From contig NZ_JAESVB010000001.1 in the NCBI RefSeq assembly GCF_020618775.1, forward strand, positions 620,001 to 684,000: a stretch of 64,000 bases of DNA. The letters are read 5' to 3'. This DNA comes from Acidisoma silvae (lineage in GTDB: Bacteria > Pseudomonadota > Alphaproteobacteria > Acetobacterales > Acetobacteraceae). Within the stretch, counting starts at the first letter, position 1. Every line of letters begins with the position of its first letter. Both the position numbers and the translations under genes were made by a program. A model generated the notes under the pieces. It was not told where the DNA came from and made no database searches. It saw only the letters and a program-made list of their open reading frames with translations. Shown piece after piece: positions 1 to 64,000 of the stretch.

Positions 1-114
1 CTTCGCCAAGGTGAGAGACAGATTGTTGATGGCCTTGAACCCGTCGAAGGTTTTGTTGACGCCGTTGAGATACAGAAGGTCACCGCTGACGGCCCCGATG
101 GGTTGCGCGTTCAT
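1..114 (-). CDS. urtD: Urea ABC transporter ATP-binding protein UrtD (N-terminal fragment)
   Basis: Only the first 38 codons are inside the window; the gene runs off the left edge. The ATG overlaps the urtC stop by 4 bp (ATGA). The visible N-terminus includes LNGVNKTFDGFKAINNLSLT, the usual first beta strands of a branched-chain amino acid/urea type ABC ATPase, just before the Walker A, which is not reached. UrtD together with UrtE energises urea import through UrtB/UrtC. The identity rests mainly on position in the urtABCD order. Confidence 0.85.
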   Translation of the reverse strand, partial: MNAQPIGAVSGDLLYLNGVNKTFDGFKAINNLSLTLAK

Positions 115-1286
115 GCCGTTTTCTCCCCATCCTCGATATCCGCGCCGGCCTCGGCCAGATCAGCCGTCTGGCCGTCGATGGCGGCCAGACCCTGCTTCTC
201 ATGCGCGGTCGGCAGCGCCGCGTCATTCCCGGTCCGCCGGGCAAAGGTGCCGACAATGCCTTTCGGCAGGAACAGCGTGACGAGAATGAAAAGGCCACCC
301 AGCGCATAAAGCCAGGCGCCGGGCAGCGCGCCGGTCAGGATCGTCTTGCCGAAATTCACCAGCACCGCGCCGAGGATGGCGCCCGACAGCGTGCCGCGCC
401 CACCGACCGCGACCCAGATCACCGCTTCGATGGAATTCGCAGGCGCGAATTCGCCGGGATTGATGATACCGACCTGCGGCACGTACAGCGCGCCGCCGAT
501 GCCGGCGATGACGGCGGACAGAACCCAGACCACAAGCTTGTAGTATTCCGGCCGGTAGCCCAGGAAGCGCGTGCGGCTTTCGGCGTCGCGCACAGCCACC
601 AGAACCTGCCCGTAGCGGCTGCCCACCAGCCAGCGGGCGAAGAGGAAGGCACCGGCCGTGAAGATAGCCGAAATCACCATCAGCGCCGTCGTCGTGCTGC
701 TGCGGTTGAGCGGGAAACCGATAATGTCCTTGAAATCGGTCATGCCGTTATTGCCGCCGAAGCCCATGTCGTTGCGGAAAAAGGCCAGCAGCAGCGCATA
801 GGTCAGCGCCTGGGTGATGATGGAGAGATAGACGCCCGAGACGCGGCTGCGGAAGGCCAGGAAGCCGAAGACGGCGGCCAGGATCGCCGGCACCACCAGC
901 ACCATCACCATGGCGAAGGGGAACCAGGCGAAACCATGCCAATACCAGGGCAGCTGCTTCCAGCCGATGAAGATCATGAAATCCGGCAGATTGGCATTGG
1001 CATAAACGCCGCGCGCGCCGATCTCGCGCGTCAGATACATGCCCATGCAATAGCCGCCCAGCGCGAAGAAGGCGGCGTGGCCGAGCGTGAGAATGCCAGC
1101 AAAACCCCAGACCAGATCGACGGCAAGTGCCAGCAGGGCGTAGCAGAGATATTTGCCGGCAAGACCGACGACGAAATCCGAGACATGCAGCGCGCTGGTC
1201 GCGGGCGTCGCCAGATTGAGGATGGCAAGGATGATCGCGACGCCGATGATGATGACCGGCGTGAGGGTCAGGGAAAGGCGGGTCAT
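111..1286 (-). CDS. urtC: Urea ABC transporter permease UrtC
   Basis: A 391-residue inner-membrane permease of the branched-chain amino acid (LivM) family. It begins MTRLSLTLTPVIIIG and has many hydrophobic segments plus motifs shared with LivM proteins, such as GYCMGMYLTREIGARG and LAVRDAESRTRFLGY (approximately, in the cytoplasmic coupling region). The open frame extends further upstream, but the ATG at 1286 overlaps the urtB stop by 4 bp (ATGA), as expected in a coupled operon, and its N-terminus matches the family. With UrtB it forms the channel for high-affinity urea uptake. The polar tail after the last membrane helix is typical of UrtC. Confidence 0.95.
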   Translation of the reverse strand: MTRLSLTLTPVIIIGVAIILAILNLATPATSALHVSDFVVGLAGKYLCYALLALAVDLVWGFAGILTLGHAAFFALGGYCMGMYLTREIGARGVYANANLPDFMIFIGWKQLPWYWHGFAWFPFAMVMVLVVPAILAAVFGFLAFRSRVSGVYLSIITQALTYALLLAFFRNDMGFGGNNGMTDFKDIIGFPLNRSSTTTALMVISAIFTAGAFLFARWLVGSRYGQVLVAVRDAESRTRFLGYRPEYYKLVVWVLSAVIAGIGGALYVPQVGIINPGEFAPANSIEAVIWVAVGGRGTLSGAILGAVLVNFGKTILTGALPGAWLYALGGLFILVTLFLPKGIVGTFARRTGNDAALPTAHEKQGLAAIDGQTADLAEAGADIEDGEKTA

Positions 1287-2941
1287 GCTTCCACCGCCCG
1301 TCCCTTGACGGGGAACAACCCGCGCGGACGCCGCTGAATGAAGAGGATGATCAGGACCAGGACGACGATCTTGCCGAGCACCGCGCCCGCCACCGGCTCC
1401 AGCCCCTTGTTGACGATGCCCAAGGTCATCGCCGCCAGCACGGTACCCCATAGATTGCCGACGCCGCCGAAGACCACGACCATGAAACTGTCGATGATGT
1501 AGTTCTGGCCGAGGTTCGGAGAGACATTGTCGATCTGCGCGAGTGCCACGCCCGCGACGCCCGCAATGCCTGAGCCCAGACCGAAGGTCATGGCATCGAT
1601 CCAGGGCGTGCGGATGCCCATGCTGGCCGCCATGCGGCGGTTCTGCGTCACCGCGCGCATGCGTAAGCCCAGCGGCGTGAAGCGCATCACCGCCATCAGC
1701 CCGCCCACGACCGCGAAGGCGAAGATGATGATGCAAAGCCGGTTGAGCGTGATGGTGAGGCCACCCACCATGAAGAAGCCGCTCATCCAGTCGGGCGTGG
1801 CCACGTTCTGGTTCTCGGCGCCGAAGCCCGAGCGCACGGCCTGTTGCAGCACCAGGCTGAGACCCCAGGTCGCGAGCAGGGTTTCGAGCGGACGGCCGTA
1901 CAGGAAGCGGATCAGGCAGCGTTCGATCAGAATGCCGATGGCGCCAGCGACGACGAAGGCGACCGGGATGGCGACGATGACGCTGGCACCGAAGAGATCC
2001 GGTGCATAGGCGCGAAACACCTGCTGCACCACGAAGGTCGCATAGGCGCCGATCATCACCATCTCGCCATGGGCCATGTTGATGACGCCCATGACGCCGA
2101 AGGTGATGGCGAGCCCCGCGGCGGCCAGCAGCAGCACCGAGCCGAGGCTGAGGCCGTAATAGACGGTTTCGCCCCAGCTCCAGAGTTTCAGCGAAAAATC
2201 GATATGTTTGATGGCGGTGGCAGCCGCAACTGCCACCGCCTTCGGGGCGCCGGAGAGCGAGGCAAGCTCGTTCCGCGCCGCCATGTCGCCGCGCGCCGCG
2301 ATGGTGTTCACAGCCGCGAGCTGTGTCGTCTGGTCTGTCGTGGACAAGGCAAGCTGGTCTGCCGCTTCCGCCTGCAGCAACGTCGCCCGCACGCGCGGGT
2401 TCTGCTCATGGCTCAGCGCATGCTGCACGATGGGCAAGGTGCCTGCGGCGGGTGATTCGAAAATCGCCTCTGCCGCCTTCTGGCGCGTTGCGGTGTCGGG
2501 CGAGGAGAGGTCAAGCACGCCTTCGGCGGTCGCAATCGCACCGGTCACCATGTCGCTGGCGACGATGCGGCGCACCTGCATGAAGGGCGGTGCCGCAATG
2601 GTGGCGCCGGTGCGGGCATTCAGCCAAGCGCCGGAATCGGTGTCATGAATGAAAAGCCCGGCGTCGGGGCGCGGATATTTCCAGGTATAGAGTTCGTTAT
2701 TGCCGAGCGCATCCAGCACCTTGCGCGCTCGTGCGTCACCCGAGACGGAGATGGCGTTGACCGCGCTCACCACGTCATCAAGGTCGCGGCTGGTCAGGCC
2801 CAGATAAGGGTCGGCTGCCGTCTGGCTGGTCGGCGCGCTTTGGGCATGGGCGGGTGTGAGAGGAGCGAAAGCCAGCATAGCCAACAGAAGACCAAGGATG
2901 GCTGGCCGCCAACGGCAGGGTTGATGAAAGAACTGGCTCAA
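1283..2941 (-). CDS. urtB: Urea ABC transporter permease UrtB
   Basis: A 552-residue protein with a cleavable-looking signal peptide ending near AHAQ (about residue 34). A periplasmic extension of roughly 200 residues follows, then a LivH-type permease domain from about residue 255 (GLSLGSVLLLAAAGLAITFG, GVINMAHGEMVMIGAYATF). The long N-terminal extension is normal for proteobacterial UrtB and separates it from LivH, which is only about 300 residues. It overlaps urtC by 4 bp. It lies 214 bp downstream of urtA, with a palindromic repeat in the gap that may separate expression of the abundant binding protein from the permeases. Confidence 0.95.
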   Translation of the reverse strand: MSQFFHQPCRWRPAILGLLLAMLAFAPLTPAHAQSAPTSQTAADPYLGLTSRDLDDVVSAVNAISVSGDARARKVLDALGNNELYTWKYPRPDAGLFIHDTDSGAWLNARTGATIAAPPFMQVRRIVASDMVTGAIATAEGVLDLSSPDTATRQKAAEAIFESPAAGTLPIVQHALSHEQNPRVRATLLQAEAADQLALSTTDQTTQLAAVNTIAARGDMAARNELASLSGAPKAVAVAAATAIKHIDFSLKLWSWGETVYYGLSLGSVLLLAAAGLAITFGVMGVINMAHGEMVMIGAYATFVVQQVFRAYAPDLFGASVIVAIPVAFVVAGAIGILIERCLIRFLYGRPLETLLATWGLSLVLQQAVRSGFGAENQNVATPDWMSGFFMVGGLTITLNRLCIIIFAFAVVGGLMAVMRFTPLGLRMRAVTQNRRMAASMGIRTPWIDAMTFGLGSGIAGVAGVALAQIDNVSPNLGQNYIIDSFMVVVFGGVGNLWGTVLAAMTLGIVNKGLEPVAGAVLGKIVVLVLIILFIQRRPRGLFPVKGRAVEA

Positions 2942-3002
2942 TGGCTAAGCTCCTCTCGCTGCGGTGTCATGGCGCGGTCGAGCCAATCGCCGACTGCTCT
3001 AT

Positions 3003-3125
3003 CGTCATCCGCGGGCTTGTCCCGCGGATCTACCCATTCGGGAGTGCGAGACGTGGATCGAGCGCCCAGGCGGCGTTTTGCCTGGGCGACCGGGTGGACC
3101 CCCGGGACAAGCCCGGGGGTGACGG
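3003..3125. repeat. Dispersed palindromic intergenic repeat, copy 1 (urtA-urtB gap)
   Basis: Two inverted units face each other. The left one starts GTCATCCGCGGGCTTGTCCC and the right one ends with the matching inverted form (GGGACAAGCCCGGGGGTGAC). Each unit is itself a GC-rich hairpin. The same design (GTCATsCC ... GGsATGAC) recurs at six other intergenic sites in the window. Here it sits inside the urt operon between urtA and urtB, where it could stabilise the urtA message or attenuate readthrough. Confidence 0.8.
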
Positions 3126-3155
3126 CTTCATTGAGGTGACAGGTCGGAGAGCGTG

Positions 3156-4538
3156 TCAGCTCGCCTTGCTGCCCAGGCACTTGCCCTTCACGACGTCGTA
3201 GTTGCCGCAGCTCATGGGCGGCAGCCAGTCGCCGATCAGGTCCTTCGATTCCGGCAGATAGGGCGACCAGGGCTGGGCGACGACGGTGCCCGGCGTTTCG
3301 TAGACTATGTTGAACTGGCCGTTGCCCTGAATTTCGCCGATCAGCACCGGCTTGGTGATGTGGTGGTTCGGCATCATGGCGGAATAATCGCCCGAGAGGT
3401 TGCCGGCGGTGATGCCGGGCAGGGCGGCGATGACGGCGTCGGTATCGGTCGTATTGGCCTTCTCGACCGCCTTCACCCACATATTGAAGCCGATATAGGC
3501 CGCTTCCATCGGGTCGTTCGTGACGCGCTTGTCGTTCTTCGCGAATTTCTTGAAGTCGGCGATGAACTGCGTATTGGCCGGGCTGTCGACGCTTTCGAAA
3601 TAGTTCCAGGCGGCGAGGTGGCCGACCAGCGGCTTGGTGTCGATGCCGGCCAGTTCCTGCTCGCCGACCGAGAAGGCCACGACCGGAATATCGGTCGCCT
3701 TGATGCCCTGGTTGCCCAGTTCCTTGTAGAAGGGCACGTTGGCGTCACCATTGATGGTGGAGACAACGGCCGTCTTGGCGCCCGAGGAGCCGAAGCTTTT
3801 GATCTGGGAGACGATGCCCTGCCAGTCGGAATAGCCGAAGGGCGTGTAGTTGATCATGATGTCGGAGGCGGCGACGCCCTTGGACTTCAGATAGGCTTCC
3901 AGGATCTTGTTGGTCGTGCGCGGATAGACGTAATCGGTGCCGGCCAGAACCCAACGCTTCACATGCATCGTGTCCATCAGATAGTCGACGGCCGGAATGG
4001 CCTGCTGGTTCGGGGCAGCGCCGGTGTAGAAGATATTGCGGCTGCATTCCTGGCCCTCATACTGGACCGGGTAGAACAGGATGCCGTTCAGCTGCTCGAA
4101 GACCGGCAGCACGGACTTGCGGGAAACCGAGGTCCAGCAGCCGAAGACGGCGGCGCATTTGTCGACGGACAGAAGCTGCTTCGCCTTTTCGGCAAACAGC
4201 GGCCAGTTGGAGGCAGGGTCGACGACGACGGCTTCCAGCTTCTGGCCCAGCAGGCCGCCATTGGCATTCTGCTGGTCGATCAGCATCAGCATCACTTCCT
4301 TCAGCGGGGTTTCGCTGATGGCCATGGTGCCGGACAGGGAGTGCATGATGCCGACTTTGATGGTGCCGGCGGCCTGGGCGCGGGCCGGGCGGGTGGTCGC
4401 GACCGTGCCGACGGCGGCGGTGCCGATGGTGGCGGCGGCAGCGGCGGCAAGGCCCAGGCCGCCCAGCGAACGGCGGCCCATCTCGATTTGCGGGGCGGCG
4501 TCGGTTTCCGGCAGCGCCGGCTTGATTTCGTCCGTCAT
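3156..4538 (-). CDS. urtA: Urea ABC transporter substrate-binding protein UrtA
   Basis: A 460-residue periplasmic urea-binding protein. The N-terminus carries a Tat-like signal (GRRSLGGLGLAAAAA followed by an Ala-rich region ending ARAQ near residue 57). The mature part has the family sequence TIKVGIMHSLSGTMAISETP and the conserved VFGCWTSVSRKSVLPVFEQ. The length fits UrtA after signal removal. The ATG at 4538 is preferred because GAGAGG lies about 12 bases upstream; an in-frame ATG at 4574 would add 12 residues. It is the first gene of the minus-strand urt operon and faces the NCS1-fused kinase across a 200-bp gap. Confidence 0.95.
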   Translation of the reverse strand: MTDEIKPALPETDAAPQIEMGRRSLGGLGLAAAAAATIGTAAVGTVATTRPARAQAAGTIKVGIMHSLSGTMAISETPLKEVMLMLIDQQNANGGLLGQKLEAVVVDPASNWPLFAEKAKQLLSVDKCAAVFGCWTSVSRKSVLPVFEQLNGILFYPVQYEGQECSRNIFYTGAAPNQQAIPAVDYLMDTMHVKRWVLAGTDYVYPRTTNKILEAYLKSKGVAASDIMINYTPFGYSDWQGIVSQIKSFGSSGAKTAVVSTINGDANVPFYKELGNQGIKATDIPVVAFSVGEQELAGIDTKPLVGHLAAWNYFESVDSPANTQFIADFKKFAKNDKRVTNDPMEAAYIGFNMWVKAVEKANTTDTDAVIAALPGITAGNLSGDYSAMMPNHHITKPVLIGEIQGNGQFNIVYETPGTVVAQPWSPYLPESKDLIGDWLPPMSCGNYDVVKGKCLGSKAS

Positions 4539-4625
4539 CGTCTCGGTTCCTCTCTCGTTGTCAGAAAATTCCATGTCGGCAAACGCGACCTGGGGCGGAG
4601 AGTGACGTTGACTGGTCGTCCGGGA

Positions 4626-4645
4626 CCATACGCAAAAGCGCGTAT
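4626..4645. promoter_or_regulatory. Perfect inverted repeat between urtA and the kinase gene (candidate operator)
   Basis: CATACGC and GCGTATG are perfect 7-bp arms separated by 6 bases (AAAAGC). The site lies in the 200-bp divergent region, about 90 bp from each start codon. There is no T-run and both neighbours are transcribed away from it, so it is not a terminator. Paired heptamers in inverted orientation are the kind of site that NarL/LuxR-type response regulators bind, and such a regulator is encoded at 8118-9011. The link is inferred. Confidence 0.45.
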
Positions 4646-4738
4646 GACCGGGCGCGCGGTCTATGCTTTGATAGGAATCGGTTTATTCGTCATGGCCGGG
4701 CGGCCCCGCCTGAGAGAGACCTACATTAAGGCGGCGCG

Positions 4739-7700
4739 GTGAGGATAACGACACCTTCAGGCTCCGCGCGGCTGGCGCGGCAGCGCATCACCCGCACCAG
4801 GCGGGAATATAACCGCTGGGTCGCCAACCAGACGCTGGAGGATTACGCGCTCCGCTTCACGGCCAAAAGCGCGCGCAAATGGACGGCGCTGCGGGTGGCC
4901 AATACCGCCCTGGGTGCCGTCTCCTTCCTCGCGCTGGAAGCGATCGGCGGCACCATCACGCTGGCCTACGGCTTCCAGAATTCGATTCTGGCCATCGCCT
5001 TCGTCAGCGTCATGATCTTTCTGATCAGCATTCCCATCTGCGCCCATGCCGCGCGGGCGGGCGTGGATGTCGATCTGCTGACGCGCGGTGCGGGTTTCGG
5101 CTATATCGGCTCCACCATCACCTCGCTGATTTATGCGAGTTTCACCTTCATCTTTTTCGGCATCGAGGCCGTGATTCTCGCCTCCATGCTGCAAAGCTTT
5201 TTCGGCGTGCCGGAATGGCTGGGCTATATTCTGTGCGCCATCGTCATCCTGCCGCTGGTCACCCACGGCATCACCTTCATCAGCCGCTTCCAGCTCTGGA
5301 CCCAGCCGATCTGGTTCGTCCTCAACCTGGTGCCGATCATCGCGGTGCTGGTCACGCATCCGGACTGGCTTCCGGGCTGGACCCGGTTTGCGGGCCAGCA
5401 TGGCCGCGCGGCCGGGTTCGATCTGGCAGGCTTCGGCGCCGCCGCCTCCATCCTTTTTGCCATGATCACGCAAACCGCCGAGCAGGTGGATTTCATCCGC
5501 TTCCTGCCACCGCAATCGGCCATCGGCGCGCGGCGCTGGTGGACGGCGCTGATCCTCGGCGGTCCAGGCTGGATCGCGATCGACGTCATCAAGCTGCTGG
5601 CGGGCTCCCTGCTGGCCTATGTCGCCCTGCAAAGCGGAATGCTGCCGGATGATGCCGTGCAGCCGGCGCAGATGTACCGGCTGGCTTTCCAGACCATCGC
5701 ATCGTCGCCCGTCGCCATCATGCTGACCTGCGCTCTGGTCGTGGTCTCTCAGGTCAAGATCAACATCACCAATGCCTATGCCGGGTCGCTCGCCTGGTCG
5801 AATTTCTTTTCGCGCCTGACGCACAGCCATCCCGGCCGCGTCATCTGGCTGATCTTCAATATCGTCATTGCCCTGCTGCTGATGGAAACCGGGGTAACCA
5901 AGACCATCCAGCACACGCTGGTCGTCTATTCCAATGTCGCCGCCGCCTGGATGGGCGCGCTGGTCGCCGATCTGGTGGTCAACAAGCGGCTCGGCCTCAG
6001 TCCGAAGGGCATCGAGTTCAAGCGCGCGCATCTCTTCGACATCAATCCGGTCGGTGTCGGCGCCATGCTGCTGGCTGTCATCGTCTCGCTCTCGGCCTAT
6101 GCCGGGCTGCTGGGGCGGGGGCCGGCAGCACTCTCCACCTTCATCGCCTTCGGCGGGGCCTTTCTTGTGGCCCCGCTGATCGCCTGGGGCACCGGCGGCC
6201 GCACCTATCTGGCCCGGCGGGGCCGCGCCGCCTGGGCCTCGCGCGGCACCATCGCCTGCTCCGTCTGCGAACATGCTTTCGAGCCCGAGGACATGGCCTA
6301 TTGCCCGGTCTATACCGGCCCCATTTGCTCGCTCTGCTGTTCGCTCGACGCCCGCTGCCATGACGCCTGCAAACCGCATGGGCGGGTGGCCGAGCAGGTC
6401 GCGAAAAGCTTCCGCTTCGTCATGCCCGCGCCCGTCATCGCGCTCATGCGCGTGCGGGTGGCGCGTTTCATCGGCGTGCTGTTCCTGTTCGCGGCCGGCA
6501 CCGGCCTGCTGCTGATCGCCATCGACGCGCAGACCGTGAGTAGTGGCCCGATCAGCAAGGCTGCCGCCAATGCCGCCTTCTGGAAGACCTTCCTGGTCAT
6601 GCTCGTCATTGGCGGCGTCGTCTCCTGGCTGGCCGTGCTGGCGCAAGAAAGCCGGCGCGCGGCGGAGGAAGAGACGCGCCGCCAGACCGTGCTGCTGCTG
6701 GACGAAATCAGCGCCCATCGCCAGACGGATGCCGAATTGCAGCGGGCCAAGGAAACGGCCGAGGCCGCCTCCCGCGCCAAAAGCCGCTATGTCGTCGGCA
6801 TCAGCCACGAACTCCGCAGTCCGCTGAACGCCATCCTTGGCTATGCCCAGCTCTTGGAGAAGGACGCCGATATCCCAGCCCGCAAGCGGGAGGGTCTGCG
6901 CATCATCCGCCGCTCGGGCGAGCATCTGACAGCGCTGATCGGCGGCCTGCTCGACATTTCCAAAATCGAGGCCGGGCATATCGAGCTGTATCGGGATGAA
7001 ATCCGCCTGCCGGAATTTCTCGATCATCTGGTGCAGATGATGCGCTTGCAGGCCGAGACCAAAGGCATCGCGCTGCATTACCGGGCCGATCCGCTGCCGC
7101 GCCTGGTCTATGCGGATGAGCATCGGCTGCGGCAGGTGCTCATCAATCTTCTGTCGAACGCCATCAAGTTCACGACCGAAGGCAGCGTCACCTTCACGGT
7201 GCGCTACCGCAGCCAGGTCGCGGAATTCGATGTCACGGATACCGGGCGCGGCATCGCGGAAGCCGACCTCATCCGCATTTTCGAGCCTTTTCAGCGTGCA
7301 GGTGATCAGTCGGTGCCTGGCACCGGCCTGGGGCTGACCATCGTGCGCCTACTGACGGAGGTGATGGGCGGAGAGGTGACGGCCACCAGCACGCTGGGCG
7401 AGGGCAGCCGCTTCCGCCTGCGCCTGCTGCTGTCGGAAGCGGCCGAGACGCTGAAGCCCAGCCCGCCGGCGCTGGAAATCACCGGCTATCGCGGCCGACG
7501 CCTGACGGTGCTGGTGGCCGATGACGACGCGACCCAGCGGTCACTGATGCTCGATCTGCTGACGCCTTTGGGCTTTACCGTTGTCGGGGCGGCCGGCGGC
7601 GCCGAATGCCTGGCGCTGACCGAGCAATGGCGCCCCGACCTGTTCCTGCTCGACCTCTCGATGCCCGATGCCACGGGCTGGGATCTGGCCCAGCGCCTGC

Positions 7701-8116
7701 GGGAGGAGGTGCGGGCGAAGGCGCCCATCGTCATCGTCTCGGCCAATGCCCGCGAATTGGAAGTCGCCCCGCGCGAGGGGCAATTTCATGATGATGTCAT
7801 GGCCAAGCCTGTGCGGCTGGATCTGCTGCTGGAGAGCATCGGCCGGCTTCTGGCGCTGGACTGGACAAGGCTGGAGACCGAGGCGCTGCCTGCCACGGCG
7901 GACGAGGGGGCCGACCTGACCGCGCAGCAATTGGGCGAACTCCGCGAACTCGCCGCCATCGGCTATGTGCGCGGCATCCGCCAGCGGCTGGACGCCCTGG
8001 TGGAGGAGCAGCCGGCGCTGGACCCGACGCTGACGCCCTTGCGCGCGCTGATCGCCGATTACCGGCTGGATGCTTTTATCGCGGCCCTGGATGAGATGGC
8101 CGGGCGGAGACCGTGA
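4739..8116 (+). CDS. NCS1 transporter-fused hybrid histidine kinase
   Basis: A 1125-residue membrane protein. Residues about 30-490 form a transporter domain with around twelve hydrophobic segments resembling NCS1 permeases for nucleobases, allantoin and hydantoin (for example WTALRVANTALGAVSFLALE). Residues 507-544 hold eight cysteines (507, 510, 522, 530, 533, 534, 540, 544). Two more membrane helices (about 575-597 and 614-636) and a short coiled coil follow. The HisKA domain has its phospho-His at 690 (GISHELRSPLNAIL). The ATPase has NLLSNAIKF, DTGRGI and GTGLGLTI. A receiver spans about 921-1040 (VADDD; acceptor Asp 972; Lys 1023), with a helical C-terminal tail. The start is GTG. It probably senses substrate through the transporter fold; urea or a related nitrogen compound is inferred from the divergent urtA. 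Confidence 0.9.
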   Translation: MRITTPSGSARLARQRITRTRREYNRWVANQTLEDYALRFTAKSARKWTALRVANTALGAVSFLALEAIGGTITLAYGFQNSILAIAFVSVMIFLISIPICAHAARAGVDVDLLTRGAGFGYIGSTITSLIYASFTFIFFGIEAVILASMLQSFFGVPEWLGYILCAIVILPLVTHGITFISRFQLWTQPIWFVLNLVPIIAVLVTHPDWLPGWTRFAGQHGRAAGFDLAGFGAAASILFAMITQTAEQVDFIRFLPPQSAIGARRWWTALILGGPGWIAIDVIKLLAGSLLAYVALQSGMLPDDAVQPAQMYRLAFQTIASSPVAIMLTCALVVVSQVKINITNAYAGSLAWSNFFSRLTHSHPGRVIWLIFNIVIALLLMETGVTKTIQHTLVVYSNVAAAWMGALVADLVVNKRLGLSPKGIEFKRAHLFDINPVGVGAMLLAVIVSLSAYAGLLGRGPAALSTFIAFGGAFLVAPLIAWGTGGRTYLARRGRAAWASRGTIACSVCEHAFEPEDMAYCPVYTGPICSLCCSLDARCHDACKPHGRVAEQVAKSFRFVMPAPVIALMRVRVARFIGVLFLFAAGTGLLLIAIDAQTVSSGPISKAAANAAFWKTFLVMLVIGGVVSWLAVLAQESRRAAEEETRRQTVLLLDEISAHRQTDAELQRAKETAEAASRAKSRYVVGISHELRSPLNAILGYAQLLEKDADIPARKREGLRIIRRSGEHLTALIGGLLDISKIEAGHIELYRDEIRLPEFLDHLVQMMRLQAETKGIALHYRADPLPRLVYADEHRLRQVLINLLSNAIKFTTEGSVTFTVRYRSQVAEFDVTDTGRGIAEADLIRIFEPFQRAGDQSVPGTGLGLTIVRLLTEVMGGEVTATSTLGEGSRFRLRLLLSEAAETLKPSPPALEITGYRGRRLTVLVADDDATQRSLMLDLLTPLGFTVVGAAGGAECLALTEQWRPDLFLLDLSMPDATGWDLAQRLREEVRAKAPIVIVSANARELEVAPREGQFHDDVMAKPVRLDLLLESIGRLLALDWTRLETEALPATADEGADLTAQQLGELRELAAIGYVRGIRQRLDALVEEQPALDPTLTPLRALIADYRLDAFIAALDEMAGRRP

Positions 8117-8117
8117 C

Positions 8118-9011
8118 GTGAAACGCCGGGACATCATTCTGGTCGTGGACGACACGCCCGGCACGCTCGGCGTGCTGAACGAGGTGCTGGAGGATGCCGG
8201 CTATACGGTGCTGATGGCGCAATCGGCGGCGGCCGCCATGATCGTGCTGGAGCGCGTGCTGCCGGATGTTATCCTGATCGACGCCGTCATGCCCGGCATG
8301 GACGGGTTCGAGGCCTGCCGGCGGATGAAGCGCAATCCGGCGCTGGCCTCGGTCCCCATCATTTTCATGACGGGGCTGACGGAAAGCGAGGATGTGGTGC
8401 GCGGGCTTGAGGCCGGTGGTGTCGATTACGTCACCAAGCCATTGCAACTGGCCGAGGTCATCGCCCGCATTCGCGTCCATCTCACCGGGGCGCGGCGCAC
8501 GCAAAGCGCCCAGGCGGCGCTGGACACGGCAGGACGCTTTCTTCTGGCAACCGATACCGAAGGGGAACTGCAATGGGCGACGCCCCAGGCGGCCGGCCTG
8601 CTGGCGCGGCTGGTGCCGGCCCAGGACGGCGCCCCGGCCTGCCCCTGGGTTGCTGATTGGCTGGTGGAGTCGCCCGAGCAGGCGCCCGGGCAGGTGGCTA
8701 TCGCGCTGGGCGAGGCGCCGGTTCTGCAATTCGTCTATGTCGGCCGCATGGCGCCCGATGAGGTGATGTTCCGCATCCAGGAAACGCGGACCTCGACCGA
8801 GGAAGCGCAGCTGCGGGAACGTCTGGGCCTGACGGCGCGGGAGGCCGAGGTGCTGCTCTGGGTCGGTCACGGCAAGGGCACGCGCGATATTGCGGATATC
8901 CTGGGCATGAGCCCGCGCACGGTGCAGAAACATCTGGAGCAGATCTACGCCAAGCTGGGGGTGGAGAACCGCGCGGCCGCGGCGGCCATCGCCATCCGCA
9001 CGGTGGGGTGA
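8118..9011 (+). CDS. Response regulator, receiver plus LuxR-type HTH
   Basis: A 297-residue protein with a GTG start one base after the kinase stop, so the two are translationally linked. Residues about 5-125 form a receiver (ILVVDD, acceptor Asp 55 in LIDAVMPG, FMTGLTE, Lys in YVTKPL). A middle segment of about 100 residues resembles a degenerate PAS-like sensor region. A LuxR/NarL-type HTH lies near the C-terminus (LTAREAEVLLWVGHGKGTRDIADILG, here in two overlapping pieces, then SPRTVQKHLEQIYAKLGV). It is the likely DNA-binding partner of the upstream kinase. Control of urt genes is inferred from position only. An in-frame start at 8070 would overlap the kinase and is less likely. Confidence 0.9.
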   Translation: MKRRDIILVVDDTPGTLGVLNEVLEDAGYTVLMAQSAAAAMIVLERVLPDVILIDAVMPGMDGFEACRRMKRNPALASVPIIFMTGLTESEDVVRGLEAGGVDYVTKPLQLAEVIARIRVHLTGARRTQSAQAALDTAGRFLLATDTEGELQWATPQAAGLLARLVPAQDGAPACPWVADWLVESPEQAPGQVAIALGEAPVLQFVYVGRMAPDEVMFRIQETRTSTEEAQLRERLGLTAREAEVLLWVGHGKGTRDIADILGMSPRTVQKHLEQIYAKLGVENRAAAAAIAIRTVG

Positions 9012-9059
9012 GGGGCGAATATGTGGAAAAGCCAGCCTTAGTCGGTTTGGAATCACGCC

Positions 9060-9233
9060 ATGGATGACCGTGAGCAGATTCCGCCGGATTGGCTCGCCTC
9101 GCTTGTCCGCAGTAAAGCCCAGGCCGAGCGGGGGGAAAGCATGCCGCTGGAGCCGTTCATGAGCCGGTTAAAGGCCAGCATTGATCGCATGAAGCGTGAA
9201 GGCGACTCTCTAGAATTTGCCAGAATTTATTGA
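9060..9233 (+). CDS. Small hypothetical protein, 57 aa
   Basis: A short frame starting MDDREQIPPDWLASLVRS and ending EFARIY, 49 bp after the response regulator. It is hydrophilic and probably helical, with a PLEPFMSRLKASIDRM segment that looks like the C-terminal part of small antitoxin-type proteins. No toxin gene is adjacent. There is no strong ribosome-binding site directly before the ATG. The balanced composition, in contrast to a random GC-rich frame, supports coding. Function unknown. Confidence 0.5.
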   Translation: MDDREQIPPDWLASLVRSKAQAERGESMPLEPFMSRLKASIDRMKREGDSLEFARIY

Positions 9234-9250
9234 AATCGCGTTAAAAAGTC

Positions 9251-9332
9251 GTCATGCCCGGCCCCCGAGCCGGGCATCCAGGCGTTTGGGCGCCTGACCG
9301 TGTGGATCCCCGGCACAGAGGCCGGGGATGAC
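9251..9332. repeat. Dispersed palindromic intergenic repeat, copy 2
   Basis: It starts GTCATGCCCGGCCCCCGAGC and ends GGCCGGGGATGAC. The outer ends are inverted copies of one another and each half is a hairpin. It has the same architecture as the other six copies in the window. It lies between a plus-strand and a minus-strand gene. Confidence 0.8.
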
Positions 9333-9360
9333 GAATTTTTACTAGATTGGCGCTATTTCA

Positions 9361-9404
9361 AACAAAGCCGGACAGATCTTTTTAACGCCCGGAATGTCCG
9401 GCGT
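9361..9404 (-). terminator. Possible terminator of the small exported-protein gene
   Basis: Eight-bp arms (GCCGGACA at 9369-9376 and TGTCCGGC at 9397-9404) are separated by 20 bases. They are followed on the minus strand by TTTGTTTG. The hairpin lies just past the stop of the minus-strand gene ending at 9413. The loop is long, so it is only a candidate. Confidence 0.4.
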
Positions 9405-9412
9405 CGAAGTGC

Positions 9413-9742
9413 TTACTTCGAGCCCTTCATGACGAAGAGGCCGACCCAGCTCTGCAGCTTGCCGTTATTGATGCGGAACTTATAGCCGATCGGCTGGTGG
9501 GAGCCGTTGGCGAAGGTCGCGATGGCGATGCAGGCGATCTGGCTGTCGCTCTGCTTATCCGTCGTGATGCCGGCCAGATCGGTGACGGCGAAGGGGGCGT
9601 TGGATTTTTTCAGCGCGACATCGATGCCGGTGCGGGCCTCGGGGCTGTCGCAGGCGGGCAGGCTGGGCGCGGCCATGGCGGCACTGGTACCCATCAGCAT
9701 CAGGGTGGCGGCGATACCGCACAAAGACAAACCGGTTTTCAT
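9413..9742 (-). CDS. Small exported protein of unknown function
   Basis: A 109-residue protein starting MKTGLSLCGIAATLMLMG, with a clear Sec signal peptide cleaved near AMAAPS (about residue 22-24). The mature part has two cysteines (in PACDSPEA and QIACIAIA) that could form a disulfide. The ATG at 9742 is preferred over an upstream in-frame start because GGAG lies close before it. I do not recognise the family. It is probably periplasmic and is convergent with the small frame at 9060. Confidence 0.75.
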   Translation of the reverse strand: MKTGLSLCGIAATLMLMGTSAAMAAPSLPACDSPEARTGIDVALKKSNAPFAVTDLAGITTDKQSDSQIACIAIATFANGSHQPIGYKFRINNGKLQSWVGLFVMKGSK

Positions 9743-9805
9743 TCCGTCTCTCCGTTCAGGATGGGCGGATCGGCGATCCACCCGCAGGCTAGATGGCGGC
9801 GGATC

Positions 9806-9845
9806 GCAAAAAGAAAACCGCCCTTGGGATCTCCCCAGGGCGGTT
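9806..9845 (-). terminator. Rho-independent terminator of cspA
   Basis: An 8-bp stem (AACCGCCC at 9816-9823 with GGGCGGTT at 9838-9845), extended by GGG/CCC, is followed on the minus strand by a T-rich run (TTTTCTTTTT). It begins about 8 bp past the cspA stop. This is the clearest intrinsic terminator in the window. Confidence 0.8.
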
Positions 9846-9852
9846 GGCTCGG

Positions 9853-10056
9853 TCAGAGCTTTTCGAGGTTCGAAGCGGCCTGCTTGCCGCGCTCGGTAAT
9901 GATGTCGTAGCTGACCCGGTCACCCTCGGTCACGCTCTTGAGGCCGGCCGCCTGGACCGCCGTGATGTGAAGGAACACGTCCTTGCCGCCTTCCTGCGGC
10001 GTAATGAAGCCGTAGCCCTTCTCCATGTTGAACCACTTAACAGTACCACTCGACAT
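9853..10056 (-). CDS. cspA: Cold-shock protein, CspA family
   Basis: A 67-residue single cold-shock domain with the RNP1 motif KGYGFIT and the RNP2-like DVFLHI, and the usual start TVKWFN. It binds single-stranded nucleic acids as an RNA chaperone. It has its own intrinsic terminator. The 236-bp gap up to the divergent DUF6481 gene leaves room for a long 5' leader, common in csp genes, but no cold box could be confirmed by eye. Whether it is cold-inducible or constitutive cannot be decided. Confidence 0.95.
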   Translation of the reverse strand: MSSGTVKWFNMEKGYGFITPQEGGKDVFLHITAVQAAGLKSVTEGDRVSYDIITERGKQAASNLEKL

Positions 10057-10292
10057 GACAGCCTACTCTCAGAGTTGCAGAACCGAAGAAATAACCTCGC
10101 TCTGCCCTGACGGCTACCCCAGTTCTGAGGGTGATCTGTAATAGATGCCTGATGAACGCGGACCTCCCCCGTCACAAAAGTGCGCTTCCACTCTGGTTTA
10201 GACAGTGTAAGAAGCGGCACGCACGAAAACCGACGACTGCAAGGCTCCGGTCAGTGTGATCGGGGCCTTTGTTGGCGCTAGAGAGAGAGAGT

Positions 10293-10661
10293 ATGGCTGG
10301 CTTCAAGGCAAATAGCTTTAATGACCGCCGCGACGCGGCTTCGAAGGCCAAAGAGGCCTTGTTGGAAAAATTCAAGGCGCGGCCTGCCCCGGATCATCCG
10401 CGGCTTGTGGCCTTGGCCGAAGAGCGCACGCGCGTCGCCGAAGCGCGCGCCATTCGCGATGCCGAGCGCGAAGTGCGCCGCCAGGAGCGCTTGGCGCGTG
10501 AGGCCGAGGAAGAGTTGCGCCGTGTGGCCGAGGAACTCGCCCGTCTGGAAGCCGAAAAGCTGGCGGCTGAGGCAGCGATTTTGGCCGAGGAAGAACTGAA
10601 GGTGAAGCAGAAGGAAGCCCGCGACGCCCGCTACGCCGCGCGCAAGCTGCGCCGCCGCTAA
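10293..10661 (+). CDS. DUF6481 family protein, highly charged coiled coil
   Basis: A 122-residue protein starting MAGFKANSFNDRRDAASKAK, the hallmark N-terminus of DUF6481 proteins of alphaproteobacteria. From about residue 45 it is an almost uninterrupted Arg/Glu/Ala-rich helix predicted to form a coiled coil, ending in a basic tail. The ATG at 10293 is preceded by GAGAGAGAGA. It is divergent from cspA, an arrangement I recall from related genomes. Function unknown; an RNA-binding or ribosome-associated role is only a guess. Confidence 0.8.
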   Translation: MAGFKANSFNDRRDAASKAKEALLEKFKARPAPDHPRLVALAEERTRVAEARAIRDAEREVRRQERLAREAEEELRRVAEELARLEAEKLAAEAAILAEEELKVKQKEARDARYAARKLRRR

Positions 10662-10814
10662 GAGTTCGCAGGTGCATGAGGGCTGCGCTCGCGCGGCCCT
10701 CCCCAATCCCGGCGTATGAAGATCATTTCTTAGCGATTTGATTTTTCAAGATAGAGACGGGTGAGTTCGGCTAAGCTCTCCTCATTACTTGGCTGCGTAT
10801 GATACTATTTCGAA

Positions 10815-12163
10815 ATGAAATATTATCTGCCCGCTGCCTGGCTGATCCTGGCTTGTCTGTCGGCGTCCATTGGGCTGGCTCTGGCCTGGTTCACGCCCGC
10901 GTGGTTGCTTTATGCCTTGCCGCTTGCCCCGGCAGCCGTGGCGCTCGCTTTGACGGCCCGCTTCCCAGCTCAGGCGACAGCCCTTTGGCTGGGGCTGCTG
11001 GCGACATGCCCGGAAATGTGGCTGGGCGATATCATCCGCCAGACTTCGGCGATCATCGACCTCGACAAGGCGGCTGGGCTGCTTCTCCTGGTCTTCTGCC
11101 TTTTCCGCTACGGCGCGCGATGGGACGGGTTTAACCCGTGCCTTGCTTTTCCGTTTATGTGGGTCGCGGGCTATGTGCATGGCGTATGGCCGGGTTTGAT
11201 CTGGTCCGATTCGCTGCGCAGCCTGATCGGATCCATGGCGCCCTTCGCTTTTTCCTTCGTCCGCCTGCCGCCGGTCTGGTGCCGGCTCGTCATTCGCACC
11301 ACCATCGCAAGCCCCATCATCATCCTCGGCTTTGGCGGTATTCTGGCGAGCGCCGGCCTGCGGCCGCTTTACGGATTCGAGACCGGCGCGCTGCGGCTGG
11401 GCGCCTCCACCCTTCCGGCCTTTCTGGCCGGCTTCACCCTCATCAGCCTCTATGCGCTGCTGGTGGAACAGGTGCGCCGGCCGAGGTTCGGCCTGCTGGT
11501 TCTGCTTGCGGGCGATATCCTGATTCTTTTGGCGACGGGCGCGCGGGCACCGCTGGCCATCGGCCTGGGCCTGATCCTGCTCGTCACCATCACAGTGCCG
11601 CACCCGCCACCGCTATCCTGGCGGCCCCCTGGCTCGGCTTTGTCCGTCTGCTCGCCCTTGCCCAGCAGGGCGACATAGCGGTGCTCAGCCACCACCTGCT
11701 GATCTGGTCGGTCTATGAGGCTGCCGTCCTCCGGTCGCCCTGGCTCGGCTGGGGGCTTGGCACGGATAAGGTGCTGGTGCCGGTCGGCACCCTGCTGTGG
11801 CGCCTGCTCGGCACCAATGCGGCCCATGACGAATATCTGCGCATTGCGGTCGAAGGCGGAACGTTGGGCCTGGCGCTGCTCATCCTGCTGTTCATCCTCT
11901 GGCTGAGGCATTCGGCCAGACGCCTGCCACGGCCCGAGGCCTGGGTTATGCGCCTCGTTTTCCTGGCCTTCGCGCTGCATGCCGCGACCGACAATACCCT
12001 GATCGCGACCACGGCCAGCCTGATGTTCGCCTGGGTTTCCGCTGTCTTCGCGCGCGGGTGGACTGGCGAAGCCTGCCTGCCTCAGGCAAAAGACAAATAT
12101 GATCACATCACGCATCACTCGGATCGATCAGCCGACCGAAGCCCATCGCCGGACCCTGCTTGA
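10815..12163 (+). pseudogene. O-antigen ligase/polymerase-like membrane protein, frameshifted
   Basis: The first frame (10815-11678) encodes about ten hydrophobic segments and stays family-like until VTITVPHP near 11600. The matching C-terminal part continues in the next frame (ATAILAAPWLGFVRLL onward from about 11605) and carries the Wzy-type motif AAHDEYLRIAVEGG, then two more membrane helices. The shift is consistent with loss of one base near 11590-11612. Intact, the protein would be about 430 residues and would act in surface polysaccharide ligation or polymerisation. No other polysaccharide genes are nearby. A sequencing error would look the same. The second frame overlaps the next gene by 65 bp. 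Confidence 0.7.
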
Positions 12164-12977
12164 CCTGCTGGACGCCTATAGCGACCCGCGTGCGGGAGAC
12201 CGGTTCTGGCCGGAGGAAACGCTTTGCCTGGCCATTCGCGGGCCGGATGGGGCAGTGCGCGGCGGCCTCTGGGGCCGGTTCTACTACGACTGGCTGTTCA
12301 TCGAACTGATCTATATTCCGGACGATCTGCGCGGCCAGGACCTGGGCACCGCCCTGCTGGCCATGGCGGAGGCCCGCGCCCGAGCCTGGGGCGCGGTCGG
12401 CGTCTGGCTCGACACCTTCAGCTTTCAAGCGCGCGGCTTCTACGAAAAGCACGGTTTTGCGGTGTTCGGGGATATTGCCGACTACCCGGCGGGACATGCC
12501 CGTTTTTTCCTCCAGAAGCGTCTGGACAATGGTTCTGCACCGGCGGTGACGCATCCGCTGGTGGAGGAAATTCTCGATCCGCCGCGCGACCTGCGGGATG
12601 CCATCGGCAATCCGCTCAGCGCCTTCAATGACGTGAAGCTCGGCGGCGGCGAATGGCCCGAGCGCCGCCACGCCTTCGCGCTGACCGATGAGGCGGGCGC
12701 CACGATCGGCGGCCTGTCCGCGCGCAGCTATTACGACTGGCTTTATGTCGGCCTGCTTTTCGTGCCGGACAGCCTGCGCGGCCAGGGCGTCGGATCGCAA
12801 TTGCTGGCGCTGGCCGAGGAGGAGGCGCGGTCCATCGGCGCCCACGGCATCTGGCTGGATACCTTCAGCTTCCAGGCGCCGGACTTCTACCCGCGTCACG
12901 GCTTTGTGCCTTTCGGGCGGCTGGACGCCTATCCCGGCGGCCATAATCGCACCTTCTTTTCGAAGAGGATCGGCTAG
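12099..12977 (+). CDS. Tandem GNAT acetyltransferase
   Basis: A 292-residue protein made of two homologous GNAT domains, about residues 5-140 and 150-292. The repeats are obvious: YYDWLFIELIYIPDDLRGQDLG against YYDWLYVGLLFVPDSLRGQGVG (R/QxxGxG/A acetyl-CoA loop), and VWLDTFSFQARGFYEKHGF against IWLDTFSFQAPDFYPRHGF. The close similarity points to an internal duplication. The substrate is unknown. It overlaps the broken ligase frame, so the two may once have been co-transcribed. No catalytic residue can be named with confidence. Confidence 0.88.
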   Translation: MITSRITRIDQPTEAHRRTLLDLLDAYSDPRAGDRFWPEETLCLAIRGPDGAVRGGLWGRFYYDWLFIELIYIPDDLRGQDLGTALLAMAEARARAWGAVGVWLDTFSFQARGFYEKHGFAVFGDIADYPAGHARFFLQKRLDNGSAPAVTHPLVEEILDPPRDLRDAIGNPLSAFNDVKLGGGEWPERRHAFALTDEAGATIGGLSARSYYDWLYVGLLFVPDSLRGQGVGSQLLALAEEEARSIGAHGIWLDTFSFQAPDFYPRHGFVPFGRLDAYPGGHNRTFFSKRIG

Positions 12978-13010
12978 GGTTTGTCTGCCTTGAGTGGCAT
13001 CACCCCAGCC

Positions 13011-13090
13011 GTCATGCCCGCGAAGGCGGGCATCGTCTGCCCTTCATCGCAGTGCAAAACGGAGAAGATTCCTGCCTTCGCGGGAATGAC
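13011..13090. repeat. Dispersed palindromic intergenic repeat, copy 3
   Basis: It starts GTCATGCCCGCGAAGGCGGG and ends CCTTCGCGGGAATGAC, followed by the GTTGTTTCAGT tail seen in similar form after other copies. It fills most of the gap between the GNAT and TPR genes. Confidence 0.85.
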
Positions 13091-13149
13091 GTTGTTTCAG
13101 TAAAAGCCTGAAACGCCCTAAGCTGCCTTCATAAACGGGGAGGGCAAGG

Positions 13150-13770
13150 GTGGCGGAGACGAAAGCGCAGGGGCCTGCGCCCCTTTTCAGAGCGGCTATC
13201 GCGGCATTGAAGGCCGGTGATCCGGTGGCAGCACAGCTTTTGCCGGGGCTCGACAGGCATGCCGATTTCGCGCCGGGCTGGCTGGCCTTGGCCGCCGTGC
13301 TGCGCGACCGGGGGCAGGTTCGGGCCGCGATCCTCACCTTGCAGCGCGCGGCCCGCGCGGCATCCGCCACCGCGCCGATGCTGCATCAGGCGGGGCAGGT
13401 GCTGGCGCAGCTCGGTCAGCGGGATGCTGCCATTGCCGCCTTTCAGCGTGCGGTCGCGCTTGATTCCGGTCTTGCGCCTGTCTGGTACAGCTTGGGTCTG
13501 GTGCTTCAGGATGCGCGGCATTTCCCGAATGCGGCAGCGGCTTTCGGCCGCGCTTGGACGCTGAAACCGGATTTTCATGAAGCCGCCTTCAATACCGGCA
13601 TCGCCTGGCAGCAGGCGGGACAGATGGACGCGGCGATGGACGCCTATGCGGCGGCCTACCGTATGAAATCCGACAGTTTTGGGCGCATCGCCCAAGCGCT
13701 GATCGCTTCCCCCACCGGCGCGCTGTTTCTGCGGCCCTCAGCTCTCCGCGCTGTCCTCGCCGCCCGCTGA
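13150..13770 (+). CDS. Tetratricopeptide repeat protein
   Basis: A 206-residue soluble protein with a GTG start. About four consecutive 34-residue TPR units are visible from about residue 40 to 175 (for example AAIAAFQRAVALDSGLAPVW and AAAAFGRAWTLKPDFHEAAF). There is no signal peptide. TPRs act as protein-protein interaction scaffolds; the partner is unknown. Its 3' end overlaps the convergent gene at 13738 by 33 bp. Confidence 0.8.
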   Translation: MAETKAQGPAPLFRAAIAALKAGDPVAAQLLPGLDRHADFAPGWLALAAVLRDRGQVRAAILTLQRAARAASATAPMLHQAGQVLAQLGQRDAAIAAFQRAVALDSGLAPVWYSLGLVLQDARHFPNAAAAFGRAWTLKPDFHEAAFNTGIAWQQAGQMDAAMDAYAAAYRMKSDSFGRIAQALIASPTGALFLRPSALRAVLAAR

Positions 13771-14466
13771 GCGCGCCGCTCGGAAGTCTTTCCGGTACAC
13801 GCCGGTTTCCGTCAAAAGCTTCTGCGCTGTCTCATCATATTGCTTGGCCCCGGCATCCGTCAGCGGTTCGTAATCGAGCGTGAGCGCTTCTCGCCGCACG
13901 GGGATGCATTGGGCGATGGGCGTGCCCTTCGCCAGGACGCCGGAAAAGTCCGGGTCGAGCCAGACCGCCGGAAACAGGATGCCGACGTCATGAAAGCGGT
14001 CGGCGTCGACGAGGCCCGACAGCAGGCGGAAGGGCAGATCGGGCCGGTTGGCCGGATGCATGGCAAAGAGTGAAAAGCCATCCGGCAGCTCGATGGTCCA
14101 GAAACTGTTGAATTTCACCACCACCTGATCGGCGCTCCACAGCGGTGTCCCCTCAACCTGTGCCGGATGATGGAAGCTGATCGGGCTTTTGGGGTGATGG
14201 TGGGCGGCAAGCCCCGGCAGATCCCATTGCCAGGTCATCTGACCGTCGCGTACCGTGACATCGCAGGGCAGCGGCACCACGAAGCCATGGCTCATCGCGT
14301 CCACGAAGGGCGGGCAATGCTTCACCGTGCGCACCGGCTCGCCATGCATGTCGGAGACCGCATGGCGGGGCATGGTGCGCAGCCAATCGGGCAAAGCCTG
14401 CCGGGCGGGCATGGGGCGCGGCAGATGACCGATCAGCGCCGGATCGCAGCGGAAGAGAATCCGCAT
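13738..14466 (-). CDS. Conserved hypothetical protein, 242 aa
   Basis: A soluble 242-residue protein, MRILFRCDPALIGHLPRP, with the segment VKHCPPFVDAMSHGFVVPLP (about 48-67) and many aromatic/His residues (HHHPKSPISFHH). The pattern of a cysteine/proline motif followed by a glycine-rich strand recalls DUF6065-type proteins of unknown function, but I cannot confirm this. It lies 8 bp downstream of glpK on the same strand, so it may be read through from the glycerol operon. Confidence 0.65.
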   Translation of the reverse strand: MRILFRCDPALIGHLPRPMPARQALPDWLRTMPRHAVSDMHGEPVRTVKHCPPFVDAMSHGFVVPLPCDVTVRDGQMTWQWDLPGLAAHHHPKSPISFHHPAQVEGTPLWSADQVVVKFNSFWTIELPDGFSLFAMHPANRPDLPFRLLSGLVDADRFHDVGILFPAVWLDPDFSGVLAKGTPIAQCIPVRREALTLDYEPLTDAGAKQYDETAQKLLTETGVYRKDFRAARSAGGEDSAES

Positions 14467-14474
14467 GCCCCGCC

Positions 14475-15983
14475 TCAGCCGTCTTCGGGCAGGGTGGCCA
14501 GCTTCACGGCATGCAGCCAGCCGCGATATTTGGCGGCCCGCGCATCCTCTTCCAGGTTGGGCGTGAAGCGCCTATCCACCGCCCGGCTTTTCGCGAAATC
14601 TGTCGGCTCGGGGTAAAGCCCGGCATCGAGACCGGCCAGATAGGCGGCGCCCATGGCCGTCGTTTCCCGAAAGGCCGGGCGTTCCACCGCCTGGCCCAGC
14701 ATATCGGCCAGAAACTGCATGGTCCAATCGCTGGCGGACATGCCGCCATCGACGCGGAAGGCGAGGTTTTCGATCGGCTCGCCGTAATCGGCCAGCATGG
14801 CCTGCAACAGGTCGCGCGTCTGATAGCCGATGCTTTCCAGCACCGCGCGCGCGAGTTCCCGCTTCGTCGTGCCGCGGCTGATGCCGCTGACCAAGGCGCG
14901 CGCGTGGCTGTTCCAATGCGGCGCGCCGAGGCCGGTGAAGGCCGGCACCAGATAGACGGATTGGCCTGGGTCGGCGGCTTCCGCCAACCGTCCGGTTTCG
15001 GCTGAGTTCTCAACCAGGCCCAGCCCGTCGCGCAGCCATTGCACGCTGGCGCCGGCCGAGAAGATGGAGCCTTCCAGCGCATAGGCACGCTCGCCGCCGC
15101 GCGCCCAGGCGATGGTCGTCAGCAGCCGATGGCGGGAGGGTTTGGGCGTCGGTCCGATATTGAGCAGCACGAAACCGCCAGTGCCGTAAGTCGCCTTCAC
15201 CGTGCCGGGCGTGAAACAGCCCTGGCCGATCAGCGCCGCCTGCTGGTCCCCGGCAATGCCGCGAATGGTAATGGGGCCGCCGAAAAAATCGGCCTGCGTC
15301 ACACCGAATTCCCCCGCGCAGTCGCGTATCTCCGGCAGCAGGCTGGCGGGAACGTTAAACAGCCGCAGCAGATCATCGTCCCAGGTAGCAGTACGAATGT
15401 CGCAGAGCAGCGTGCGGGACGCATTGGTCGCGTCCGTCGCATGGACCTGGCCGCCCGTCAGGCGCCACAGCAGAAAGGTATCGACCGTGCCGAAGGCCAG
15501 CTTGCCGGCCTCGGCCTGGGCGCGGGCGCCCGGCACATGATCCAGCAGCCAGGCGATTTTTGTGGCCGAAAAATAGGGGTCCAGCCGCAGGCCGGTGCGC
15601 TCGGCAACTAAGGCCTCATGCCCGTCTGCCTCAAGCTGCTGGCAGAAATCGGCCGTGCGCCGATCCTGCCAGACAATGGCATTCGCAATGGGGCGGCCGG
15701 TGGCGCGTTCCCAGATCAGCGCCGTCTCGCGCTGATTGGCGATGCCCAAGCCCGCGATATCGGCGGCCGAGAGGCCCGCTTCGGCGATTGCTGCGCGGGC
15801 CGTGCCCAGCGTCGTCGCCCAAAGCGTCTCGGGATTATGCTCAACCCAGCCGGGATGCGGGAAAATCTGGGGGAATTCTTCCTGCGCCGATGCCACCGGC
15901 TTCATCGCCGCGTCGAAGACGATGGCGCGAGTGGAGGTGGTGCCTTGGTCGATCACCAGAATATGCGCGGGCATGGGCGGCAT
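14475..15983 (-). CDS. glpK: Glycerol kinase
   Basis: About 502 residues. It phosphorylates glycerol to glycerol-3-phosphate, trapping it in the cytoplasm. FGGY-kinase features are plain: [15 protein letters not shown] at the N-terminus, the glycerol-binding [16 protein letters not shown] region, [10 protein letters not shown], and the ATPase core GTGGFVLLN. The start is the ATG at 15983 or 15974; an in-frame TTG at 15992 is less likely. It is the last gene of the glycerol operon, separated from glpV by a strong hairpin that may reduce its expression relative to the binding protein. Confidence 0.95.
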
Positions 15984-15989
15984 CCGTCT

Positions 15990-16026
15990 CAAAAGGCAAG
16001 CGGGAAGGGGTGTTCGGCCCCTTCCC
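15990..16026 (-). terminator. Strong hairpin between glpV and glpK (attenuator or message-stabilising stem)
   Basis: GGGAAGGGG (16002-16010) pairs perfectly with CCCCTTCCC (16018-16026) around a 7-base loop. On the minus strand only a short T stretch (CTTTTGAG) follows. It sits directly after the binding-protein gene and before glpK, where partial termination or 3'-end protection is common in ABC transporter operons. Confidence 0.6.
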
Positions 16027-16061
16027 GGTCAGGCTTAGCAAAGAGTTTAGCAGTATCAGCC

Positions 16062-17819
16062 TTACTTCGTCGCGGGCTGCCAGCTCTTGATCAGCTCGTC
16101 ATAGTCCACCGTCTGTCCTTGCGGCTTCTCATTGGCGAGCTTCCGCTGCGGTGCCAGCGTCTTGTTGGTCTCGGCCTGCTGATACCAGTATTCGGCCGAT
16201 TGCGGCTTGTTCATGATCGGGCCGCGATCGCCCTGCACGCCGGAGCGCTGGATGCGCGTCATGATCGCATCCTGGTCGCGCGCCAGACCGTCCATCGCCT
16301 GTTGCGGGGTCACCGAACCCGCGATGGCGTTGGAGACGTTCTGCCACCAGACCTGCGCCATCTTGCCGTAGTCCGGCACGTTGACGCCGGTCGGCGTCCA
16401 CTGCTTCACCGCCGGGCCACGATAGAATTCGACCAGACCGCCCATGCTGGGCGCCGCCTGCGTCATCGCGTCCGCGTCGATATCGCTCTTTCGGATAAGA
16501 TGCTGCGTGGTCAGCGACTTCTTGAGGCTGACAGTCTTGGAGACGCTGAACTGGGCATAGAGCCAGCCGGCCTTGATCTTCTCCATCGGCGCGTATTTCA
16601 GCATCGTCCAGCAGCCGCAATCCTGGTAGCCGAGCTTCATGCCCTCTTTCCAATAAGGCCCATGCGGGGAGGGGGCCATGCGCCATTTCGGCGTGCCGTC
16701 CGAATTCATCATCGGCGAGCCGGGCTGGTTCATGGTGGCGGAGAAGGTGGTGTACCAGAAAATCTGCTGCGCGATATGGCCCTGGCCCGGCACCGGTCCG
16801 GCTTCCAGGAAGTCCATGCCGGCCGCTTCCGGCGGGGCATATTTCTTGAGCCATTCGACATATTTGGTCAGCGCATAGACCGCCGCCGGGCCATTGGCGT
16901 CACCGCCGCGCGTGATGGAGGAACCGCGCGGACGACCGTCCACATTGCGAATACCCCATTCATCGACCGGCAGGCCGTTGGGCAGTCCACGATCGCCGGC
17001 GCCGGCCATGGACAGCCAGGCATCGGTGAAGCGCCAGCCGAGCGACGGGTCTTTCTTGCCGTAATCCATATGGCCATAGACGCGCACGCCATCGATTTCC
17101 TTCACGTCATTGGTGAAGAAATCGGCGATGTCTTCATAGGCGGACCAGTTCACCGGCACGCCCAGGTCATAGCCGAACTTGGCCTTGAACTGCGCCTTCA
17201 GTTCGGGACGCTTGAACCAGTCATACCGGAACCAGTACAGGTTCGCGAATTGCTGGTCGGGCAGCTGATACAGCTTGCCGTCCGTGAAAGTGCCGAAGGA
17301 AAGACCGACGAAATCGTTCAGGTCCAGATTGGGATTGGTGACATCCTTGCCGTTATTCGCCATGAAATCGGTCAGCGAACCGTCGACGATGTCATTGTAG
17401 CGCGGATGCGTGCCGATGAAGTCCGAATCGTTCATCCAGAAATCGTAGATCGGATGGCCGGACTGCATCTCGACTTCGATCTTGTCGACCAGCAGGCCCT
17501 CGTCCATCAGGTCATGATTGACCTTGATGCCGGTGATCTCGCCGAAAGCCTGGGTCAGAACCTTCGATTCATACTGATGGATATTCAGGATTTCGGAAAC
17601 GCAGCTCACCTGCATGCCCTTGAAGGGCTTCGCCGCATTGATGAACCATTCCATTTCCTGCATCTGAGCGTCTTTGCTCAGCGTGGAAGGCTGGAATTCG
17701 CTGTCGATCCATTTCTTCGCCGCATCCATCTGCTGGGCATGGGATGGCGTCGCATGGGTCAGGATGGCGGCACTGGCGGCGGCGGCCGCACTGCCTTTCA
17801 TCAAGTCGCGCCTTTTCAT
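16062..17819 (-). CDS. glpV: Glycerol ABC transporter substrate-binding protein GlpV
   Basis: A 585-residue extracytoplasmic solute-binding protein with a Tat-type signal (MKRRDLMKGSAAAAASAA, cleavage near SHAQ). It is larger than usual sugar-binding proteins, as in GlpV of Rhizobium leguminosarum. The ATG at 17819 follows GGGAGAA; an upstream in-frame start would add 52 residues that are not signal-like. The surrounding gene order (two ATPases, two permeases, DUF2160 protein, binding protein, kinase, dehydrogenase) identifies glycerol as the likely ligand. Confidence 0.9.
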   Translation of the reverse strand: MKRRDLMKGSAAAAASAAILTHATPSHAQQMDAAKKWIDSEFQPSTLSKDAQMQEMEWFINAAKPFKGMQVSCVSEILNIHQYESKVLTQAFGEITGIKVNHDLMDEGLLVDKIEVEMQSGHPIYDFWMNDSDFIGTHPRYNDIVDGSLTDFMANNGKDVTNPNLDLNDFVGLSFGTFTDGKLYQLPDQQFANLYWFRYDWFKRPELKAQFKAKFGYDLGVPVNWSAYEDIADFFTNDVKEIDGVRVYGHMDYGKKDPSLGWRFTDAWLSMAGAGDRGLPNGLPVDEWGIRNVDGRPRGSSITRGGDANGPAAVYALTKYVEWLKKYAPPEAAGMDFLEAGPVPGQGHIAQQIFWYTTFSATMNQPGSPMMNSDGTPKWRMAPSPHGPYWKEGMKLGYQDCGCWTMLKYAPMEKIKAGWLYAQFSVSKTVSLKKSLTTQHLIRKSDIDADAMTQAAPSMGGLVEFYRGPAVKQWTPTGVNVPDYGKMAQVWWQNVSNAIAGSVTPQQAMDGLARDQDAIMTRIQRSGVQGDRGPIMNKPQSAEYWYQQAETNKTLAPQRKLANEKPQGQTVDYDELIKSWQPATK

Positions 17820-17887
17820 TTTCTTGTTCTCCCTTGTGCCGGTGCCCGGCGTGCCATCACGCAGGATCGTTAGTGCCGGCGAATTGT

Positions 17888-18166
17888 TCAGGCGAAGCGG
17901 AACATCGCAACTCCGTAAAGCAGCGAAATTCCAGTCGGGTAGTAGAGATTGTCTCCGCCCGTGATCCTGATCCACAGCACAAAGATGATCGCACTACCGA
18001 TAAGCGAGACGAAGAAGCGGTCGCCCCTCGTCGTCGGAAAACCCAAGACCCCGCGCTTCGGCGTTTCCGGCCGAAAGACCGCCAGCAGCGTCAGAACCAC
18101 CAGACAGGCGAGGATAACCGCGAAAAATCCCGCCGTCGCCCAGGTCCAAGCCATCCAACCGAACAT
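17888..18166 (-). CDS. glpU: Small integral membrane protein GlpU (DUF2160)
   Basis: A 92-residue protein with three likely membrane helices (WATAGFFAVILACLVVLTLL, DRFFVSLIGSAIIFVLWI and a weaker C-terminal one), typical of the DUF2160 family that accompanies glycerol ABC transporters. It lies 12 bp after glpQ and 68 bp before glpV. Its exact role in transport is not known. Confidence 0.88.
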   Translation of the reverse strand: MFGWMAWTWATAGFFAVILACLVVLTLLAVFRPETPKRGVLGFPTTRGDRFFVSLIGSAIIFVLWIRITGGDNLYYPTGISLLYGVAMFRFA

Positions 18167-18178
18167 GTGCCAGCCTCC

Positions 18179-18982
18179 TTACACGCGGCCAAGGGCGAAG
18201 CCCTTGGCGATGTGGTTGCGCACGAACCAGATGACGATCGCGCCCGGGATCATGGTCAGAACACCGACCGCCGAGAGCAGGCCCCAATCCATGCCGGCCG
18301 CCGAATAGACCTGCGTCATGACGGCAACGATGGGCTTGGCATGAATGGTCGTCAGCGTGGTCGCCAGCAGCTGCTCGACCCAGGAAAACATGAAGCAGAA
18401 GAAGGCGGCGACACCGATACCATTGGCGATCAGCGGCAGAAAGATCTTCACGAAGAAGCGCGGGAAGGAATAGCCGTCCAGCGCCGCCGTCTCGTCGATT
18501 TCGCGCGGCACGCCCGAGATGAAGCCTTCCAGAATCCAGACTGCCAAGGGAACATTGAACAGGCAATGCGCCAGCGCCACGGCCCAGACGGTATCGAATA
18601 GCCCGACCGAATAATAAAGATTGAAGAAAGGCATGGCGAAAACGGCTGGGGGCGCCATCAGGTTCGACAGCAGCCAGAAGAACAGATGCTTGTCGCCGAT
18701 GAAACGATAGCGGCTGAAAGCATAGGCTGCCGGCAGGGCCAGCGCCACAGAGATGATGGTATTGAGAAAGACATAGGACAAGGAATGCAGGAAACCATTG
18801 TACCAAACGGGGTCCGAGAAGATATGGCCGTAATTGCCGAGCGTCGGATGATGCGGCCAGAAGCTGAGATGGCCGGTGATTTCGGCATTGGTCTTGAAGC
18901 TCATATTGACCAGCCAATAGATCGGCAGGAACAGGAGCAGCAGATAGGCAGTGATGACGATGGTGCGGGTCTGGATGCGCAT
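18179..18982 (-). CDS. glpQ: Glycerol ABC transporter permease GlpQ
   Basis: A 267-residue MalG-type permease with six membrane segments and the EAA loop sequence EIDETAALDGYSFPRFFVKIFLPL, here around residue 160-185, which contacts the ATPase. The ATG at 18982 overlaps the glpP stop by one base; a GTG at 18985 would give a 4-bp overlap instead. It pairs with GlpP to form the inner-membrane channel for glycerol. Confidence 0.92.
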   Translation of the reverse strand: MRIQTRTIVITAYLLLLFLPIYWLVNMSFKTNAEITGHLSFWPHHPTLGNYGHIFSDPVWYNGFLHSLSYVFLNTIISVALALPAAYAFSRYRFIGDKHLFFWLLSNLMAPPAVFAMPFFNLYYSVGLFDTVWAVALAHCLFNVPLAVWILEGFISGVPREIDETAALDGYSFPRFFVKIFLPLIANGIGVAAFFCFMFSWVEQLLATTLTTIHAKPIVAVMTQVYSAAGMDWGLLSAVGVLTMIPGAIVIWFVRNHIAKGFALGRV

Positions 18983-19872
18983 CACACACCCTTTCTCTGG
19001 TCGAGCTGGGTCATGATCGTGAAGAAGACATAGCAGATCGTCAGCGTGATCAGATAATAGACGATCGACATCGCCGCCGCATTACCCAGATCGACCTGCC
19101 CGAGCGCGATCTTGACAAGATCGAGCGACAGAAAGCTGGTCGCCTCGCCAGGCCCGCCGCCGGTAACGACGGAAGGCTCTGTATAGATCATGAAGCTTTC
19201 CATGAAGCGCAGCAGCACGGCAATCACCAGAACCTTTTGCAGCTTGGGCAATTCGATATTGCGGAAGACCGACCAGCGGCTGGCGCCGTCGATGCGCGCG
19301 GCCTGATAGAAGGCATCCGGTATCGCCTTCAATCCGGCATAGGACAGCAGCGCGATCATGCCCGTCCAATGCCAGACATCCATAATGACGATGGTGGCCC
19401 AGGCCGAGGTCGGGTCTTGCGTGTCATTGTAATGGATGCCGATGGCGTTGAGCGCCGCACCCAGAAGCCCGATATCCTGGCGGGCGAAAATCTGCCAGAT
19501 GGTGCCGACCACCGTCCAGGGGATCAGCAGCGGCAGGGCGATCAGCACCAGGGTCGCGCCGACCTTCCAGCCCTGTTTCGGGATGCAGAGCGCGACGGCA
19601 ATGCCCAGCGGCAATTCCAGGCACAGGATGACGATGGAAAAGATCAGGTTGCGCACAAGGGCGCTGGCAAAACGGCCACCAATATCGGTCGTCGGGTCCA
19701 GCAGTCCCTGGAACCAGGCGACGCCGTTCCAGAAGAAATTGTTCTGCCCCATCGTGTCCTGAACGGAGTAGTTGACCACCGTCATCATCGGCACGAGCGA
19801 TGAAAACAGCACGATGATCAGAACCGGCACGACGAAAAGCCAGGCCCGGTTGTTCCAGGGTTTGTCCATCAT
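18982..19872 (-). CDS. glpP: Glycerol ABC transporter permease GlpP
   Basis: A 296-residue MalF-type permease, MMDKPWNNRAWLFVVPVLII, with about six membrane helices and the EAA-like segment YQAARIDGASRWSVFRNIEL in the cytoplasmic loop. The start overlaps the glpT stop by 4 bp. It forms a heterodimer with GlpQ. Confidence 0.92.
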   Translation of the reverse strand: MMDKPWNNRAWLFVVPVLIIVLFSSLVPMMTVVNYSVQDTMGQNNFFWNGVAWFQGLLDPTTDIGGRFASALVRNLIFSIVILCLELPLGIAVALCIPKQGWKVGATLVLIALPLLIPWTVVGTIWQIFARQDIGLLGAALNAIGIHYNDTQDPTSAWATIVIMDVWHWTGMIALLSYAGLKAIPDAFYQAARIDGASRWSVFRNIELPKLQKVLVIAVLLRFMESFMIYTEPSVVTGGGPGEATSFLSLDLVKIALGQVDLGNAAAMSIVYYLITLTICYVFFTIMTQLDQRKGV

Positions 19873-20954
19873 GCGCGCGCTCCCTCGACACGAAGGTCAT
19901 CCACGAAAAGATGCACATGGCCGGGTTCGATGGTGAGGCCGGCGGTATCGCCAGGCTGAAGATCGGCGTCCGCCGCCAGCGTCGCGATGGCCTCCCCGCC
20001 GCCGATGGCGAAGCGGCCCAAACGGCGGCGGCCAAGGTCTTCCACCTTCAGCATTTGCACCGCAATGCCGCCGTTTGCATGCAGCATCGCGTAATCCGGA
20101 CGGAAGCCGATTTCGACCTTTGCGCCATTGGCCGGCGCGGCATAGGACGCGCCGAGGTCGAACACGGTGCCCTGGACGCGCGCCTCGCGGCCGGCGACCG
20201 TCGCGGGCAGAAAATTCATGCCCGGACTGCCGATGAAATAGCCCACGAAACTATGGGCCGGACGCTCGAACAATTCGGCCGGCGTGCCGATCTGCAAAAC
20301 CGCTCCGTCCTTCATCACCACGACCTCGTCGGCGAAGGTCAGCGCCTCCACCTGATCATGCGTGACATAGATCATGAGAAGGTCCAGCGCCTGATGGACA
20401 GCTTTGAGTTTGGAGCGCAATTCCCATTTCAGCGCCGGGTCGATCACCGTCAGCGGCTCATCGAACAGCACGGCGGAAACATCCGACCGCACCAGACCAC
20501 GCCCGAGCGAAATCTTCTGCTTGGCATCCGCCGTCAGGCCCCGCGCGCGGCGGCCCAGAACAGGCCTGAGGTCGAGCAGATCAGCGATTTCATCGACGCG
20601 GCGCTTGATGGCGTTTTTCTCGACACCGCGATTCTTGAGCGGAAAAGCGAGATTTTCCGCCACCGTCATGGTGTCGTAAATGACCGGAAACTGGAAGACC
20701 TGCGCGATATTGCGCTTCTCCGTGGACAGGCGCGTGACATCCGTGGCGTCGAACAGCAGCCGCCCTTCGGACGGGATGACGAGGCCGGAAATGATGTTCA
20801 GCAGAGTCGTCTTGCCGCAGCCGGACGGACCCAGCAGCGCATAGGCGCGGCCTTGCTGCCAGACATGGTTGATCGGCTTCAGCGCGTAATGCGGTGCCGC
20901 ACCCGGCGCGCCGGGATAGGCATGGGCGATATGGTCGAGGGTGATACTGGCCAT
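19869..20954 (-). CDS. glpT: Glycerol ABC transporter ATP-binding protein GlpT (degenerate signature motif)
   Basis: A 361-residue MalK-like ATPase. Walker A GPSGCGKT is at 42-49, Walker B VLFDEP at 162-167 with the catalytic Glu present, and the switch His is at 199 (YVTHDQVEAL). In place of the ABC signature LSGGQ stands LTADAKQ (140-146), and the D-loop reads VIDP. The C-terminal third is a regulatory/TOBE-like domain. Together with GlpS, which has an intact signature but no switch His, this predicts one good and one poor ATP site. It lies 12 bp after glpS. Confidence 0.92.
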   Translation of the reverse strand: MASITLDHIAHAYPGAPGAAPHYALKPINHVWQQGRAYALLGPSGCGKTTLLNIISGLVIPSEGRLLFDATDVTRLSTEKRNIAQVFQFPVIYDTMTVAENLAFPLKNRGVEKNAIKRRVDEIADLLDLRPVLGRRARGLTADAKQKISLGRGLVRSDVSAVLFDEPLTVIDPALKWELRSKLKAVHQALDLLMIYVTHDQVEALTFADEVVVMKDGAVLQIGTPAELFERPAHSFVGYFIGSPGMNFLPATVAGREARVQGTVFDLGASYAAPANGAKVEIGFRPDYAMLHANGGIAVQMLKVEDLGRRRLGRFAIGGGEAIATLAADADLQPGDTAGLTIEPGHVHLFVDDLRVEGARA

Positions 20955-20966
20955 GATGCTTTCCCC

Positions 20967-22070
20967 TCAGACCAAAGCGCTTGTGCGGGCAATGCGCGCT
21001 TCCGGGGCGCGGACCAATCGGCCGCCCTCGTCAAAAACGAAGATGCGGGCAGGGTCGATGCGAATTTCGGCAGGGGCGCCCGGCTTCCAGTCATGCACGC
21101 CCAGCACGAGGCTGACCCAGGTGCCGGATCCGATATCCAGATGCACGAAGCTTTCCGAACCGCTGATTTCCGTCACCGCAACCTGGCCGGGAAAGGCGAG
21201 GGGCGCGCCGGAGACGGTGCCGAGCTTGGCGTCCTCTACCCGGAAGCCGATGCGATAGATGCCGTCCGGCAGGTTCGGCAGCAGAGACTGCGCATCGATA
21301 TCGCCGCCGCGCGGCAAGGTAGCGCGGGGTCCTGACAGCGTGGTGGTGAATTCGTTCAGCGGCGGATCGGAGAAGACGCGTGCGGCATCGATATTGGCGG
21401 GGCTGCGATAGACAGACGGCGTTGGCCCCACTTGCGTCACGCGGCCCTGCCACAGGGTTGCCGTGGTGCCGCCCAGCAGCAGCGCCTCGGTCGGCTCCGT
21501 CGTAGCATAGACCAGAATGGTGCCGGTGGCAGCGAAGAGTTTCGGCAATTCTTCCCGCAATTCCTCGCGCAGCTTATAGTCCAGATTGGCCAGCGGCTCA
21601 TCCAGCAGGACGAGTTCTGCATGTTTCACCAATGCGCGGGCAATCGCCGTGCGTTGCTGCTGGCCGCCGGAGAGTTGCGCCGGCAGGCGCTTAAGGAAAG
21701 GATCGAGCCGCAAAACGCGCGAAGCATCCGCCACGCGCTTTTCAATCTCGGCCTTGGGCAATCCGGCGACGCGGAGCGGCGAGGCGATATTCTCATAGAC
21801 CGTGAGCGACGGATAATTGACGAATTGCTGATAGACCATGGCGACGCTGCGGCGGCGCACAGGTACTTGCAGCACGGATACGCCATCCACCAGCACATCG
21901 CCGCTGGTCGGCTTGTCCAGCCCTGCCATCAGCCGCATGAGCGTGGTTTTACCGGCAAGCGTCGGCCCCAACAGCACATTCATGGTGCCGCGCTCAAAGA
22001 GCAGCGACACATCATCGATGATGCTGTCCTGGCCTTGTTTCAGGCTGACATTGCGAAGTTCGAGACTCAC
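20967..22070 (-). CDS. glpS: Glycerol ABC transporter ATP-binding protein GlpS (lacks switch histidine)
   Basis: A 367-residue MalK-like ATPase with a GTG start overlapping the glpD stop by 4 bp. Walker A is the unusual GPTLAGKT (35-42). The signature LSGGQQQR is intact (133-140), as is Walker B LVLLDEP (153-159). The H-loop reads VYATTEPTEA, so Thr 191 replaces the expected His. The C-terminal regulatory domain covers about residues 230-367. It works with GlpT as a heterodimer. Confidence 0.92.
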   Translation of the reverse strand: MSLELRNVSLKQGQDSIIDDVSLLFERGTMNVLLGPTLAGKTTLMRLMAGLDKPTSGDVLVDGVSVLQVPVRRRSVAMVYQQFVNYPSLTVYENIASPLRVAGLPKAEIEKRVADASRVLRLDPFLKRLPAQLSGGQQQRTAIARALVKHAELVLLDEPLANLDYKLREELREELPKLFAATGTILVYATTEPTEALLLGGTTATLWQGRVTQVGPTPSVYRSPANIDAARVFSDPPLNEFTTTLSGPRATLPRGGDIDAQSLLPNLPDGIYRIGFRVEDAKLGTVSGAPLAFPGQVAVTEISGSESFVHLDIGSGTWVSLVLGVHDWKPGAPAEIRIDPARIFVFDEGGRLVRAPEARIARTSALV

Positions 22071-23623
22071 GCGGCGGGCTCCCTTGCCGGGACGATTTCA
22101 GTCAAGGCATCGTCGATACGGGCTTGGTCTGTTGTGCTGATCCGCAAACCGAGTTTGGAACGGCGCCAGAGGATATCCTGGCTGGTGCGGACCCATTCGT
22201 ATTGGACGAGGTAGCGGAGTTCGGCTTCGGTGATATCGGCGCCGAAGGTTTCGCCCAGATCGGCCATGGATGCGGCGTCACCCAGCAGGATCGTGACGCG
22301 CGTGCCATAGGCGCGCAGCAGGCGATGCAGATGACGGTCGGACAGGAAAGGGTAGCGCCGTGCCATCTCCGCCTTGAGGGCCGGAAAACCCTGCATGGGA
22401 AAATCCCCACCCGGCAGGTTTTCTTTGCCCGTCCAGCCTGCGGCCTTGCCCGTCGCGGGCGGCAGATGCGGCGCCAATTGCGCCAGCGCCGATTCCGCCA
22501 GCCGGCGAAAGGTCGTGATCTTGCCGCCATAGACGGACAATAAAGCGGGCGCACCGTCAGGCGCGTCCAGCTTCAGCACATAATCCCGCGTCGCCGCCTG
22601 GGCCGCCGTGTCGCTGTCCTCGTTATACAGCGGCCGCACGCCGGAATAGGTCCAGACCACCATGTCGGGCGTAATCGCCTTGGCCAGATAATCGCTTGCC
22701 GAGCGGCAGAGATAGGCAATTTCTTCCGTGCTTGCCCGCACATCCGCTGGGTCGCCCTTATAGTCCTGATCGGTGGTGCCGATGAGCGTGAAATCCTGCT
22801 CATAGGGAATGACGAAGAAGATGCGGCGGTCGTCATTCTGGAAGATGTAGCAGCCGGGATGATCGTACAGCTTGGGCACCACGATATGGCTGCCCTGGAC
22901 CAGGCGGACGGGCGCACGGGTGTTGTTGTGCAGCACGCTCTGCCCGACATCGCCGACCCAGGGGCCGGCGGCATTGACCAGGGCGCGGGCGCGAATGGCG
23001 TAGGTCTGGCCGGTCGCCTCGTCCTGCAAGGTCACGCGCCAAGCCCCGCTCTCCCGCACCGCCTCCAGGCAGCGCGTGCGGGTGCGGATGACAGCGCCCC
23101 GCGCGGCCGCATCCATGGCATTGAGCACGACGAGGCGGGAATCCTCGACCCAGCAATCGGAATATTCGAAGGCATGGACATAGTCGGGCTTCAGCGGCTG
23201 GCCGGTGACGTCCCGCCGCAGATTGACCGAGCGGGTCGGCGGCAGCTTCTTCCGCCCGCCGATATAGTCATAGAGAAACAGGCCCAGGCGCAGCAGCCAG
23301 CGCGGGCGCAGCTTCTTGTGATAGGGCAGGACGAAGCGCAGTGGCCAGACGATATGGGGTGCTACGCCCCACAGCACCTCGCGCTCCATCAGCGCTTCGC
23401 GCACCAGGCGGAACTCGTAATATTCCAGATAGCGCAGCCCGCCATGGATCAGCTTGGTGGAGGCCGAGGAGGTGCCGGAGGCGAGATCGTTCTTCTCGGC
23501 CAGGAACACCCGCCAGCCGCGCCCCACCGCGTCGCGCGCAATGCCGCAGCCATTGATCCCACCGCCGATCACGGCAAGGTCGTAGGTCTCGGCAGAGCTC
23601 TCAGGGTGTGCGTATGTTTCCAA
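22067..23623 (-). CDS. glpD: Aerobic glycerol-3-phosphate dehydrogenase
   Basis: A 518-residue FAD-dependent enzyme that oxidises glycerol-3-phosphate to dihydroxyacetone phosphate at the inner face of the membrane and feeds electrons to quinone. The FAD-binding motif DLAVIGGGINGCGIARDA is near residue 15, followed by GTSSASTKLIHGGLRYLE, diagnostic for GlpD. The best start is TTG at 23623 because no in-frame ATG is closer; a rare start may lower expression. It is the first structural gene after glpR. Confidence 0.95.
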   Translation of the reverse strand: METYAHPESSAETYDLAVIGGGINGCGIARDAVGRGWRVFLAEKNDLASGTSSASTKLIHGGLRYLEYYEFRLVREALMEREVLWGVAPHIVWPLRFVLPYHKKLRPRWLLRLGLFLYDYIGGRKKLPPTRSVNLRRDVTGQPLKPDYVHAFEYSDCWVEDSRLVVLNAMDAAARGAVIRTRTRCLEAVRESGAWRVTLQDEATGQTYAIRARALVNAAGPWVGDVGQSVLHNNTRAPVRLVQGSHIVVPKLYDHPGCYIFQNDDRRIFFVIPYEQDFTLIGTTDQDYKGDPADVRASTEEIAYLCRSASDYLAKAITPDMVVWTYSGVRPLYNEDSDTAAQAATRDYVLKLDAPDGAPALLSVYGGKITTFRRLAESALAQLAPHLPPATGKAAGWTGKENLPGGDFPMQGFPALKAEMARRYPFLSDRHLHRLLRAYGTRVTILLGDAASMADLGETFGADITEAELRYLVQYEWVRTSQDILWRRSKLGLRISTTDQARIDDALTEIVPAREPAA

Positions 23624-23663
23624 ATTGGCATCGTTCCGGCCGGCGCTCTTGATGAGCGTCTTG

Positions 23664-23745
23664 GTAACGGAACAGAAACACGAAACTTTCGAATGTGCAA
23701 GCGATCAAAATGCGCGCATAGCGAAAATCGTTTCTATCGAAAGGC
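23664..23745 (-). promoter_or_regulatory. glpD promoter region with GlpR-like half-sites
   Basis: The 124-bp gap between glpR and glpD contains repeated TTTCG/CGAAA-type words: on the minus strand CTTTCGATAGAAACG, ATTTTCGC, and CATTCGAAAGTTTCG. TTTC-GATA-GAAA is a short palindrome. DeoR-family glycerol repressors bind similar TTCG-rich palindromes, so autoregulated control of the operon from here is plausible. No clear -35/-10 pair was found by eye. Confidence 0.35.
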
Positions 23746-23747
23746 TC

Positions 23748-24536
23748 TCAGTCTTCGTCGAGCTCGCCGCCGGTTTCGATAACCTCGGTGCCAAGCCGTT
23801 GCAAAAGCTCAGACATTTTTGGCGGAATGCGGTCGGTTACCAGGGTATGGATCTCATCCAGCCGCGCAATGCGCACCGGGGCGCGGCGATTGAACTTGGT
23901 CTGGTCGGTGACCAGCACGACCTGACGCGCATTTTCGATAATCGCGCGCGAAACCTGCACTTCGCGCACATCGTAGTCCAGCAGCGTGCCGTCCTCGTCG
24001 ATGGCCGAGGTGCCGATGATCGCCAGATCGACCTTGAACTGGCGAATGATATCGGCCGCCATCTGGCCGACGACGCCGCCATCGGTCGGGCGAATGGTGC
24101 CGCCCGCGATGACCACATTGATCGAGCTGTTGCGGTAGAGAAGATTCGCGACATTGATATTATTGGTGATCACCAGCAGGCCGGTATGGTTCACCAGCGC
24201 CTGGGCCACTTCCTCGGTCGTCGTGCCGAGGTTGATAAAGAGCGAGGAATGGTCGGGGATCAGCTTCGCTGCGGCCTCTCCGATGCGCCGCTTGTTTGAT
24301 TGCGCGACGAGTTTGCGCGCCTCATAGGCGAGGTTCTCGACACCGGACGCCACCACTGCGCCGCCATGGGTGCGGGTGATCAGCCGCGCCTCGCCCAGAT
24401 CGTTCAGGTCACGGCGGATGGTCTGTGGTGTCACGCCGAAACGAGCGACGAGGTCTTCGACCGACACACGTCCCGTCTCGCGCACAAGCGTGACGATTTC
24501 CTGTTGGCGGCGCGAGGCCGGACGCAAAATGTCCAT
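23748..24536 (-). CDS. glpR: DeoR-family repressor of glycerol genes
   Basis: A 262-residue regulator. The N-terminal winged HTH (RRQQEIVTLVRETGRVSVED, then FGVTPQTIRRDLNDLGEARL and RTHGGAV) is the DeoR signature. The C-terminal DeoRC sugar-phosphate sensor (about 80-240) carries INLGTTTEEVA and the conserved IAGGTIRPTDGG and DLAIIGTSAID. It probably binds glycerol-3-phosphate. The ATG at 24536 is preferred to an upstream TTG. It is located directly before glpD on the same strand. Confidence 0.9.
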   Translation of the reverse strand: MDILRPASRRQQEIVTLVRETGRVSVEDLVARFGVTPQTIRRDLNDLGEARLITRTHGGAVVASGVENLAYEARKLVAQSNKRRIGEAAAKLIPDHSSLFINLGTTTEEVAQALVNHTGLLVITNNINVANLLYRNSSINVVIAGGTIRPTDGGVVGQMAADIIRQFKVDLAIIGTSAIDEDGTLLDYDVREVQVSRAIIENARQVVLVTDQTKFNRRAPVRIARLDEIHTLVTDRIPPKMSELLQRLGTEVIETGGELDED

Positions 24537-24541
24537 TTTTC

Positions 24542-25234
24542 TCAAACAGATGCGGTGGAAGAGACGCCCGGCGTGGAGACGCCCGGCGTGGGGACGCCCT
24601 GCGTGGACACGCCAAGATTGAACGCGATGGAAATGCGCAAGTCCTGGCCGCGATAGGGCCGCACCTGATGAAACAGGAAGGACGGGAACAGAAACAAAAG
24701 CCCCGGGCGCGGCCGGATCATCTCTCCGGCGCCGACCGAGGCACCGTCCTCGCCCGCGAATTTAAGGGCCGGCGCATACATGCCAGGCCCGGGTCCGCGC
24801 GGGTCCATCATTTCGAATTCGCCGCCCAATGACGGGTCATCGGCACAGCCGCCGTCATCGACGTAATAGGTGCCGGACCAGAAACTGCCGGGATGGTAAT
24901 GGGCGATATTGCCGTCGCCGGGTCCGTTGACATTGGCCCAGGCCTGCACGGTCCAATTGGGGTGCAGCGGCTGCCCGGCGCGATCCGCCGTCATGCGATT
25001 GGCGACCTGCTTGGCGGCGGCGATGACCTCTGTCATGCCGGCACCGCCCCAGTCCAAAATGTCGCGGTCGGAATGCCAGCCGCCGGCATTGGAGGCCTGA
25101 ACAGAAGGGTGGGAGGCGCGGCGGTCCAAGATAATGCGGCGAAGCTCGGCATTCCGCGCCGCGGCATCCGGCAATTCGACAGCCGCGACGGGCGTCGCAA
25201 AGAGACCGCGAATGTTGATTTCGACGCGCGCCAT
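24542..25234 (-). CDS. Putative 2OG-Fe(II) oxygenase (TIGR02466-like) with repeat-encoded tail
   Basis: A 230-residue protein. The core (about residues 5-210) has the pattern of putative 2OG-Fe(II) oxygenases: QASNAGGWHSDRDIL near 46-60, WANVNGPGDGNIAHYHPGSF with the probable iron ligand His in HYHPGS, a later His in FPSFLFHQVRPY and the 2OG-binding Arg in RISIAFN. The C-terminus (about 211-230) is built from GVSTQ/GVPTP/GVSTP repeats encoded by a 15-bp tandem repeat. The stop lies 5 bp before the glpR ATG. The substrate is unknown. Confidence 0.75.
   Translation of the reverse strand: MARVEINIRGLFATPVAAVELPDAAARNAELRRIILDRRASHPSVQASNAGGWHSDRDILDWGGAGMTEVIAAAKQVANRMTADRAGQPLHPNWTVQAWANVNGPGDGNIAHYHPGSFWSGTYYVDDGGCADDPSLGGEFEMMDPRGPGPGMYAPALKFAGEDGASVGAGEMIRPRPGLLFLFPSFLFHQVRPYRGQDLRISIAFNLGVSTQGVPTPGVSTPGVSSTASV
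24564..24612. repeat. 15-bp tandem repeat in the 3' end of the oxygenase gene
   Basis: Just over three copies of ACGCCCGGCGTGGAG-like units, with single-base differences between copies (GGCGTGGAG, GGCGTGGGG, TGCGTGGAC). The length is a multiple of three, so copy-number change keeps the frame and would add or remove five-residue units from the protein tail. It sits within 70 bp upstream of glpR. Confidence 0.85.
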
Positions 25235-25301
25235 TTTCGTTTCTCCCGCGTCAGCCTGTGCGCGTGCCTCTTGCTCCTGTCAAGAGCGAACGAAACGCGC
25301 C

Positions 25302-26648
25302 TTAGCCGGCGGAGACCAGCAGCCGGCGCGCGGCCTTATCCCGCCCAATCAGCGGCAGCAAATCTTTCATGTCCGGGCCGCTTTCCTCGCCCGTCAAAGC
25401 CAGGCGCAAAGGATGATAGAGGCCACGCCCCTTGCGGCCGGTGGCGGTTGCCAGCGCCTTGGTCCAGATCCCGGCCGTATTCTTGTCCCAGGGCTCCGCC
25501 GGCAGGGCGTCAGCCGCCGCGCGCAGGAAGTCTGCGTCATCCGGCTGTTCCGGCGGGGAGATTTCCTCGGCCACGATTTCCCACCAGACACGGGCTTCGG
25601 ACAGCAGGTCCAGATTGCCGCGAATGGACAGCCAGAAGTCTTCCGTCGCGCCCTGCGGCAGGCGGCTGACCACATCGGCGAAGGCCAGACGGTGGATCAT
25701 CTGGCGATTGATGCCGAGCAGCTGGCGCGGATCGAAGACGGCGGCGGAATGGGACATGCGGCCGAGGTCGAATGTGGCCGTCACCTCATCCCGCGTCAGC
25801 GGCGCCATATCGTCGGCCGAACCAAGGCGCGCCAGATAGGCGATGATGGCGTCAGGCTCCAGCCCGTCCTTGCGCAGGCTGCGGACCGAAAGGCTGTCGA
25901 AACGCTTGGACAGCTTGCCGCCCTCGGCATCCGTCAGCAGTGGCAGATGGGCGAAGCCGATCTTCTCCGGCTTGCCGCTTAAGGCCCGCATCAGGTCGAT
26001 CTGGATGCCGGTATTCGTCACATGATCCTCGCCGCGGATGATGTGCGTCACGCCGAACTCCAGATCATCGACGACCGAGGTGAAGGTATAAAGGAAGGTG
26101 CCGTCGGCGCGGATCAGCACCGGGTCGGAGACGCTAGGAAGTTTCACCCGGCGTTCGCCGAAGACCAGGTCGTTCCAGGTGACGACGCCGTCCGAGAGCT
26201 TGAAGCGCCAATAGGGGGTCTTGCCATTGGCTTCGGCCGCCGCGCGCTGCTCGGGCGTCAGCCGCAGCATCTCCCGGTCATAGACCGGGGGCAGTTTACG
26301 CTTCAGGCGCAAGGCGCGCTTGGCGGCCAGCTCCTCTTCGCTTTCGAAACAGGGATAGAGCAGGCCGAGCGCTTTCAGCCTGTCGGCGGCGGCTTCGTAC
26401 TGCGCCATGCGGTCGGACTGGCGCGCGTATTCGTCCCAGTGAATGCCCAGCCAGCGCAGGTCTTCCTGGATTCCCGCCTCATATTCCGGCTTCGACCGCG
26501 CGACATCCGTATCGTCCATGCGCAGCATGAGCTGCCCGCCATGGCGGCGCGCGAAGAGGTAATTGGCAACGGCGGTGCGCAAATTGCCGACATGCAGGAA
26601 GCCCGTGGGGCTGGGGGCAAAGCGAAGGCGAGGGGTGCTGGCGTTCAT
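25302..26648 (-). CDS. gltX: Glutamyl-tRNA synthetase
   Basis: A 448-residue class I synthetase that charges tRNA with glutamate. The N-terminus reads FAPSPTGFLHVGNLRTAVAN, where HVGN stands for the HIGH motif. KLSKR (GGKLSKRFDSLS) is the KMSKS-equivalent. It is slightly shorter than the E. coli enzyme, matching the second GluRS type found in many alphaproteobacteria. These often have two gltX genes, one of which may charge tRNA-Gln for the amidotransferase route. The ATG at 26648 is chosen; an earlier in-frame start adds a non-homologous leader. Confidence 0.95.
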   Translation of the reverse strand: MNASTPRLRFAPSPTGFLHVGNLRTAVANYLFARRHGGQLMLRMDDTDVARSKPEYEAGIQEDLRWLGIHWDEYARQSDRMAQYEAAADRLKALGLLYPCFESEEELAAKRALRLKRKLPPVYDREMLRLTPEQRAAAEANGKTPYWRFKLSDGVVTWNDLVFGERRVKLPSVSDPVLIRADGTFLYTFTSVVDDLEFGVTHIIRGEDHVTNTGIQIDLMRALSGKPEKIGFAHLPLLTDAEGGKLSKRFDSLSVRSLRKDGLEPDAIIAYLARLGSADDMAPLTRDEVTATFDLGRMSHSAAVFDPRQLLGINRQMIHRLAFADVVSRLPQGATEDFWLSIRGNLDLLSEARVWWEIVAEEISPPEQPDDADFLRAAADALPAEPWDKNTAGIWTKALATATGRKGRGLYHPLRLALTGEESGPDMKDLLPLIGRDKAARRLLVSAG

Positions 26649-26734
26649 GCTCCCCCCATGCCCTAGGCTCTGTGTCTTCGTCAAAGCCCCAGGCGCCATC
26701 CGGCCGGGTCTCAGACCTGCCGCAACCGCCGATC

Positions 26735-28447
26735 TCAGGCGGAGACGCGGCTGCGGAGGGCTGCCGGGTCGTGCAGGCGGGTGACGCTGGCCCCCGGCGT
26801 CTCGGCCTCGCCGGTCACGGTGAAGGCGTCGATCAGGGCGGAAAGCTCGCCCGCGTCATTGGCCAGCCCATGGCAGGCGGCGGTCGCCTGTTCCACCATG
26901 GCGGCATTCTGCTGGGTGGTGCGGTCCATCTGGTTGACGGCCGTATTGATCTCACCCAGCGTGATTGATTGCTCCTGGGCGCTAGCCGCGATTTCCGAGA
27001 CGGCGGTGTCGATCTCGCCCACCTGGGCGATAATGCGGTCCAGTGCCTGGCCGGTCTGGCCGACGAAATTCACCCCCGCCGAGACCTGCTGCGTGGAGGT
27101 GGAGATCAGCGCTTTGATTTCCTTCGCGGCATCGGCCGAGCGTTGCGCCAAGGCGCGGACTTCCTGTGCCACGACGGCGAAGCCGCGCCCGGCATCGCCC
27201 GCGCGGGCGGCCTCCACCCCGGCATTCAGCGCCAGAAGATTGGTTTGGAAGGCGATTTCGTCGATCACGCCGATGATCTGGCTGATCTTGTTGGAAGAGG
27301 CCTCGATCCCGTCCATGGATTTCACGGCCTCGCGCACGATGCCACCGGATTTCTCGGCATCGACCTTGGCGCCGCTGACGACAGCACGGGCGTGGCGGGC
27401 GCCTTCGGCGGCTTTGCGGACCGTCGCGGTCAACTGATCCAGCGCGGCGGCGGTTTCTTCCAGGCTGGCCGCCTGCTGTTCGGTACGGCGCGACAGGTCA
27501 TTGGTGGAGGTGCGGATTTCCTCCGTCGTATGGCGGACGGAGAGCGCGTTCTGCCCGACCTGCCCCATGGTCCGCTGCAAGGCCGCCAGCGCGCTGTTGA
27601 GGTCGATGCGCAGCTGATCCAGCTCCGGTGACAGGGGTTTATCCAGCTGCTGGTTGAGCACGCCGCGGGCGAGGGCGTTCAGCGCGTCGCCGATGCGGCG
27701 GACGCTTTCCATGCGCGGCGTGATGTCGGAGCAGAATTTCACAACCTTGACGACAGCGCCGGTCTCGTCGCGGATGGGGTTATAGGCGCCATGAATCCAG
27801 ATGGTTCGGCCGCCTTTGCCGAAGCGCTTGAAATCACCCGACTGGAACTGGCCGGTTCGCAGCGCCTTCCAGAAATCCTGGTAATGCGCGGTTTCGGCTT
27901 CGGCCGGCCCGACGAAAAGGCTGTGATGGCGGCCGACCAGCTCGTCCAGCGTATAGCCCATGGTCTTGAGGAAATTCTCATTGGCACTGCGGATAATGCC
28001 ATCCGGCGAAAACGCGATGATGGCTTGGCCGCGCGAAAAGGCGTCGAGCTGCGCGGCATAGTCGATGTTGATCTGGCGCATCGCCGCATCCGCCCAGGTG
28101 ATGCTGAAACCTGAAACGCGCGTGCCGGCGGCGACGGGCGCGATTGTCAGATCGACCGTCAGTGGACCGATGGCGATCGACGTGACCAGGGGTTTGGCCA
28201 GCGCGGACAGATTGGCCGTCTGGCCTTTCAGAAACAGGTCGAGATGGCTGCCGATGACGGTCTCGACCGTGAATTGCGGATTGTCCTTCCGCAACTCGGC
28301 TTCTGCGTCTTTCAGAAAGCTGCGCAGGGACTGGTTGATATAGGTGATGGTCAGCCGGGCATCGGCCAGCATGACATGCATCGGCCATTGATCGAGCGCC
28401 GCTAGCCGCGCCGCTTTTTCGCTCCGTCCGAACCAACCGAATGGCAT
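26735..28447 (-). CDS. Soluble PAS-domain methyl-accepting chemotaxis protein
   Basis: 570 residues with no membrane segment. A degenerate PAS-like domain covers about 15-125 and a second, typical PAS about 130-255 (IAFSPDGIIRSANENFLKTM, then GRTIWIHGAYNPIRDETG). A signalling domain follows with the MCP hairpin tip IIGVIDEIAFQTNLLALNAG and GRGFAVVAQEVRALAQRSA. It is therefore a cytoplasmic receptor, probably sensing redox state, oxygen or a small ligand. There is no CheB/CheR pentapeptide tail. No che genes are nearby. It sits alone between gltX and the nicotinate transferase. Confidence 0.92.
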   Translation of the reverse strand: MPFGWFGRSEKAARLAALDQWPMHVMLADARLTITYINQSLRSFLKDAEAELRKDNPQFTVETVIGSHLDLFLKGQTANLSALAKPLVTSIAIGPLTVDLTIAPVAAGTRVSGFSITWADAAMRQINIDYAAQLDAFSRGQAIIAFSPDGIIRSANENFLKTMGYTLDELVGRHHSLFVGPAEAETAHYQDFWKALRTGQFQSGDFKRFGKGGRTIWIHGAYNPIRDETGAVVKVVKFCSDITPRMESVRRIGDALNALARGVLNQQLDKPLSPELDQLRIDLNSALAALQRTMGQVGQNALSVRHTTEEIRTSTNDLSRRTEQQAASLEETAAALDQLTATVRKAAEGARHARAVVSGAKVDAEKSGGIVREAVKSMDGIEASSNKISQIIGVIDEIAFQTNLLALNAGVEAARAGDAGRGFAVVAQEVRALAQRSADAAKEIKALISTSTQQVSAGVNFVGQTGQALDRIIAQVGEIDTAVSEIAASAQEQSITLGEINTAVNQMDRTTQQNAAMVEQATAACHGLANDAGELSALIDAFTVTGEAETPGASVTRLHDPAALRSRVSA

Positions 28448-28568
28448 CGCGTCCCCATAGATTCAGGCCTGATCGGGGACGCTACAGGGCAGGGAGTTAA
28501 GCGCGGATGAATGACGCGGGCGATACTGCCCGTGTCATTCATTCTTTGCCGGAAAGGGTCAGCCGCCG

Positions 28569-29717
28569 TTACGGCTGCTGGCGCCGTTGCAGCAAAAACT
28601 CGCGACCGAGCTTCACGCGGGCTTCGCCGTCATAGGCGATGATATCGGCGGTCGCGTAGGTCTCATGCCAATGGTCCGGAATGAAACTGCCGGTGCCGAC
28701 GACGTCGATCGGCGCATGGGCGTCGGCCATGACGCGGCATTTATCGACGCCGAAGCCGGAGGAGGCGACGATCTTCACCTTATCGAACCCGGCCTCGTCC
28801 AGCGCCTCGCGCATCCGCCAGATTGCGGCTGCCGACACGCCGGTGCCGACCAGATGGCGCAACTCGGCGTCCGACCGGTAGCGGCGGATGGCGCCGGGGC
28901 TGCGGCGCTCCAGCACGGCATAGCTCTCGGCCGGGTCCAGCCCTTCCAGAAAACGGCCGCCATGGGTGTCGAGCCGGACGGACATCTTTCCTGCCGCCGC
29001 AAGCCCCGCAAAGCGGCGGCAGACGGCCAGACCGTCGGTGATCTCGCGGCCGAAGTAATCGACCAGCACGGTCAGGTTATCGTCCGGGAATGTCTCATGA
29101 TACATCTCGGCCGCGCGGACGGTGGAGCCGGCATAGCCGATCAGGGCATGGGGCATGGTGCCCAGGCCACGCGTCGCGCCAAAGAAATGCGCGGTCGCAT
29201 CATTGGCATTGCCGACGAAGCCTTTCGCGCCCTCACGCTGCGCCGCGCGGCTGCCGACAGCCGCGCCATAGGCCATCATCGACTGCATTTCGGTGCCCGC
29301 GCAATGCCGCGCTTCCATGGCCAGGAAGGTGACATGGGGCAGGCCGATACACATCTGATAGGCGTGATGGGCGGCGACGCAGACCGAACCCAGCTTCTGC
29401 AACAGCAGCGTCTCAAGGTCGCTCAGGTGAACGTAGCTGCCGGTGATATAGAGCAGCGGCTCGCCGGCGCCGACCCATTCGCCTTCCTCATGCAGAATCT
29501 CGAACTGGAAGGTGGTGTCGCGGGCGACGGCCACCTCTTCCAGCCAGTCCAGCATCAGCTTCGGGGCCGAGATCACCGGCCGCCGGAGAAAGACCGCGTA
29601 TGTCACGGTCTTGTCCCCAAAGCGGCTGACGATGGCCTTGGTCTTGTTGAAATAAGTATCGGTATAGGCAGCGATCGTTTCCGCCTGCACCAGATCCTGA
29701 GCCGAGAGCGTATCCAT
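28569..29717 (-). CDS. pncB: Nicotinate phosphoribosyltransferase
   Basis: A 382-residue enzyme that converts nicotinate and PRPP to nicotinate mononucleotide in the NAD salvage pathway. Family sequences include YTDTYFNKTKAIV at the N-terminus, VTFLAMEARHCAGTEM in the middle, and VRLDTHGGRF plus ASSGFGVDKCR in the TIM-like barrel. It is the short form, lacking the long C-terminal extension of E. coli PncB. It stands 21 bp downstream of the DAHP synthase gene on the same strand, so the two may be co-transcribed. Confidence 0.88.
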   Translation of the reverse strand: MDTLSAQDLVQAETIAAYTDTYFNKTKAIVSRFGDKTVTYAVFLRRPVISAPKLMLDWLEEVAVARDTTFQFEILHEEGEWVGAGEPLLYITGSYVHLSDLETLLLQKLGSVCVAAHHAYQMCIGLPHVTFLAMEARHCAGTEMQSMMAYGAAVGSRAAQREGAKGFVGNANDATAHFFGATRGLGTMPHALIGYAGSTVRAAEMYHETFPDDNLTVLVDYFGREITDGLAVCRRFAGLAAAGKMSVRLDTHGGRFLEGLDPAESYAVLERRSPGAIRRYRSDAELRHLVGTGVSAAAIWRMREALDEAGFDKVKIVASSGFGVDKCRVMADAHAPIDVVGTGSFIPDHWHETYATADIIAYDGEARVKLGREFLLQRRQQP

Positions 29718-29738
29718 CCCGTGTCGCCTTTTTTCTTG

Positions 29739-31157
29739 TTATTCGGCGGCGACGGCAGCGGCGGAGGGAAGGCGTCGCGCCTTCAGCTCCTCCGCCACCA
29801 GGAAGGCGAGTTCCAGCGACTGTTCAGCATTCAGCCTCGGGTCGCAGAAGGACTCGTAACGCCGGCCCAGATCAGCCTCCGTCAGGCGATGGGCACCGCC
29901 CACGCATTCCGTCACGTCCTGCCCGGTCATCTCGACATGAATGCCGCCCGGCCAAGTGCCTTCCGCCGCATGGGCTTCGAAGAAGCCGCGCACTTCGCCC
30001 AGAATGGCGTCGAAACGGCGGGTCTTGCGGCCATGGCTTGTGGAGATGGTGTTGCCGTGCATCGGGTCGCAGAGCCAGACGACATTGGCCCCGGATTCCT
30101 TCACGGCGCGCAGCAGGCGGGGGAATTTGCTTTCCAGCTTTTCCACGCCCATGCGGCTGATCAGGGTCAGGCGGCCGGCCTCGTTGGTCGGGTTCAGCGT
30201 CTCGATCAGGCGCAGGAGATCCTCGGGCTCGGTAGACGGACCCACCTTGAGGCCGATCGGGTTCTTGATGCCGCGCATGAATTCCACATGCGCGCCGTCC
30301 AGCTGCCGGGTGCGGTCACCGATCCAGACGAAATGCGCCGAACAGGCATAGGTATCGCCGGTCGTGGAATCGACGCGGGCCAGCGCTTCCTCATAGGGCA
30401 GCAGCAGCGCCTCATGGCTCGTATAGAATTCCGTCTCCCGGATCTGGGGCGCGGTTTCCGCCGTCATGCCGCACGCGCGCATGAAGTTCAGCGTCTCGTC
30501 GATCCGCGCCGCCAGATCCTGGTAGCGGGCGCCGAGCGGACTGCGTTCGACGAAGCCGAGATTCCAGCGATGGACGCTGTGCAGATCGGCATAGCCGCCG
30601 GTCGCGAAAGCGCGCAGCAGGTTCAGCGTGCCGGCTGATTGGAAATAGCCGGTCTCCATGCGGGCCGGATCAGGGATGCGGGATTCCGGCGTGAAGGCCG
30701 GCCCGTTGATGATATCGCCGCGATAGCTGGGCAGCGTCTCATCGCCCACGGTTTCCATCTCGGCGCTGCGCGGCTTGGCATATTGCCCGGCCATGCGGCC
30801 CATCTTCACCACGGGTACGCTGCTGCCGAAGGTCAGCACAACCGCCATCTGCAACAATACGCGGAACGTGTCGCGAATCACATTGGCGGTGAAATCGTCA
30901 TAGCTTTCGGCGCAATCGCCGCCCTGCAGCACGAAGGCGCGGCCGGCCGCGACTTCCGCAAGGGAGGCCTTCAGCCGCCGGGCCTCGCCCGCAAAGACCA
31001 GAGGAGGGTATCGCCGCAGGCGCCCTTCGACGGCAGCCAGGCGTTCGACATCCGGATAGGCAGGGATCTGCCGCACCGGCTTGTTGCGCCAGCTCGCCGG
31101 GGTCCACAGATCGGCGGTCCCGTTTTCGAGAGGACGGTTATTGCCCGTCTGGCTCAT
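29739..31157 (-). CDS. Class II 3-deoxy-7-phosphoheptulonate synthase
   Basis: A 472-residue type II (plant/mycobacterial-type) DAHP synthase that joins phosphoenolpyruvate and erythrose-4-phosphate at the entry of the shikimate pathway. Diagnostic sequences are [42 protein letters not shown] and [10 protein letters not shown]. The N-terminal [15 protein letters not shown] is also typical. No type I aroF/G-like gene is in the window. Feedback regulation cannot be judged from the sequence. Confidence 0.95.
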
Positions 31158-31279
31158 CGGTCTCTTCCTCGTATGGGCGGCGCCCGGTTTCCTGTGCTTG
31201 GGCGTCGCGCTCTGGTCTTGTGCCGGGCGTCAGCTGGCCTGGCACGGCCGGCGGTTATCGGCTGAAAACGTGCGAAAAG

Positions 31280-32665
31280 CTACTCGCCGGTATCTGCGGC
31301 GCCCGCAACGCGGGTCCGCGTGCGCATCGTTACGAATTCTTCCGCCGCCGTCGGGTGAATGCCGATGGTGCGGTCAAAATCCTGCTTCGTCGCGCCCATG
31401 CGCACGGCGATGCCAAGCCCCTGCATGATCTCGGCCGCGTCCTCGCCCAGCATATGCGCGCCCAGCACCTTCTGGGTTTTCTGGTCGACGACGAGCTTCA
31501 GCAGCGCCTTCCGGCCGGCCCGCTTGGTGAGCGTGTGGCGCATCGGCGTGAAGCGGCTGACATAGATATCCATTGGCCCTTGTTTCGCGGCCTCTTCCTC
31601 GGTCAGGCCCACGGTCGCCAGCGGCGGGTCGGAGAAGACGGCCGTCGGCACATTCTCCAGGCTCGCCTCGCGCGGAAGGCCGCCGAAGAGCGTATCCGCC
31701 AGAGCATGGCCTTCGGCGATGGCGACCGGGGTCAGGTTGAGGCGGTCGGTCACGTCGCCGATGGCGTAGATATGCCCGACATTGGTGCGGCTGCCATTAT
31801 CGACGGCGACCGCACCGGCCGCATTCAGGGCGACGCCGGACGCCGCGAGGTTGAGCCCGTTGAGGTTCGGCACGCGGCCGGTGGTCAGCACGATGAAATC
31901 GGCCTCGATCTCGGCGCCATCCGACAAGGTGACGTGGCGGCCCTGGCCGTCCGCGCCCGAAGCGCGGATATGCGTGGGCGAGACGCCGGGATGCAGATGA
32001 ATGCTGCCGGCCGCCATCGCTTCGGCCAGCGCTTCGCGCAGATCCTGGTCGAAGCCGCGCAGCGGCCAGGGCTGGCGATAGACCAGATGCACCTCTGACC
32101 CGAGACCCGCGAAAATACCGGCGAATTCGACTGCGCTATAGCCGCCGCCGACGATCACCAGCCGCTGCGGCCGCTTCGGCAGGTAGAAGAGGTCGTCGGT
32201 AATGCCGGCCAGATCGGCGCCGGGAATATCGGCCTTATGCGGCGTGCTGCCGGTCGCGATGACGATATTGGCCGCCGTCACGTGCTCGCCGCCGACGTCC
32301 AGCGTATGCGGGTCGATGAAGGTGGCATGGGCGTCGAAGGTCTTTGCCCCGGCCTTCCCCAGCATCGCGGCATAGATGCCCTGAAGCCGGTCGATCTCAC
32401 GGTCCTTGGCGGCGATGAAGGCCGTCCAGTCATGCGCGCCCTTCTGGATGTCCCAGCCAAATCCGCGCGAGTCCTCGGCCCAATTGCCGTATTCGGCGGC
32501 CTGCACCATCAGCTTCTTGGGTACGCAGCCGACATTGACGCAGGTGCCGCCCCAAAAGCGTTCCTCGGCGACGCCTACCCGGGCGCCGTGCCCGGCCGAG
32601 ATGCGGGACAGGCGCGTGCCGCCGGAACCGCCGCCAATGACGAAAAGATCGAAATCGTAGGGCAA
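31280..32665 (-). CDS. gor: Glutathione-disulfide reductase
   Basis: A 461-residue flavoprotein that reduces GSSG with NADPH. The FAD-binding DLFVIGGGSGGTRLSR is at the N-terminus, the redox disulfide is in GGTCVNVGCVPKKLMV, and the C-terminal His-Glu pair is in GIHPTAAEEFVTMRT. The best start is TTG at 32665, with GGGAG about 8 bases upstream. The frame remains open to 32722, but only with a further TTG and no homologous residues. It is divergent from the sulfonate-type transporter. Confidence 0.93.
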   Translation of the reverse strand: MPYDFDLFVIGGGSGGTRLSRISAGHGARVGVAEERFWGGTCVNVGCVPKKLMVQAAEYGNWAEDSRGFGWDIQKGAHDWTAFIAAKDREIDRLQGIYAAMLGKAGAKTFDAHATFIDPHTLDVGGEHVTAANIVIATGSTPHKADIPGADLAGITDDLFYLPKRPQRLVIVGGGYSAVEFAGIFAGLGSEVHLVYRQPWPLRGFDQDLREALAEAMAAGSIHLHPGVSPTHIRASGADGQGRHVTLSDGAEIEADFIVLTTGRVPNLNGLNLAASGVALNAAGAVAVDNGSRTNVGHIYAIGDVTDRLNLTPVAIAEGHALADTLFGGLPREASLENVPTAVFSDPPLATVGLTEEEAAKQGPMDIYVSRFTPMRHTLTKRAGRKALLKLVVDQKTQKVLGAHMLGEDAAEIMQGLGIAVRMGATKQDFDRTIGIHPTAAEEFVTMRTRTRVAGAADTGE

Positions 32666-32791
32666 GGGTAGGCTCCCGCTTACGTGAGGTTGCCTCTCAC
32701 ATAGGGCGGCAGCAGGGTGCAATCAAACGCGGGCTGTCATGCGTGGTGGAAAGAACGGATTGGGGAAAATTAAACTCTCCGTCACAGATAA

Positions 32792-32820
32792 TTGACAGGT
32801 TTGGAGAAGGATTTTACTCT
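32792..32820 (+). promoter_or_regulatory. Candidate sigma-70 promoter for the sulfonate-type transporter
   Basis: A perfect TTGACA at 32792-32797 is followed after 17 bp by TACTCT. This sits 30 bp before the start of the first permease gene and in the divergent gap with gor. The -10 match is only moderate. Confidence 0.4.
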
Positions 32821-32849
32821 TTGCCCATGTTCAATTCTCGACATCACGC

Positions 32850-33644
32850 ATGAGCGGGCAGGGCGACCCTTCGGGCGAGCGCTGGATGCGGCTTGGTCTT
32901 GGCACGCTCTCGGTTGCCATCGGCCTGGCGGCCTGGCAGGCGCTTGGCAGCTTCCATCTCATTCCGTCAGGCTTGCTGGCCAGTCCTGAAGAGGTTTGGG
33001 CGGCGCTGATCGACATTTCGCGCCATGGCTATCGCGGCACCAGCCTGGGCCAGGATATCGGCGCCACCCTGTTTCGCGCTTTGGCGGGTTTCGTCATTGC
33101 GACCGTCATTGGCGTGCCGCTGGGGCTATGGATGGGCATGAGTCGGCTGACGGCGGCGGCGGCCGATTGGCTGGTGCAATTCCTGCGGCCTCTGCCGCCG
33201 CTCTCCTTCCTCGTGCTGCTGACGCTGTGGCTTGGCACCGGCGATCTTGCCAAGGTCGGGCTTCTGGCGCTGACGGCCTTTCCCATCATCACCAGCGCCA
33301 CCTATGCCGCTGTCGGTTCCGTGCCGCAGCAGAAAATCCTGGCCGCCCAGTCGCTGGGCGCCAGTTCGGGCCAGATCTTCCGCCATGTCCTTTTGCCGGC
33401 AGCCCTGCCGATGATCTCCACCGGCCTGCGCATCGCGCTCGCCGCCGCGTTCTCCACCGTCGTCGCCGCCGAATTGATGGCCGGCAGCGACGGGCTGGGC
33501 TGGATGATCTTTTCGGCCAGCCAGTTCCTGCGCAATGACATCATCCTGCTCGGCATCATTCTGCTGGGCCTGCTCGGCATGGGGCTGAACAGCCTGCTGC
33601 TGGGGCTGGATCGTGGCCTGATCCATTGGCGGGGGCGGGATTGA
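32850..33644 (+). CDS. ABC transporter permease, taurine/sulfonate type (first)
   Basis: A 264-residue TauC/SsuC-like permease with about six membrane helices and an EAA-type loop (ILAAQSLGASSGQIFRHVLLP, given here only in outline at about 163-182). It overlaps the next permease by one base (TGATG). Two different permeases in one cluster suggest a heterodimeric channel, whereas Tau and Ssu systems normally use a single permease. The substrate is not certain. Confidence 0.85.
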   Translation: MSGQGDPSGERWMRLGLGTLSVAIGLAAWQALGSFHLIPSGLLASPEEVWAALIDISRHGYRGTSLGQDIGATLFRALAGFVIATVIGVPLGLWMGMSRLTAAAADWLVQFLRPLPPLSFLVLLTLWLGTGDLAKVGLLALTAFPIITSATYAAVGSVPQQKILAAQSLGASSGQIFRHVLLPAALPMISTGLRIALAAAFSTVVAAELMAGSDGLGWMIFSASQFLRNDIILLGIILLGLLGMGLNSLLLGLDRGLIHWRGRD

Positions 33645-34417
33645 TGTCGTTTCTTCGCCGCCGGCCCTGGATCGTCACGCTGGCCAGCATCGCCACGGTG
33701 ATCGCCGCCTGGGCGATCGCGACCTATACCGGCGCGGTGTCCGACCTGCTGTTGCCGACGCCGGATGAACTGTGGGACGGCGCCGCCGATCTCGTGCTCA
33801 ACGGCTACAAAGGCTACAGCCTCGGCGCGCATATCGGCCTCAGCCTGTTGCGCGTGGGCCTGGGCTTTGGCCTCGGCACCATCATCGGCACGCTGCTCGG
33901 CCTCGGCATGGGCGTCTCGCGCAAGCTCGACGCGCTGGCCGCGCCCTATATCGAATTCCTGCGTCCCTTGCCGCAGCTCGCCTATCTCGTTCTGCTCATC
34001 ATCTGGTTCGGCATCGGCGAGACGCCCAAGATCGTGCTTCTGTTTCTGGCGGCCCTGCCGGTCTCGGCGGTCGCGGCCCGCGACGGCGTGCGGCAGGTGT
34101 CGCCCCAGCGTATTCTGGCGGCCCGTTCCCTCGGCGCCAGCCCGTGGCAGATCTTCTGCCATGTCGTGCTGCCTTCGGCGCTGGGCGAGATCTTCATCGG
34201 TGCGCGCCTCTCTATCGGCATTGTCTATGCAACGCTGATCGCGGCGGAAATGATCGCGGGCTCCAGCGGCATCGGCTGGCTCATTCTCGATGCCGGGCGC
34301 TTCCTGCGCAGCGACTACGTGATTGCCGGCATCCTCATCATCGCGGCCATGGGCATCGCTCTGGATCGCGGATTGCTTTTTGCCCAGCGCCGCATCGTGC
34401 ACTGGGCAGGAAAATAA
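33644..34417 (+). CDS. ABC transporter permease, taurine/sulfonate type (second)
   Basis: A 257-residue permease of the same family as its upstream neighbour, MSFLRRRPWIVTLASIATVI, with an equivalent EAA loop at about 155-180 (ILAARSLGASPWQIFCHVVL). The ATG at 33644 overlaps the previous stop. The paralogous pair probably arose by duplication and diverged. It lies 35 bp before the binding-protein gene. Confidence 0.85.
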   Translation: MSFLRRRPWIVTLASIATVIAAWAIATYTGAVSDLLLPTPDELWDGAADLVLNGYKGYSLGAHIGLSLLRVGLGFGLGTIIGTLLGLGMGVSRKLDALAAPYIEFLRPLPQLAYLVLLIIWFGIGETPKIVLLFLAALPVSAVAARDGVRQVSPQRILAARSLGASPWQIFCHVVLPSALGEIFIGARLSIGIVYATLIAAEMIAGSSGIGWLILDAGRFLRSDYVIAGILIIAAMGIALDRGLLFAQRRIVHWAGK

Positions 34418-34452
34418 AAACGAAACCTATGACCAATCATCAGGAGAGACGC

Positions 34453-35487
34453 ATGAGTGACATTTCCGGCCTTGGCCGCCGCAAGCTCCTCGCGGGTGCC
34501 GCCGGCCTCGGCCTTGCCGCCAGCCTGCCCATCCTCCGCGCCCGCGCGGCGGACGCGCCGACCATCAACATCGCTTATTTCGTGGAGACGAAGCCGACCG
34601 CCATCGCCAAGGCGAAGGGCTGGTTCGAGCAGGAATCCGGCGCAAAGATCAACTGGATCGAAGTCGGCAGCGGCGCCCAGATCAACGCCGGCGTCGTCGG
34701 CGGCAGCATCGATATCGGCATCGGCATCGGCTCCTCGCCTTCCGCTTCGGGCATCAGCCAGGGCATTCCGTATAAGGTCATCGGCCTGCTCGACAATATC
34801 GGCCCGGCCGAGGAACTGACGGTGCGTGCGTCCGCCCATATCAAGACCCCGGCGGATTTCAAGGGCAAGAAGATCGCCACACCCTTCGGCTCCACCTCGC
34901 ATTTCCGCCTCATCGGCTTTCTGAAGACCAATAACCTCTCGCTCAGCGACGTGACGGTGCTGGACCTGCCGCCCGATCAGATCGTGGCCGCCTGGAAGCG
35001 CGGCGATATCGACGGCGCCTATGTCTGGAGCCCGGCCAAGGCCGAAATCCTGGCCGATGGCGGCGAGGTCTATGAGACCTATAAGGAGCTGGACGAGAAG
35101 GGCTATGTGATCGCGGATCTGATCGTCGCGCGCAATGCTTTCGCCACCGCCCATTCCGATGCGGTCGTCGGCATTCTGAAGGCCTATGGCAAGGCGCTGA
35201 CCTATTGGCAGACCAATCCCGATGATGCAGCCGCCATCGTCGGCCAGGCGACGGGCGTCACCGCCGCCGTCGCGGCGGCCAATATGAAGGAATATGACTT
35301 CGTGCCGCAGAAGGAACAGCTCACCGCCGCCTGGCTGGGCACGCCCGGCCATCCCGGTGCCTTCGCCGAGCAGCTGCATCACACGGCGGAATTCCTCGTC
35401 GGCCAGAAGAGCATCCGCCGCGCGCTGAAACTGCCGGCCTATCAGAAGGGCATCGACACCAGCTACCTGGAAAAGGCCGTTGCCTGA
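34453..35487 (+). CDS. ABC transporter substrate-binding protein, TauA-like
   Basis: A 344-residue periplasmic protein with a Tat signal (GRRKLLAGAAGLGLAAS, cleavage near ARAADA). The mature domain (INIAYFVETKPTAIAKAKGW, then GSGAQINAGVVGGSIDIGIG and GAYVWSPAKAEILADGG) is typical of TauA-type binding proteins. A good Shine-Dalgarno (CAGGAGAGA) precedes the ATG. Taurine or another sulfonate is the likely ligand by family. No TauD dioxygenase or SsuD monooxygenase gene is adjacent, so the fate of the substrate is unclear. Confidence 0.85.
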   Translation: MSDISGLGRRKLLAGAAGLGLAASLPILRARAADAPTINIAYFVETKPTAIAKAKGWFEQESGAKINWIEVGSGAQINAGVVGGSIDIGIGIGSSPSASGISQGIPYKVIGLLDNIGPAEELTVRASAHIKTPADFKGKKIATPFGSTSHFRLIGFLKTNNLSLSDVTVLDLPPDQIVAAWKRGDIDGAYVWSPAKAEILADGGEVYETYKELDEKGYVIADLIVARNAFATAHSDAVVGILKAYGKALTYWQTNPDDAAAIVGQATGVTAAVAAANMKEYDFVPQKEQLTAAWLGTPGHPGAFAEQLHHTAEFLVGQKSIRRALKLPAYQKGIDTSYLEKAVA

Positions 35488-36322
35488 TCACCTCGTGATA
35501 CCTGCTGTCTCTGGTGAAGCCGCCCCCCTCGCGGGGGCGGCTTCCGATTTCGTCCGCTTCGATCAGGTCTCCGTCACCTATGGGGCAGGAACGCCCCAGG
35601 CGACTCTGGCCCTGACGCCGACCGATCTCGGCTTCGCGCGGGGGGATTTCGTCTGCATCGTCGGCCCGTCCGGCTGCGGCAAGACAACGCTGATGCAGAC
35701 GCTCGCTGGGTTCCTGAAGCCTACAGGCGGCGCCGTCAGTGTTGGCGACGTGCCAGTGACGGGGCCTGGTCCGGATCGCGGGGTTGTCTTCCAGCATGCG
35801 GCGCTGTTTCCCTGGAAGACGGTCGCCGGCAATGCCGGTTTCGGTCCCGCCATGCGCGGCCTGCCGCGCGCCGAGCGCCGCGCCCGCGTGGAATACTGGC
35901 TCAATTCCGTCGGCCTATGGGAATTCCGCAACCGCTATCCCTATCAGCTTTCGGGGGGGATGCAGCAAAGGCTGGCTATTGCGCGCGCGCTCGCCAACGA
36001 GCCCGATATCCTGCTGATGGATGAACCGTTTGGTGCTTTGGATGCACTGACGCGGGAGAAGATGCAGGAAGAGTTGCACGCTGTCTGGAAGCGACGCGGC
36101 ATGACGGTACTGTTCATCACCCATAGTGTCGATGAGGCGGTCTATCTCGGCACCGAAGTTGTTGTCATGTCGCAACGACCTGGGTGCATCCTGCAACGAA
36201 TACCCGCGCCCTTCGCCCGCCTGGCAGGGGAGCGCGATATTCGCCGTATCAAGGCTGGAAGTGATTTTGTGTCACTTCGGGAACGTGTTTTGTCCTTGAT
36301 TTGGGGAGAGGGCGGCGGCTGA
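35480..36322 (+). CDS. ABC transporter ATP-binding protein, TauB/SsuB-like
   Basis: A 280-residue ATPase with Walker A GPSGCGKT, Q-loop VFQHAALFPWKTV, signature LSGGMQQR, Walker B ILLMDEPFGALD and switch His in FITHSVDEAV, all intact. The start is TTG at 35480, overlapping the binding-protein stop by 8 bp; GTG at 35495 is an alternative. It closes the four-gene transporter operon (permease, permease, binding protein, ATPase). Confidence 0.9.
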   Translation: MPDHLVIPAVSGEAAPLAGAASDFVRFDQVSVTYGAGTPQATLALTPTDLGFARGDFVCIVGPSGCGKTTLMQTLAGFLKPTGGAVSVGDVPVTGPGPDRGVVFQHAALFPWKTVAGNAGFGPAMRGLPRAERRARVEYWLNSVGLWEFRNRYPYQLSGGMQQRLAIARALANEPDILLMDEPFGALDALTREKMQEELHAVWKRRGMTVLFITHSVDEAVYLGTEVVVMSQRPGCILQRIPAPFARLAGERDIRRIKAGSDFVSLRERVLSLIWGEGGG

Positions 36323-36562
36323 CAGCCCCGCCGGCACCCTGCCGTGCCATGATCGAGCATGGGTCGAAACGACACGATCCGGTCATGGTTGCGTTTGAAA
36401 ACGCACGATCTGTCCTCTTGGTTGATCTCGCCCATCAAAAAACCATTGACGTGTCGATAAGGATGCGGAAGAAGCCTAGCGCCCGGTCGTGCTGGCTTCC
36501 GATTCGCTTTGTCTTTCCTAAAAGAGTCTTAAGCCGATTTTTTGACACCCATAGAGGTTTTG

Positions 36563-36832
36563 ATGTCGAAAGCGTTTCTTGCCCAGGTCATTCAAGAATC
36601 AGCCGATACCACGGGCGTTGCCGCCAATCGCGCGGCGACCGATGTGATGCAGGCCATCATCCGTGAATTGAAGAAGAACGGACGCTTCACTTTGCCGAGC
36701 TTCGGCACCTTCATCGTTCGCAAGACCAAGGCGCGCAAGGGTCTGAACCCCCGCACGGGCGAAGCGATCAAGGTGAAGGCCGGCAAGACCGTGCGCTTCA
36801 AGGCTTCCCCTTCCCTCAAAAAGGTCGTCTAA
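36563..36832 (+). CDS. HU-family DNA-binding protein
   Basis: An 89-residue histone-like protein. The N-terminal helices (SKAFLAQVIQESADTTGVAA) are followed by the beta arms (FTLPSFGTFIVRKTKARKGL, NPRTGEAIKVKAGKTVRF). The conserved G-F/R-F, NPRTGE and final KAS segments are those of HU/IHF proteins. The ATG at 36563 follows AGAGGT. The 240-bp gap upstream of this start holds no gene I can support and probably contains its promoter. Its chromosomal role is nucleoid packing and DNA bending. Confidence 0.92.
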   Translation: MSKAFLAQVIQESADTTGVAANRAATDVMQAIIRELKKNGRFTLPSFGTFIVRKTKARKGLNPRTGEAIKVKAGKTVRFKASPSLKKVV

Positions 36833-36865
36833 TCCAGTCTTCTGTATGGCTATGGATTAGCGCTT

Positions 36866-38092
36866 GTGACGACGAGACCGGCCTTCGATCGGATTTGGAC
36901 TGGTGGCCGGCTGGCCAGCATGGCGATGGATCGTCCCGGTCTCGGTGTCATAGAAGACGGCGTCATTGCCAGCCGTGACGGCCGGATCGCCTTTGTCGGC
37001 GCGGCGGCCGATCTGCCGGCCGGGGCCGATGCTGTCGAAACCATTGCCCTTGATGGCCGCTGGGTGACGCCCGGCCTCGTCGATTGCCACACTCATATCG
37101 TCTATGCCGATAACCGCGCCGCCGAATGGGAAATGCGCCTGGATGGCGCGGCCTATGAGGCGATTGCCCGCGCTGGGGGCGGCATCGTCTCCTCCGTCCG
37201 GTCGGTCCGCGCAACCTCGGAAGACGCCCTTGTCACCCAGGCGCTGGGCCGGGTCGATCGGCTGATCGCGGAAGGCGTCACCACCCTCGAATCGAAATCC
37301 GGCTACGGGCTTGATCTGGCGCAGGAGATGAAGCTGCTGCGGGCCGGCCGCACCATCGCCGAAAAGCGCCGCCTGCGCGCGCTCACCAGTTTCCTCGGCG
37401 CCCATGCCTTGCCGCCGGAAGCGGAAGGCGACCGCGACGCCTATATGGATCTCGTCTGCACGACCATGCTGCCGGCGGTGGCCGAGGCGGGGCTGGCGGA
37501 CGCCGTCGATGCCTTCTGCGAAAGCATTGCCTTTTCCCCCGATCAGGTCGCGCGCCTGTTCACCGCCGCCCAGGCGCTGGGCCTGCCCGTGAAGCTGCAT
37601 GCCGATCAATTGACCAATGGCGGCGGCGCGGCGCTCGCGGCCCGGTTCGGCGCGCTATCGGCCGATCACCTTGAATATACCGATGATGCCGGGGCTGCCG
37701 CCATGGCGGCGGCCGGCACCGTCGCCGTGCTGCTGCCCGGCGCCTATTATGTATTGCGGGAAAAGAAGGCGCCGGATGTCGCGGCCTTTCGCCGCCATGG
37801 CGTGCCGATCGCGGTCTCGACCGATTGCAACCCCGGCACCTCGCCGCTGACCTCGCTGCTGCTGACCATGCATATGGCCGCGACCCTGTTCGGCCTGACG
37901 GTGCATGAGGCGCTGCTGGGCACGACGCGCGAAGCCGCCCGTGCGCTCGGCAAATTCGACGATATCGGATCGCTGGAAACCGGCAAGGCTTGCGACCTCG
38001 CCATCTGGTCGGTCGGCCATCCCGCCGAGATTTTTCACAATCTCGGGTCCAACCCGCTTCACAGCCGCGTTTTTGCCGGCGAGCCGGGCTGA
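36866..38092 (+). CDS. hutI: Imidazolonepropionase
   Basis: A 408-residue metal-dependent amidohydrolase that opens 4-imidazolone-5-propanoate to N-formimidoyl-glutamate in histidine degradation. The metal-binding DCHTHIVYA, substrate-loop residues [28 protein letters not shown] and the final [10 protein letters not shown] are diagnostic. The GTG start is 33 bp after the HU stop. No hutH, hutU, hutG/F or hutC is in the window, so the rest of the pathway must lie elsewhere. Confidence 0.95.
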
Positions 38093-38272
38093 TCAGCGCC
38101 TCTTATCGCGGCGGCTCTCATCCAGCGGCGGGTCATCACTGACCTCGGGGCCGCCGCGCACCTCGCTTTCCGGACCTATTTTCCGCGCGGGGTGCTGTTT
38201 ATTGAGCGTCTCGGGCTTTACGCCGCTGATGTCATCGGCTGTGCTGGGAATGGGCAGGTCGTCCGGCGGCAT
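38093..38272 (-). CDS. Small hypothetical protein, 59 aa
   Basis: A Pro/Asp/Arg-rich, probably disordered small protein starting MPPDDLPIPSTADDISGVKP. A good ribosome-binding site, AGGAG, lies 6 bases before the ATG at 38272. Its stop directly abuts the hutI stop (convergent). Function unknown. Confidence 0.55.
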   Translation of the reverse strand: MPPDDLPIPSTADDISGVKPETLNKQHPARKIGPESEVRGGPEVSDDPPLDESRRDKRR

Positions 38273-38437
38273 GATGGGCTCCTTTAGCCAGGAATCCTCA
38301 CATGGGGTGGCGTGGCGTGAGAAGAAAGGCGAGCATGGTCTTGCGGCCAAGCGGTTTTCCTCTCACGGATGTTCCGCTGACGGATGACATTCTGGTAAGA
38401 CAGTCTGATTGGTATCGGGAGCGGCGGTAGAGCGGGC

Positions 38438-39448
38438 ATGGACAGCGAACACGAAATTGCCTGGATCGGCTCCGCACGCGCGATTGTCGAGCCCGAGGAC
38501 ACCACTCAGCCGGTGCTCGATCTGATCAACGGCGCCCATACGACGATCTGCCTGAAGATGTTCACCTTCACGGCCGATGATATCGCCGAGGCGCTTATTG
38601 CGGCGCAGCAGCGCGGCGTATTGGTTCGCATCATGCTCAACCCCGCCCGCTCGTCGGGCAGCCGCGCCAATGACGATATGAAGGCGCGCCTGCAAAAAGG
38701 CGGCATCACGGTCGCCTGGAGCAGCCCGGCCTTCGCCGTGACGCATGAAAAATCCATGGTCGTCGACAGCCGGGTGGCGCTGATCGCCACCTTCAATTTC
38801 GGCGTCAAGTATTTCACCACCACGCGCGACTACGGCATCGTGACCACGGATGCCGAGGTCATCGCCGAAATGGAATCCTGTTTCGAGGCTGACTGGTCCC
38901 GCAAGCAATTCGTGCAGCAGGACCGCAGCGCGCTGATCTGGAGCAATCGCGGCTCGCGCGCGCTGATGTGCCATTTCATCGATATGGCCGAACACACGCT
39001 GGATGTGCAGCATCCGAAATTCGTCGATGCCGTGGTGCTGGACCGGATTATTCAGGCCAATGAGCGCGGCGTGCGCGTGCGCGTGCTGTGCGGCGGCAAG
39101 CACGGCATCAGCACCTGGGACGTGCTGGACACTTTCGCGTCCCTGCGGCTGATGAAGCTGCACGGCGTCAAGATCCGCAAGCAGAAGGGCCTGCGCCTGC
39201 ATGCCAAGCTGCTTCTGGCCGATGACAAGCATGCCATTGTCGGCTCGATGAATATCGACCGCAGCGCTTTCGACCTGCGCCGCGAGTTAGGGTGTTTCAT
39301 CAACGATCTGAACGCCGTGGAGCGTCTGTCCCAGACCTTCTCCGATGACTGGCACGAGGCCAAGCGCTACGATCCGCCGGATCCGCTGACCGTCGAGCTG
39401 ATCGAGGAAGATGACCATCCGCATGACTCCGAACTCGTCCACGAATGA
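38438..39448 (+). CDS. Phospholipase D-like protein, cardiolipin synthase type
   Basis: A 336-residue protein with two HKD motifs: THEKSMVVD (His 103, Lys 105, Asp 110) and LHAKLLLAD (His 255, Lys 257, Asp 262). The second is followed by GSMNIDRSAFDLRRELG, as in cardiolipin synthases. It lacks the N-terminal membrane helices of ClsA, so it is a soluble or peripheral ClsB-like enzyme or another phosphodiesterase. The end overlaps the next gene by 38 bp. Confidence 0.88.
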   Translation: MDSEHEIAWIGSARAIVEPEDTTQPVLDLINGAHTTICLKMFTFTADDIAEALIAAQQRGVLVRIMLNPARSSGSRANDDMKARLQKGGITVAWSSPAFAVTHEKSMVVDSRVALIATFNFGVKYFTTTRDYGIVTTDAEVIAEMESCFEADWSRKQFVQQDRSALIWSNRGSRALMCHFIDMAEHTLDVQHPKFVDAVVLDRIIQANERGVRVRVLCGGKHGISTWDVLDTFASLRLMKLHGVKIRKQKGLRLHAKLLLADDKHAIVGSMNIDRSAFDLRRELGCFINDLNAVERLSQTFSDDWHEAKRYDPPDPLTVELIEEDDHPHDSELVHE

Positions 39449-40088
39449 CGTGGCGGACTCTCCGGGGCCTGTAACGACGGATAATGTGGCGGCGGCGCCG
39501 GAAGCGGAAGCGCCGCCCATCCGCGCCACGGCCTGGGATATTGCCCGCACCTTTAACGAGATTTCGCTCTCGAGTTTCGGCGGCGGCTTGTCCGCCTGGT
39601 CGCGGGAAATGGTGGTCGCGCGCCGCAAATGGATGAATGACGCCGAGTTTCTGAGCGCGATGACGATTTGCCGCATCCTGCCAGGTGCCAATCAGGTCAA
39701 TCTCGCGGTCTTCGTCGGTACCAAGCTGAACGGCTTGCGCGGGGCAGGGGCGGCCTTGGCGGGGCTGATCGCCATGCCGACGCTGCTGCTGGTGGGCATC
39801 GCCGCACTCTATGCCGCCTTCCAGCATTCCCATGTCGTGCAGCATGTGCTGGACGGTTTCGCCGCCGCCGCCGTCGCCATGACCTTGCAGATGGTCTGGA
39901 AGACAGGTCGCACGACGCTGACCTCCATCGTGCCCATCATCCTGTTTGCCCTGACCTTCGCGCTGAACGGCATTCTGCGCTGGCCTTTGTGGTGGACTCT
40001 GGCCGTGACGGCGCCCTTGGGTATCGGCTGGGCCTGGCGGCGAGCGCATCGCAAGGCCGCGGTCAAATCTGCCGGAGCCGCATCATGA
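39411..40088 (+). CDS. Chromate transporter-like protein, N-terminal half type
   Basis: A 225-residue membrane protein of the CHR family. The motif FNEISLSSFGGGLSAWSRE and PGANQVNLAVFVGTKLNG are typical. It has a Pro/Ala-rich cytoplasmic N-terminus of about 40 residues and about five membrane helices. It overlaps the next gene, a second single-domain CHR protein, by 4 bp. Together they form a short-chain pair equivalent to the two halves of full-length ChrA. The start could also be the ATG at 39423. Confidence 0.85.
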   Translation: MTIRMTPNSSTNDVADSPGPVTTDNVAAAPEAEAPPIRATAWDIARTFNEISLSSFGGGLSAWSREMVVARRKWMNDAEFLSAMTICRILPGANQVNLAVFVGTKLNGLRGAGAALAGLIAMPTLLLVGIAALYAAFQHSHVVQHVLDGFAAAAVAMTLQMVWKTGRTTLTSIVPIILFALTFALNGILRWPLWWTLAVTAPLGIGWAWRRAHRKAAVKSAGAAS

Positions 40089-40615
40089 CCCTCATGCTCG
40101 CCCTTCAGCTTTGCTCGGTCTTCGGCATCACCTCGCTGCTTGCCTTCGGCGGCGGCAATGCCGTCATTCCGCAATTCGAGCAGCAGACGGTCAGCGTCTA
40201 TCACTGGCTGACGGCGCAGCAATTCACCGATTCCTTTGCCATCGCGCAGGCCGCGCCGGGGCCGAGCACGCTGATCGTCAGCCTGCTCGGCTATCGCGCC
40301 GGCGGCATCTGGGGCGCGCTGATCGCGACCGCCGCCATGGTGGTACCGACCGGGCTGATCGTTTACGGGTTGGCCAAGGTCTGGGACCGTGGCCATGGCG
40401 ACAAGCCTTTTCGCCATGCGCTTCAGGACGGTCTGGCGCCGATCACCGTGGGGCTGATCCTGGCCGGCGGTGTTGTCGTCGCGCGCCAGGCCGAGAGCCA
40501 TTGGCTGCAAGTGGCCATGACGGTCGTCGCAACGATTGTTTTATGTGCCACCAAGATCAACCCGCTCATCGTCGCCGTCTGCTGCGGTTTCGCGGGTTAT
40601 CTTCTTGGCGCGTGA
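40085..40615 (+). CDS. Chromate transporter-like protein, partner subunit
   Basis: A 176-residue CHR domain, with SVFGITSLLAFGGGNAVIPQ, QFTDSFAIAQAAPGPSTLIV, then about four membrane helices. It translates from an ATG overlapping the stop of its partner. Pairs of such proteins work as heterodimers in characterised systems. Chromate export is the named activity of the family, but sulfate or another anion is also possible. Confidence 0.85.
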   Translation: MTLMLALQLCSVFGITSLLAFGGGNAVIPQFEQQTVSVYHWLTAQQFTDSFAIAQAAPGPSTLIVSLLGYRAGGIWGALIATAAMVVPTGLIVYGLAKVWDRGHGDKPFRHALQDGLAPITVGLILAGGVVVARQAESHWLQVAMTVVATIVLCATKINPLIVAVCCGFAGYLLGA

Positions 40616-40640
40616 GACTTTAGGGTCTGTTTAAAGTGAC

Positions 40641-40714
40641 GTGATTCCCGCGAAAGCGGGAATCTTCTTTGCTTCAAGCAAGGACAAGGAAATGCCCGCT
40701 TTCGCGGGCATGAC
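40641..40714. repeat. Dispersed palindromic intergenic repeat, copy 4
   Basis: GTGATTCCCGCGAAAGCGGG at the left and GCTTTCGCGGGCATGAC at the right form inverted ends. Internally it shows the same AATCTTCTT-type spacer as copies 5-7. It lies between convergent genes and could act as a bidirectional transcription end. Confidence 0.85.
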
Positions 40715-40757
40715 GGTTAAGAGCGATTAAGTAAAAAGTCAGAGTTGCAGAGTTGCT

Positions 40758-42953
40758 TTAACTACGCACCACCACGTGAATCTGGCCTTGGCGTTCCCGC
40801 ACGTTGATCGCCACTTCATCGCCCATGCGCTGAATGCGCACCGTGACGCGGGCATCGCCGATGCGGATATTGTGCAAAATCATCTCATCCAGAAAGCTCG
40901 GCAGTTTCGGCGTGTTGAAGATGACGGCGCGAGCAGCGGGGTCGATCGACAGGCCGAGTGAGGCCTGTAGCAAGGCGGGCAGGGCCGCTGCCGCCCAGGC
41001 CTGGGGCGAGCAGGCGACCGGATAGAAGGTCGGCCCCTGGTTGCGGCGGCGGGCGAAGCCGCAGAACAGTTCCGGCAGCCGGCGCATGTCGATATTCAGC
41101 GCCGCATCGAACTGGCCTTCGAAGATCTTTGCGACAGCATCGGTATGGCCGTAGCGGGCCAGACCCATGGCGATCAGGGCATTGTCATGCGGCCAGACCG
41201 AGCCATTGTGATAGCCCATCGGGTTATAGCGGGCCTCGCCGCTGGCGACCGTTCTGATGCCCCAGCCCGAAAAGAAATCATGGCCCATGAAGCCCTCGGC
41301 CATCCGCGCCGCACGGTCGGGCGCGATCATGCCGGTCATCATCAGATGGCCTGGGTTGGAGGTGCGGATGCGGCAGGGCTTCTTGTCGCCATCAAGGGCG
41401 ATGGCATAGGTGCCGATTTCCTCGCACCAGAATTTGTCTTCGAAGGCGATGCGCAGCGCCTCCGCCTTCTCGTCATGCAAGGCCGCGACCGCCGTATGGC
41501 CCAGCGCCTGGCCGATCACCGCCATGGCGCGGTGGGCCGCAAAGACATAGCCCTGCACTTCACACAGGGCGATCGGCCCTTCCGCCAAGTCGCCATTGGC
41601 ATGGAAGACGCTGTCATAGCTGTCTTTCCAGCCCTGGTTTTGCAGTCCTGATCCGGTGGCGCGGTAATATTCCACGAAACCGTCGCCGTCGCGGTCGCCG
41701 TATTGGGCGACCCAGGTCATCGCCGCTTGCAGATGCGGCCACAGCTTTTGCAGGCTATGCGCGTCATGCGTGCGTTCGTAATAGGCGCCGGCCAGCATGA
41801 CGAATAGCGGTGTGCTATCAACGCTTCCGTAATAGCGGTGGAAAGGCACTTCGCCCAGTTCCGCCATCTCGCCGTTGCGCATTTCATGCACGATCTTGCC
41901 GGGCTCGGAATCCGCCGCCGCACTGGTCTCGGTCGCCTGAACCTCGGCCAGGAAGGCGAGCACGCCGCGCGCGATGGACGGGTCCAGCCACAGCGCCTGA
42001 TAGGCGGTGATCAGCGCGTCGCGGCCGAAGGCGGCGGTGAACCAGGGAATGCCGGCATAGGGGTAAAGCCCGGTCGGCTTTTCGGTGATCAGCATATAAA
42101 GATCGGCAATCGCCCGGCGGATGGCTTCGTTGAACAGCTCGTTCGAGCTTTCCATGGCCGCCGCGCGGGCAGAGCGCGTGCGCATCCAGCGGCGTGATTC
42201 GACTAGGCTCATCAGATAATGCGTGCGCAGGTCACGCGTGCCGGCGGCGGGCGTGTCGTTGCAGTCGATTTCGACATAGATCAGCGCCTGCTGTCCGGGC
42301 TGTATTTCCATGTCGAATGTCGCGCGGCCGCCGTCCAGCGCGGTCGGTGTCGGGGAAAAGCGCAGCCGGGTGCTGCGGCGCTTCTCGTCCAGCCCGACAT
42401 AGCCAAGGGTCACGCTTGTCTCATCCACGTCCGGCGCCTGCTTGGTCCCGCGCCGCGCGCGGGGCGTGCCGCGCACCTCGAACAGATCGGCGAAATCCGA
42501 ATCGAAGGCGAATTCCAGCCGGATCAGCTGCGGCTCATGCGCGAAGCTGCGGATCTGGATGCGTTCGAACAGCGTTGCGTTGATCATGAAACGTACGCGG
42601 CGGACATGCACCATGCTGTGATCCAGCACGACCTTTCCGTCGCGGGTCAGGTCCGGGTTGGCGAGGTCGCAGATCAGCGCGGTATTGTCTTCCCGCAGCG
42701 TGGAGCTCAATAAAACCGGACGGCCGCCGCCGATGGTCAGGTCGAAGACCGACAGATGGCGGGTGTCGCGGTTGTAAAGTCCCTCGGTGCCGCCGTCATA
42801 GGGCAGGCTATTGCCCGAAAGATCGAAGATGCCGAACATGTCGCCGTTCTTCAGCGTCCGGTATTGCCGCTCCTGGAGCGACAGCGTCGCCCCGACAGCA
42901 TAGGGCGGCTCGACCTGATCGGCTTTTGGATGGACGGCAGCGCTCACGGTCAT
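40758..42953 (-). CDS. Amylo-alpha-1,6-glucosidase/glycogen debranching-like protein
   Basis: A 731-residue soluble protein. The N-terminal glycogen-debranching domain (about 25-240) shows LYNRDTRHLSVFDLTIGG, and the C-terminal (alpha/alpha)6 glucosidase-like barrel (about 280-700) contains GIPWFTAAFGRDALITAYQA and GYHNGSVWPHDNALIAMG, with probable acidic catalytic residues that I cannot assign with certainty. It may debranch glycogen or act on a trehalose/sucrose-type glucoside. The start is ATG 42953; a TTG lies immediately before. It stands alone, not in a glg operon. Confidence 0.85.
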   Translation of the reverse strand: MTVSAAVHPKADQVEPPYAVGATLSLQERQYRTLKNGDMFGIFDLSGNSLPYDGGTEGLYNRDTRHLSVFDLTIGGGRPVLLSSTLREDNTALICDLANPDLTRDGKVVLDHSMVHVRRVRFMINATLFERIQIRSFAHEPQLIRLEFAFDSDFADLFEVRGTPRARRGTKQAPDVDETSVTLGYVGLDEKRRSTRLRFSPTPTALDGGRATFDMEIQPGQQALIYVEIDCNDTPAAGTRDLRTHYLMSLVESRRWMRTRSARAAAMESSNELFNEAIRRAIADLYMLITEKPTGLYPYAGIPWFTAAFGRDALITAYQALWLDPSIARGVLAFLAEVQATETSAAADSEPGKIVHEMRNGEMAELGEVPFHRYYGSVDSTPLFVMLAGAYYERTHDAHSLQKLWPHLQAAMTWVAQYGDRDGDGFVEYYRATGSGLQNQGWKDSYDSVFHANGDLAEGPIALCEVQGYVFAAHRAMAVIGQALGHTAVAALHDEKAEALRIAFEDKFWCEEIGTYAIALDGDKKPCRIRTSNPGHLMMTGMIAPDRAARMAEGFMGHDFFSGWGIRTVASGEARYNPMGYHNGSVWPHDNALIAMGLARYGHTDAVAKIFEGQFDAALNIDMRRLPELFCGFARRRNQGPTFYPVACSPQAWAAAALPALLQASLGLSIDPAARAVIFNTPKLPSFLDEMILHNIRIGDARVTVRIQRMGDEVAINVRERQGQIHVVVRS

Positions 42954-43000
42954 CAACTCCTTCAGGGCCGGCTTAGCTAAAGAACAGAGTTTTCAATGGA

Positions 43001-43930
43001 TTAATGGCTATCACGTTTGAGGGCAGGCTGCGATAGGCCGGGTCGGCAGACCGACAGCAGTACGCCCCGCAGCCAGCGATGCGCGGGGTCGGCGTCCATC
43101 CGGGGATGCCACATCTGGGAGATCGTGATGCTTGCGGTCGCCACCGGCAAATCGAAAACTGCGACAAGAGCGTCTTTTTGCGCCGAAACGAAGGACTGCG
43201 TCACCAGCCCGACCAGATCGGAGGTCGCGACCATAGCCAGCGCGGCCGGAAAGCCCGGCACCATGGCGACGACCCGCCGCGTGAGGCCGAGCGCGGTCAG
43301 CGCATCGTCCACCGGTCCGCGCAGGCGCCCGCGCCGCGAAGTCACCACATGGTCACAGCCAGCGTAGCGTTCCGGGGTCATCGGGGACGATGTCAGCGCA
43401 TGGCCGCGCCGGACGATACCGACGAAGCGATCCTCGAACAGAGCTTGAAGCCGGATTTCAGGCCCCGATTCGCCCAGCACCCCGATTTCCAGATCGATCG
43501 CTCCTTCGCGCAGGGGATGAAAATCCTTATCGGGCTTGGGCGCGAAGCGCAGGCAGACGCCCGGTGCCTGACGCAGGATGGCAGCCAGCAGCGCGCCGCC
43601 GAAAGCGTCCACGAAGCCTTCATTCGCGCGCAGCGTGAAGGTGCGTTCCAACGCAGTCAGGTCCAGAACACCGCTCGCCGGGCTCAGCACGGAATGGGCC
43701 TCGCGCGCCAGATCGCCCGCGCGGGCGGCCAGGGCAGCGGCATGGGGCGTCGGCACCAGACCACGACCGGCCCGCACCAGCAGAGGGTCGCCGGTCGCGG
43801 CGCGCAGACGGGCCAGCGTCCGGCTCATGGCCGAGCCGCTCAGCCCCAGGCGGCGCGCGGCGCCGGCAACGCTGCCTTCCGTCAGCAGCGCATCCAGCGC
43901 GGTCAGCAGGTTGAGGTCGGCGTCGGCCAT
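43001..43930 (-). CDS. LysR-family transcriptional regulator
   Basis: A 309-residue regulator with a winged HTH at the N-terminus (LLTALDALLTEGSVAGAARR, LGLSGSAMSRTLARLRAATG, PLLVRAGRGLVPTP) and a substrate-binding domain from about residue 90. It is divergent from the MFS gene at 44067 with 136 bp between the start codons, the classical arrangement for a LysR protein that controls its neighbour. The inducer is unknown. Confidence 0.92.
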   Translation of the reverse strand: MADADLNLLTALDALLTEGSVAGAARRLGLSGSAMSRTLARLRAATGDPLLVRAGRGLVPTPHAAALAARAGDLAREAHSVLSPASGVLDLTALERTFTLRANEGFVDAFGGALLAAILRQAPGVCLRFAPKPDKDFHPLREGAIDLEIGVLGESGPEIRLQALFEDRFVGIVRRGHALTSSPMTPERYAGCDHVVTSRRGRLRGPVDDALTALGLTRRVVAMVPGFPAALAMVATSDLVGLVTQSFVSAQKDALVAVFDLPVATASITISQMWHPRMDADPAHRWLRGVLLSVCRPGLSQPALKRDSH

Positions 43931-44066
43931 GGCGCAGTTCTATCACAGGTCTCCATGTCGATGCAGGTGTCATGGCGTCTGACGCAGCTATTCACTGCAT
44001 CCCCTGCGCCTTCCGCCTTACCCGGCCATCTCTATCCTCTCCGTAAGAATGAAAGTGGAGAGTTTC

Positions 44067-45437
44067 ATGCCCAATCCCTCACAAGCGGAGATGGCCGAGG
44101 ACGGAATGCCGGCGCCCCAGCGGCATTACGTGCTGGCGGCGGTCATGGCCGCTGTCGTGCTCGTCGTGCTGGACGGCGCCATTGCCACCATCGCGCTGCC
44201 GACCCTGTCCACGCGCCTGCATGTGGCGCCGGCGGCCTCCATCTGGGTCGTCACCGGCTATCAGATGGCGCTGGTCATGACGCTGCTGCCGGCTGCAGCC
44301 CTGGGTGAAAGCCGGGGCTATCGCCGCGTTTTCATCGGCGGTGTGGCGCTCTTCACGGCGGCCTCGCTGTTCTGCGCGCTGTCGCCGTCACTGCCGGTCC
44401 TGGTTCTGGCCCGCTTCGTCCAGGGCATCGGCGGATCGGGCATCATGGCGCTGGGCGTGGCGCTGCTGCGCTTCTCCACGCCGCAGCATCGCCTGGGCGC
44501 CGTCCTGGGCTGGAACGCGCTGCTCATCGCGCTATCGGCGGCGGCCGGCCCCATGGTGGGGGCCGCGATCCTGTCGGTTTCTTCCTGGCCCTGGCTCTTT
44601 GCCGTCAACCTGCCCGTGGGCGCGGTGGTGCTGCTGGCATCCCGCTTCCTGCCGCAGATCAAAGGCACGGGGCGCAAGATCGACCGCATCAGCGTGCTGC
44701 TGAATGCCGGCACTTTCGCGCCTCTGGTCGTCGGCGCCGATCAGCTGGCAACGCGGCCTGTGCTCGGCGGCGCGCTGCTGGCCATCGCGGCCGTCAGCCT
44801 CATGACGCTGGTCCGGCGAGAAATGCCGCAGGCAGCACCGCTGATCCCGCTGGATCTGCTGCGTAACCGCGCCTTCCGAATGTCGGTCGTCGCCTCGGTC
44901 TGCTGCTTCGCGGGCCAGATGGCGGGCATCGTCGGGCTGCCCTTCTATTTGCAGCACGGTCTGGGGCAGAGCGCGCTGATGACGGGATTGTATATGACGC
45001 CCTGGCCGCTGATGACGGCGGTGGCGGGGCCGCTGTCCGGCCGTCTGGCCGATCGCGTGTCGTCCGCCTGGTTGTGCGCAGCGGGGGCCGGCTGCCTGGC
45101 GCTGGGCCTGTTTCTGGCCGCCGTCTGGCCGCTGCGTGGCGATCCGCTGCCACTGATCGCCTGCACCATGCTGTGCGGCCTTGGCTTCGGGTTTTTCCAG
45201 ACGCCGAATAACCGCAACATGCTGTTGTCGGCGCCACGGGCGCGCAGCGGGGCGGCGGGCGGCATGCAGGGCACCGCCCGGCTGACCGGCCAGACCATGG
45301 GCGCCGTCATCATCAGCCTGCTGCTGGCCTCGGCCGGTACGGGTGTCGCGCCACGGCTGGGTCTCGCGGTCGGCGCTGGTCTCGCCGTGCTGGCCGGGAT
45401 TGTCAGCGTGCGCCGCAGCCGTGCGGCCCGCAGGTAA
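44067..45437 (+). CDS. MFS transporter, DHA2 (14-helix) family
   Basis: A 456-residue membrane protein with about 14 hydrophobic helices. Early sequences VLDGAIATIALPTLSTRLHV and GESRGYRRVFIGGVALF resemble the motif D1 and motif A regions of EmrB/QacA-type drug exporters. Motif C is visible in LGWNALLIALSAAAGPMVGA. The ATG at 44067 follows GGAGAG closely; an in-frame ATG at 44049 is an alternative. It is probably a drug or metabolite exporter under control of the divergent LysR protein. Confidence 0.88.
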   Translation: MPNPSQAEMAEDGMPAPQRHYVLAAVMAAVVLVVLDGAIATIALPTLSTRLHVAPAASIWVVTGYQMALVMTLLPAAALGESRGYRRVFIGGVALFTAASLFCALSPSLPVLVLARFVQGIGGSGIMALGVALLRFSTPQHRLGAVLGWNALLIALSAAAGPMVGAAILSVSSWPWLFAVNLPVGAVVLLASRFLPQIKGTGRKIDRISVLLNAGTFAPLVVGADQLATRPVLGGALLAIAAVSLMTLVRREMPQAAPLIPLDLLRNRAFRMSVVASVCCFAGQMAGIVGLPFYLQHGLGQSALMTGLYMTPWPLMTAVAGPLSGRLADRVSSAWLCAAGAGCLALGLFLAAVWPLRGDPLPLIACTMLCGLGFGFFQTPNNRNMLLSAPRARSGAAGGMQGTARLTGQTMGAVIISLLLASAGTGVAPRLGLAVGAGLAVLAGIVSVRRSRAARR

Positions 45438-45635
45438 CCGATGACGTGGTGCCTGCGAATTAACCCGGGCCGGCGCAAAAAATGTGTCGGCCACGGGAAT
45501 AACCACAGGCGTTCCGGTGTCACCACACCGGGCGGCGTTTCACTGGGCGGAAGATGTGACGGAACTTTGTCTTGCGTCCCGCGTGGATGAGGCTCCGAAC
45601 TGCCGCCGGTCACGGCTCACAGTCAGACAGGACAG

Positions 45636-46244
45636 ATGATGCGACACAAAATTATCGCGACCGCGGCCATGGGCCTTGCGCTCATGGGCGGCATTGCCCT
45701 GGCCCATGCCGCAGCCCCCAAGCGCGTCCGTGGCACGGTCACGGCCATCACGGCAACCGAGATCAGCGTCACCACGCGCAGCGGCACGGCGGAGAGCTTT
45801 GCGCTGAATGCCGATACGCATTTCCTGGGCGAAACCACGGGCGGCATGTCGGATATCAAATCCGGCAGCTATATCGGCAGTGCTGCGGTGCCGATGGCCG
45901 GTGGCGGCGGCAAGCTGAAGGCCATCGAAGTGACGGTCTTCCCGCCCAGCATGGTCGGCGTCGGCGAAGGCCATTACGATTGGGATCTGGGCAAGAACAG
46001 CTCCATGACCAACGGCACGGTGGGCAGCCTGATGATGTCCAACGGCAATACGATGGCCGTGAAATACAAGGGCGGCGAGAAGATGATCGTCGTGCCGGCC
46101 GATGTGCCCATCGTCACCATCGCCCCGGGCGCGATGAGCGACGTCACCAGCGGTACCAAGGTCATCGTCGTTCCTGCTAAGGGCGACGCCAAGACCGCTG
46201 CCGCCGTGCTGTTCGGCCGCAACGGCATCACGCCGCCGCAATAA
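45636..46244 (+). CDS. Exported protein with beta-rich DUF5666-like domain
   Basis: A 202-residue protein with a Sec signal peptide (cleavage near AHAAAP, about residue 26). The start of the mature part, KRVRGTVTAITATEISVTTR, resembles small OB-like/DUF5666 repeats. Two such units may be present (RVRGTV... and ...MAVKYKGGEKMIVVPADV). There are no cysteines in the mature part. It lies 55 bp before a cytochrome b gene and a Moco oxidoreductase gene and is probably co-transcribed. Function unknown; a periplasmic partner is inferred. Confidence 0.8.
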   Translation: MMRHKIIATAAMGLALMGGIALAHAAAPKRVRGTVTAITATEISVTTRSGTAESFALNADTHFLGETTGGMSDIKSGSYIGSAAVPMAGGGGKLKAIEVTVFPPSMVGVGEGHYDWDLGKNSSMTNGTVGSLMMSNGNTMAVKYKGGEKMIVVPADVPIVTIAPGAMSDVTSGTKVIVVPAKGDAKTAAAVLFGRNGITPPQ

Positions 46245-46299
46245 GCAACCGGCCTTGTGAGACGGGGGCCGGTATGGCCCCCGTTGACGGAGACTGACA

Positions 46300-46956
46300 A
46301 TGTCCAAGGCTGCGGCGAAGACCCGGAAGGGTCGATCGGTCATCGTTCACCCGCTCGTCGTGCGCATTACGCATTGGGTGAATGCCTTCGCGATCGTCTG
46401 CATGGTGATGAGCGGCTGGCAGATCTACGATGCCTCGCCGCTGCTGCCCTTCGTCTTTCCGCCCACCATCACGCTGGGCGGCTGGCTGGGCGGGGCCATC
46501 GCCTGGCATCTGGCGATGATGTGGCTGCTGATCGCCAATGGCATCCTTTATCTCGGCTACGGACTGGCCTCGCGCCATTTCAAGAAGTCGTTCTTTCCGC
46601 TGAGTGCGCGCGGCGTCTGGTCGGATTTCCGGTCCGCCCTGCATTTCAATCTGTCGCATACGCCGGGCGTCTATAATGCGGTGCAGAAGCTGCTCTATCT
46701 CGGCGTGTTGTTGCTGGGCATTCTGGCTTTCCTCTCCGGCCTCGCCATGTGGAAGCCGGTGCAGTTCGAATGGCTGGCCGCCATCCTCGGCAGCTACCCG
46801 TCGCTGCGCTGGCTGCATTTCATCGCCATGACCGGCATCGTCGGTTTCGTTGTCATCCATCTGGCGCTGGTCATCATCGTGCCGCGCACCTTGCCGAGCA
46901 TGATCACCGGCCGCGTGCGCCTGGATGACGAAACGGGAGTGCATCATGAAGCGTGA
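46300..46956 (+). CDS. Membrane cytochrome b, b561/hydrogenase type
   Basis: A 218-residue integral membrane protein with four to five helices. Probable heme-ligand histidines are in VVRITHWVNAFAIV, IAWHLAMMW and in the last helix pair (LHFIAMTGIVGFVVIHLALV). The pattern is that of cytochrome b subunits of Ni-Fe hydrogenase and formate dehydrogenase. It overlaps the Moco oxidoreductase gene by 11 bp, so it is the likely membrane electron carrier for that enzyme, in the place held by MsrQ/YedZ in the E. coli MsrPQ system. Confidence 0.88.
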   Translation: MSKAAAKTRKGRSVIVHPLVVRITHWVNAFAIVCMVMSGWQIYDASPLLPFVFPPTITLGGWLGGAIAWHLAMMWLLIANGILYLGYGLASRHFKKSFFPLSARGVWSDFRSALHFNLSHTPGVYNAVQKLLYLGVLLLGILAFLSGLAMWKPVQFEWLAAILGSYPSLRWLHFIAMTGIVGFVVIHLALVIIVPRTLPSMITGRVRLDDETGVHHEA

Positions 46957-47701
46957 ACCGGGGCTGATCCGCCCGAAAGACGCGGCCCCCGAACTCAAGC
47001 GCGTTGAGCGGCGCCTGCTGCTGAAATCGGGCCTGTCGCTGGGCGCTCTGACCATGCTGACGGGCTGCAATCTGGCGGACGGCGACGATGTCGACCGCGC
47101 GCTGTTCGCCATGTCCCGTTTTAACGACCGCGTGCAGGCTTTCCTCTTCAGCCAGACGCGTCTGGCCGCGACCTTCCCCGCCAGCCGCATCACCAATCCT
47201 TTCCGCTTCAACGCCTTCTATGACGAGGACGATGCGCCCGAGATCGATGCCTCGGACTGGAAGCTGGAAGTCTCAGGCCTCGTCGCGGACAAGTCACCCT
47301 GGACGCTGGCGCGGCTGCGCGCCATGCCGCAGGAAAGCCAGATCACCCGGCATATCTGTGTGGAGGGTTGGAGCCAGATCGGCGAATGGAGCGGCGTGCC
47401 GCTGCATCTGTTTCTGAAAAAGATCGGTGCCGATACGCGCGCCAAATATGTCGGCTTCAAATGCAGCGACCGCTATTATTCCAGCATCGACATGCCGAGC
47501 GCGCTGCATCCGCAGACCATTCTGGCGCTCGATTTCCTGGGCAAGCCGCTGCCGACGGAATTCGGCTTTCCCATGCGGCTGCGCATTCCGACCAAGCTCG
47601 GCTTCAAGAACCCCAAATATGTCGCGTCGATCTTCGTCACCAACGACAATCCCGGCGGCTATTGGGAAGACCAGGGTTATAACTGGTTCAGCGGCAGCTG
47701 A
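46946..47701 (+). CDS. Molybdopterin-dependent oxidoreductase, sulfite oxidase/MsrP-like
   Basis: A 251-residue protein. The N-terminus, ERRLLLKSGLSLGALTMLTGC, combines a Tat-like twin Arg with a lipobox ending at Cys 41, so it may be a lipoprotein. The molybdopterin domain spans about 85-245, with the probable Mo ligand Cys 138 in RHICVEGWSQIGEW, and FPMRLRIPTKLGFKNPKYV at the C-terminal side, as in the YedY/MsrP group. It has no dimerisation domain. It probably receives electrons from or donates them to the cytochrome b encoded upstream. The substrate is unknown. Confidence 0.88.
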   Translation: MKREPGLIRPKDAAPELKRVERRLLLKSGLSLGALTMLTGCNLADGDDVDRALFAMSRFNDRVQAFLFSQTRLAATFPASRITNPFRFNAFYDEDDAPEIDASDWKLEVSGLVADKSPWTLARLRAMPQESQITRHICVEGWSQIGEWSGVPLHLFLKKIGADTRAKYVGFKCSDRYYSSIDMPSALHPQTILALDFLGKPLPTEFGFPMRLRIPTKLGFKNPKYVASIFVTNDNPGGYWEDQGYNWFSGS

Positions 47702-47758
47702 ACCAGTCGGTCCGCCGGTCTGTCGCTATAGTTTGTCAGAACGTGGCAGATTCAACCC

Positions 47759-47835
47759 GTCATCCCGGCCTTGAGCCCGGATCTTCTTACTTTGGCGCTC
47801 AGGAAGAAGATCCCCGTGACAAGCACGGGGATGAC
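47759..47835. repeat. Dispersed palindromic intergenic repeat, copy 5
   Basis: It starts GTCATCCCGGCCTTGAGCCC, has the ATCTTCTTACTTTGGCG spacer and ends AGCACGGGGATGAC, followed by GGTGTTTCAAT. Its left half and spacer are nearly identical to those of copy 6 at 53741. It lies between convergent genes. Confidence 0.88.
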
Positions 47836-47861
47836 GGTGTTTCAATAGGATTTTGACGCAC

Positions 47862-49736
47862 TCAATCCCCGGCCTGCTTCTGGCGGACCTTCTCCAATTC
47901 CTCGGCCCGGCCGGTATTGTCCCAGGCAACGTCCACGTCATCGAAGCGTGACCCCTGACGCTCGGCCATCAGCAGTTTCTCTAGTGTCATAGCGCTCTGG
48001 CGGGACGCGAGAACGAAGCCTTCCTCATCGCCGTAAAGCGGCCGCAGCTTGTGGAAGAAGCGCTTGTCCTGGCGGCGGAAGATGGCGGCTGCGCGATGCG
48101 CCTGATGCGGATGCACGCCAAGCTTAACCAGCGCCGAACGGCCGAGGGCCAGCGACCCTTCGAAGGTCTCGCGCTCCACTTCGTCGGCACCCTGGTCCAG
48201 CAGTTCATAGGCGGCGCGGCGGTCCCAGGCGCGGGCGATGATATGCAGATCGGGGAAGGCGTGGCGTGCACCGGCCACCAGTTCCAGCGCCTTTTCGCGG
48301 TCGTCGATGGCGACGATCAGCAGCTTCGCCTTTTCGGCGCCGGCCGCTTGCAACAGGTCGATGCGGGAGGCATCGCCATATTGCACGCGCTGGCCGAAGC
48401 GGCGCAGCAGTTCGATCTGCGTCGTGCTGATATCCAGCACCGAAGTCTTGAAGCCATTGCCCCGGATCAGGCGTCCGGCGATCTGCCCGAAACGTCCGTA
48501 ACCGGCGATGATGACGTCCGGATCGGCGTCGAAACTCGGCGCTTCCGGCACCGGCCCGTCGGTCTTGTCGGGCCGCGTCATCAGCCGCTCATGCGCGATG
48601 AAGGCCAGCGGCGTGAAGACCATGGACATGGCGACCACGGCATTGAGCAGCGCGCCGATATGATGCGGCAGGACATGGGCGGTGACGACGAAACCCGTCA
48701 GCACGAAGGCGAATTCGCCGCCCTGACACAGCGAGACGCCGACCATGCGGGCGTCGGCGCGCGGCATATGGAACAACTGCGCCAGACGGGTCATGGCCTC
48801 GGCCTTGATCGCCATCAGCCCGACCGTCAGCCCCAGTACCAGGAAAGGGTGGCGGGCGACGAGGCCGAAATCCAGGCTGGCGCCGACCGTGATGAAGAAC
48901 AGGCCCAGCAGGATGCCACGGAAGGGCTCGATATCGGCTTCAAGCTCCCGGCGGAATTCGTTCTCGGCCAGCATGACGCCGGCCAGGAAGGCGCCGAGGG
49001 CGGGGGAAACGCCGACCAGCTGCATCAAGGCCGTGACCGCGAAGACCAGCAGCAAAGCGGTCGCCGTAAAGGTTTCGCGCAACCGGGTCTTGGCGATGAA
49101 GCGGAAGATCGGCCCGACCAGATACCGGCCGGTCGCGATGATGAGGATGACGGCCCCCAGCACGGCGACACCATGCACCCAGCCGTGCAGACCGCGGGTT
49201 TCCGCAACCGCGCCATGGGCATTGCCCAGCAGCGGCAGCAGCACAAGCAGGGGAATCACCGCCAGATCCTGGAACAGCAGCACGCCGAAGGCGGCGGTGC
49301 CGACCGCGCCCCGGCGCAGGCCCTTTTCATCCAGCGTCTGTAAGACGATGGCGGTGGAGGACATGGCGAGCACGGCGCCGCAGGCAATCGCCTGCTGCCA
49401 AGGCAGGCCCAGAATCATGGCGGCGACGGCAAGGCAGGCGCCGATGCCGATCAGCTGCGCGAAGCCGAGGCCGAAGATGGCGGCGCGCATCGTCCACAGC
49501 AGCGCCGGCCGCACTTCCAGCCCGATCAGGAACAGCAGGATGACGACACCGAATTCCGCGAAGCCCATGACATCGGCCTGATCGCCGACCAGATGCAGCG
49601 CGAAGGGGCCGATGACGGCGCCGGCAATGAGATAGCCGAGGACGGAGCCCAGGCCCGCGCGCTTGGCGATGGGCACGGCGATGACGCTGGCCGCCAGATA
49701 GACCAGCGCCTGGATCAGAACGGTATCGGTATTCAT
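47862..49736 (-). CDS. KefB/KefC-type potassium efflux antiporter
   Basis: A 624-residue CPA2-family protein. About twelve membrane helices occupy residues 1-380 (for example AGLGSVLGYLIAGAVIGPFA, VMLAENEFRRELEADIEPF). An RCK/TrkA-N domain follows from about 410 (VIIAGYGRFGQIAGRLIRGN, then YGDASRIDLLQAAGAEKAKL). In E. coli such systems release K+ when glutathione adducts bind the RCK domain. The start overlaps the 3' end of the KefF-like gene by 4 bp, supporting a Kef identity. Confidence 0.9.
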   Translation of the reverse strand: MNTDTVLIQALVYLAASVIAVPIAKRAGLGSVLGYLIAGAVIGPFALHLVGDQADVMGFAEFGVVILLFLIGLEVRPALLWTMRAAIFGLGFAQLIGIGACLAVAAMILGLPWQQAIACGAVLAMSSTAIVLQTLDEKGLRRGAVGTAAFGVLLFQDLAVIPLLVLLPLLGNAHGAVAETRGLHGWVHGVAVLGAVILIIATGRYLVGPIFRFIAKTRLRETFTATALLLVFAVTALMQLVGVSPALGAFLAGVMLAENEFRRELEADIEPFRGILLGLFFITVGASLDFGLVARHPFLVLGLTVGLMAIKAEAMTRLAQLFHMPRADARMVGVSLCQGGEFAFVLTGFVVTAHVLPHHIGALLNAVVAMSMVFTPLAFIAHERLMTRPDKTDGPVPEAPSFDADPDVIIAGYGRFGQIAGRLIRGNGFKTSVLDISTTQIELLRRFGQRVQYGDASRIDLLQAAGAEKAKLLIVAIDDREKALELVAGARHAFPDLHIIARAWDRRAAYELLDQGADEVERETFEGSLALGRSALVKLGVHPHQAHRAAAIFRRQDKRFFHKLRPLYGDEEGFVLASRQSAMTLEKLLMAERQGSRFDDVDVAWDNTGRAEELEKVRQKQAGD

Positions 49737-50389
49737 GCGCGGTCGGCCTCGATCAAAGCAGAAAGCCGCGCATCATAGGCGGCGGCCGCCTTTTCGCGTT
49801 CGTCGGCATCGATATGGATGGCGTCATGCACGATGAAGGGTTCGGCCCAGGTCAGGCCGCAGAGATGCGCGGTCGCTTCCAGCGGGCGCAGCAGCTCGGC
49901 AATGGTGAAGCGGTTATAGCCTTCGGCATGATAGGCGGCCGGGTCACCCCCGGTGCTGGCCGCGACCATCACGGTCTTGCCATGTAGCTGGTCGCCGCCA
50001 CGGCCGAAAGCGAAGCCGTGCAGCAGCACGGTATCCATCCATTCCTTCAAAAGCGCGGGCGTCGAATACCAGTAGAAGGGGAATTGCAGCACAATCAGCC
50101 GATGGGCGAGCAGCTTCTTCTGCTCGGCATCCGCGTCGATGACGAAATCCGGATAATGTTTGTAGAGGTCATGCACCGTCACGTCCGGCCGTGCGCGGAC
50201 GGCGCCCAGCAGCGCGGCATTGACGCGGGACCGGTGCATCGCCGGGTGTGACAGCAGCACCAGCGCCGCCCGCCCGGCATAGGACTGCGCCATCGCCGAG
50301 CCGGTATTCTCGACAATCTCCAGGCGGCGGGGCGCCGGCGTCTTGGTGGCACGCTTGCCGGTCAGGGTCTTGATGAAGCCAAGCGCCAC
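49733..50389 (-). CDS. kefF: KefF-like NAD(P)H oxidoreductase, antiporter ancillary subunit
   Basis: 218 residues with a flavodoxin-like fold. ALVLLSHPAMHRSRVNAALL is the FMN-phosphate region, followed by DLYKHYPDF, LQFPFYWYSTPALLKEWMD and AASTGGDPAAY, all typical of KefF/KefG. It probably activates the adjacent antiporter and reduces quinones. The annotated start gives an N-terminal basic extension of about 32 residues; the ATG at 50293 would give the usual length and is a good alternative. Confidence 0.85.
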   Translation of the reverse strand: MALGFIKTLTGKRATKTPAPRRLEIVENTGSAMAQSYAGRAALVLLSHPAMHRSRVNAALLGAVRARPDVTVHDLYKHYPDFVIDADAEQKKLLAHRLIVLQFPFYWYSTPALLKEWMDTVLLHGFAFGRGGDQLHGKTVMVAASTGGDPAAYHAEGYNRFTIAELLRPLEATAHLCGLTWAEPFIVHDAIHIDADEREKAAAAYDARLSALIEADRA

Positions 50390-50414
50390 GCGGGCCGCCT
50401 TTCAGTCTTTGCCG

Positions 50415-51470
50415 TCAGTGCCGATGACGGTGGTGAAGATCCGGGTAATGGGCGTGGCTATGGGTTAAAGGCCGGTGCCGATGGCCATGGCTATGCGGCT
50501 CGCCCGGCGGATCCTTGGGGTCGTGCTCGTGCTGATGATGCGCATCATGCACATGTGCGTGCTCATGCTCCATCGCCTCGTGCGCATGGTCATGCGCATG
50601 ACGCTCAGCGAGGTGCAGGTAGAGACCGAATGCCATCAAAAGCCCGGCGGCGCAAAGCTGCAAGGTGAGGTGGTCGTGGAAGATCAGGATGGCGATCACC
50701 GCGCCGATGAAGGGGGCCAGCGAGAAATAGGCGCCGGTGCGGGCCGCGCCGAGCGCGCGCAGGCCGCGCATGAACAGAACCAGGCTCGCGCCATAGCCCA
50801 GAAAGCCGAGCAGGCCGGCGGCCAGAATGAGATGCGGCGGCGGCAGCACCGCGCCATGCCATAGCGCCAGCAGCAGGTTCACCAGCCCGGCGGCCAGGCC
50901 CTTGATCATGGCGACCTGCACCGGGTCGGCGGCGCTCAACCGGCGGCTGAGGTTATTATCCGCGCCCCAGGCCAGGCAGGCGGCCAGGATGAAACCGGCG
51001 CCCCAGCCGAAACCGGTGCCCGCGTCGGGATGCCAGGACAGGATGGCGGCACCGAGGACGATGGCGCCCGCGCCGATGAGGATGCGGCGGTCGGCATTCT
51101 CATGAAACACGACCCAGGCGATCACCATGGTGGCGATGCCCTCGGCATTGAGCAGGAGGGAGGCGCTGGCTGCCGGCACGCGCGTCAGGCCCAGCATCAG
51201 CAGCGCAGGCCCCAAAGCGCCGCCGATCAGCACGACGGCGGCAAGCCAAGGCAGGTCAGCCCGCCGGATCGGCGCTTCGCTGGCAGCCACCGTGCCGCCC
51301 CGGCGCTGCACGGCCAGCACCACGGCCAGGCCGAGGCCCGAGCCCAGATACAGCAGCCCGGCCAGCGCCCAGGGGTCGGTCGTTCCCAGCAGCGCCTTGG
51401 CGAAGGGCGTGCTGGCGCCGAACAGAAGCGCTGCCAGAAGCGCCGGTGTGGCGGCAGACAGGGCGCCCAT
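50415..51470 (-). CDS. EamA/DMT-family transporter with a histidine-rich C-terminal tail
   Basis: A 351-residue membrane protein. Two EamA repeats give about ten helices (residues 1-285), for example ALLFGASTPFAKALLGTTDP and GVALPALLMLGLTRVPAASA-like segments. The last 66 residues contain 24 histidines (RHAHDHAHEAMEHEHAHVHD and similar), with Asp/Glu between them. Such tails bind transition metals, so metal export or metal-responsive gating is plausible. It lies 26 bp from the KefF-like gene on the same strand. Confidence 0.88.
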   Translation of the reverse strand: MGALSAATPALLAALLFGASTPFAKALLGTTDPWALAGLLYLGSGLGLAVVLAVQRRGGTVAASEAPIRRADLPWLAAVVLIGGALGPALLMLGLTRVPAASASLLLNAEGIATMVIAWVVFHENADRRILIGAGAIVLGAAILSWHPDAGTGFGWGAGFILAACLAWGADNNLSRRLSAADPVQVAMIKGLAAGLVNLLLALWHGAVLPPPHLILAAGLLGFLGYGASLVLFMRGLRALGAARTGAYFSLAPFIGAVIAILIFHDHLTLQLCAAGLLMAFGLYLHLAERHAHDHAHEAMEHEHAHVHDAHHQHEHDPKDPPGEPHSHGHRHRPLTHSHAHYPDLHHRHRH

Positions 51471-51479
51471 ATGCGGCGC

Positions 51480-52058
51480 CTAGATGTAGAGCAGGATGAC
51501 GAAGCCGCCGATGACGCCGATGGCGACCAGGCTTGTGACCAGCATCAGGCGCTTTTCGATGAATTCCCGCGCCGGCTCACCCACAAAGCGCATGATGGCG
51601 CCGACCAGGAAGAAACGGCCGCCACGGGTGACCAGGCTGGCGGCCATGAATTCCCAGAAATGGAACTTCGCGGCGCCGGCTGCGATTGTCACGATTTTGT
51701 AGGGGATCGGTGTCAGGCCTTTGATCAGGATCACATAAAGGCCGTAGCGGGCGAACTTGTCCTGAAAGGTCTGATAGGCGTGGTCCATGTGGTAAAGATG
51801 AATGATCGGCCGGGCCAGCTGATCGAAGACGGCGTAGCCGATCAGATAGCCCAGCGCGCCGCCGGCGACGCTGGCCAGCGTGCAGATCAGCGCGTAGAGC
51901 CAGACGCGGCGCGGCCGCGCCAGGCCCATGGCGACCAGCAGCGGATCGGGCGGGATCGGAAAGAAGCTCGCTTCCGCGAAGGCGACGGCTGCCAGGAACC
52001 AAGCAGCGTGGCGGTGGCCCGCCAGGGCGATGACCCGGTCGTACAGGCGCTTGAGCAT
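51480..52058 (-). CDS. DedA/YqaA-family membrane protein
   Basis: A 192-residue protein of the SNARE-associated/DedA superfamily. AFAEASFFPIPPDPLLVAMG is the family signature (E and P-rich re-entrant loop), followed by GGALGYLIGYAVFD and LIKGLTPIPYKIVTIAAGAA, the second conserved loop. It has four or more membrane helices. Members move lipids such as undecaprenyl phosphate or phosphatidylethanolamine. The open frame extends to 52700, but only the part from the ATG at 52058 is homologous; ATG 52073 is possible. Confidence 0.88.
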   Translation of the reverse strand: MLKRLYDRVIALAGHRHAAWFLAAVAFAEASFFPIPPDPLLVAMGLARPRRVWLYALICTLASVAGGALGYLIGYAVFDQLARPIIHLYHMDHAYQTFQDKFARYGLYVILIKGLTPIPYKIVTIAAGAAKFHFWEFMAASLVTRGGRFFLVGAIMRFVGEPAREFIEKRLMLVTSLVAIGVIGGFVILLYI

Positions 52059-52169
52059 TGCGGCAGATTCCATCGTGGATAAGGGTGGGGACTTGCCATG
52101 CTCGCGGCGGCCCTTCAATGGATCGATTGGATGATGGTCCGTCGTGCGAACCTTCTGTGAGGATTTGTA

Positions 52170-52643
52170 ATGTTGCTGAAGCCCCTGCGCCGTGTCGCTG
52201 CCACCCTCTTGGCGGGCGCGTTTCTGGCGCAAGCCGTGCCTGCCCATCCGGCCGCAGCCCAGGGCGCGCCGCCGCATGCCTGGCTGTTCGGCATGTGGGC
52301 CGGCGGCATCTATCCTGCCTCCGGCAACATGAGCGCCAAGGACTGCGCCTTGCAGGCGACCTTCGTGGTGACGCAGGACGCCATCATTCACAGCACGCTG
52401 ACCCATCCGACCGCGATCCAGAACCTGATCGCCAGCGTGCGTGGCACGCCCAATGGCACGGTCTTCCTGCTCGCGCCCACCGATACCAAGCCGGATAATG
52501 CCGGGGGTATGGCCGATGATCTTGGTTTCGGCTGCCCGGAGGACAATGTGCTGCGCGTGGTGCGCGTCGGGCCGAACCAAATCGCCTTCCCGGACTGCAA
52601 GGGCTTCCCGAGCCCGCTCGTGCGCTGCCCGGACGCGCGCTGA
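52170..52643 (+). CDS. Small exported protein with four cysteines
   Basis: A 157-residue protein with a signal peptide (MLLKPLRRVAATLLAGAFLA, cleavage near AAAQGA, about residue 32). The mature part contains four cysteines (DCALQ, FGCPED, DCKGF, RCPDA), suggesting two disulfides. A good ribosome-binding site (GTGAGGA) precedes the ATG. I do not recognise the family. It is divergent from the DedA-like gene and 33 bp upstream of the SDR gene. Confidence 0.75.
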   Translation: MLLKPLRRVAATLLAGAFLAQAVPAHPAAAQGAPPHAWLFGMWAGGIYPASGNMSAKDCALQATFVVTQDAIIHSTLTHPTAIQNLIASVRGTPNGTVFLLAPTDTKPDNAGGMADDLGFGCPEDNVLRVVRVGPNQIAFPDCKGFPSPLVRCPDAR

Positions 52644-52676
52644 TCCAGTGATGGGCCGGGGAAGGGATAGCAGACC

Positions 52677-53624
52677 ATGCCCCAGGATTATCCGGCCCAT
52701 CCGCCTGTTGTCGTTATTACCGGCGGCTCCTCCGGCATCGGCCGCTGCACGGCCGGCATTTTTGCGGGACAGGGCTGGCGCGTCGGGCTGATTGCGCGCG
52801 GGGCCGCGGGCCTAGCGGCGGCGGCCGATGATGTGCGTGCCGCCGGAACCCGCGTCGCGGTCGCGGTCGCGGATGTCACCGACAATGCGGCGCTGGCCCG
52901 CGCGGCGGCTGGGCTGGAAGCCGAACTCGGCCCGGTGACGGCCTGGGTCAATGCTGCCGGCAATGGCGTCTATGGCCGCTTCGTCGATGTGCCGGAGGCG
53001 GAGTTCCGGCAGGTGACCGAGGTCACCTATCTCGGCACCGTTAACGGCACCCGCGCCGCGCTGGCCCTGATGCGGCCGCGCAACAAAGGCAGCATCGTCA
53101 ATGTCTGTTCCGGCGTGGTCTTTCACGGCCTGCCGCTGATGACCTCCTATTCCGGCGCCAAGGCAGCGGTGCGGGGCTTCGGTCAGGCGCTGCGGATCGA
53201 GCTGTTGTTCGAGAAAAGCCGTATCCGCGTCAGCACCGTCTTTCCACCGGCCGTGAACACGCCCTTCTTCGCCCATGCCATCAGCCATATGGGCTGGCCG
53301 GCGCGGCCGGTGCCGCCGGTCTATCAGCCGGATGTGATTGCGCGCGGCATCTATATGGCGGCGCGCAGCGGCCGGCCGGAAATGACGATCAGCGGCACCG
53401 TCGCCTGTTTCGCGCTGCTCAGCCGCATCGCGCCGATCTGGACCGGGGCCGTCATCCGCCGCCTGGGTGTCGACGGCCAGCGGTCGCGGGAGGACGCGGC
53501 GGTGGAGCAGGCCCAGCCGACGGTTTTCGCGCCGTCGGACCAGGCGTCATGCGTGCATGGCGTCTTCGGACGAAAGGCCCGCCGCTGGAGCCTGCAAATG
53601 ACCCTCCGCAGACTGTTTTCCTGA
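52677..53624 (+). CDS. Short-chain dehydrogenase/reductase
   Basis: A 315-residue classical SDR. The cofactor-binding VVVITGGSSGIGRCTAGIFA is at the N-terminus, the structural NAAG is in WVNAAGNGVYG, and the catalytic Ser-Tyr-Lys set lies in CSGVVFHGLPLMTSYSGAKA. The C-terminal 60 residues extend beyond the usual 250 and are basic. The substrate cannot be predicted. A palindromic repeat follows it. Confidence 0.85.
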   Translation: MPQDYPAHPPVVVITGGSSGIGRCTAGIFAGQGWRVGLIARGAAGLAAAADDVRAAGTRVAVAVADVTDNAALARAAAGLEAELGPVTAWVNAAGNGVYGRFVDVPEAEFRQVTEVTYLGTVNGTRAALALMRPRNKGSIVNVCSGVVFHGLPLMTSYSGAKAAVRGFGQALRIELLFEKSRIRVSTVFPPAVNTPFFAHAISHMGWPARPVPPVYQPDVIARGIYMAARSGRPEMTISGTVACFALLSRIAPIWTGAVIRRLGVDGQRSREDAAVEQAQPTVFAPSDQASCVHGVFGRKARRWSLQMTLRRLFS

Positions 53625-53643
53625 GATTACGGCCACCTCTTTC

Positions 53644-53819
53644 GTCATCCGCGCCTTCATTGCGCGGATCTACCCGCTGCGGCGTCTCGACGAGGGAGAT
53701 GAGGTGCCTTGAACGTGTCAGAAGACAATGGAATCAAGCCGTCATCCCGGCCTTGAACCGGGATCTTCTTACTTTGGCGACATAACAAGAAGATCCCCGT
53801 GACGAGCACAGGGATGACG
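53644..53819. repeat. Dispersed palindromic intergenic repeat, copy 6 (half element plus full element)
   Basis: A half element (GTCATCCGCGCCTTCATTGC through ATCTACCC) is at 53644-53675, close to the left unit of copy 1. A full element is at 53741-53819 (GTCATCCCGGCCTTGAACCG, ATCTTCTTACTTTGGCG, CACAGGGATGAC). The region lies between convergent SDR and lysS genes and carries no coding frame I can support. Confidence 0.85.
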
Positions 53820-53845
53820 TTCCTTCAATGAAAGGCTGAAAAACC

Positions 53846-55411
53846 TTAGCGCGCCAGCGCGCCCTCGATCAGCGCCACCGTCTCGGCGACGCCGTACAGC
53901 GCCACGAAACCGCCAAAACGCGGACCTTCGTTCTGGCCCAGCAGAACCTGATACAGACAGCCGAACCAGTCCTTCAGCGCCGGGAAGGGGTGGCGCTTGC
54001 CGACCTCATAGACCTGCGTCTGGATATCCTCGGCTGAGGTATCCGGCGACAGGCCGCGCAGTGACGTCGCCAGATCCGCAAGCGCCGCGCGCTCGACCTC
54101 GGTCGGGTCGCGGAAGGCCTTCTTGGGCTTCACGAAATCCTGGTAATAGGCAACGGCATAGCCGACGAGCTTCGCCAGGAAAGGCGCGCTGTCCGGCGTC
54201 AGGTCCGGCGCATAGCGGCGGATGAAGCCCCAGAGGATGTCCGGGTTCTCGGCATTCGCGACAGAGGCCAGGTTCAGCAGCATGCCGAAGCTGATCGGGC
54301 TGCCGGCGGTCGCCGGCACCGCGCCGGCTTCGATGAACCAGGCCGGGTTGCTTTCGTCGACGGTCTCGTCCTTCTGCGCCTTCGCGACATGCGCCAGATA
54401 ATCGTCCACCGCGCGGGGGATGACATCGAAGAACAGGCGCTTGGCGCGCTGCGGCTGGTTGAACATGAAAAGAGCCAGGCTCTCTTCCGGCGCATATTTC
54501 AGCCATTCGTCGATCGACAGGCCATTGCCCTTCGACTTGGAAATCTTCTGGCCCTTGTCGTCCAGGAACAGCTCGTAATTGAAGCCGGCGGGCGGCTCCG
54601 CGCCCAGGATGCGGCAGATCTCGCCCGAGAGCTTGATGCCCTCGATATGATCCTTGCCGGCCATTTCGTAATCGACGCCGAGTGCTGCCCAGCGCATGGC
54701 CCAATCGGCTTTCCACTGCATCTTGGCGCCGCCGCCGGTCACGGGCGTTTCATAGAAAGTGCCGTCCTCCGGGTCGCGCCAGGACACGGTACCGGCATCG
54801 GGGTCGACCTTTTCGATCAGCACCTGCATGACGATGCCGGTCTTGGGATGGACGGGCAGGATGGGCGAATAGGTGGCGCGGCGTTCCGGCCCCAGCGTCG
54901 GCAGCACGACGGCCTTGATTTCCTCATGCTTACGCAGCGCTTCACGCAGCGCCTGGTCGAAAGCGCCGGAGCGATAGGAGTCGGTCGCGGAAATGAACTC
55001 GTAGTCGAAGCCGAAACCGTCCAGAAAGGCGCGCAGGCGGGCGTTATTGTGATGGCCGAAACTCTCATGCGTGCCGAAGGGGTCAGGCACGTCCGTCAGC
55101 GGCTTGCCGATGAATTCGCGCAGCATGTCCCGGTTGGGAACATTGTCGGGCACCTTGCGCATGCCATCCATATCGTCCGAAAAGGCGATCAGGCGCGACG
55201 GCAGGCCCGTGAGCGCGGTAAAAGCCTGTCGCACCCAGCTGGTGCGGGCAACCTCGCCGAAGGTGCCGATATGCGGCAGGCCCGAGGGGCCGTAGCCGGT
55301 TTCGAACAGGGCCTCACCTTTGCCCGATTTTTCCAGGCGGGCGACGACTTTGGCCGCTTCCTCGAAGGGCCAGGTTTTCGGGGCAGGTGTGGTGCGTACG
55401 ACTTGGTTCAT
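53846..55411 (-). CDS. lysS: Class I lysyl-tRNA synthetase
   Basis: A 521-residue archaeal-type (class I) LysRS. The HIGH-equivalent is [20 protein letters not shown], the KMSKS-equivalent KISKSKGNG, and the C-terminus is helical. It is unrelated in fold to the class II LysRS of E. coli; the class I enzyme is typical of many alphaproteobacteria, spirochaetes and archaea. It is head-to-head with the helicase gene, with only 51 bp between start codons, so their promoters must overlap. Confidence 0.96.
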
Positions 55412-55462
55412 GATGGTTCCTCACTAGGAAAGGCGCGGTATCCGGTCAATGAAGCTTGCGGT

Positions 55463-58321
55463 ATGAGTGTGTCCCACGGACCGGGTTCCGTCTCCTTTCC
55501 GGAATGGCCTGCGCTGGCGAGCGGTACCGGCACCGCCGCCGTGCTGACGGCGGATGGCGAACTGGTGCAGCGCGACAGCCGCGAGACGGCCCGGCTGCTG
55601 GACCAGTCCGAGCCGCCGCTGCTGATCCATGCGCCGTCGACCTGGCGGCGTCTCGGCCTCAAGCCGATGCCGGCCTATGATCTGCTGGAGCTTTTCGCTT
55701 TCGTCCGTCCCGCCAAACCCGCCGTGCCGACGGCGCGCGGTCTGGCCCAGACGCTCGATCTGCCGGCCGTCCGTCAGGGACTGGAAAACGCGGCCTCTGC
55801 CCTGCCCAATCTCGCCTTCGCCCTGTTGCAGGAATTGACCCGCGACGCTGGCCTGCCCGCGAACCGTGACCTGCCGGCGCTGGCGAAGCGCATGGGCGAT
55901 GCCGGCTGGCTATGGGCACCCCTAGTGATGGCGGCGCTCGACCGTGGCGGTGCCATCCCGCCCGCTGCCAAGGACGGCAATGCCTTTCGCGTCTGGCGTC
56001 GTCTGCCGGAATGGGAGGAGGGTGCGCCGCCGCCCGAGCCGTCCACGCTGCCCGTTTCCCCGGTCGAAGCGCGCACGCGCCTGGCACGGCTGGTGGGGGA
56101 GGGGGCGGAGACCCGCCAGGGCCAGGCCGATTACGCATCGGCCGCCGCGGCCGCCTTCACCCCGCGTGAGACGGCAGGCGCGCCCAATATCGTGCTGGCC
56201 GAGGCCGGCACGGGTACGGGCAAGACGCTGGGCTATGTCGCCCCCGCCAGCCTCTGGGCCGAGCGCAATCATGCGCCGGTCTGGATCAGCACCTATACGC
56301 GGCATTTGCAGCGGCAGGTCGAAAGCGAACTCGAACGGCTGTTTCCGGATCCGAAGGAACGGCATCGCCGCGTCGTGCTGCGCAAAGGGCGCGAGAACTA
56401 TCTGTGCCTGCTCAACATGGAAGACGCCGTCACCTCCATGCTGGTCGGCAGCAATCCGGCTTTGACCATTCCACTCGGTCTCATCGCGCGCTGGGCCAGT
56501 GTCACCAGTGATGGCGATATTCTGGGCGGCGACCTGCCCGGCTGGTTCATTGAAATCTTCGGCGCGCCGCTGCTGGGGTCTCTGGCGGACCGGCGCGGCG
56601 AATGTCTTTACGCGGCCTGCAACCATTGGAAACGTTGCTTTGTGGAGCACGGCATCCGCCGGGCGCGCGAGGCCGATCTGGTGGTCGCCAATCACGCCCT
56701 GGTGCTGACCCAGGCGGCCTGGGGCGGGCTGGACGACAATTACGTGCCGACGCGCTACGTCTTCGACGAAGGCCATCATATTTTCGACGCCGCCGACGCG
56801 GCTTTTTCGGCTGAGCTTTCGGGCCGGGAGGCGGCGGAACTGCGCCGCTGGCTGCTGGGGGCGGAAGGGATGCGCAGCCGGGGCAAGGGCCTGACGTCGC
56901 GCATCGGCGATCTGGTGGGCGAGCGCGCGGACCTGATGGCGCCGCTCGACGCCGCGCTGATGGCGGCTCGCAGCCTTCCGGCGCCGGGCTGGGGTTCGCG
57001 GCTGACGGATGATCCCGCGCCGCCGCCGGTATCGGAAACGGCCATCGCCGAACCTTTGGCGCAGAATCCTTCTGAAGTCTTCCTCGTCGCGCTCCGCGCG
57101 CAAGTGCTCGCGCGGCTGTCCGGCCGGGGCGGGGAGGACGAGGCGCGCGCCGGCTTTGCCGCCGAATGCGATCTGCTGCCGACCTCCGATGATGTCGTCA
57201 GCGCCGCCGATACGCTGAAACGCGCGCTGATGCGCATCGCGGAGCCTTTGACCAATCTGCGCGCGCGCCTGCTGGCAAGGCTGGATGAGGAGGCCGACGA
57301 GCTGGATCAGGCCACCCGCGCGCGCATCGAAGGCATGGGCCGCACCATCGCCCGCCGCGCTTTGGAGCCGCTGAAGGCCTGGATCGCCATGCTGGCGGAA
57401 CTGATCGAGCCGCAGCCGGTATCGGACACCTTTCGCGGCCATGTTCAGTTCCTGCGGCTGGATCGGTCGGAAGGCCATGTGCGGGACGTCGCTTTGCTGC
57501 GGCACTGGCTGGACCCGACGCTGCCTTTCGCCACCACGCTCGCTGCACCCGCGCATGGGCTGCTGATCACCTCCGCGACACTCCGCGACGGTGGCGAGGA
57601 TGATCCCGAACAGGCCTGGAGCGAGGCCGAGGCCCGCGTCGGCGCCAATCATCTGGCGCTGCCCGCCATTCGCGCCAGCCTGCCGAGCCCCTTCGACTAT
57701 GCCGAGCGCACCCGCGCTTTCGTCATCAACGATGTCGATACCGGTGACCCGGCCTCGCTGGCGGCAGCCTATCGCACGCTGTTCCTGTCCTCGGGCGGCG
57801 GCGGGCTGGGATTGTTCACGGCCATCGGCCGGCTGCGCTCCGTCCATCGCCGTATCGCGCCGGCGCTGGAGCAGGCCGGCCTGCCGCTCTACGCCCAGCA
57901 TATCGACGCCATGAACAATGCGACGCTGGTCGATATTTTCCGGGCTGAGGAAAATTCTTGCCTGCTGGGGACGGACGCCATGCGCGACGGCGTCGATGTT
58001 CCGGGCAATGCCCTGCGGCTGGTGGTGTTCGAGCGCGTGCCCTGGCCGCGCCCGGATATTCTGCATCGCGAGCGGCGCATTCATCTCTCGGGCGGCGCGC
58101 CGAAGGAATTCGACGACCGCATCGCCCGCCTGAGGCTGCGTCAGGCTTTCGGCCGCCTCATCCGCCGTGTGGATGACAGGGGTGTCTTTGTGCTGCTTGA
58201 CCGGCGCACGCCAACCCGGCTGCTCTCGGCCTTCCCGCCCGGTGTGGCGGTGGAACGGGTCGGACTTGCGGAAGCGGCCGCCACGACCCGCGCGTTCTTA
58301 GGGCCGCAGGGAAACGAGTAA
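55463..58321 (+). CDS. DinG/XPD-like Fe-S DNA helicase
   Basis: A 952-residue superfamily 2 helicase. The Walker A is in LAEAGTGTGKTLGYVAPASL and the DEAH-box equivalent in YVFDEGHHIFDAADA. Four cysteines (one in NYLCLLN, three in ECLYAACNHWKRCF) are spaced as the 4Fe-4S ligands of XPD/DinG. Motif III-like SATLRDGGED, and the C-terminal domain with LLGTDAMRDGVDVPG and QAFGRLIRRVDDRG, follow. An N-terminal domain of about 230 residues precedes the helicase core. The frame is open far upstream (54389) over lysS, but the ATG at 55463 fits the family. Confidence 0.88.
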   Translation: MSVSHGPGSVSFPEWPALASGTGTAAVLTADGELVQRDSRETARLLDQSEPPLLIHAPSTWRRLGLKPMPAYDLLELFAFVRPAKPAVPTARGLAQTLDLPAVRQGLENAASALPNLAFALLQELTRDAGLPANRDLPALAKRMGDAGWLWAPLVMAALDRGGAIPPAAKDGNAFRVWRRLPEWEEGAPPPEPSTLPVSPVEARTRLARLVGEGAETRQGQADYASAAAAAFTPRETAGAPNIVLAEAGTGTGKTLGYVAPASLWAERNHAPVWISTYTRHLQRQVESELERLFPDPKERHRRVVLRKGRENYLCLLNMEDAVTSMLVGSNPALTIPLGLIARWASVTSDGDILGGDLPGWFIEIFGAPLLGSLADRRGECLYAACNHWKRCFVEHGIRRAREADLVVANHALVLTQAAWGGLDDNYVPTRYVFDEGHHIFDAADAAFSAELSGREAAELRRWLLGAEGMRSRGKGLTSRIGDLVGERADLMAPLDAALMAARSLPAPGWGSRLTDDPAPPPVSETAIAEPLAQNPSEVFLVALRAQVLARLSGRGGEDEARAGFAAECDLLPTSDDVVSAADTLKRALMRIAEPLTNLRARLLARLDEEADELDQATRARIEGMGRTIARRALEPLKAWIAMLAELIEPQPVSDTFRGHVQFLRLDRSEGHVRDVALLRHWLDPTLPFATTLAAPAHGLLITSATLRDGGEDDPEQAWSEAEARVGANHLALPAIRASLPSPFDYAERTRAFVINDVDTGDPASLAAAYRTLFLSSGGGGLGLFTAIGRLRSVHRRIAPALEQAGLPLYAQHIDAMNNATLVDIFRAEENSCLLGTDAMRDGVDVPGNALRLVVFERVPWPRPDILHRERRIHLSGGAPKEFDDRIARLRLRQAFGRLIRRVDDRGVFVLLDRRTPTRLLSAFPPGVAVERVGLAEAAATTRAFLGPQGNE

Positions 58322-58325
58322 CGCC

Positions 58326-59810
58326 ATGAGTAACGCGACTTTGGCGGTGCCCGCCGCAGGCCGGGCCGGACGGCCCCGCCATGCCCGGCCGATCATCGCC
58401 GCCGTACTGGTCGCGACTTTCATGGCGGCGATGGAAGTCACCGTCATCAGCACGGCCATGCCGGTCATCGTCGGCAAGCTTGGCGGCTTTCACCTGTTTT
58501 CCTGGGTTTTCGGCATCTATCTGCTGACCCAGGCGGTGATGACGCCGCTTTACGGCCGCATCGCCGACAGTTTCGGCCGCAAGCCTATCTATCTCGCCAG
58601 CACCGGCCTGTTTCTGGTCGGCTCGTTGCTCTGCGGCTGCGCCCATAGCATGGTGGCGCTCATCATCTTCCGGGCGATTCAGGGGATCGGCGGCGGCGGT
58701 CTGGCCCCCTTGGGCGTCACCATCATCGGCGATGTCTGCAAGCCCGAGGATCGTCCGCGCGTCATGGGCTATCTCTCGGCCGTCTGGGGCATAGCCGCCA
58801 TCGCCGGCCCGCTGCTGGGCGCGTTTTTCGTCCATACGCTGGGCTGGCAATTCTGCTTCTGGGTCAATCTCCCCGTCGGCCTGATCACCATGGCCATGGT
58901 CTGGCGCTACCTGCGCGACGGCCAGCAGACGCGCAGCCGGGCGCCCATCGATCTGGTGGGCTGCGGTCTTCTCGTCCTTGGCCTCGGCCTGATGATGGGC
59001 GCGCTGGTGCAGTTCGAGGCGCTGCCGTCCCTGACGCTGATTCTATTGCTGGCTCTGGCTTTCGTCGCGCTGGCCGGGTTCGGCTGGCGGGAGCGGCAGG
59101 TGCGTCACCCCTTGCTGCCGCTGCATCTGATGTTCCGGCCGCTGCTGATGACGGCCAATGCCTCCTCGCTTCTGTCAGGCGCGCTGCTGATCGGCACCAC
59201 GGCCTTTCTGCCGCCGCTGATCCAGGGTGTGATGGGCGACAATGCGCTCGACTCCGGCATCGTCATCGGCGTGCTGACCGTCGCCTGGACCATTACCGGC
59301 ATGACCATCGGCCGGGCCGTGGGCCGCCTGTCCAACCGCCTTCTGGCGGTGAGCGGCGGCATCGCCATGGCGGCCGGCATGGCGGCGCTGGTGCCGATCG
59401 CGGACGGCGGCAGCCTGATCTGGCTGACGGCGATCGCCATTCCCATCGGGGCCGGCATGGGCCTGACCAGCATCGTCTTCACCCTGGCCGTGCAGGGCGG
59501 CGTGCCGGCCAATGAGCGCGGACGGTCCATCGCTTTGTTCTTTTTCTGCCGGCTGATGGGTCAGGCGCTGGGGTCGGCCGCCTTCGGCGGCGTGTTGAAC
59601 GCGGGCCTCGCGGCGACCAAGGGTCATGACGTCATGCAGGAACTTGTGAACCCGGCGCTGCGCGCCGCGCTGTCGCCCGGCTATCTGGCGGCGGCCACCT
59701 TGCGGCTGGGTCATGCGCTGCATGGCGTTTTTGTGCTCGCCGCTATCATCGGCATCGGGGCGCTGATCGCCGCCTGTTTCACGCCGAAGCGTTCTGTCCA
59801 AAGCCCCTGA
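58326..59810 (+). CDS. MFS transporter, DHA2/EmrB type
   Basis: A 494-residue 14-helix MFS pump. Motif D1 is seen in MEVTVISTAMPVIVGKLGGF, motif A in LYGRIADSFGRKPIYLAS, motif C around AAIAGPLLGAFFVHTLGWQF. It starts 4 bp after the helicase stop and may be co-transcribed. There is no membrane-fusion partner (EmrA) next to it, so it probably exports drugs or metabolites to the periplasm. Confidence 0.9.
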   Translation: MSNATLAVPAAGRAGRPRHARPIIAAVLVATFMAAMEVTVISTAMPVIVGKLGGFHLFSWVFGIYLLTQAVMTPLYGRIADSFGRKPIYLASTGLFLVGSLLCGCAHSMVALIIFRAIQGIGGGGLAPLGVTIIGDVCKPEDRPRVMGYLSAVWGIAAIAGPLLGAFFVHTLGWQFCFWVNLPVGLITMAMVWRYLRDGQQTRSRAPIDLVGCGLLVLGLGLMMGALVQFEALPSLTLILLLALAFVALAGFGWRERQVRHPLLPLHLMFRPLLMTANASSLLSGALLIGTTAFLPPLIQGVMGDNALDSGIVIGVLTVAWTITGMTIGRAVGRLSNRLLAVSGGIAMAAGMAALVPIADGGSLIWLTAIAIPIGAGMGLTSIVFTLAVQGGVPANERGRSIALFFFCRLMGQALGSAAFGGVLNAGLAATKGHDVMQELVNPALRAALSPGYLAAATLRLGHALHGVFVLAAIIGIGALIAACFTPKRSVQSP

Positions 59811-59922
59811 TGCCGCTGAGCGCGTTTCAGCTCAGTGATGAACCGGGTGATCTGGCTTTGGCTTGGACCTGCGGCTAGGCTCCCGCCAAGACCAACAAGA
59901 CGCCAGAGACAGGGAAGATTTT

Positions 59923-60954
59923 ATGACCTATATCGCCGCCCCGAACCGCTACGAGGCCATTCCCTATCGCCGCTGCGGCCGCTCCGGCATTCAGCTGCCG
60001 CTGATTTCGCTCGGCCTCTGGCATCATTTCGGCGGCACGGATGTGCTGGAAAACGGCCGTGCCATTCTGCGCCGCGCCTTCGACCGGGGTGTCACGCATT
60101 TCGACCTCGCCAATAATTACGGCCCGCCCTATGGCACGGCGGAAGAGAATTTCGGCATCCTGCTGAAAAAGGATTTTCTGCCTCATCGCGACGAGCTGAT
60201 CATCTCGTCCAAAGCCGGCTGGGACATGTGGCCCGGCCCCTACGGCATCGGCGGCAGCCGCAAATATCTCATTGCCAGCTGCGACCAGAGCCTGAAGCGC
60301 ATGGGCCTGGATTACGTCGATATCTTCTATTCGCACCGCCCCGATTTTGAGACGCCGCTGGAAGAAACCGCCGACGCCCTCGCCCAGCTGGTTCGCCAGG
60401 GCAAGGCGCTCTATGTCGGCATTTCCTCCTACGGACCGGAACTGACGCGGACGATGTCCGCGCTGCTGCGCGACCGTCAGGTGCCGCTGCTGATCCATCA
60501 GCCGTCCTATTCGCTGCTCAACCGCTGGGTGGAAGACGGGCTGCTGGAAACGCTGGCGGACATCGGCACCGGCTGCATCGCCTTCTCGCCGCTCGCCCAG
60601 GGCCTGCTCACCGACAAATATCTGGGCGGCGTCAAGGAAGGATCGCGTGCCGCCGAAGGCCGCTATTTCAGCAAGGATCTCATCACCGAGGAAAACCTCA
60701 CCCGCGTGCGCGCGCTGCATGGCATTGCCGAACAGCGCGGCCAGAGCTTGGCGCAGATGGCCATCGCCTGGGTGCTGCGCAATCCGGCGGTGACGACGGC
60801 GCTGATCGGCGCGCGCAATGTGGCGCAGCTCGACAATGCGCTGGACGCCGTCAAGAACCTTGCCTTCTCGGCCGAGGAACTGGCGGCCATCGACGTGCAT
60901 GCGCAGGACGGCGGCATCGACCTCTGGCGCGAGGTCTCGTCCTTCAAGGGCTAG
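59923..60954 (+). CDS. Aldo/keto reductase, L-glyceraldehyde-3-phosphate reductase type
   Basis: A 343-residue TIM-barrel NADPH reductase. The catalytic Asp/Tyr pair is in THFDLANNYGPPYGTAEENF, Lys in LIISSKAGWDMWPGPYG and His in DYVDIFYSHRPDFETPLEET. The PGPYGIGGSRKYL loop and C-terminal IGARNVAQLDNALDA match the YghZ (GPR/MgrA) subgroup that detoxifies L-glyceraldehyde-3-phosphate or methylglyoxal. The ATG at 59923 is preferred to an earlier in-frame start. Confidence 0.9.
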   Translation: MTYIAAPNRYEAIPYRRCGRSGIQLPLISLGLWHHFGGTDVLENGRAILRRAFDRGVTHFDLANNYGPPYGTAEENFGILLKKDFLPHRDELIISSKAGWDMWPGPYGIGGSRKYLIASCDQSLKRMGLDYVDIFYSHRPDFETPLEETADALAQLVRQGKALYVGISSYGPELTRTMSALLRDRQVPLLIHQPSYSLLNRWVEDGLLETLADIGTGCIAFSPLAQGLLTDKYLGGVKEGSRAAEGRYFSKDLITEENLTRVRALHGIAEQRGQSLAQMAIAWVLRNPAVTTALIGARNVAQLDNALDAVKNLAFSAEELAAIDVHAQDGGIDLWREVSSFKG

Positions 60955-60987
60955 TGTGTCAGCCTGGGTTGGAATCAATCCTCAACC

Positions 60988-61064
60988 GTCATGCCCGCGA
61001 AAGCGGGCATCTTCTTCGTGGTCCCGCGCTTGAACCAGAAGATACCCGCTTTCGCGGGTATGAC
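60988..61064. repeat. Dispersed palindromic intergenic repeat, copy 7
   Basis: It starts GTCATGCCCGCGAAAGCGGG, has a CATCTTCTTCG spacer and ends GCTTTCGCGGGTATGAC, followed by GGTGTTCCAAT. The arms are nearly perfect. It lies between convergent genes (aldo/keto reductase and AI-2E family permease). Confidence 0.88.
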
Positions 61065-61091
61065 GGTGTTCCAATGAAGACCTGACAGAGG

Positions 61092-62300
61092 CTACGGGTT
61101 CGTCACGCTCTCGGGGTCAAGCGCCGGGTCCGGCAGCACGGCCAGCGGATCGGGAGGCAGAGCCGGGGCGCCAGGCTTTGCCTCTTCCGCGATCCAGGCG
61201 CGCAGCATGGTATAGCTGACGGCCAGCACCGCCGGCCCGATGAACAGGCCGATCAGGCCGAAGGCGGCCAGTCCGCCCAGCACGCCGACCAGCACCAGCA
61301 GCATCGGCAGATTGGCCTCCTTGCGGATCAGCAGCGGCCGCATGAGGTTGTCGACCGCTATGGCGACGACGGTCACCACCAGCAGCACCGCGCCCATGAC
61401 ATATTGGCCGGAGACGAACATCCAGATATCGGCCGGGATCAGCACGATGCCCGGTCCCACCTGCGCCACGCAGGCGATGAACATCACCGCCGTCAGCAGC
61501 GTCGCCAGCGGCACGCCGGCAATCACCAGTCCGATGCCGCCGATGATGGCGTCGGCCAGCGAGGTCAGCATGACGCCGAGTGCGACGGCGCGGATGGCGC
61601 GGCCCGCCAGCACCACCATCTGCTCGCCCCGGTTGCCGCCCAGGCGATAGCCGAACTGGGTCGCGAGGTTAGCGCCGGCCTCGCCATGCGTGCTCATGAT
61701 GGCGACGATGACGGTGGTCAGGATGAATTGCAGCAGCAGCCGGCCGAAACTGCCGATGGAACCCAGAATCCACTGCGCGGCGGAGCCGATATAGGGCGTG
61801 GTCGAGGGCAGCACCGTGCTCAGCCCCTCGCCCTGGAACTTGGTCCAGACCTGAACGATCTTATCGCCGAAAATCGGGACGTCGCCGGCCCAATGCGGCG
61901 GCGGCGGCAGGCGGAAGGCGACGGCGGCATGGGCCAGGCCGACCAGCGCATCGATGTGATTGAGGATCGTGGTGACGGCGAGCCAAAAGGGCACCACGAA
62001 CAGCACGACGACGATGATCGTCATCAAGGTCACGGCCAGGCCACGACTGCCCCAGAGCAGTTTCTGCAAGCGCAGCACCAGCGGCCAGACCGCGACCACG
62101 ATGGTCGCGGCCCAGATGCTGGCCGGCAGGAAGGGCTGCATGACCCAGAGGGAACACAGCGTCATGCCGCCGATGAAGAACAGCATCAGCATCAGGCGGG
62201 TCGGGTCGGGCCGTCCCCCATGCAAGGGCCTGTCCTGCTCCGCCGCCGATACGCTCGCCTGGGGCGAAGGCATCGGCGGCGGTGGGGTGATCACCGTCAT
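61092..62300 (-). CDS. AI-2E family transporter (YdiK-like)
   Basis: A 402-residue membrane protein with about eight helices and the topology of the PerM/YdiK/TqsA family. A Pro-rich cytoplasmic N-terminus is followed by LFFIGGMTLCSLWVMQPFLP; the family features are GIVLIPADIWMFVSGQY and MRPLLIRKEANLPMLLVLVG near the C-terminus. The family name comes from TqsA; members transport ions or small metabolites, and the substrate here is unknown. It lies 19 bp past the gltB stop on the same strand. Confidence 0.88.
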   Translation of the reverse strand: MTVITPPPPMPSPQASVSAAEQDRPLHGGRPDPTRLMLMLFFIGGMTLCSLWVMQPFLPASIWAATIVVAVWPLVLRLQKLLWGSRGLAVTLMTIIVVVLFVVPFWLAVTTILNHIDALVGLAHAAVAFRLPPPPHWAGDVPIFGDKIVQVWTKFQGEGLSTVLPSTTPYIGSAAQWILGSIGSFGRLLLQFILTTVIVAIMSTHGEAGANLATQFGYRLGGNRGEQMVVLAGRAIRAVALGVMLTSLADAIIGGIGLVIAGVPLATLLTAVMFIACVAQVGPGIVLIPADIWMFVSGQYVMGAVLLVVTVVAIAVDNLMRPLLIRKEANLPMLLVLVGVLGGLAAFGLIGLFIGPAVLAVSYTMLRAWIAEEAKPGAPALPPDPLAVLPDPALDPESVTNP

Positions 62301-62319
62301 GCGCGCTGGGTCCGGCCGA

Positions 62320-64000
62320 TCAGGCGCGGGCCTGCGCCTTTTCGTCGGTCAGCCCATGCGGCAGGTATTTGACGTAATCCTTCGGCACCACCTGCCAGAA
62401 GCTGGCCAGCGTCTGGTCCCAGTTATGCAGCAGCATGGCCGCATACCGGCTGCTGGTCTCTTCGACGTGGCGTTCGATGAGACCACGCAGCTGGCTCTCC
62501 CAATAGGCGGAGGAGACGCGCTGCCAGGTCAGGCTTTCCGGATTGATGCGGCTTTCCAGCGTATTCTCGGGGTCATAGAGGAAAGCGACGCCCCCGGTGA
62601 AGCCGGCGCCGAAATTATCGCCGAAATCGCCCAGGATCGCGACCGTGCCGCCGGTCATGTATTCGCAACCATTGGAACCGCAGCCTTCGACCACCGCCGT
62701 CGCGCCCGAATTGCGCACCGCGAAGCGCTCGCCCGCCTGGCCGGCCGCGAAGAGATAGCCCTCGGTCGCACCATAAAGGCAGGTATTGCCGATGATGGTA
62801 TTGGCATTGCTGCGCATCTTGGTGGAGGGCGCCGTGCGGACCACGATGGTGCCGCCCGACAGGCCCTTGCCGACATAGTCATTGGCGTCGCCGATAACTT
62901 CCAGCTTCAGGCCCTGCACCGCGAAGGCACCCAGCGACTGCCCGGCCGAGCCGCGCAGGCGAACGTTGACATGCCCCGCCGGCACGGTGGTCTGTCCGAA
63001 GGCGCGGACGATGGCGCCGGAGAACTTCGTGCCGATGGCGCGATGCGTGTTCCGGATATTGTACTGCAACTGCATCTTCTCGCGCCGCTCGAAGAAGGGA
63101 GAGGCATCCGCGATCATCTGCGCGTCCAGCGTTTCCGGCACTTCGTTGCGGCCTTCCAGCGTGCAATAGCGCGGATAGGGGCCAGGATCGGCCTGAGCCA
63201 GGATCGGGTTGAGGTCCAGATCGTCCAGCAGCGAACTGCCACGGCTGACCTGCTGCAGCAGATCGGTGCGGCCGATGATGTCGGTCAGCTTGCGGAAGCC
63301 GAGGCCGGCCAGGATTTCACGCACCTCTTCCGCGATGAAGGAGAAGAGGTTGATGACCTTCTCGGGCGTGCCTTCGAACTTGGCGCGCAGCGCCTCGTCC
63401 TGCGTGCAGACGCCGACAGGGCAGGTATTGCTGTGGCACTGGCGCACCATGATGCAGCCCATGGCGACCAGGCTTGCCGTGCCGATGCCGAATTCCTCGG
63501 CGCCCAGCATGGCGGCGATGACGACATCGCGCCCGGTCTTCAGGCCGCCATCGGTGCGCAGCTTCACGCGGTGACGCAGCCGGTTGAGCATCAGCACCTG
63601 ATGCGCTTCCGACAGGCCCATTTCCCACGGCAGGCCGGCATATTTGACCGAGGTCAGCGCGGACGCGCCGGTGCCGCCGGAATGGCCGGAAATCAGGATC
63701 GCATCCGCCTTTGCCTTGGCAACGCCGGCGGCGATGGTACCGATGCCCGAGCGCGAAACCAGCTTCACGCAGACCGACGCCTTCGGGTTGATCTGCTTCA
63801 GGTCATAGATGAGCTGCGCCAGATCCTCGATCGAATAGATGTCGTGATGCGGCGGCGGGCTGATGAGCATCACGCCCGGCGTCGAATGACGCAGCTTCGC
63901 AATCAGCCCCGTCACCTTGAAGCCGGGCAGCTGCCCGCCTTCGCCGGGCTTCGCACCCTGCGCGACCTTGATCTCGATCTCGCTGCAGTTGTTCAGGTAG
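62320..64000 (-). CDS. gltB: Glutamate synthase large subunit (C-terminal portion)
   Basis: The frame is open to the right edge, reading NCSEIEIKVAQGAKPGEGGQ just inside the window. The visible part, about 559 residues, covers the end of the FMN domain (HHDIYSIEDLAQLIYDLKQI, GHSGGTGASALTSVKYAGLP), the 3Fe-4S cysteines in CIMVRQCHSNTCPVGVCTQD, and the C-terminal right-handed beta-helix (GGTIVVRT, GNTCLYGATEGYLFAAG). It uses glutamine and 2-oxoglutarate to make glutamate with the small subunit GltD, which is not in the window. Confidence 0.97.
   Translation of the reverse strand, partial: YLNNCSEIEIKVAQGAKPGEGGQLPGFKVTGLIAKLRHSTPGVMLISPPPHHDIYSIEDLAQLIYDLKQINPKASVCVKLVSRSGIGTIAAGVAKAKADAILISGHSGGTGASALTSVKYAGLPWEMGLSEAHQVLMLNRLRHRVKLRTDGGLKTGRDVVIAAMLGAEEFGIGTASLVAMGCIMVRQCHSNTCPVGVCTQDEALRAKFEGTPEKVINLFSFIAEEVREILAGLGFRKLTDIIGRTDLLQQVSRGSSLLDDLDLNPILAQADPGPYPRYCTLEGRNEVPETLDAQMIADASPFFERREKMQLQYNIRNTHRAIGTKFSGAIVRAFGQTTVPAGHVNVRLRGSAGQSLGAFAVQGLKLEVIGDANDYVGKGLSGGTIVVRTAPSTKMRSNANTIIGNTCLYGATEGYLFAAGQAGERFAVRNSGATAVVEGCGSNGCEYMTGGTVAILGDFGDNFGAGFTGGVAFLYDPENTLESRINPESLTWQRVSSAYWESQLRGLIERHVEETSSRYAAMLLHNWDQTLASFWQVVPKDYVKYLPHGLTDEKAQARA

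Follow-up and report, generated by a model that had tools for sequence, protein, structure and literature searches.

The window, the whole 64,000-nucleotide stretch of Acidisoma silvae DNA analysed here, carries on its plus strand, at 4739–8116, an open reading frame with a GTG start whose 1125-residue product joins an NCS1-like permease domain, an eight-cysteine module and a hybrid histidine kinase. The stop codon ends at 8116 and the next plus-strand frame (8118–9011, 297 residues) begins at 8118, so a single base separates the two, as the initial annotation had stated. By Pfam, the product of this second frame has a receiver domain (Response_reg, residues 7–119) and a LuxR/GerE-type helix-turn-helix (GerE, residues 238–292), and it is a response regulator of the LuxR/NarL type. 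The gene urtA, for the binding protein of a urea ABC transporter, was found on the minus strand (3156–4574), divergent from the kinase gene as described before. Its probable start is the ATG at 4538, which is preceded by a stretch judged by eye to be purine-rich, and its product reached 559.1 bits with TIGR03407 (cut-off 492.75), a model that amide-type binding proteins also pass. It heads urtABCDE, followed by urease genes: urtB (1283–2941, minus strand; open reading frame and match to annotated UrtB), urtC (111–1292, minus strand; start placed by eye) and urtD, which starts at 115 and runs past the left edge of the window, with urtE and the urease genes lying outside it. The intergenic region between urtA and the kinase gene holds a TACG-N8-CGTA dyad at 4629–4644, the predicted operator.

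All parts of the kinase are encoded on the plus strand. The permease domain occupies about residues 20–495 (4796–6223) and the eight-cysteine module residues 507–544 (6257–6370). They are followed, ahead of the kinase, by two extra predicted membrane helices at about residues 573–635 (6455–6643), which were placed in the membrane by eye on the AlphaFold2 model (model residue n is protein residue n+11). The HisKA domain with His690 (residues 681–746; 6779–6976), the HATPase_c domain (793–898; 7115–7432) and the receiver domain with Asp972 (924–1034; 7508–7840) all scored above the Pfam cut-offs, as expected of a hybrid histidine kinase. Open reading frame, Pfam domains and fold comparison agree on the architecture first proposed from the sequence. 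His690 and Asp972, already named as the kinase and receiver residues, were conserved in 80/80 homologues. A homologue covering at least 60% of the regulator's length was present in 79 of 80 loci (L001–L080) and in 45 of 51 further loci (L122–L172, one of which is kinase-less).

The permease domain received no name from Pfam, NCBIfam or PDB sequence searches. PF02133 matched 0/20 family members at E values up to 1, its two matches in the A. silvae genome both being other genes, and no SSF match was found in the Pfam scan of the kinase. The AlphaFold2 model of the domain (pLDDT 76.3, pTM 0.77) nevertheless had Mhp1 and CodB as its top five structures in Foldseek. In VIA-align the NCS1 structures reached Z scores of 26.6–33.3 (33.3 for CodB, 30.2 for the best Mhp1), and no other family exceeded 23.6. 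Profile comparison by hhalign gave a probability of 96 across 420 columns with an NCS1 set and 0.6 across 30 columns with an SSF set; the rows of both sets were chosen by frame hydrophobicity, the second NCS1 set leaves out L182 (wrong frame) and L195, and at least row L205 of the SSF set is perhaps in the wrong frame. The SSF profile itself works, since it aligned with NCS1 at a probability of 43 across 341 columns. The predicted structure places this nucleobase-transporter-like domain in the LeuT superfamily, on its NCS1 branch, and the assignment of the domain to the NCS1 type rather than to SLC5 is upheld by fold ranking and hhalign, although Pfam and PDB sequence searches do not see it. 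As the urea transporters of plants and fungi belong to SLC5, kinship with SLC5 and DUR3 was examined too. It was rejected, as DUR3 ranked lower by fold (Foldseek ranks 11, 27 and 49; VIA-align Z 22.8) and the SSF profile test failed.

We found the permease family in 52 of 398 sampled Pseudomonadota genomes, A. silvae included. In this even sample, 51 loci were inspected of 57 matches outside A. silvae, and 50 were kinase-fused. All but one of the 50 adjoin genes for urea (17) or for short-chain amides (32), and the odd one out lies on a 4.8-kb contig; these class labels rest on neighbour genes, the label of L179 as urea-type coming from urtDE only, and the amide count includes one locus that has SBP2, FmdA and UreC. 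Among the 80 closest homologues in another collection, 78 had genes for urea or amide uptake or catabolism nearby. The linkage of kinase and nitrogen uptake genes is therefore conserved across genomes. As to the ligand, for which urea, allantoin, hydantoin or a purine had been proposed, the neighbouring genes speak for urea or short-chain amides rather than for the other three. On the tree the context changed between urea and amide at least 4 times, most simply 7, against 18.4 for shuffled labels. Two kinase copies occur in five genomes, and in four of these one copy is urea-type and the other amide-type. Kinase-less relatives were located beside an amidase gene in one case and a urease operon in another. 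Plasmid records matching the permease part were mostly from Klebsiella (342/526), and the kinase was verified on one. In Sinorhizobium meliloti 1021 a kinase homologue is encoded on pSymB, and urtA there is preceded by the dyad TACGTCATTCTACGTA.

The dyad accompanies the kinase. It was exact in 37 of 46 non-redundant divergent intergenic regions, while the best 4-letter dyad in 15 block shuffles reached 6, and its density was 2.77 per kb in these regions versus 0.007 elsewhere. Of 125 linked loci, 110 had it ahead of the gene for the binding protein and 15 lacked it, a count that includes near-duplicates and loci of the family in which the dyad was discovered. The only separate contrast is a set of urtA upstream regions from kinase-less genomes, hand-picked from a list, where it occurred in 0/40. 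When kinase and urtA lie apart, the exact dyad was still found just upstream of urtA in six of the seven loci listed (L146, L149, L152, L153, L155 and L173, but not L156). No exact dyad was found in eight urease loci without a binding-protein gene in reach (L150, L161, L162, L165–L168 and L170), in two receiver-less amide kinase loci (L164 and L169) or at both kinase-less relatives (L090 and L177). Within 400 bp upstream of other genes it was rare for fmdA (5/63 loci) and amiE (3/24) and absent for ureC (0/27) and urtB (0/30). The A. silvae genome has it at 8 places, and the pattern read backwards at 169. Twenty genomes that carry the kinase do not have urtA next to it, and an exact dyad occurred in 2 of their urtA regions, one about 10 kb from a urea-type kinase (L269) and one that looks like chance (L267), so control seems to be operon-specific. 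Sigma-54-like sites were found in 2/46 intergenic regions, and a simple scan of 4500–4780 revealed no sigma-70 promoter. The initial annotation did not include the operator, the stand-alone relatives or the family's amide half.

Eight permease residues (E143, Q245, E248, Q249, D251, K340, N342 and N345) were identical in 59/59 sequences in both the urea and the amide class, which would fit ligands that have a carboxamide group in common. The substrate-site residues of Mhp1 include Trp117, Gln121 and Asn318, and replacing Trp117 by Phe caused no more than a moderate drop in uptake, substitutions of Trp220 making little difference (PMC4195764). Our chained alignments, which pass through a bridging protein and rely on an alignment of 17% identity, place the invariant N345 and E143 at Asn318 and Gln121 and Phe or Leu (F139 here) at Trp117, with no Trp where Trp220 would fall. 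Mhp1 and CodB are the closest solved structures, with Asn kept and Gln replaced by Glu at the two presumed equivalents from Mhp1; the domain differs in lacking a PF02133 match and, by these alignments, both Trp residues, and in carrying a kinase and a cysteine module. The site residues lean weakly to urea or amides over allantoin, hydantoin or a purine. Residues 331, 405, 310 and 351 correlate with the urea or amide label in a comparison that ignores kinship, and as putative determinants of specificity they are leads only.

The cysteine pattern, C507-xx-C510-x11-C522-x7-C530-xx-C533-C534-x5-C540-x3-C544, was confirmed exactly. All eight were invariant in the 80 homologues, which are the best matches of a pattern search with one of its six seeds (HAFEPEDM) inside the module, whereas C101, C166 and C331 of the same protein varied. 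In a wider set, collected by searching with the entire permease part, 139 of 143 kept all eight. The module, modelled as short strands and a helix, is probably cytoplasmic. A kinase-less paralogue in the A. silvae genome, beside an amidase gene, carries the same eight cysteines, and an Acinetobacter permease relative keeps four of them. This indicates that the module belongs to the permease and is no kinase-specific relay; the signal-relaying role first assigned to it is not supported in that form. Comparison with known folds gave best E values of 6.1 by sequence and 1.1 by fold, all non-significant; the fold matches were mostly to zinc domains of the RING, ADD, FYVE, PHD and LIM types and would weakly favour zinc over Fe-S. 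The idea of a mobile signalling domain was rejected, since a profile of the module found at least 22 places in 289 alphaproteobacterial genomes, 20 of them in frames of more than 1100 residues and the other two being A. silvae copies on C16 and C10.

Permease and histidine kinase are also fused in the SLC5/STAC kinases CbrA, CrbS and RpuS, which belong to two-component systems for nutrient use (PMC9100948, PMC13022988). The present protein differs from these in its NCS1-like domain, its LuxR-type regulator, its link to nitrogen compounds, and the cysteine module plus two extra helices that take the place of STAC; no STAC match was found in the Pfam scan of the kinase, with a library that may hold no STAC model. 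The analogy to CbrA drawn earlier is supported, with an NCS1-type domain in place of SLC5. The Amt-fused sensor kinase of Kuenenia, Ks-Amt5, is built on an Amt transporter domain, which has a different fold from the NCS1-like domain. There too a transporter domain is reported to have turned into a sensor for a nitrogen compound (PMC5764959).

The kinase-linked genes are those of known urea and amide ABC operons (urtABCDE; fmd/ami clusters). For another cluster of Bradyrhizobium japonicum, its second, which lies by formamidase-family and AmiE genes, the case was made in 2010 that it moves an amide, in an account whose cited part does not treat the kinase (PMC3098086). The 'UTS' cluster (UrtABC/AmiF) of Klebsiella pneumoniae CG307 is treated as urea uptake in a preprint whose main text contains 'histidine kinase' and 'two-component' 0 times (PMC13060141). 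On a Klebsiella plasmid, from a strain that we do not equate with CG307, a cluster of the same make-up has the kinase divergent from the binding-protein gene, whose product shares 75% identity with the amide type and 39% with the UrtA of the window. Neither a paper on an NCS1-kinase fusion nor one on a two-component regulator of these operons was among the matches listed in our literature search, which covered few subscription papers.

We consider it likely that the protein is a transceptor kinase that senses urea or amides and signals, via the adjacent LuxR-type regulator and the dyad, to a dedicated uptake operon. The NCS1-like domain would bind a small carboxamide, urea here and urea or formamide/acetamide-type amides across the family. 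The ligand-driven conformational change would pass to the kinase by way of the permease's cytoplasmic C-terminal part, made up of a probably zinc-binding cysteine module and the two extra membrane helices. The kinase would then phosphorylate the adjoining regulator, which would bind the dyad and activate the divergent operon, urtABCDE in A. silvae. A permease that is an active urea or amide symporter, with a kinase reporting flux rather than occupancy, is possible but less probable. The kinase-less relatives beside amidase and urease genes and the fully conserved permease core would suit it. Against it, the invariant Lys340 falls, by two chained alignments, on Mhp1 Ser312, which we take to be a sodium ligand, and Na+ coupling, at least, may therefore have been lost.

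From linkage alone, sensing of the ligand looks no different from sensing of nitrogen status or pH (ammonium or glutamine, internal or external), with the permease a relic or a pure transporter. We regard the latter as improbable, because a common signal would need no coexisting amide- and urea-type copies, control seems confined to single operons and the permease site residues are invariant. Even less probable is the cysteine module as the primary sensor (Fe-S, redox or zinc), with the amide genes merely its regulon. Its cysteines are invariant in the kinases and form a joint between permease and kinase, but the full module also occurs in the kinase-less permease, it is halved in the Acinetobacter one, and its fold matches, non-significant as they are, are mostly of zinc type.

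For the proposed transceptor kinase, these results describe a new variety of transporter-fused kinases, alongside CbrA and the Amt kinase. We give an even chance to a broader reading, in which it would be a third line of such kinases, built from a previously unmodelled NCS1-like permease family for urea and short-chain amides with a two-site zinc module of its own, re-used repeatedly between urea and amide operons that have their operator in common; those without a kinase would be urea or amide permeases of the NCS1 type, unlike the SLC5-type urea transporter DUR3. The family is a candidate dedicated urea/small-amide sensor, with regulator, DNA site and target operon, in about one eighth of the sampled Pseudomonadota genomes. 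Since urea and amide versions coexist around an unchanging core site, the family lends itself to studying how signals pass from a permease fold to a kinase. A further suggestion is that certain operons annotated as 'urea transporter' work on amides.

The kinase gene (4739–8116) encodes 1125 residues, and the regulator gene (8118–9011, 297 residues) starts one base after it. Pfam placed HisKA, HATPase_c and receiver domains in the kinase and receiver and GerE domains in the regulator; no match at E up to 1 was found for kinase residues 1–680. The divergent gene is urtA, the first of urtABCDE, which is followed by urease genes. ORFs and Pfam matches agree with the initial annotation on the kinase domains, the regulator one base downstream and the divergent urtA. 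The top match in the genome scan was from Acidisoma cellulosilyticum (96% identity). A second kinase copy in the A. silvae genome (L089, contig C16:77380–80674), close to a contig end, appears to be broken: its permease part, preceded by an unrelated start that resembles a binding protein, and the remainder are in different frames, and a regulator gene comes next.

Pfam PF02133 matched 0/20 family members, and a PDB profile search gave no name for the permease domain. An AlphaFold2 model of residues 12–660 (33 rows, pLDDT 76.3, pTM 0.77) was submitted to Foldseek, and the first five matches were the NCS1 transporters Mhp1 and CodB. The Z scores in a second structural comparison were 33.3 for CodB (396 aligned, rmsd 3.5), 30.2, 28.0 and 26.6 for Mhp1, and 23.6 for the best non-NCS1 family. 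With hhalign, 59 family members gave a probability of 96 over 420 columns to NCS1 permeases of the relatives' genomes and 0.6 over 30 columns to an SSF set; the control, SSF set against NCS1 set, gave 43 over 341 columns. The NCS1-like permease fold proposed initially was thus supported. Since Foldseek, Z scores and hhalign favour NCS1 while PF02133 misses the domain, it is, judged from sequence and model, remotely related to NCS1 and lies beyond the Pfam family.

The eight cysteines (residues 507–544) were invariant in 80/80 kinases, so that the conservation looked for in this linker held, and in 139/143 proteins of a larger set. Two of the four exceptions were L172, which is distant, and the protein from Acinetobacter; the other two arose from frame choice or a broken copy. 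A module profile run on 289 alphaproteobacterial genomes found no place beyond kinase-size frames and the copies in the A. silvae genome. Fold matches to a module-only model (pLDDT 71.4) were all non-significant (best E 1.1), RING, ADD, FYVE, PHD and LIM zinc domains being prominent among them; the best sequence match was the CNOT4 RING (E 6.1). A 12-helix NCS1 protein has both of its termini in the cytoplasm, and this too favours zinc over a disulphide for the module.

The permease family was present in 52 of 398 Pseudomonadota genomes, A. silvae included. Loci were fetched for 51 of the 57 matches in other genomes, and 50 of them were kinase-fused; the 51st, L172, is kinase-less, 29% identical and without the cysteines. 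The expected kinase–urt linkage held, with urea (17) or amide (32) genes beside 49 of the 50 kinase-fused loci, where urea-type means urtA at ≥60% identity and/or ureC in the 11–17 kb taken, and amide-type a second binding-protein type, formamidase FmdA and/or amidase AmiE. The remaining locus, L171, is a 4.8-kb contig. Among the 80 closest homologues from another genome collection, 45 were urea-type, 33 amide-type (one also with ureC) and two neither (L078, and L040, whose contig starts inside the gene). Annotated plasmid records showed the same linkage, and on a Thioclava plasmid the urt genes lie 3′ of the regulator, not facing the kinase.

The 59-sequence tree, which includes two kinase-less proteins, shows 7 switches of the label, and well-supported branches force at least 4 of them; shuffled labels gave 18.4 switches. 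L177 and L179 are long-branched on this tree, and the urea label of L179 comes from urtDE alone. Five genomes had two kinase copies: one of each type in G158, G225, G246 and G379, and both amide-type in G091. Permease-part matches on plasmids comprised 526 records, 342 from Klebsiella. In the one record examined, Klebsiella pneumoniae pGN4549-1 (62911–82473), an urt-like cluster with formamidase carries the kinase, and the binding protein of the cluster belongs with the amide type (75% identity, vs 39% to UrtA of the window). A 2026 preprint treats a cluster of this make-up, 'UTS', as a urea-uptake system, and the terms 'histidine kinase' and 'two-component' do not occur in the preprint's main text (PMC13060141). 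A 2010 Bradyrhizobium study argued that some urt-like operons serve amides (PMC3098086). NCBIfam TIGR03407, the curated UrtA model, accepts both types of binding protein, and therefore 'urtA' labels do not separate substrates.

Kinase-less relatives were also found. A third A. silvae homologue (contig C10) has the permease and full Cys module without a kinase, followed by an amidase gene (AmiE-type at 79%). A 535-residue relative on an Acinetobacter johnsonii plasmid (38.5% identity, annotated allantoin permease) precedes ureE, ureF, ureG, ureJ-like, ureD, ureA, ureB and ureC. It keeps cysteines at 4/8 positions, the first CxxC and the pair equivalent to 530/533, which in our reading would be the first-site set of a cross-braced two-site module.

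The urtA–kinase intergenic region contains ATACGC-N6-GCGTAT. Its core dyad TACG-N8-CGTA (4629–4644), the predicted operator, was exact in 37 of 46 non-redundant divergent regions, had one mismatch in 6 and was absent from 3 (L138, L139, L147); the best 4-letter dyad over 15 block shuffles gave 6. Its density was 2.77/kb in divergent regions (39 sites) vs 0.007/kb elsewhere in those loci (6 sites). It lay ≤600 bp upstream of the binding-protein gene in 110 of 125 linked loci, near-duplicates included (73/78, 29/39, 8/8). Where kinase and urtA are apart (seven listed loci), an exact copy was just upstream of urtA in L146, L149 (with an extra copy within urtA), L152, L153, L155 and L173, and there was none in L156. 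The dyad was in 0/40 1-kb urtA upstream stretches of kinase-less genomes, and in 2/20 from kinase-positive genomes that have urtA away from the kinase. One of these two, L269, is ~10 kb from a urea-type kinase; the other, L267, appears to be a chance match. It occurred once in the window (0.12 expected) and at 8 places in the whole genome. Counting against the operator, the exact dyad was absent from eight urease loci that have no gene for a binding protein within reach, both kinase-less relatives and both receiver-less kinase loci. The last two, L164 and L169, encode shorter kinases (885 and 894 residues) whose match stops before the receiver; fmdA adjoins, and a recognisable regulator is likewise absent nearby. 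Copies lay ≤400 bp upstream of fmdA in L131, L134, L136, L139 and L140, and of amiE in L051, L054 and L175; because of these sites, a predicted regulon extending beyond the divergent operon is suggested.

Residues were mapped to Mhp1 through one bridging NCS1 protein. Mhp1 Gln121 and Asn318 bind hydantoin and Trp117 stacks on its ring (PMC4195764). By this chained alignment the first two correspond to Glu143 and Asn345 (each 59/59), and Trp117 to residue 139 (48 Phe, 11 Leu). Trp220 falls inside a stretch left unaligned by hhalign and was placed at residue 242 (58 Leu, 1 Met) by a manual ungapped shift from conserved Asp251. The case that these residues make for a small, non-aromatic ligand is weak, since in Mhp1 Trp117-to-Phe lowered uptake only moderately and Trp220 changes had little effect (PMC4195764). 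The small-ligand claim is carried by the gene neighbours, the site being of little weight. Lys340 (59/59) aligns on Mhp1 Ser312 by the same chain. If Ser312 is a sodium ligand, which we take it to be, the permease domain may work without sodium.

Transporter-fused kinases are already known, namely the SLC5/STAC kinases CbrA, CrbS and RpuS (PMC9100948, PMC13022988) and an Amt-kinase (PMC5764959); our literature search found no publication on this one. It shares their overall plan, a transporter domain fused to a kinase, but its permease family, its joint, the type of its regulator and the nutrient are different. Placement among SLC5 kinases was rejected on the SLC5 criterion. By analogy, it may nevertheless work like the SLC5/STAC kinases.

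What is established here is limited to architecture, conservation, gene linkage and the dyad–kinase association; ligand and metal, the direction of regulation, and any transport or phosphotransfer are inferred. In the simplest account, the NCS1-like domain would bind its ligand, the signal would pass via the permease's cytoplasmic C-terminal part to the kinase, and the kinase would phosphorylate the LuxR-type regulator, which would then activate the divergent operon through the dyad.
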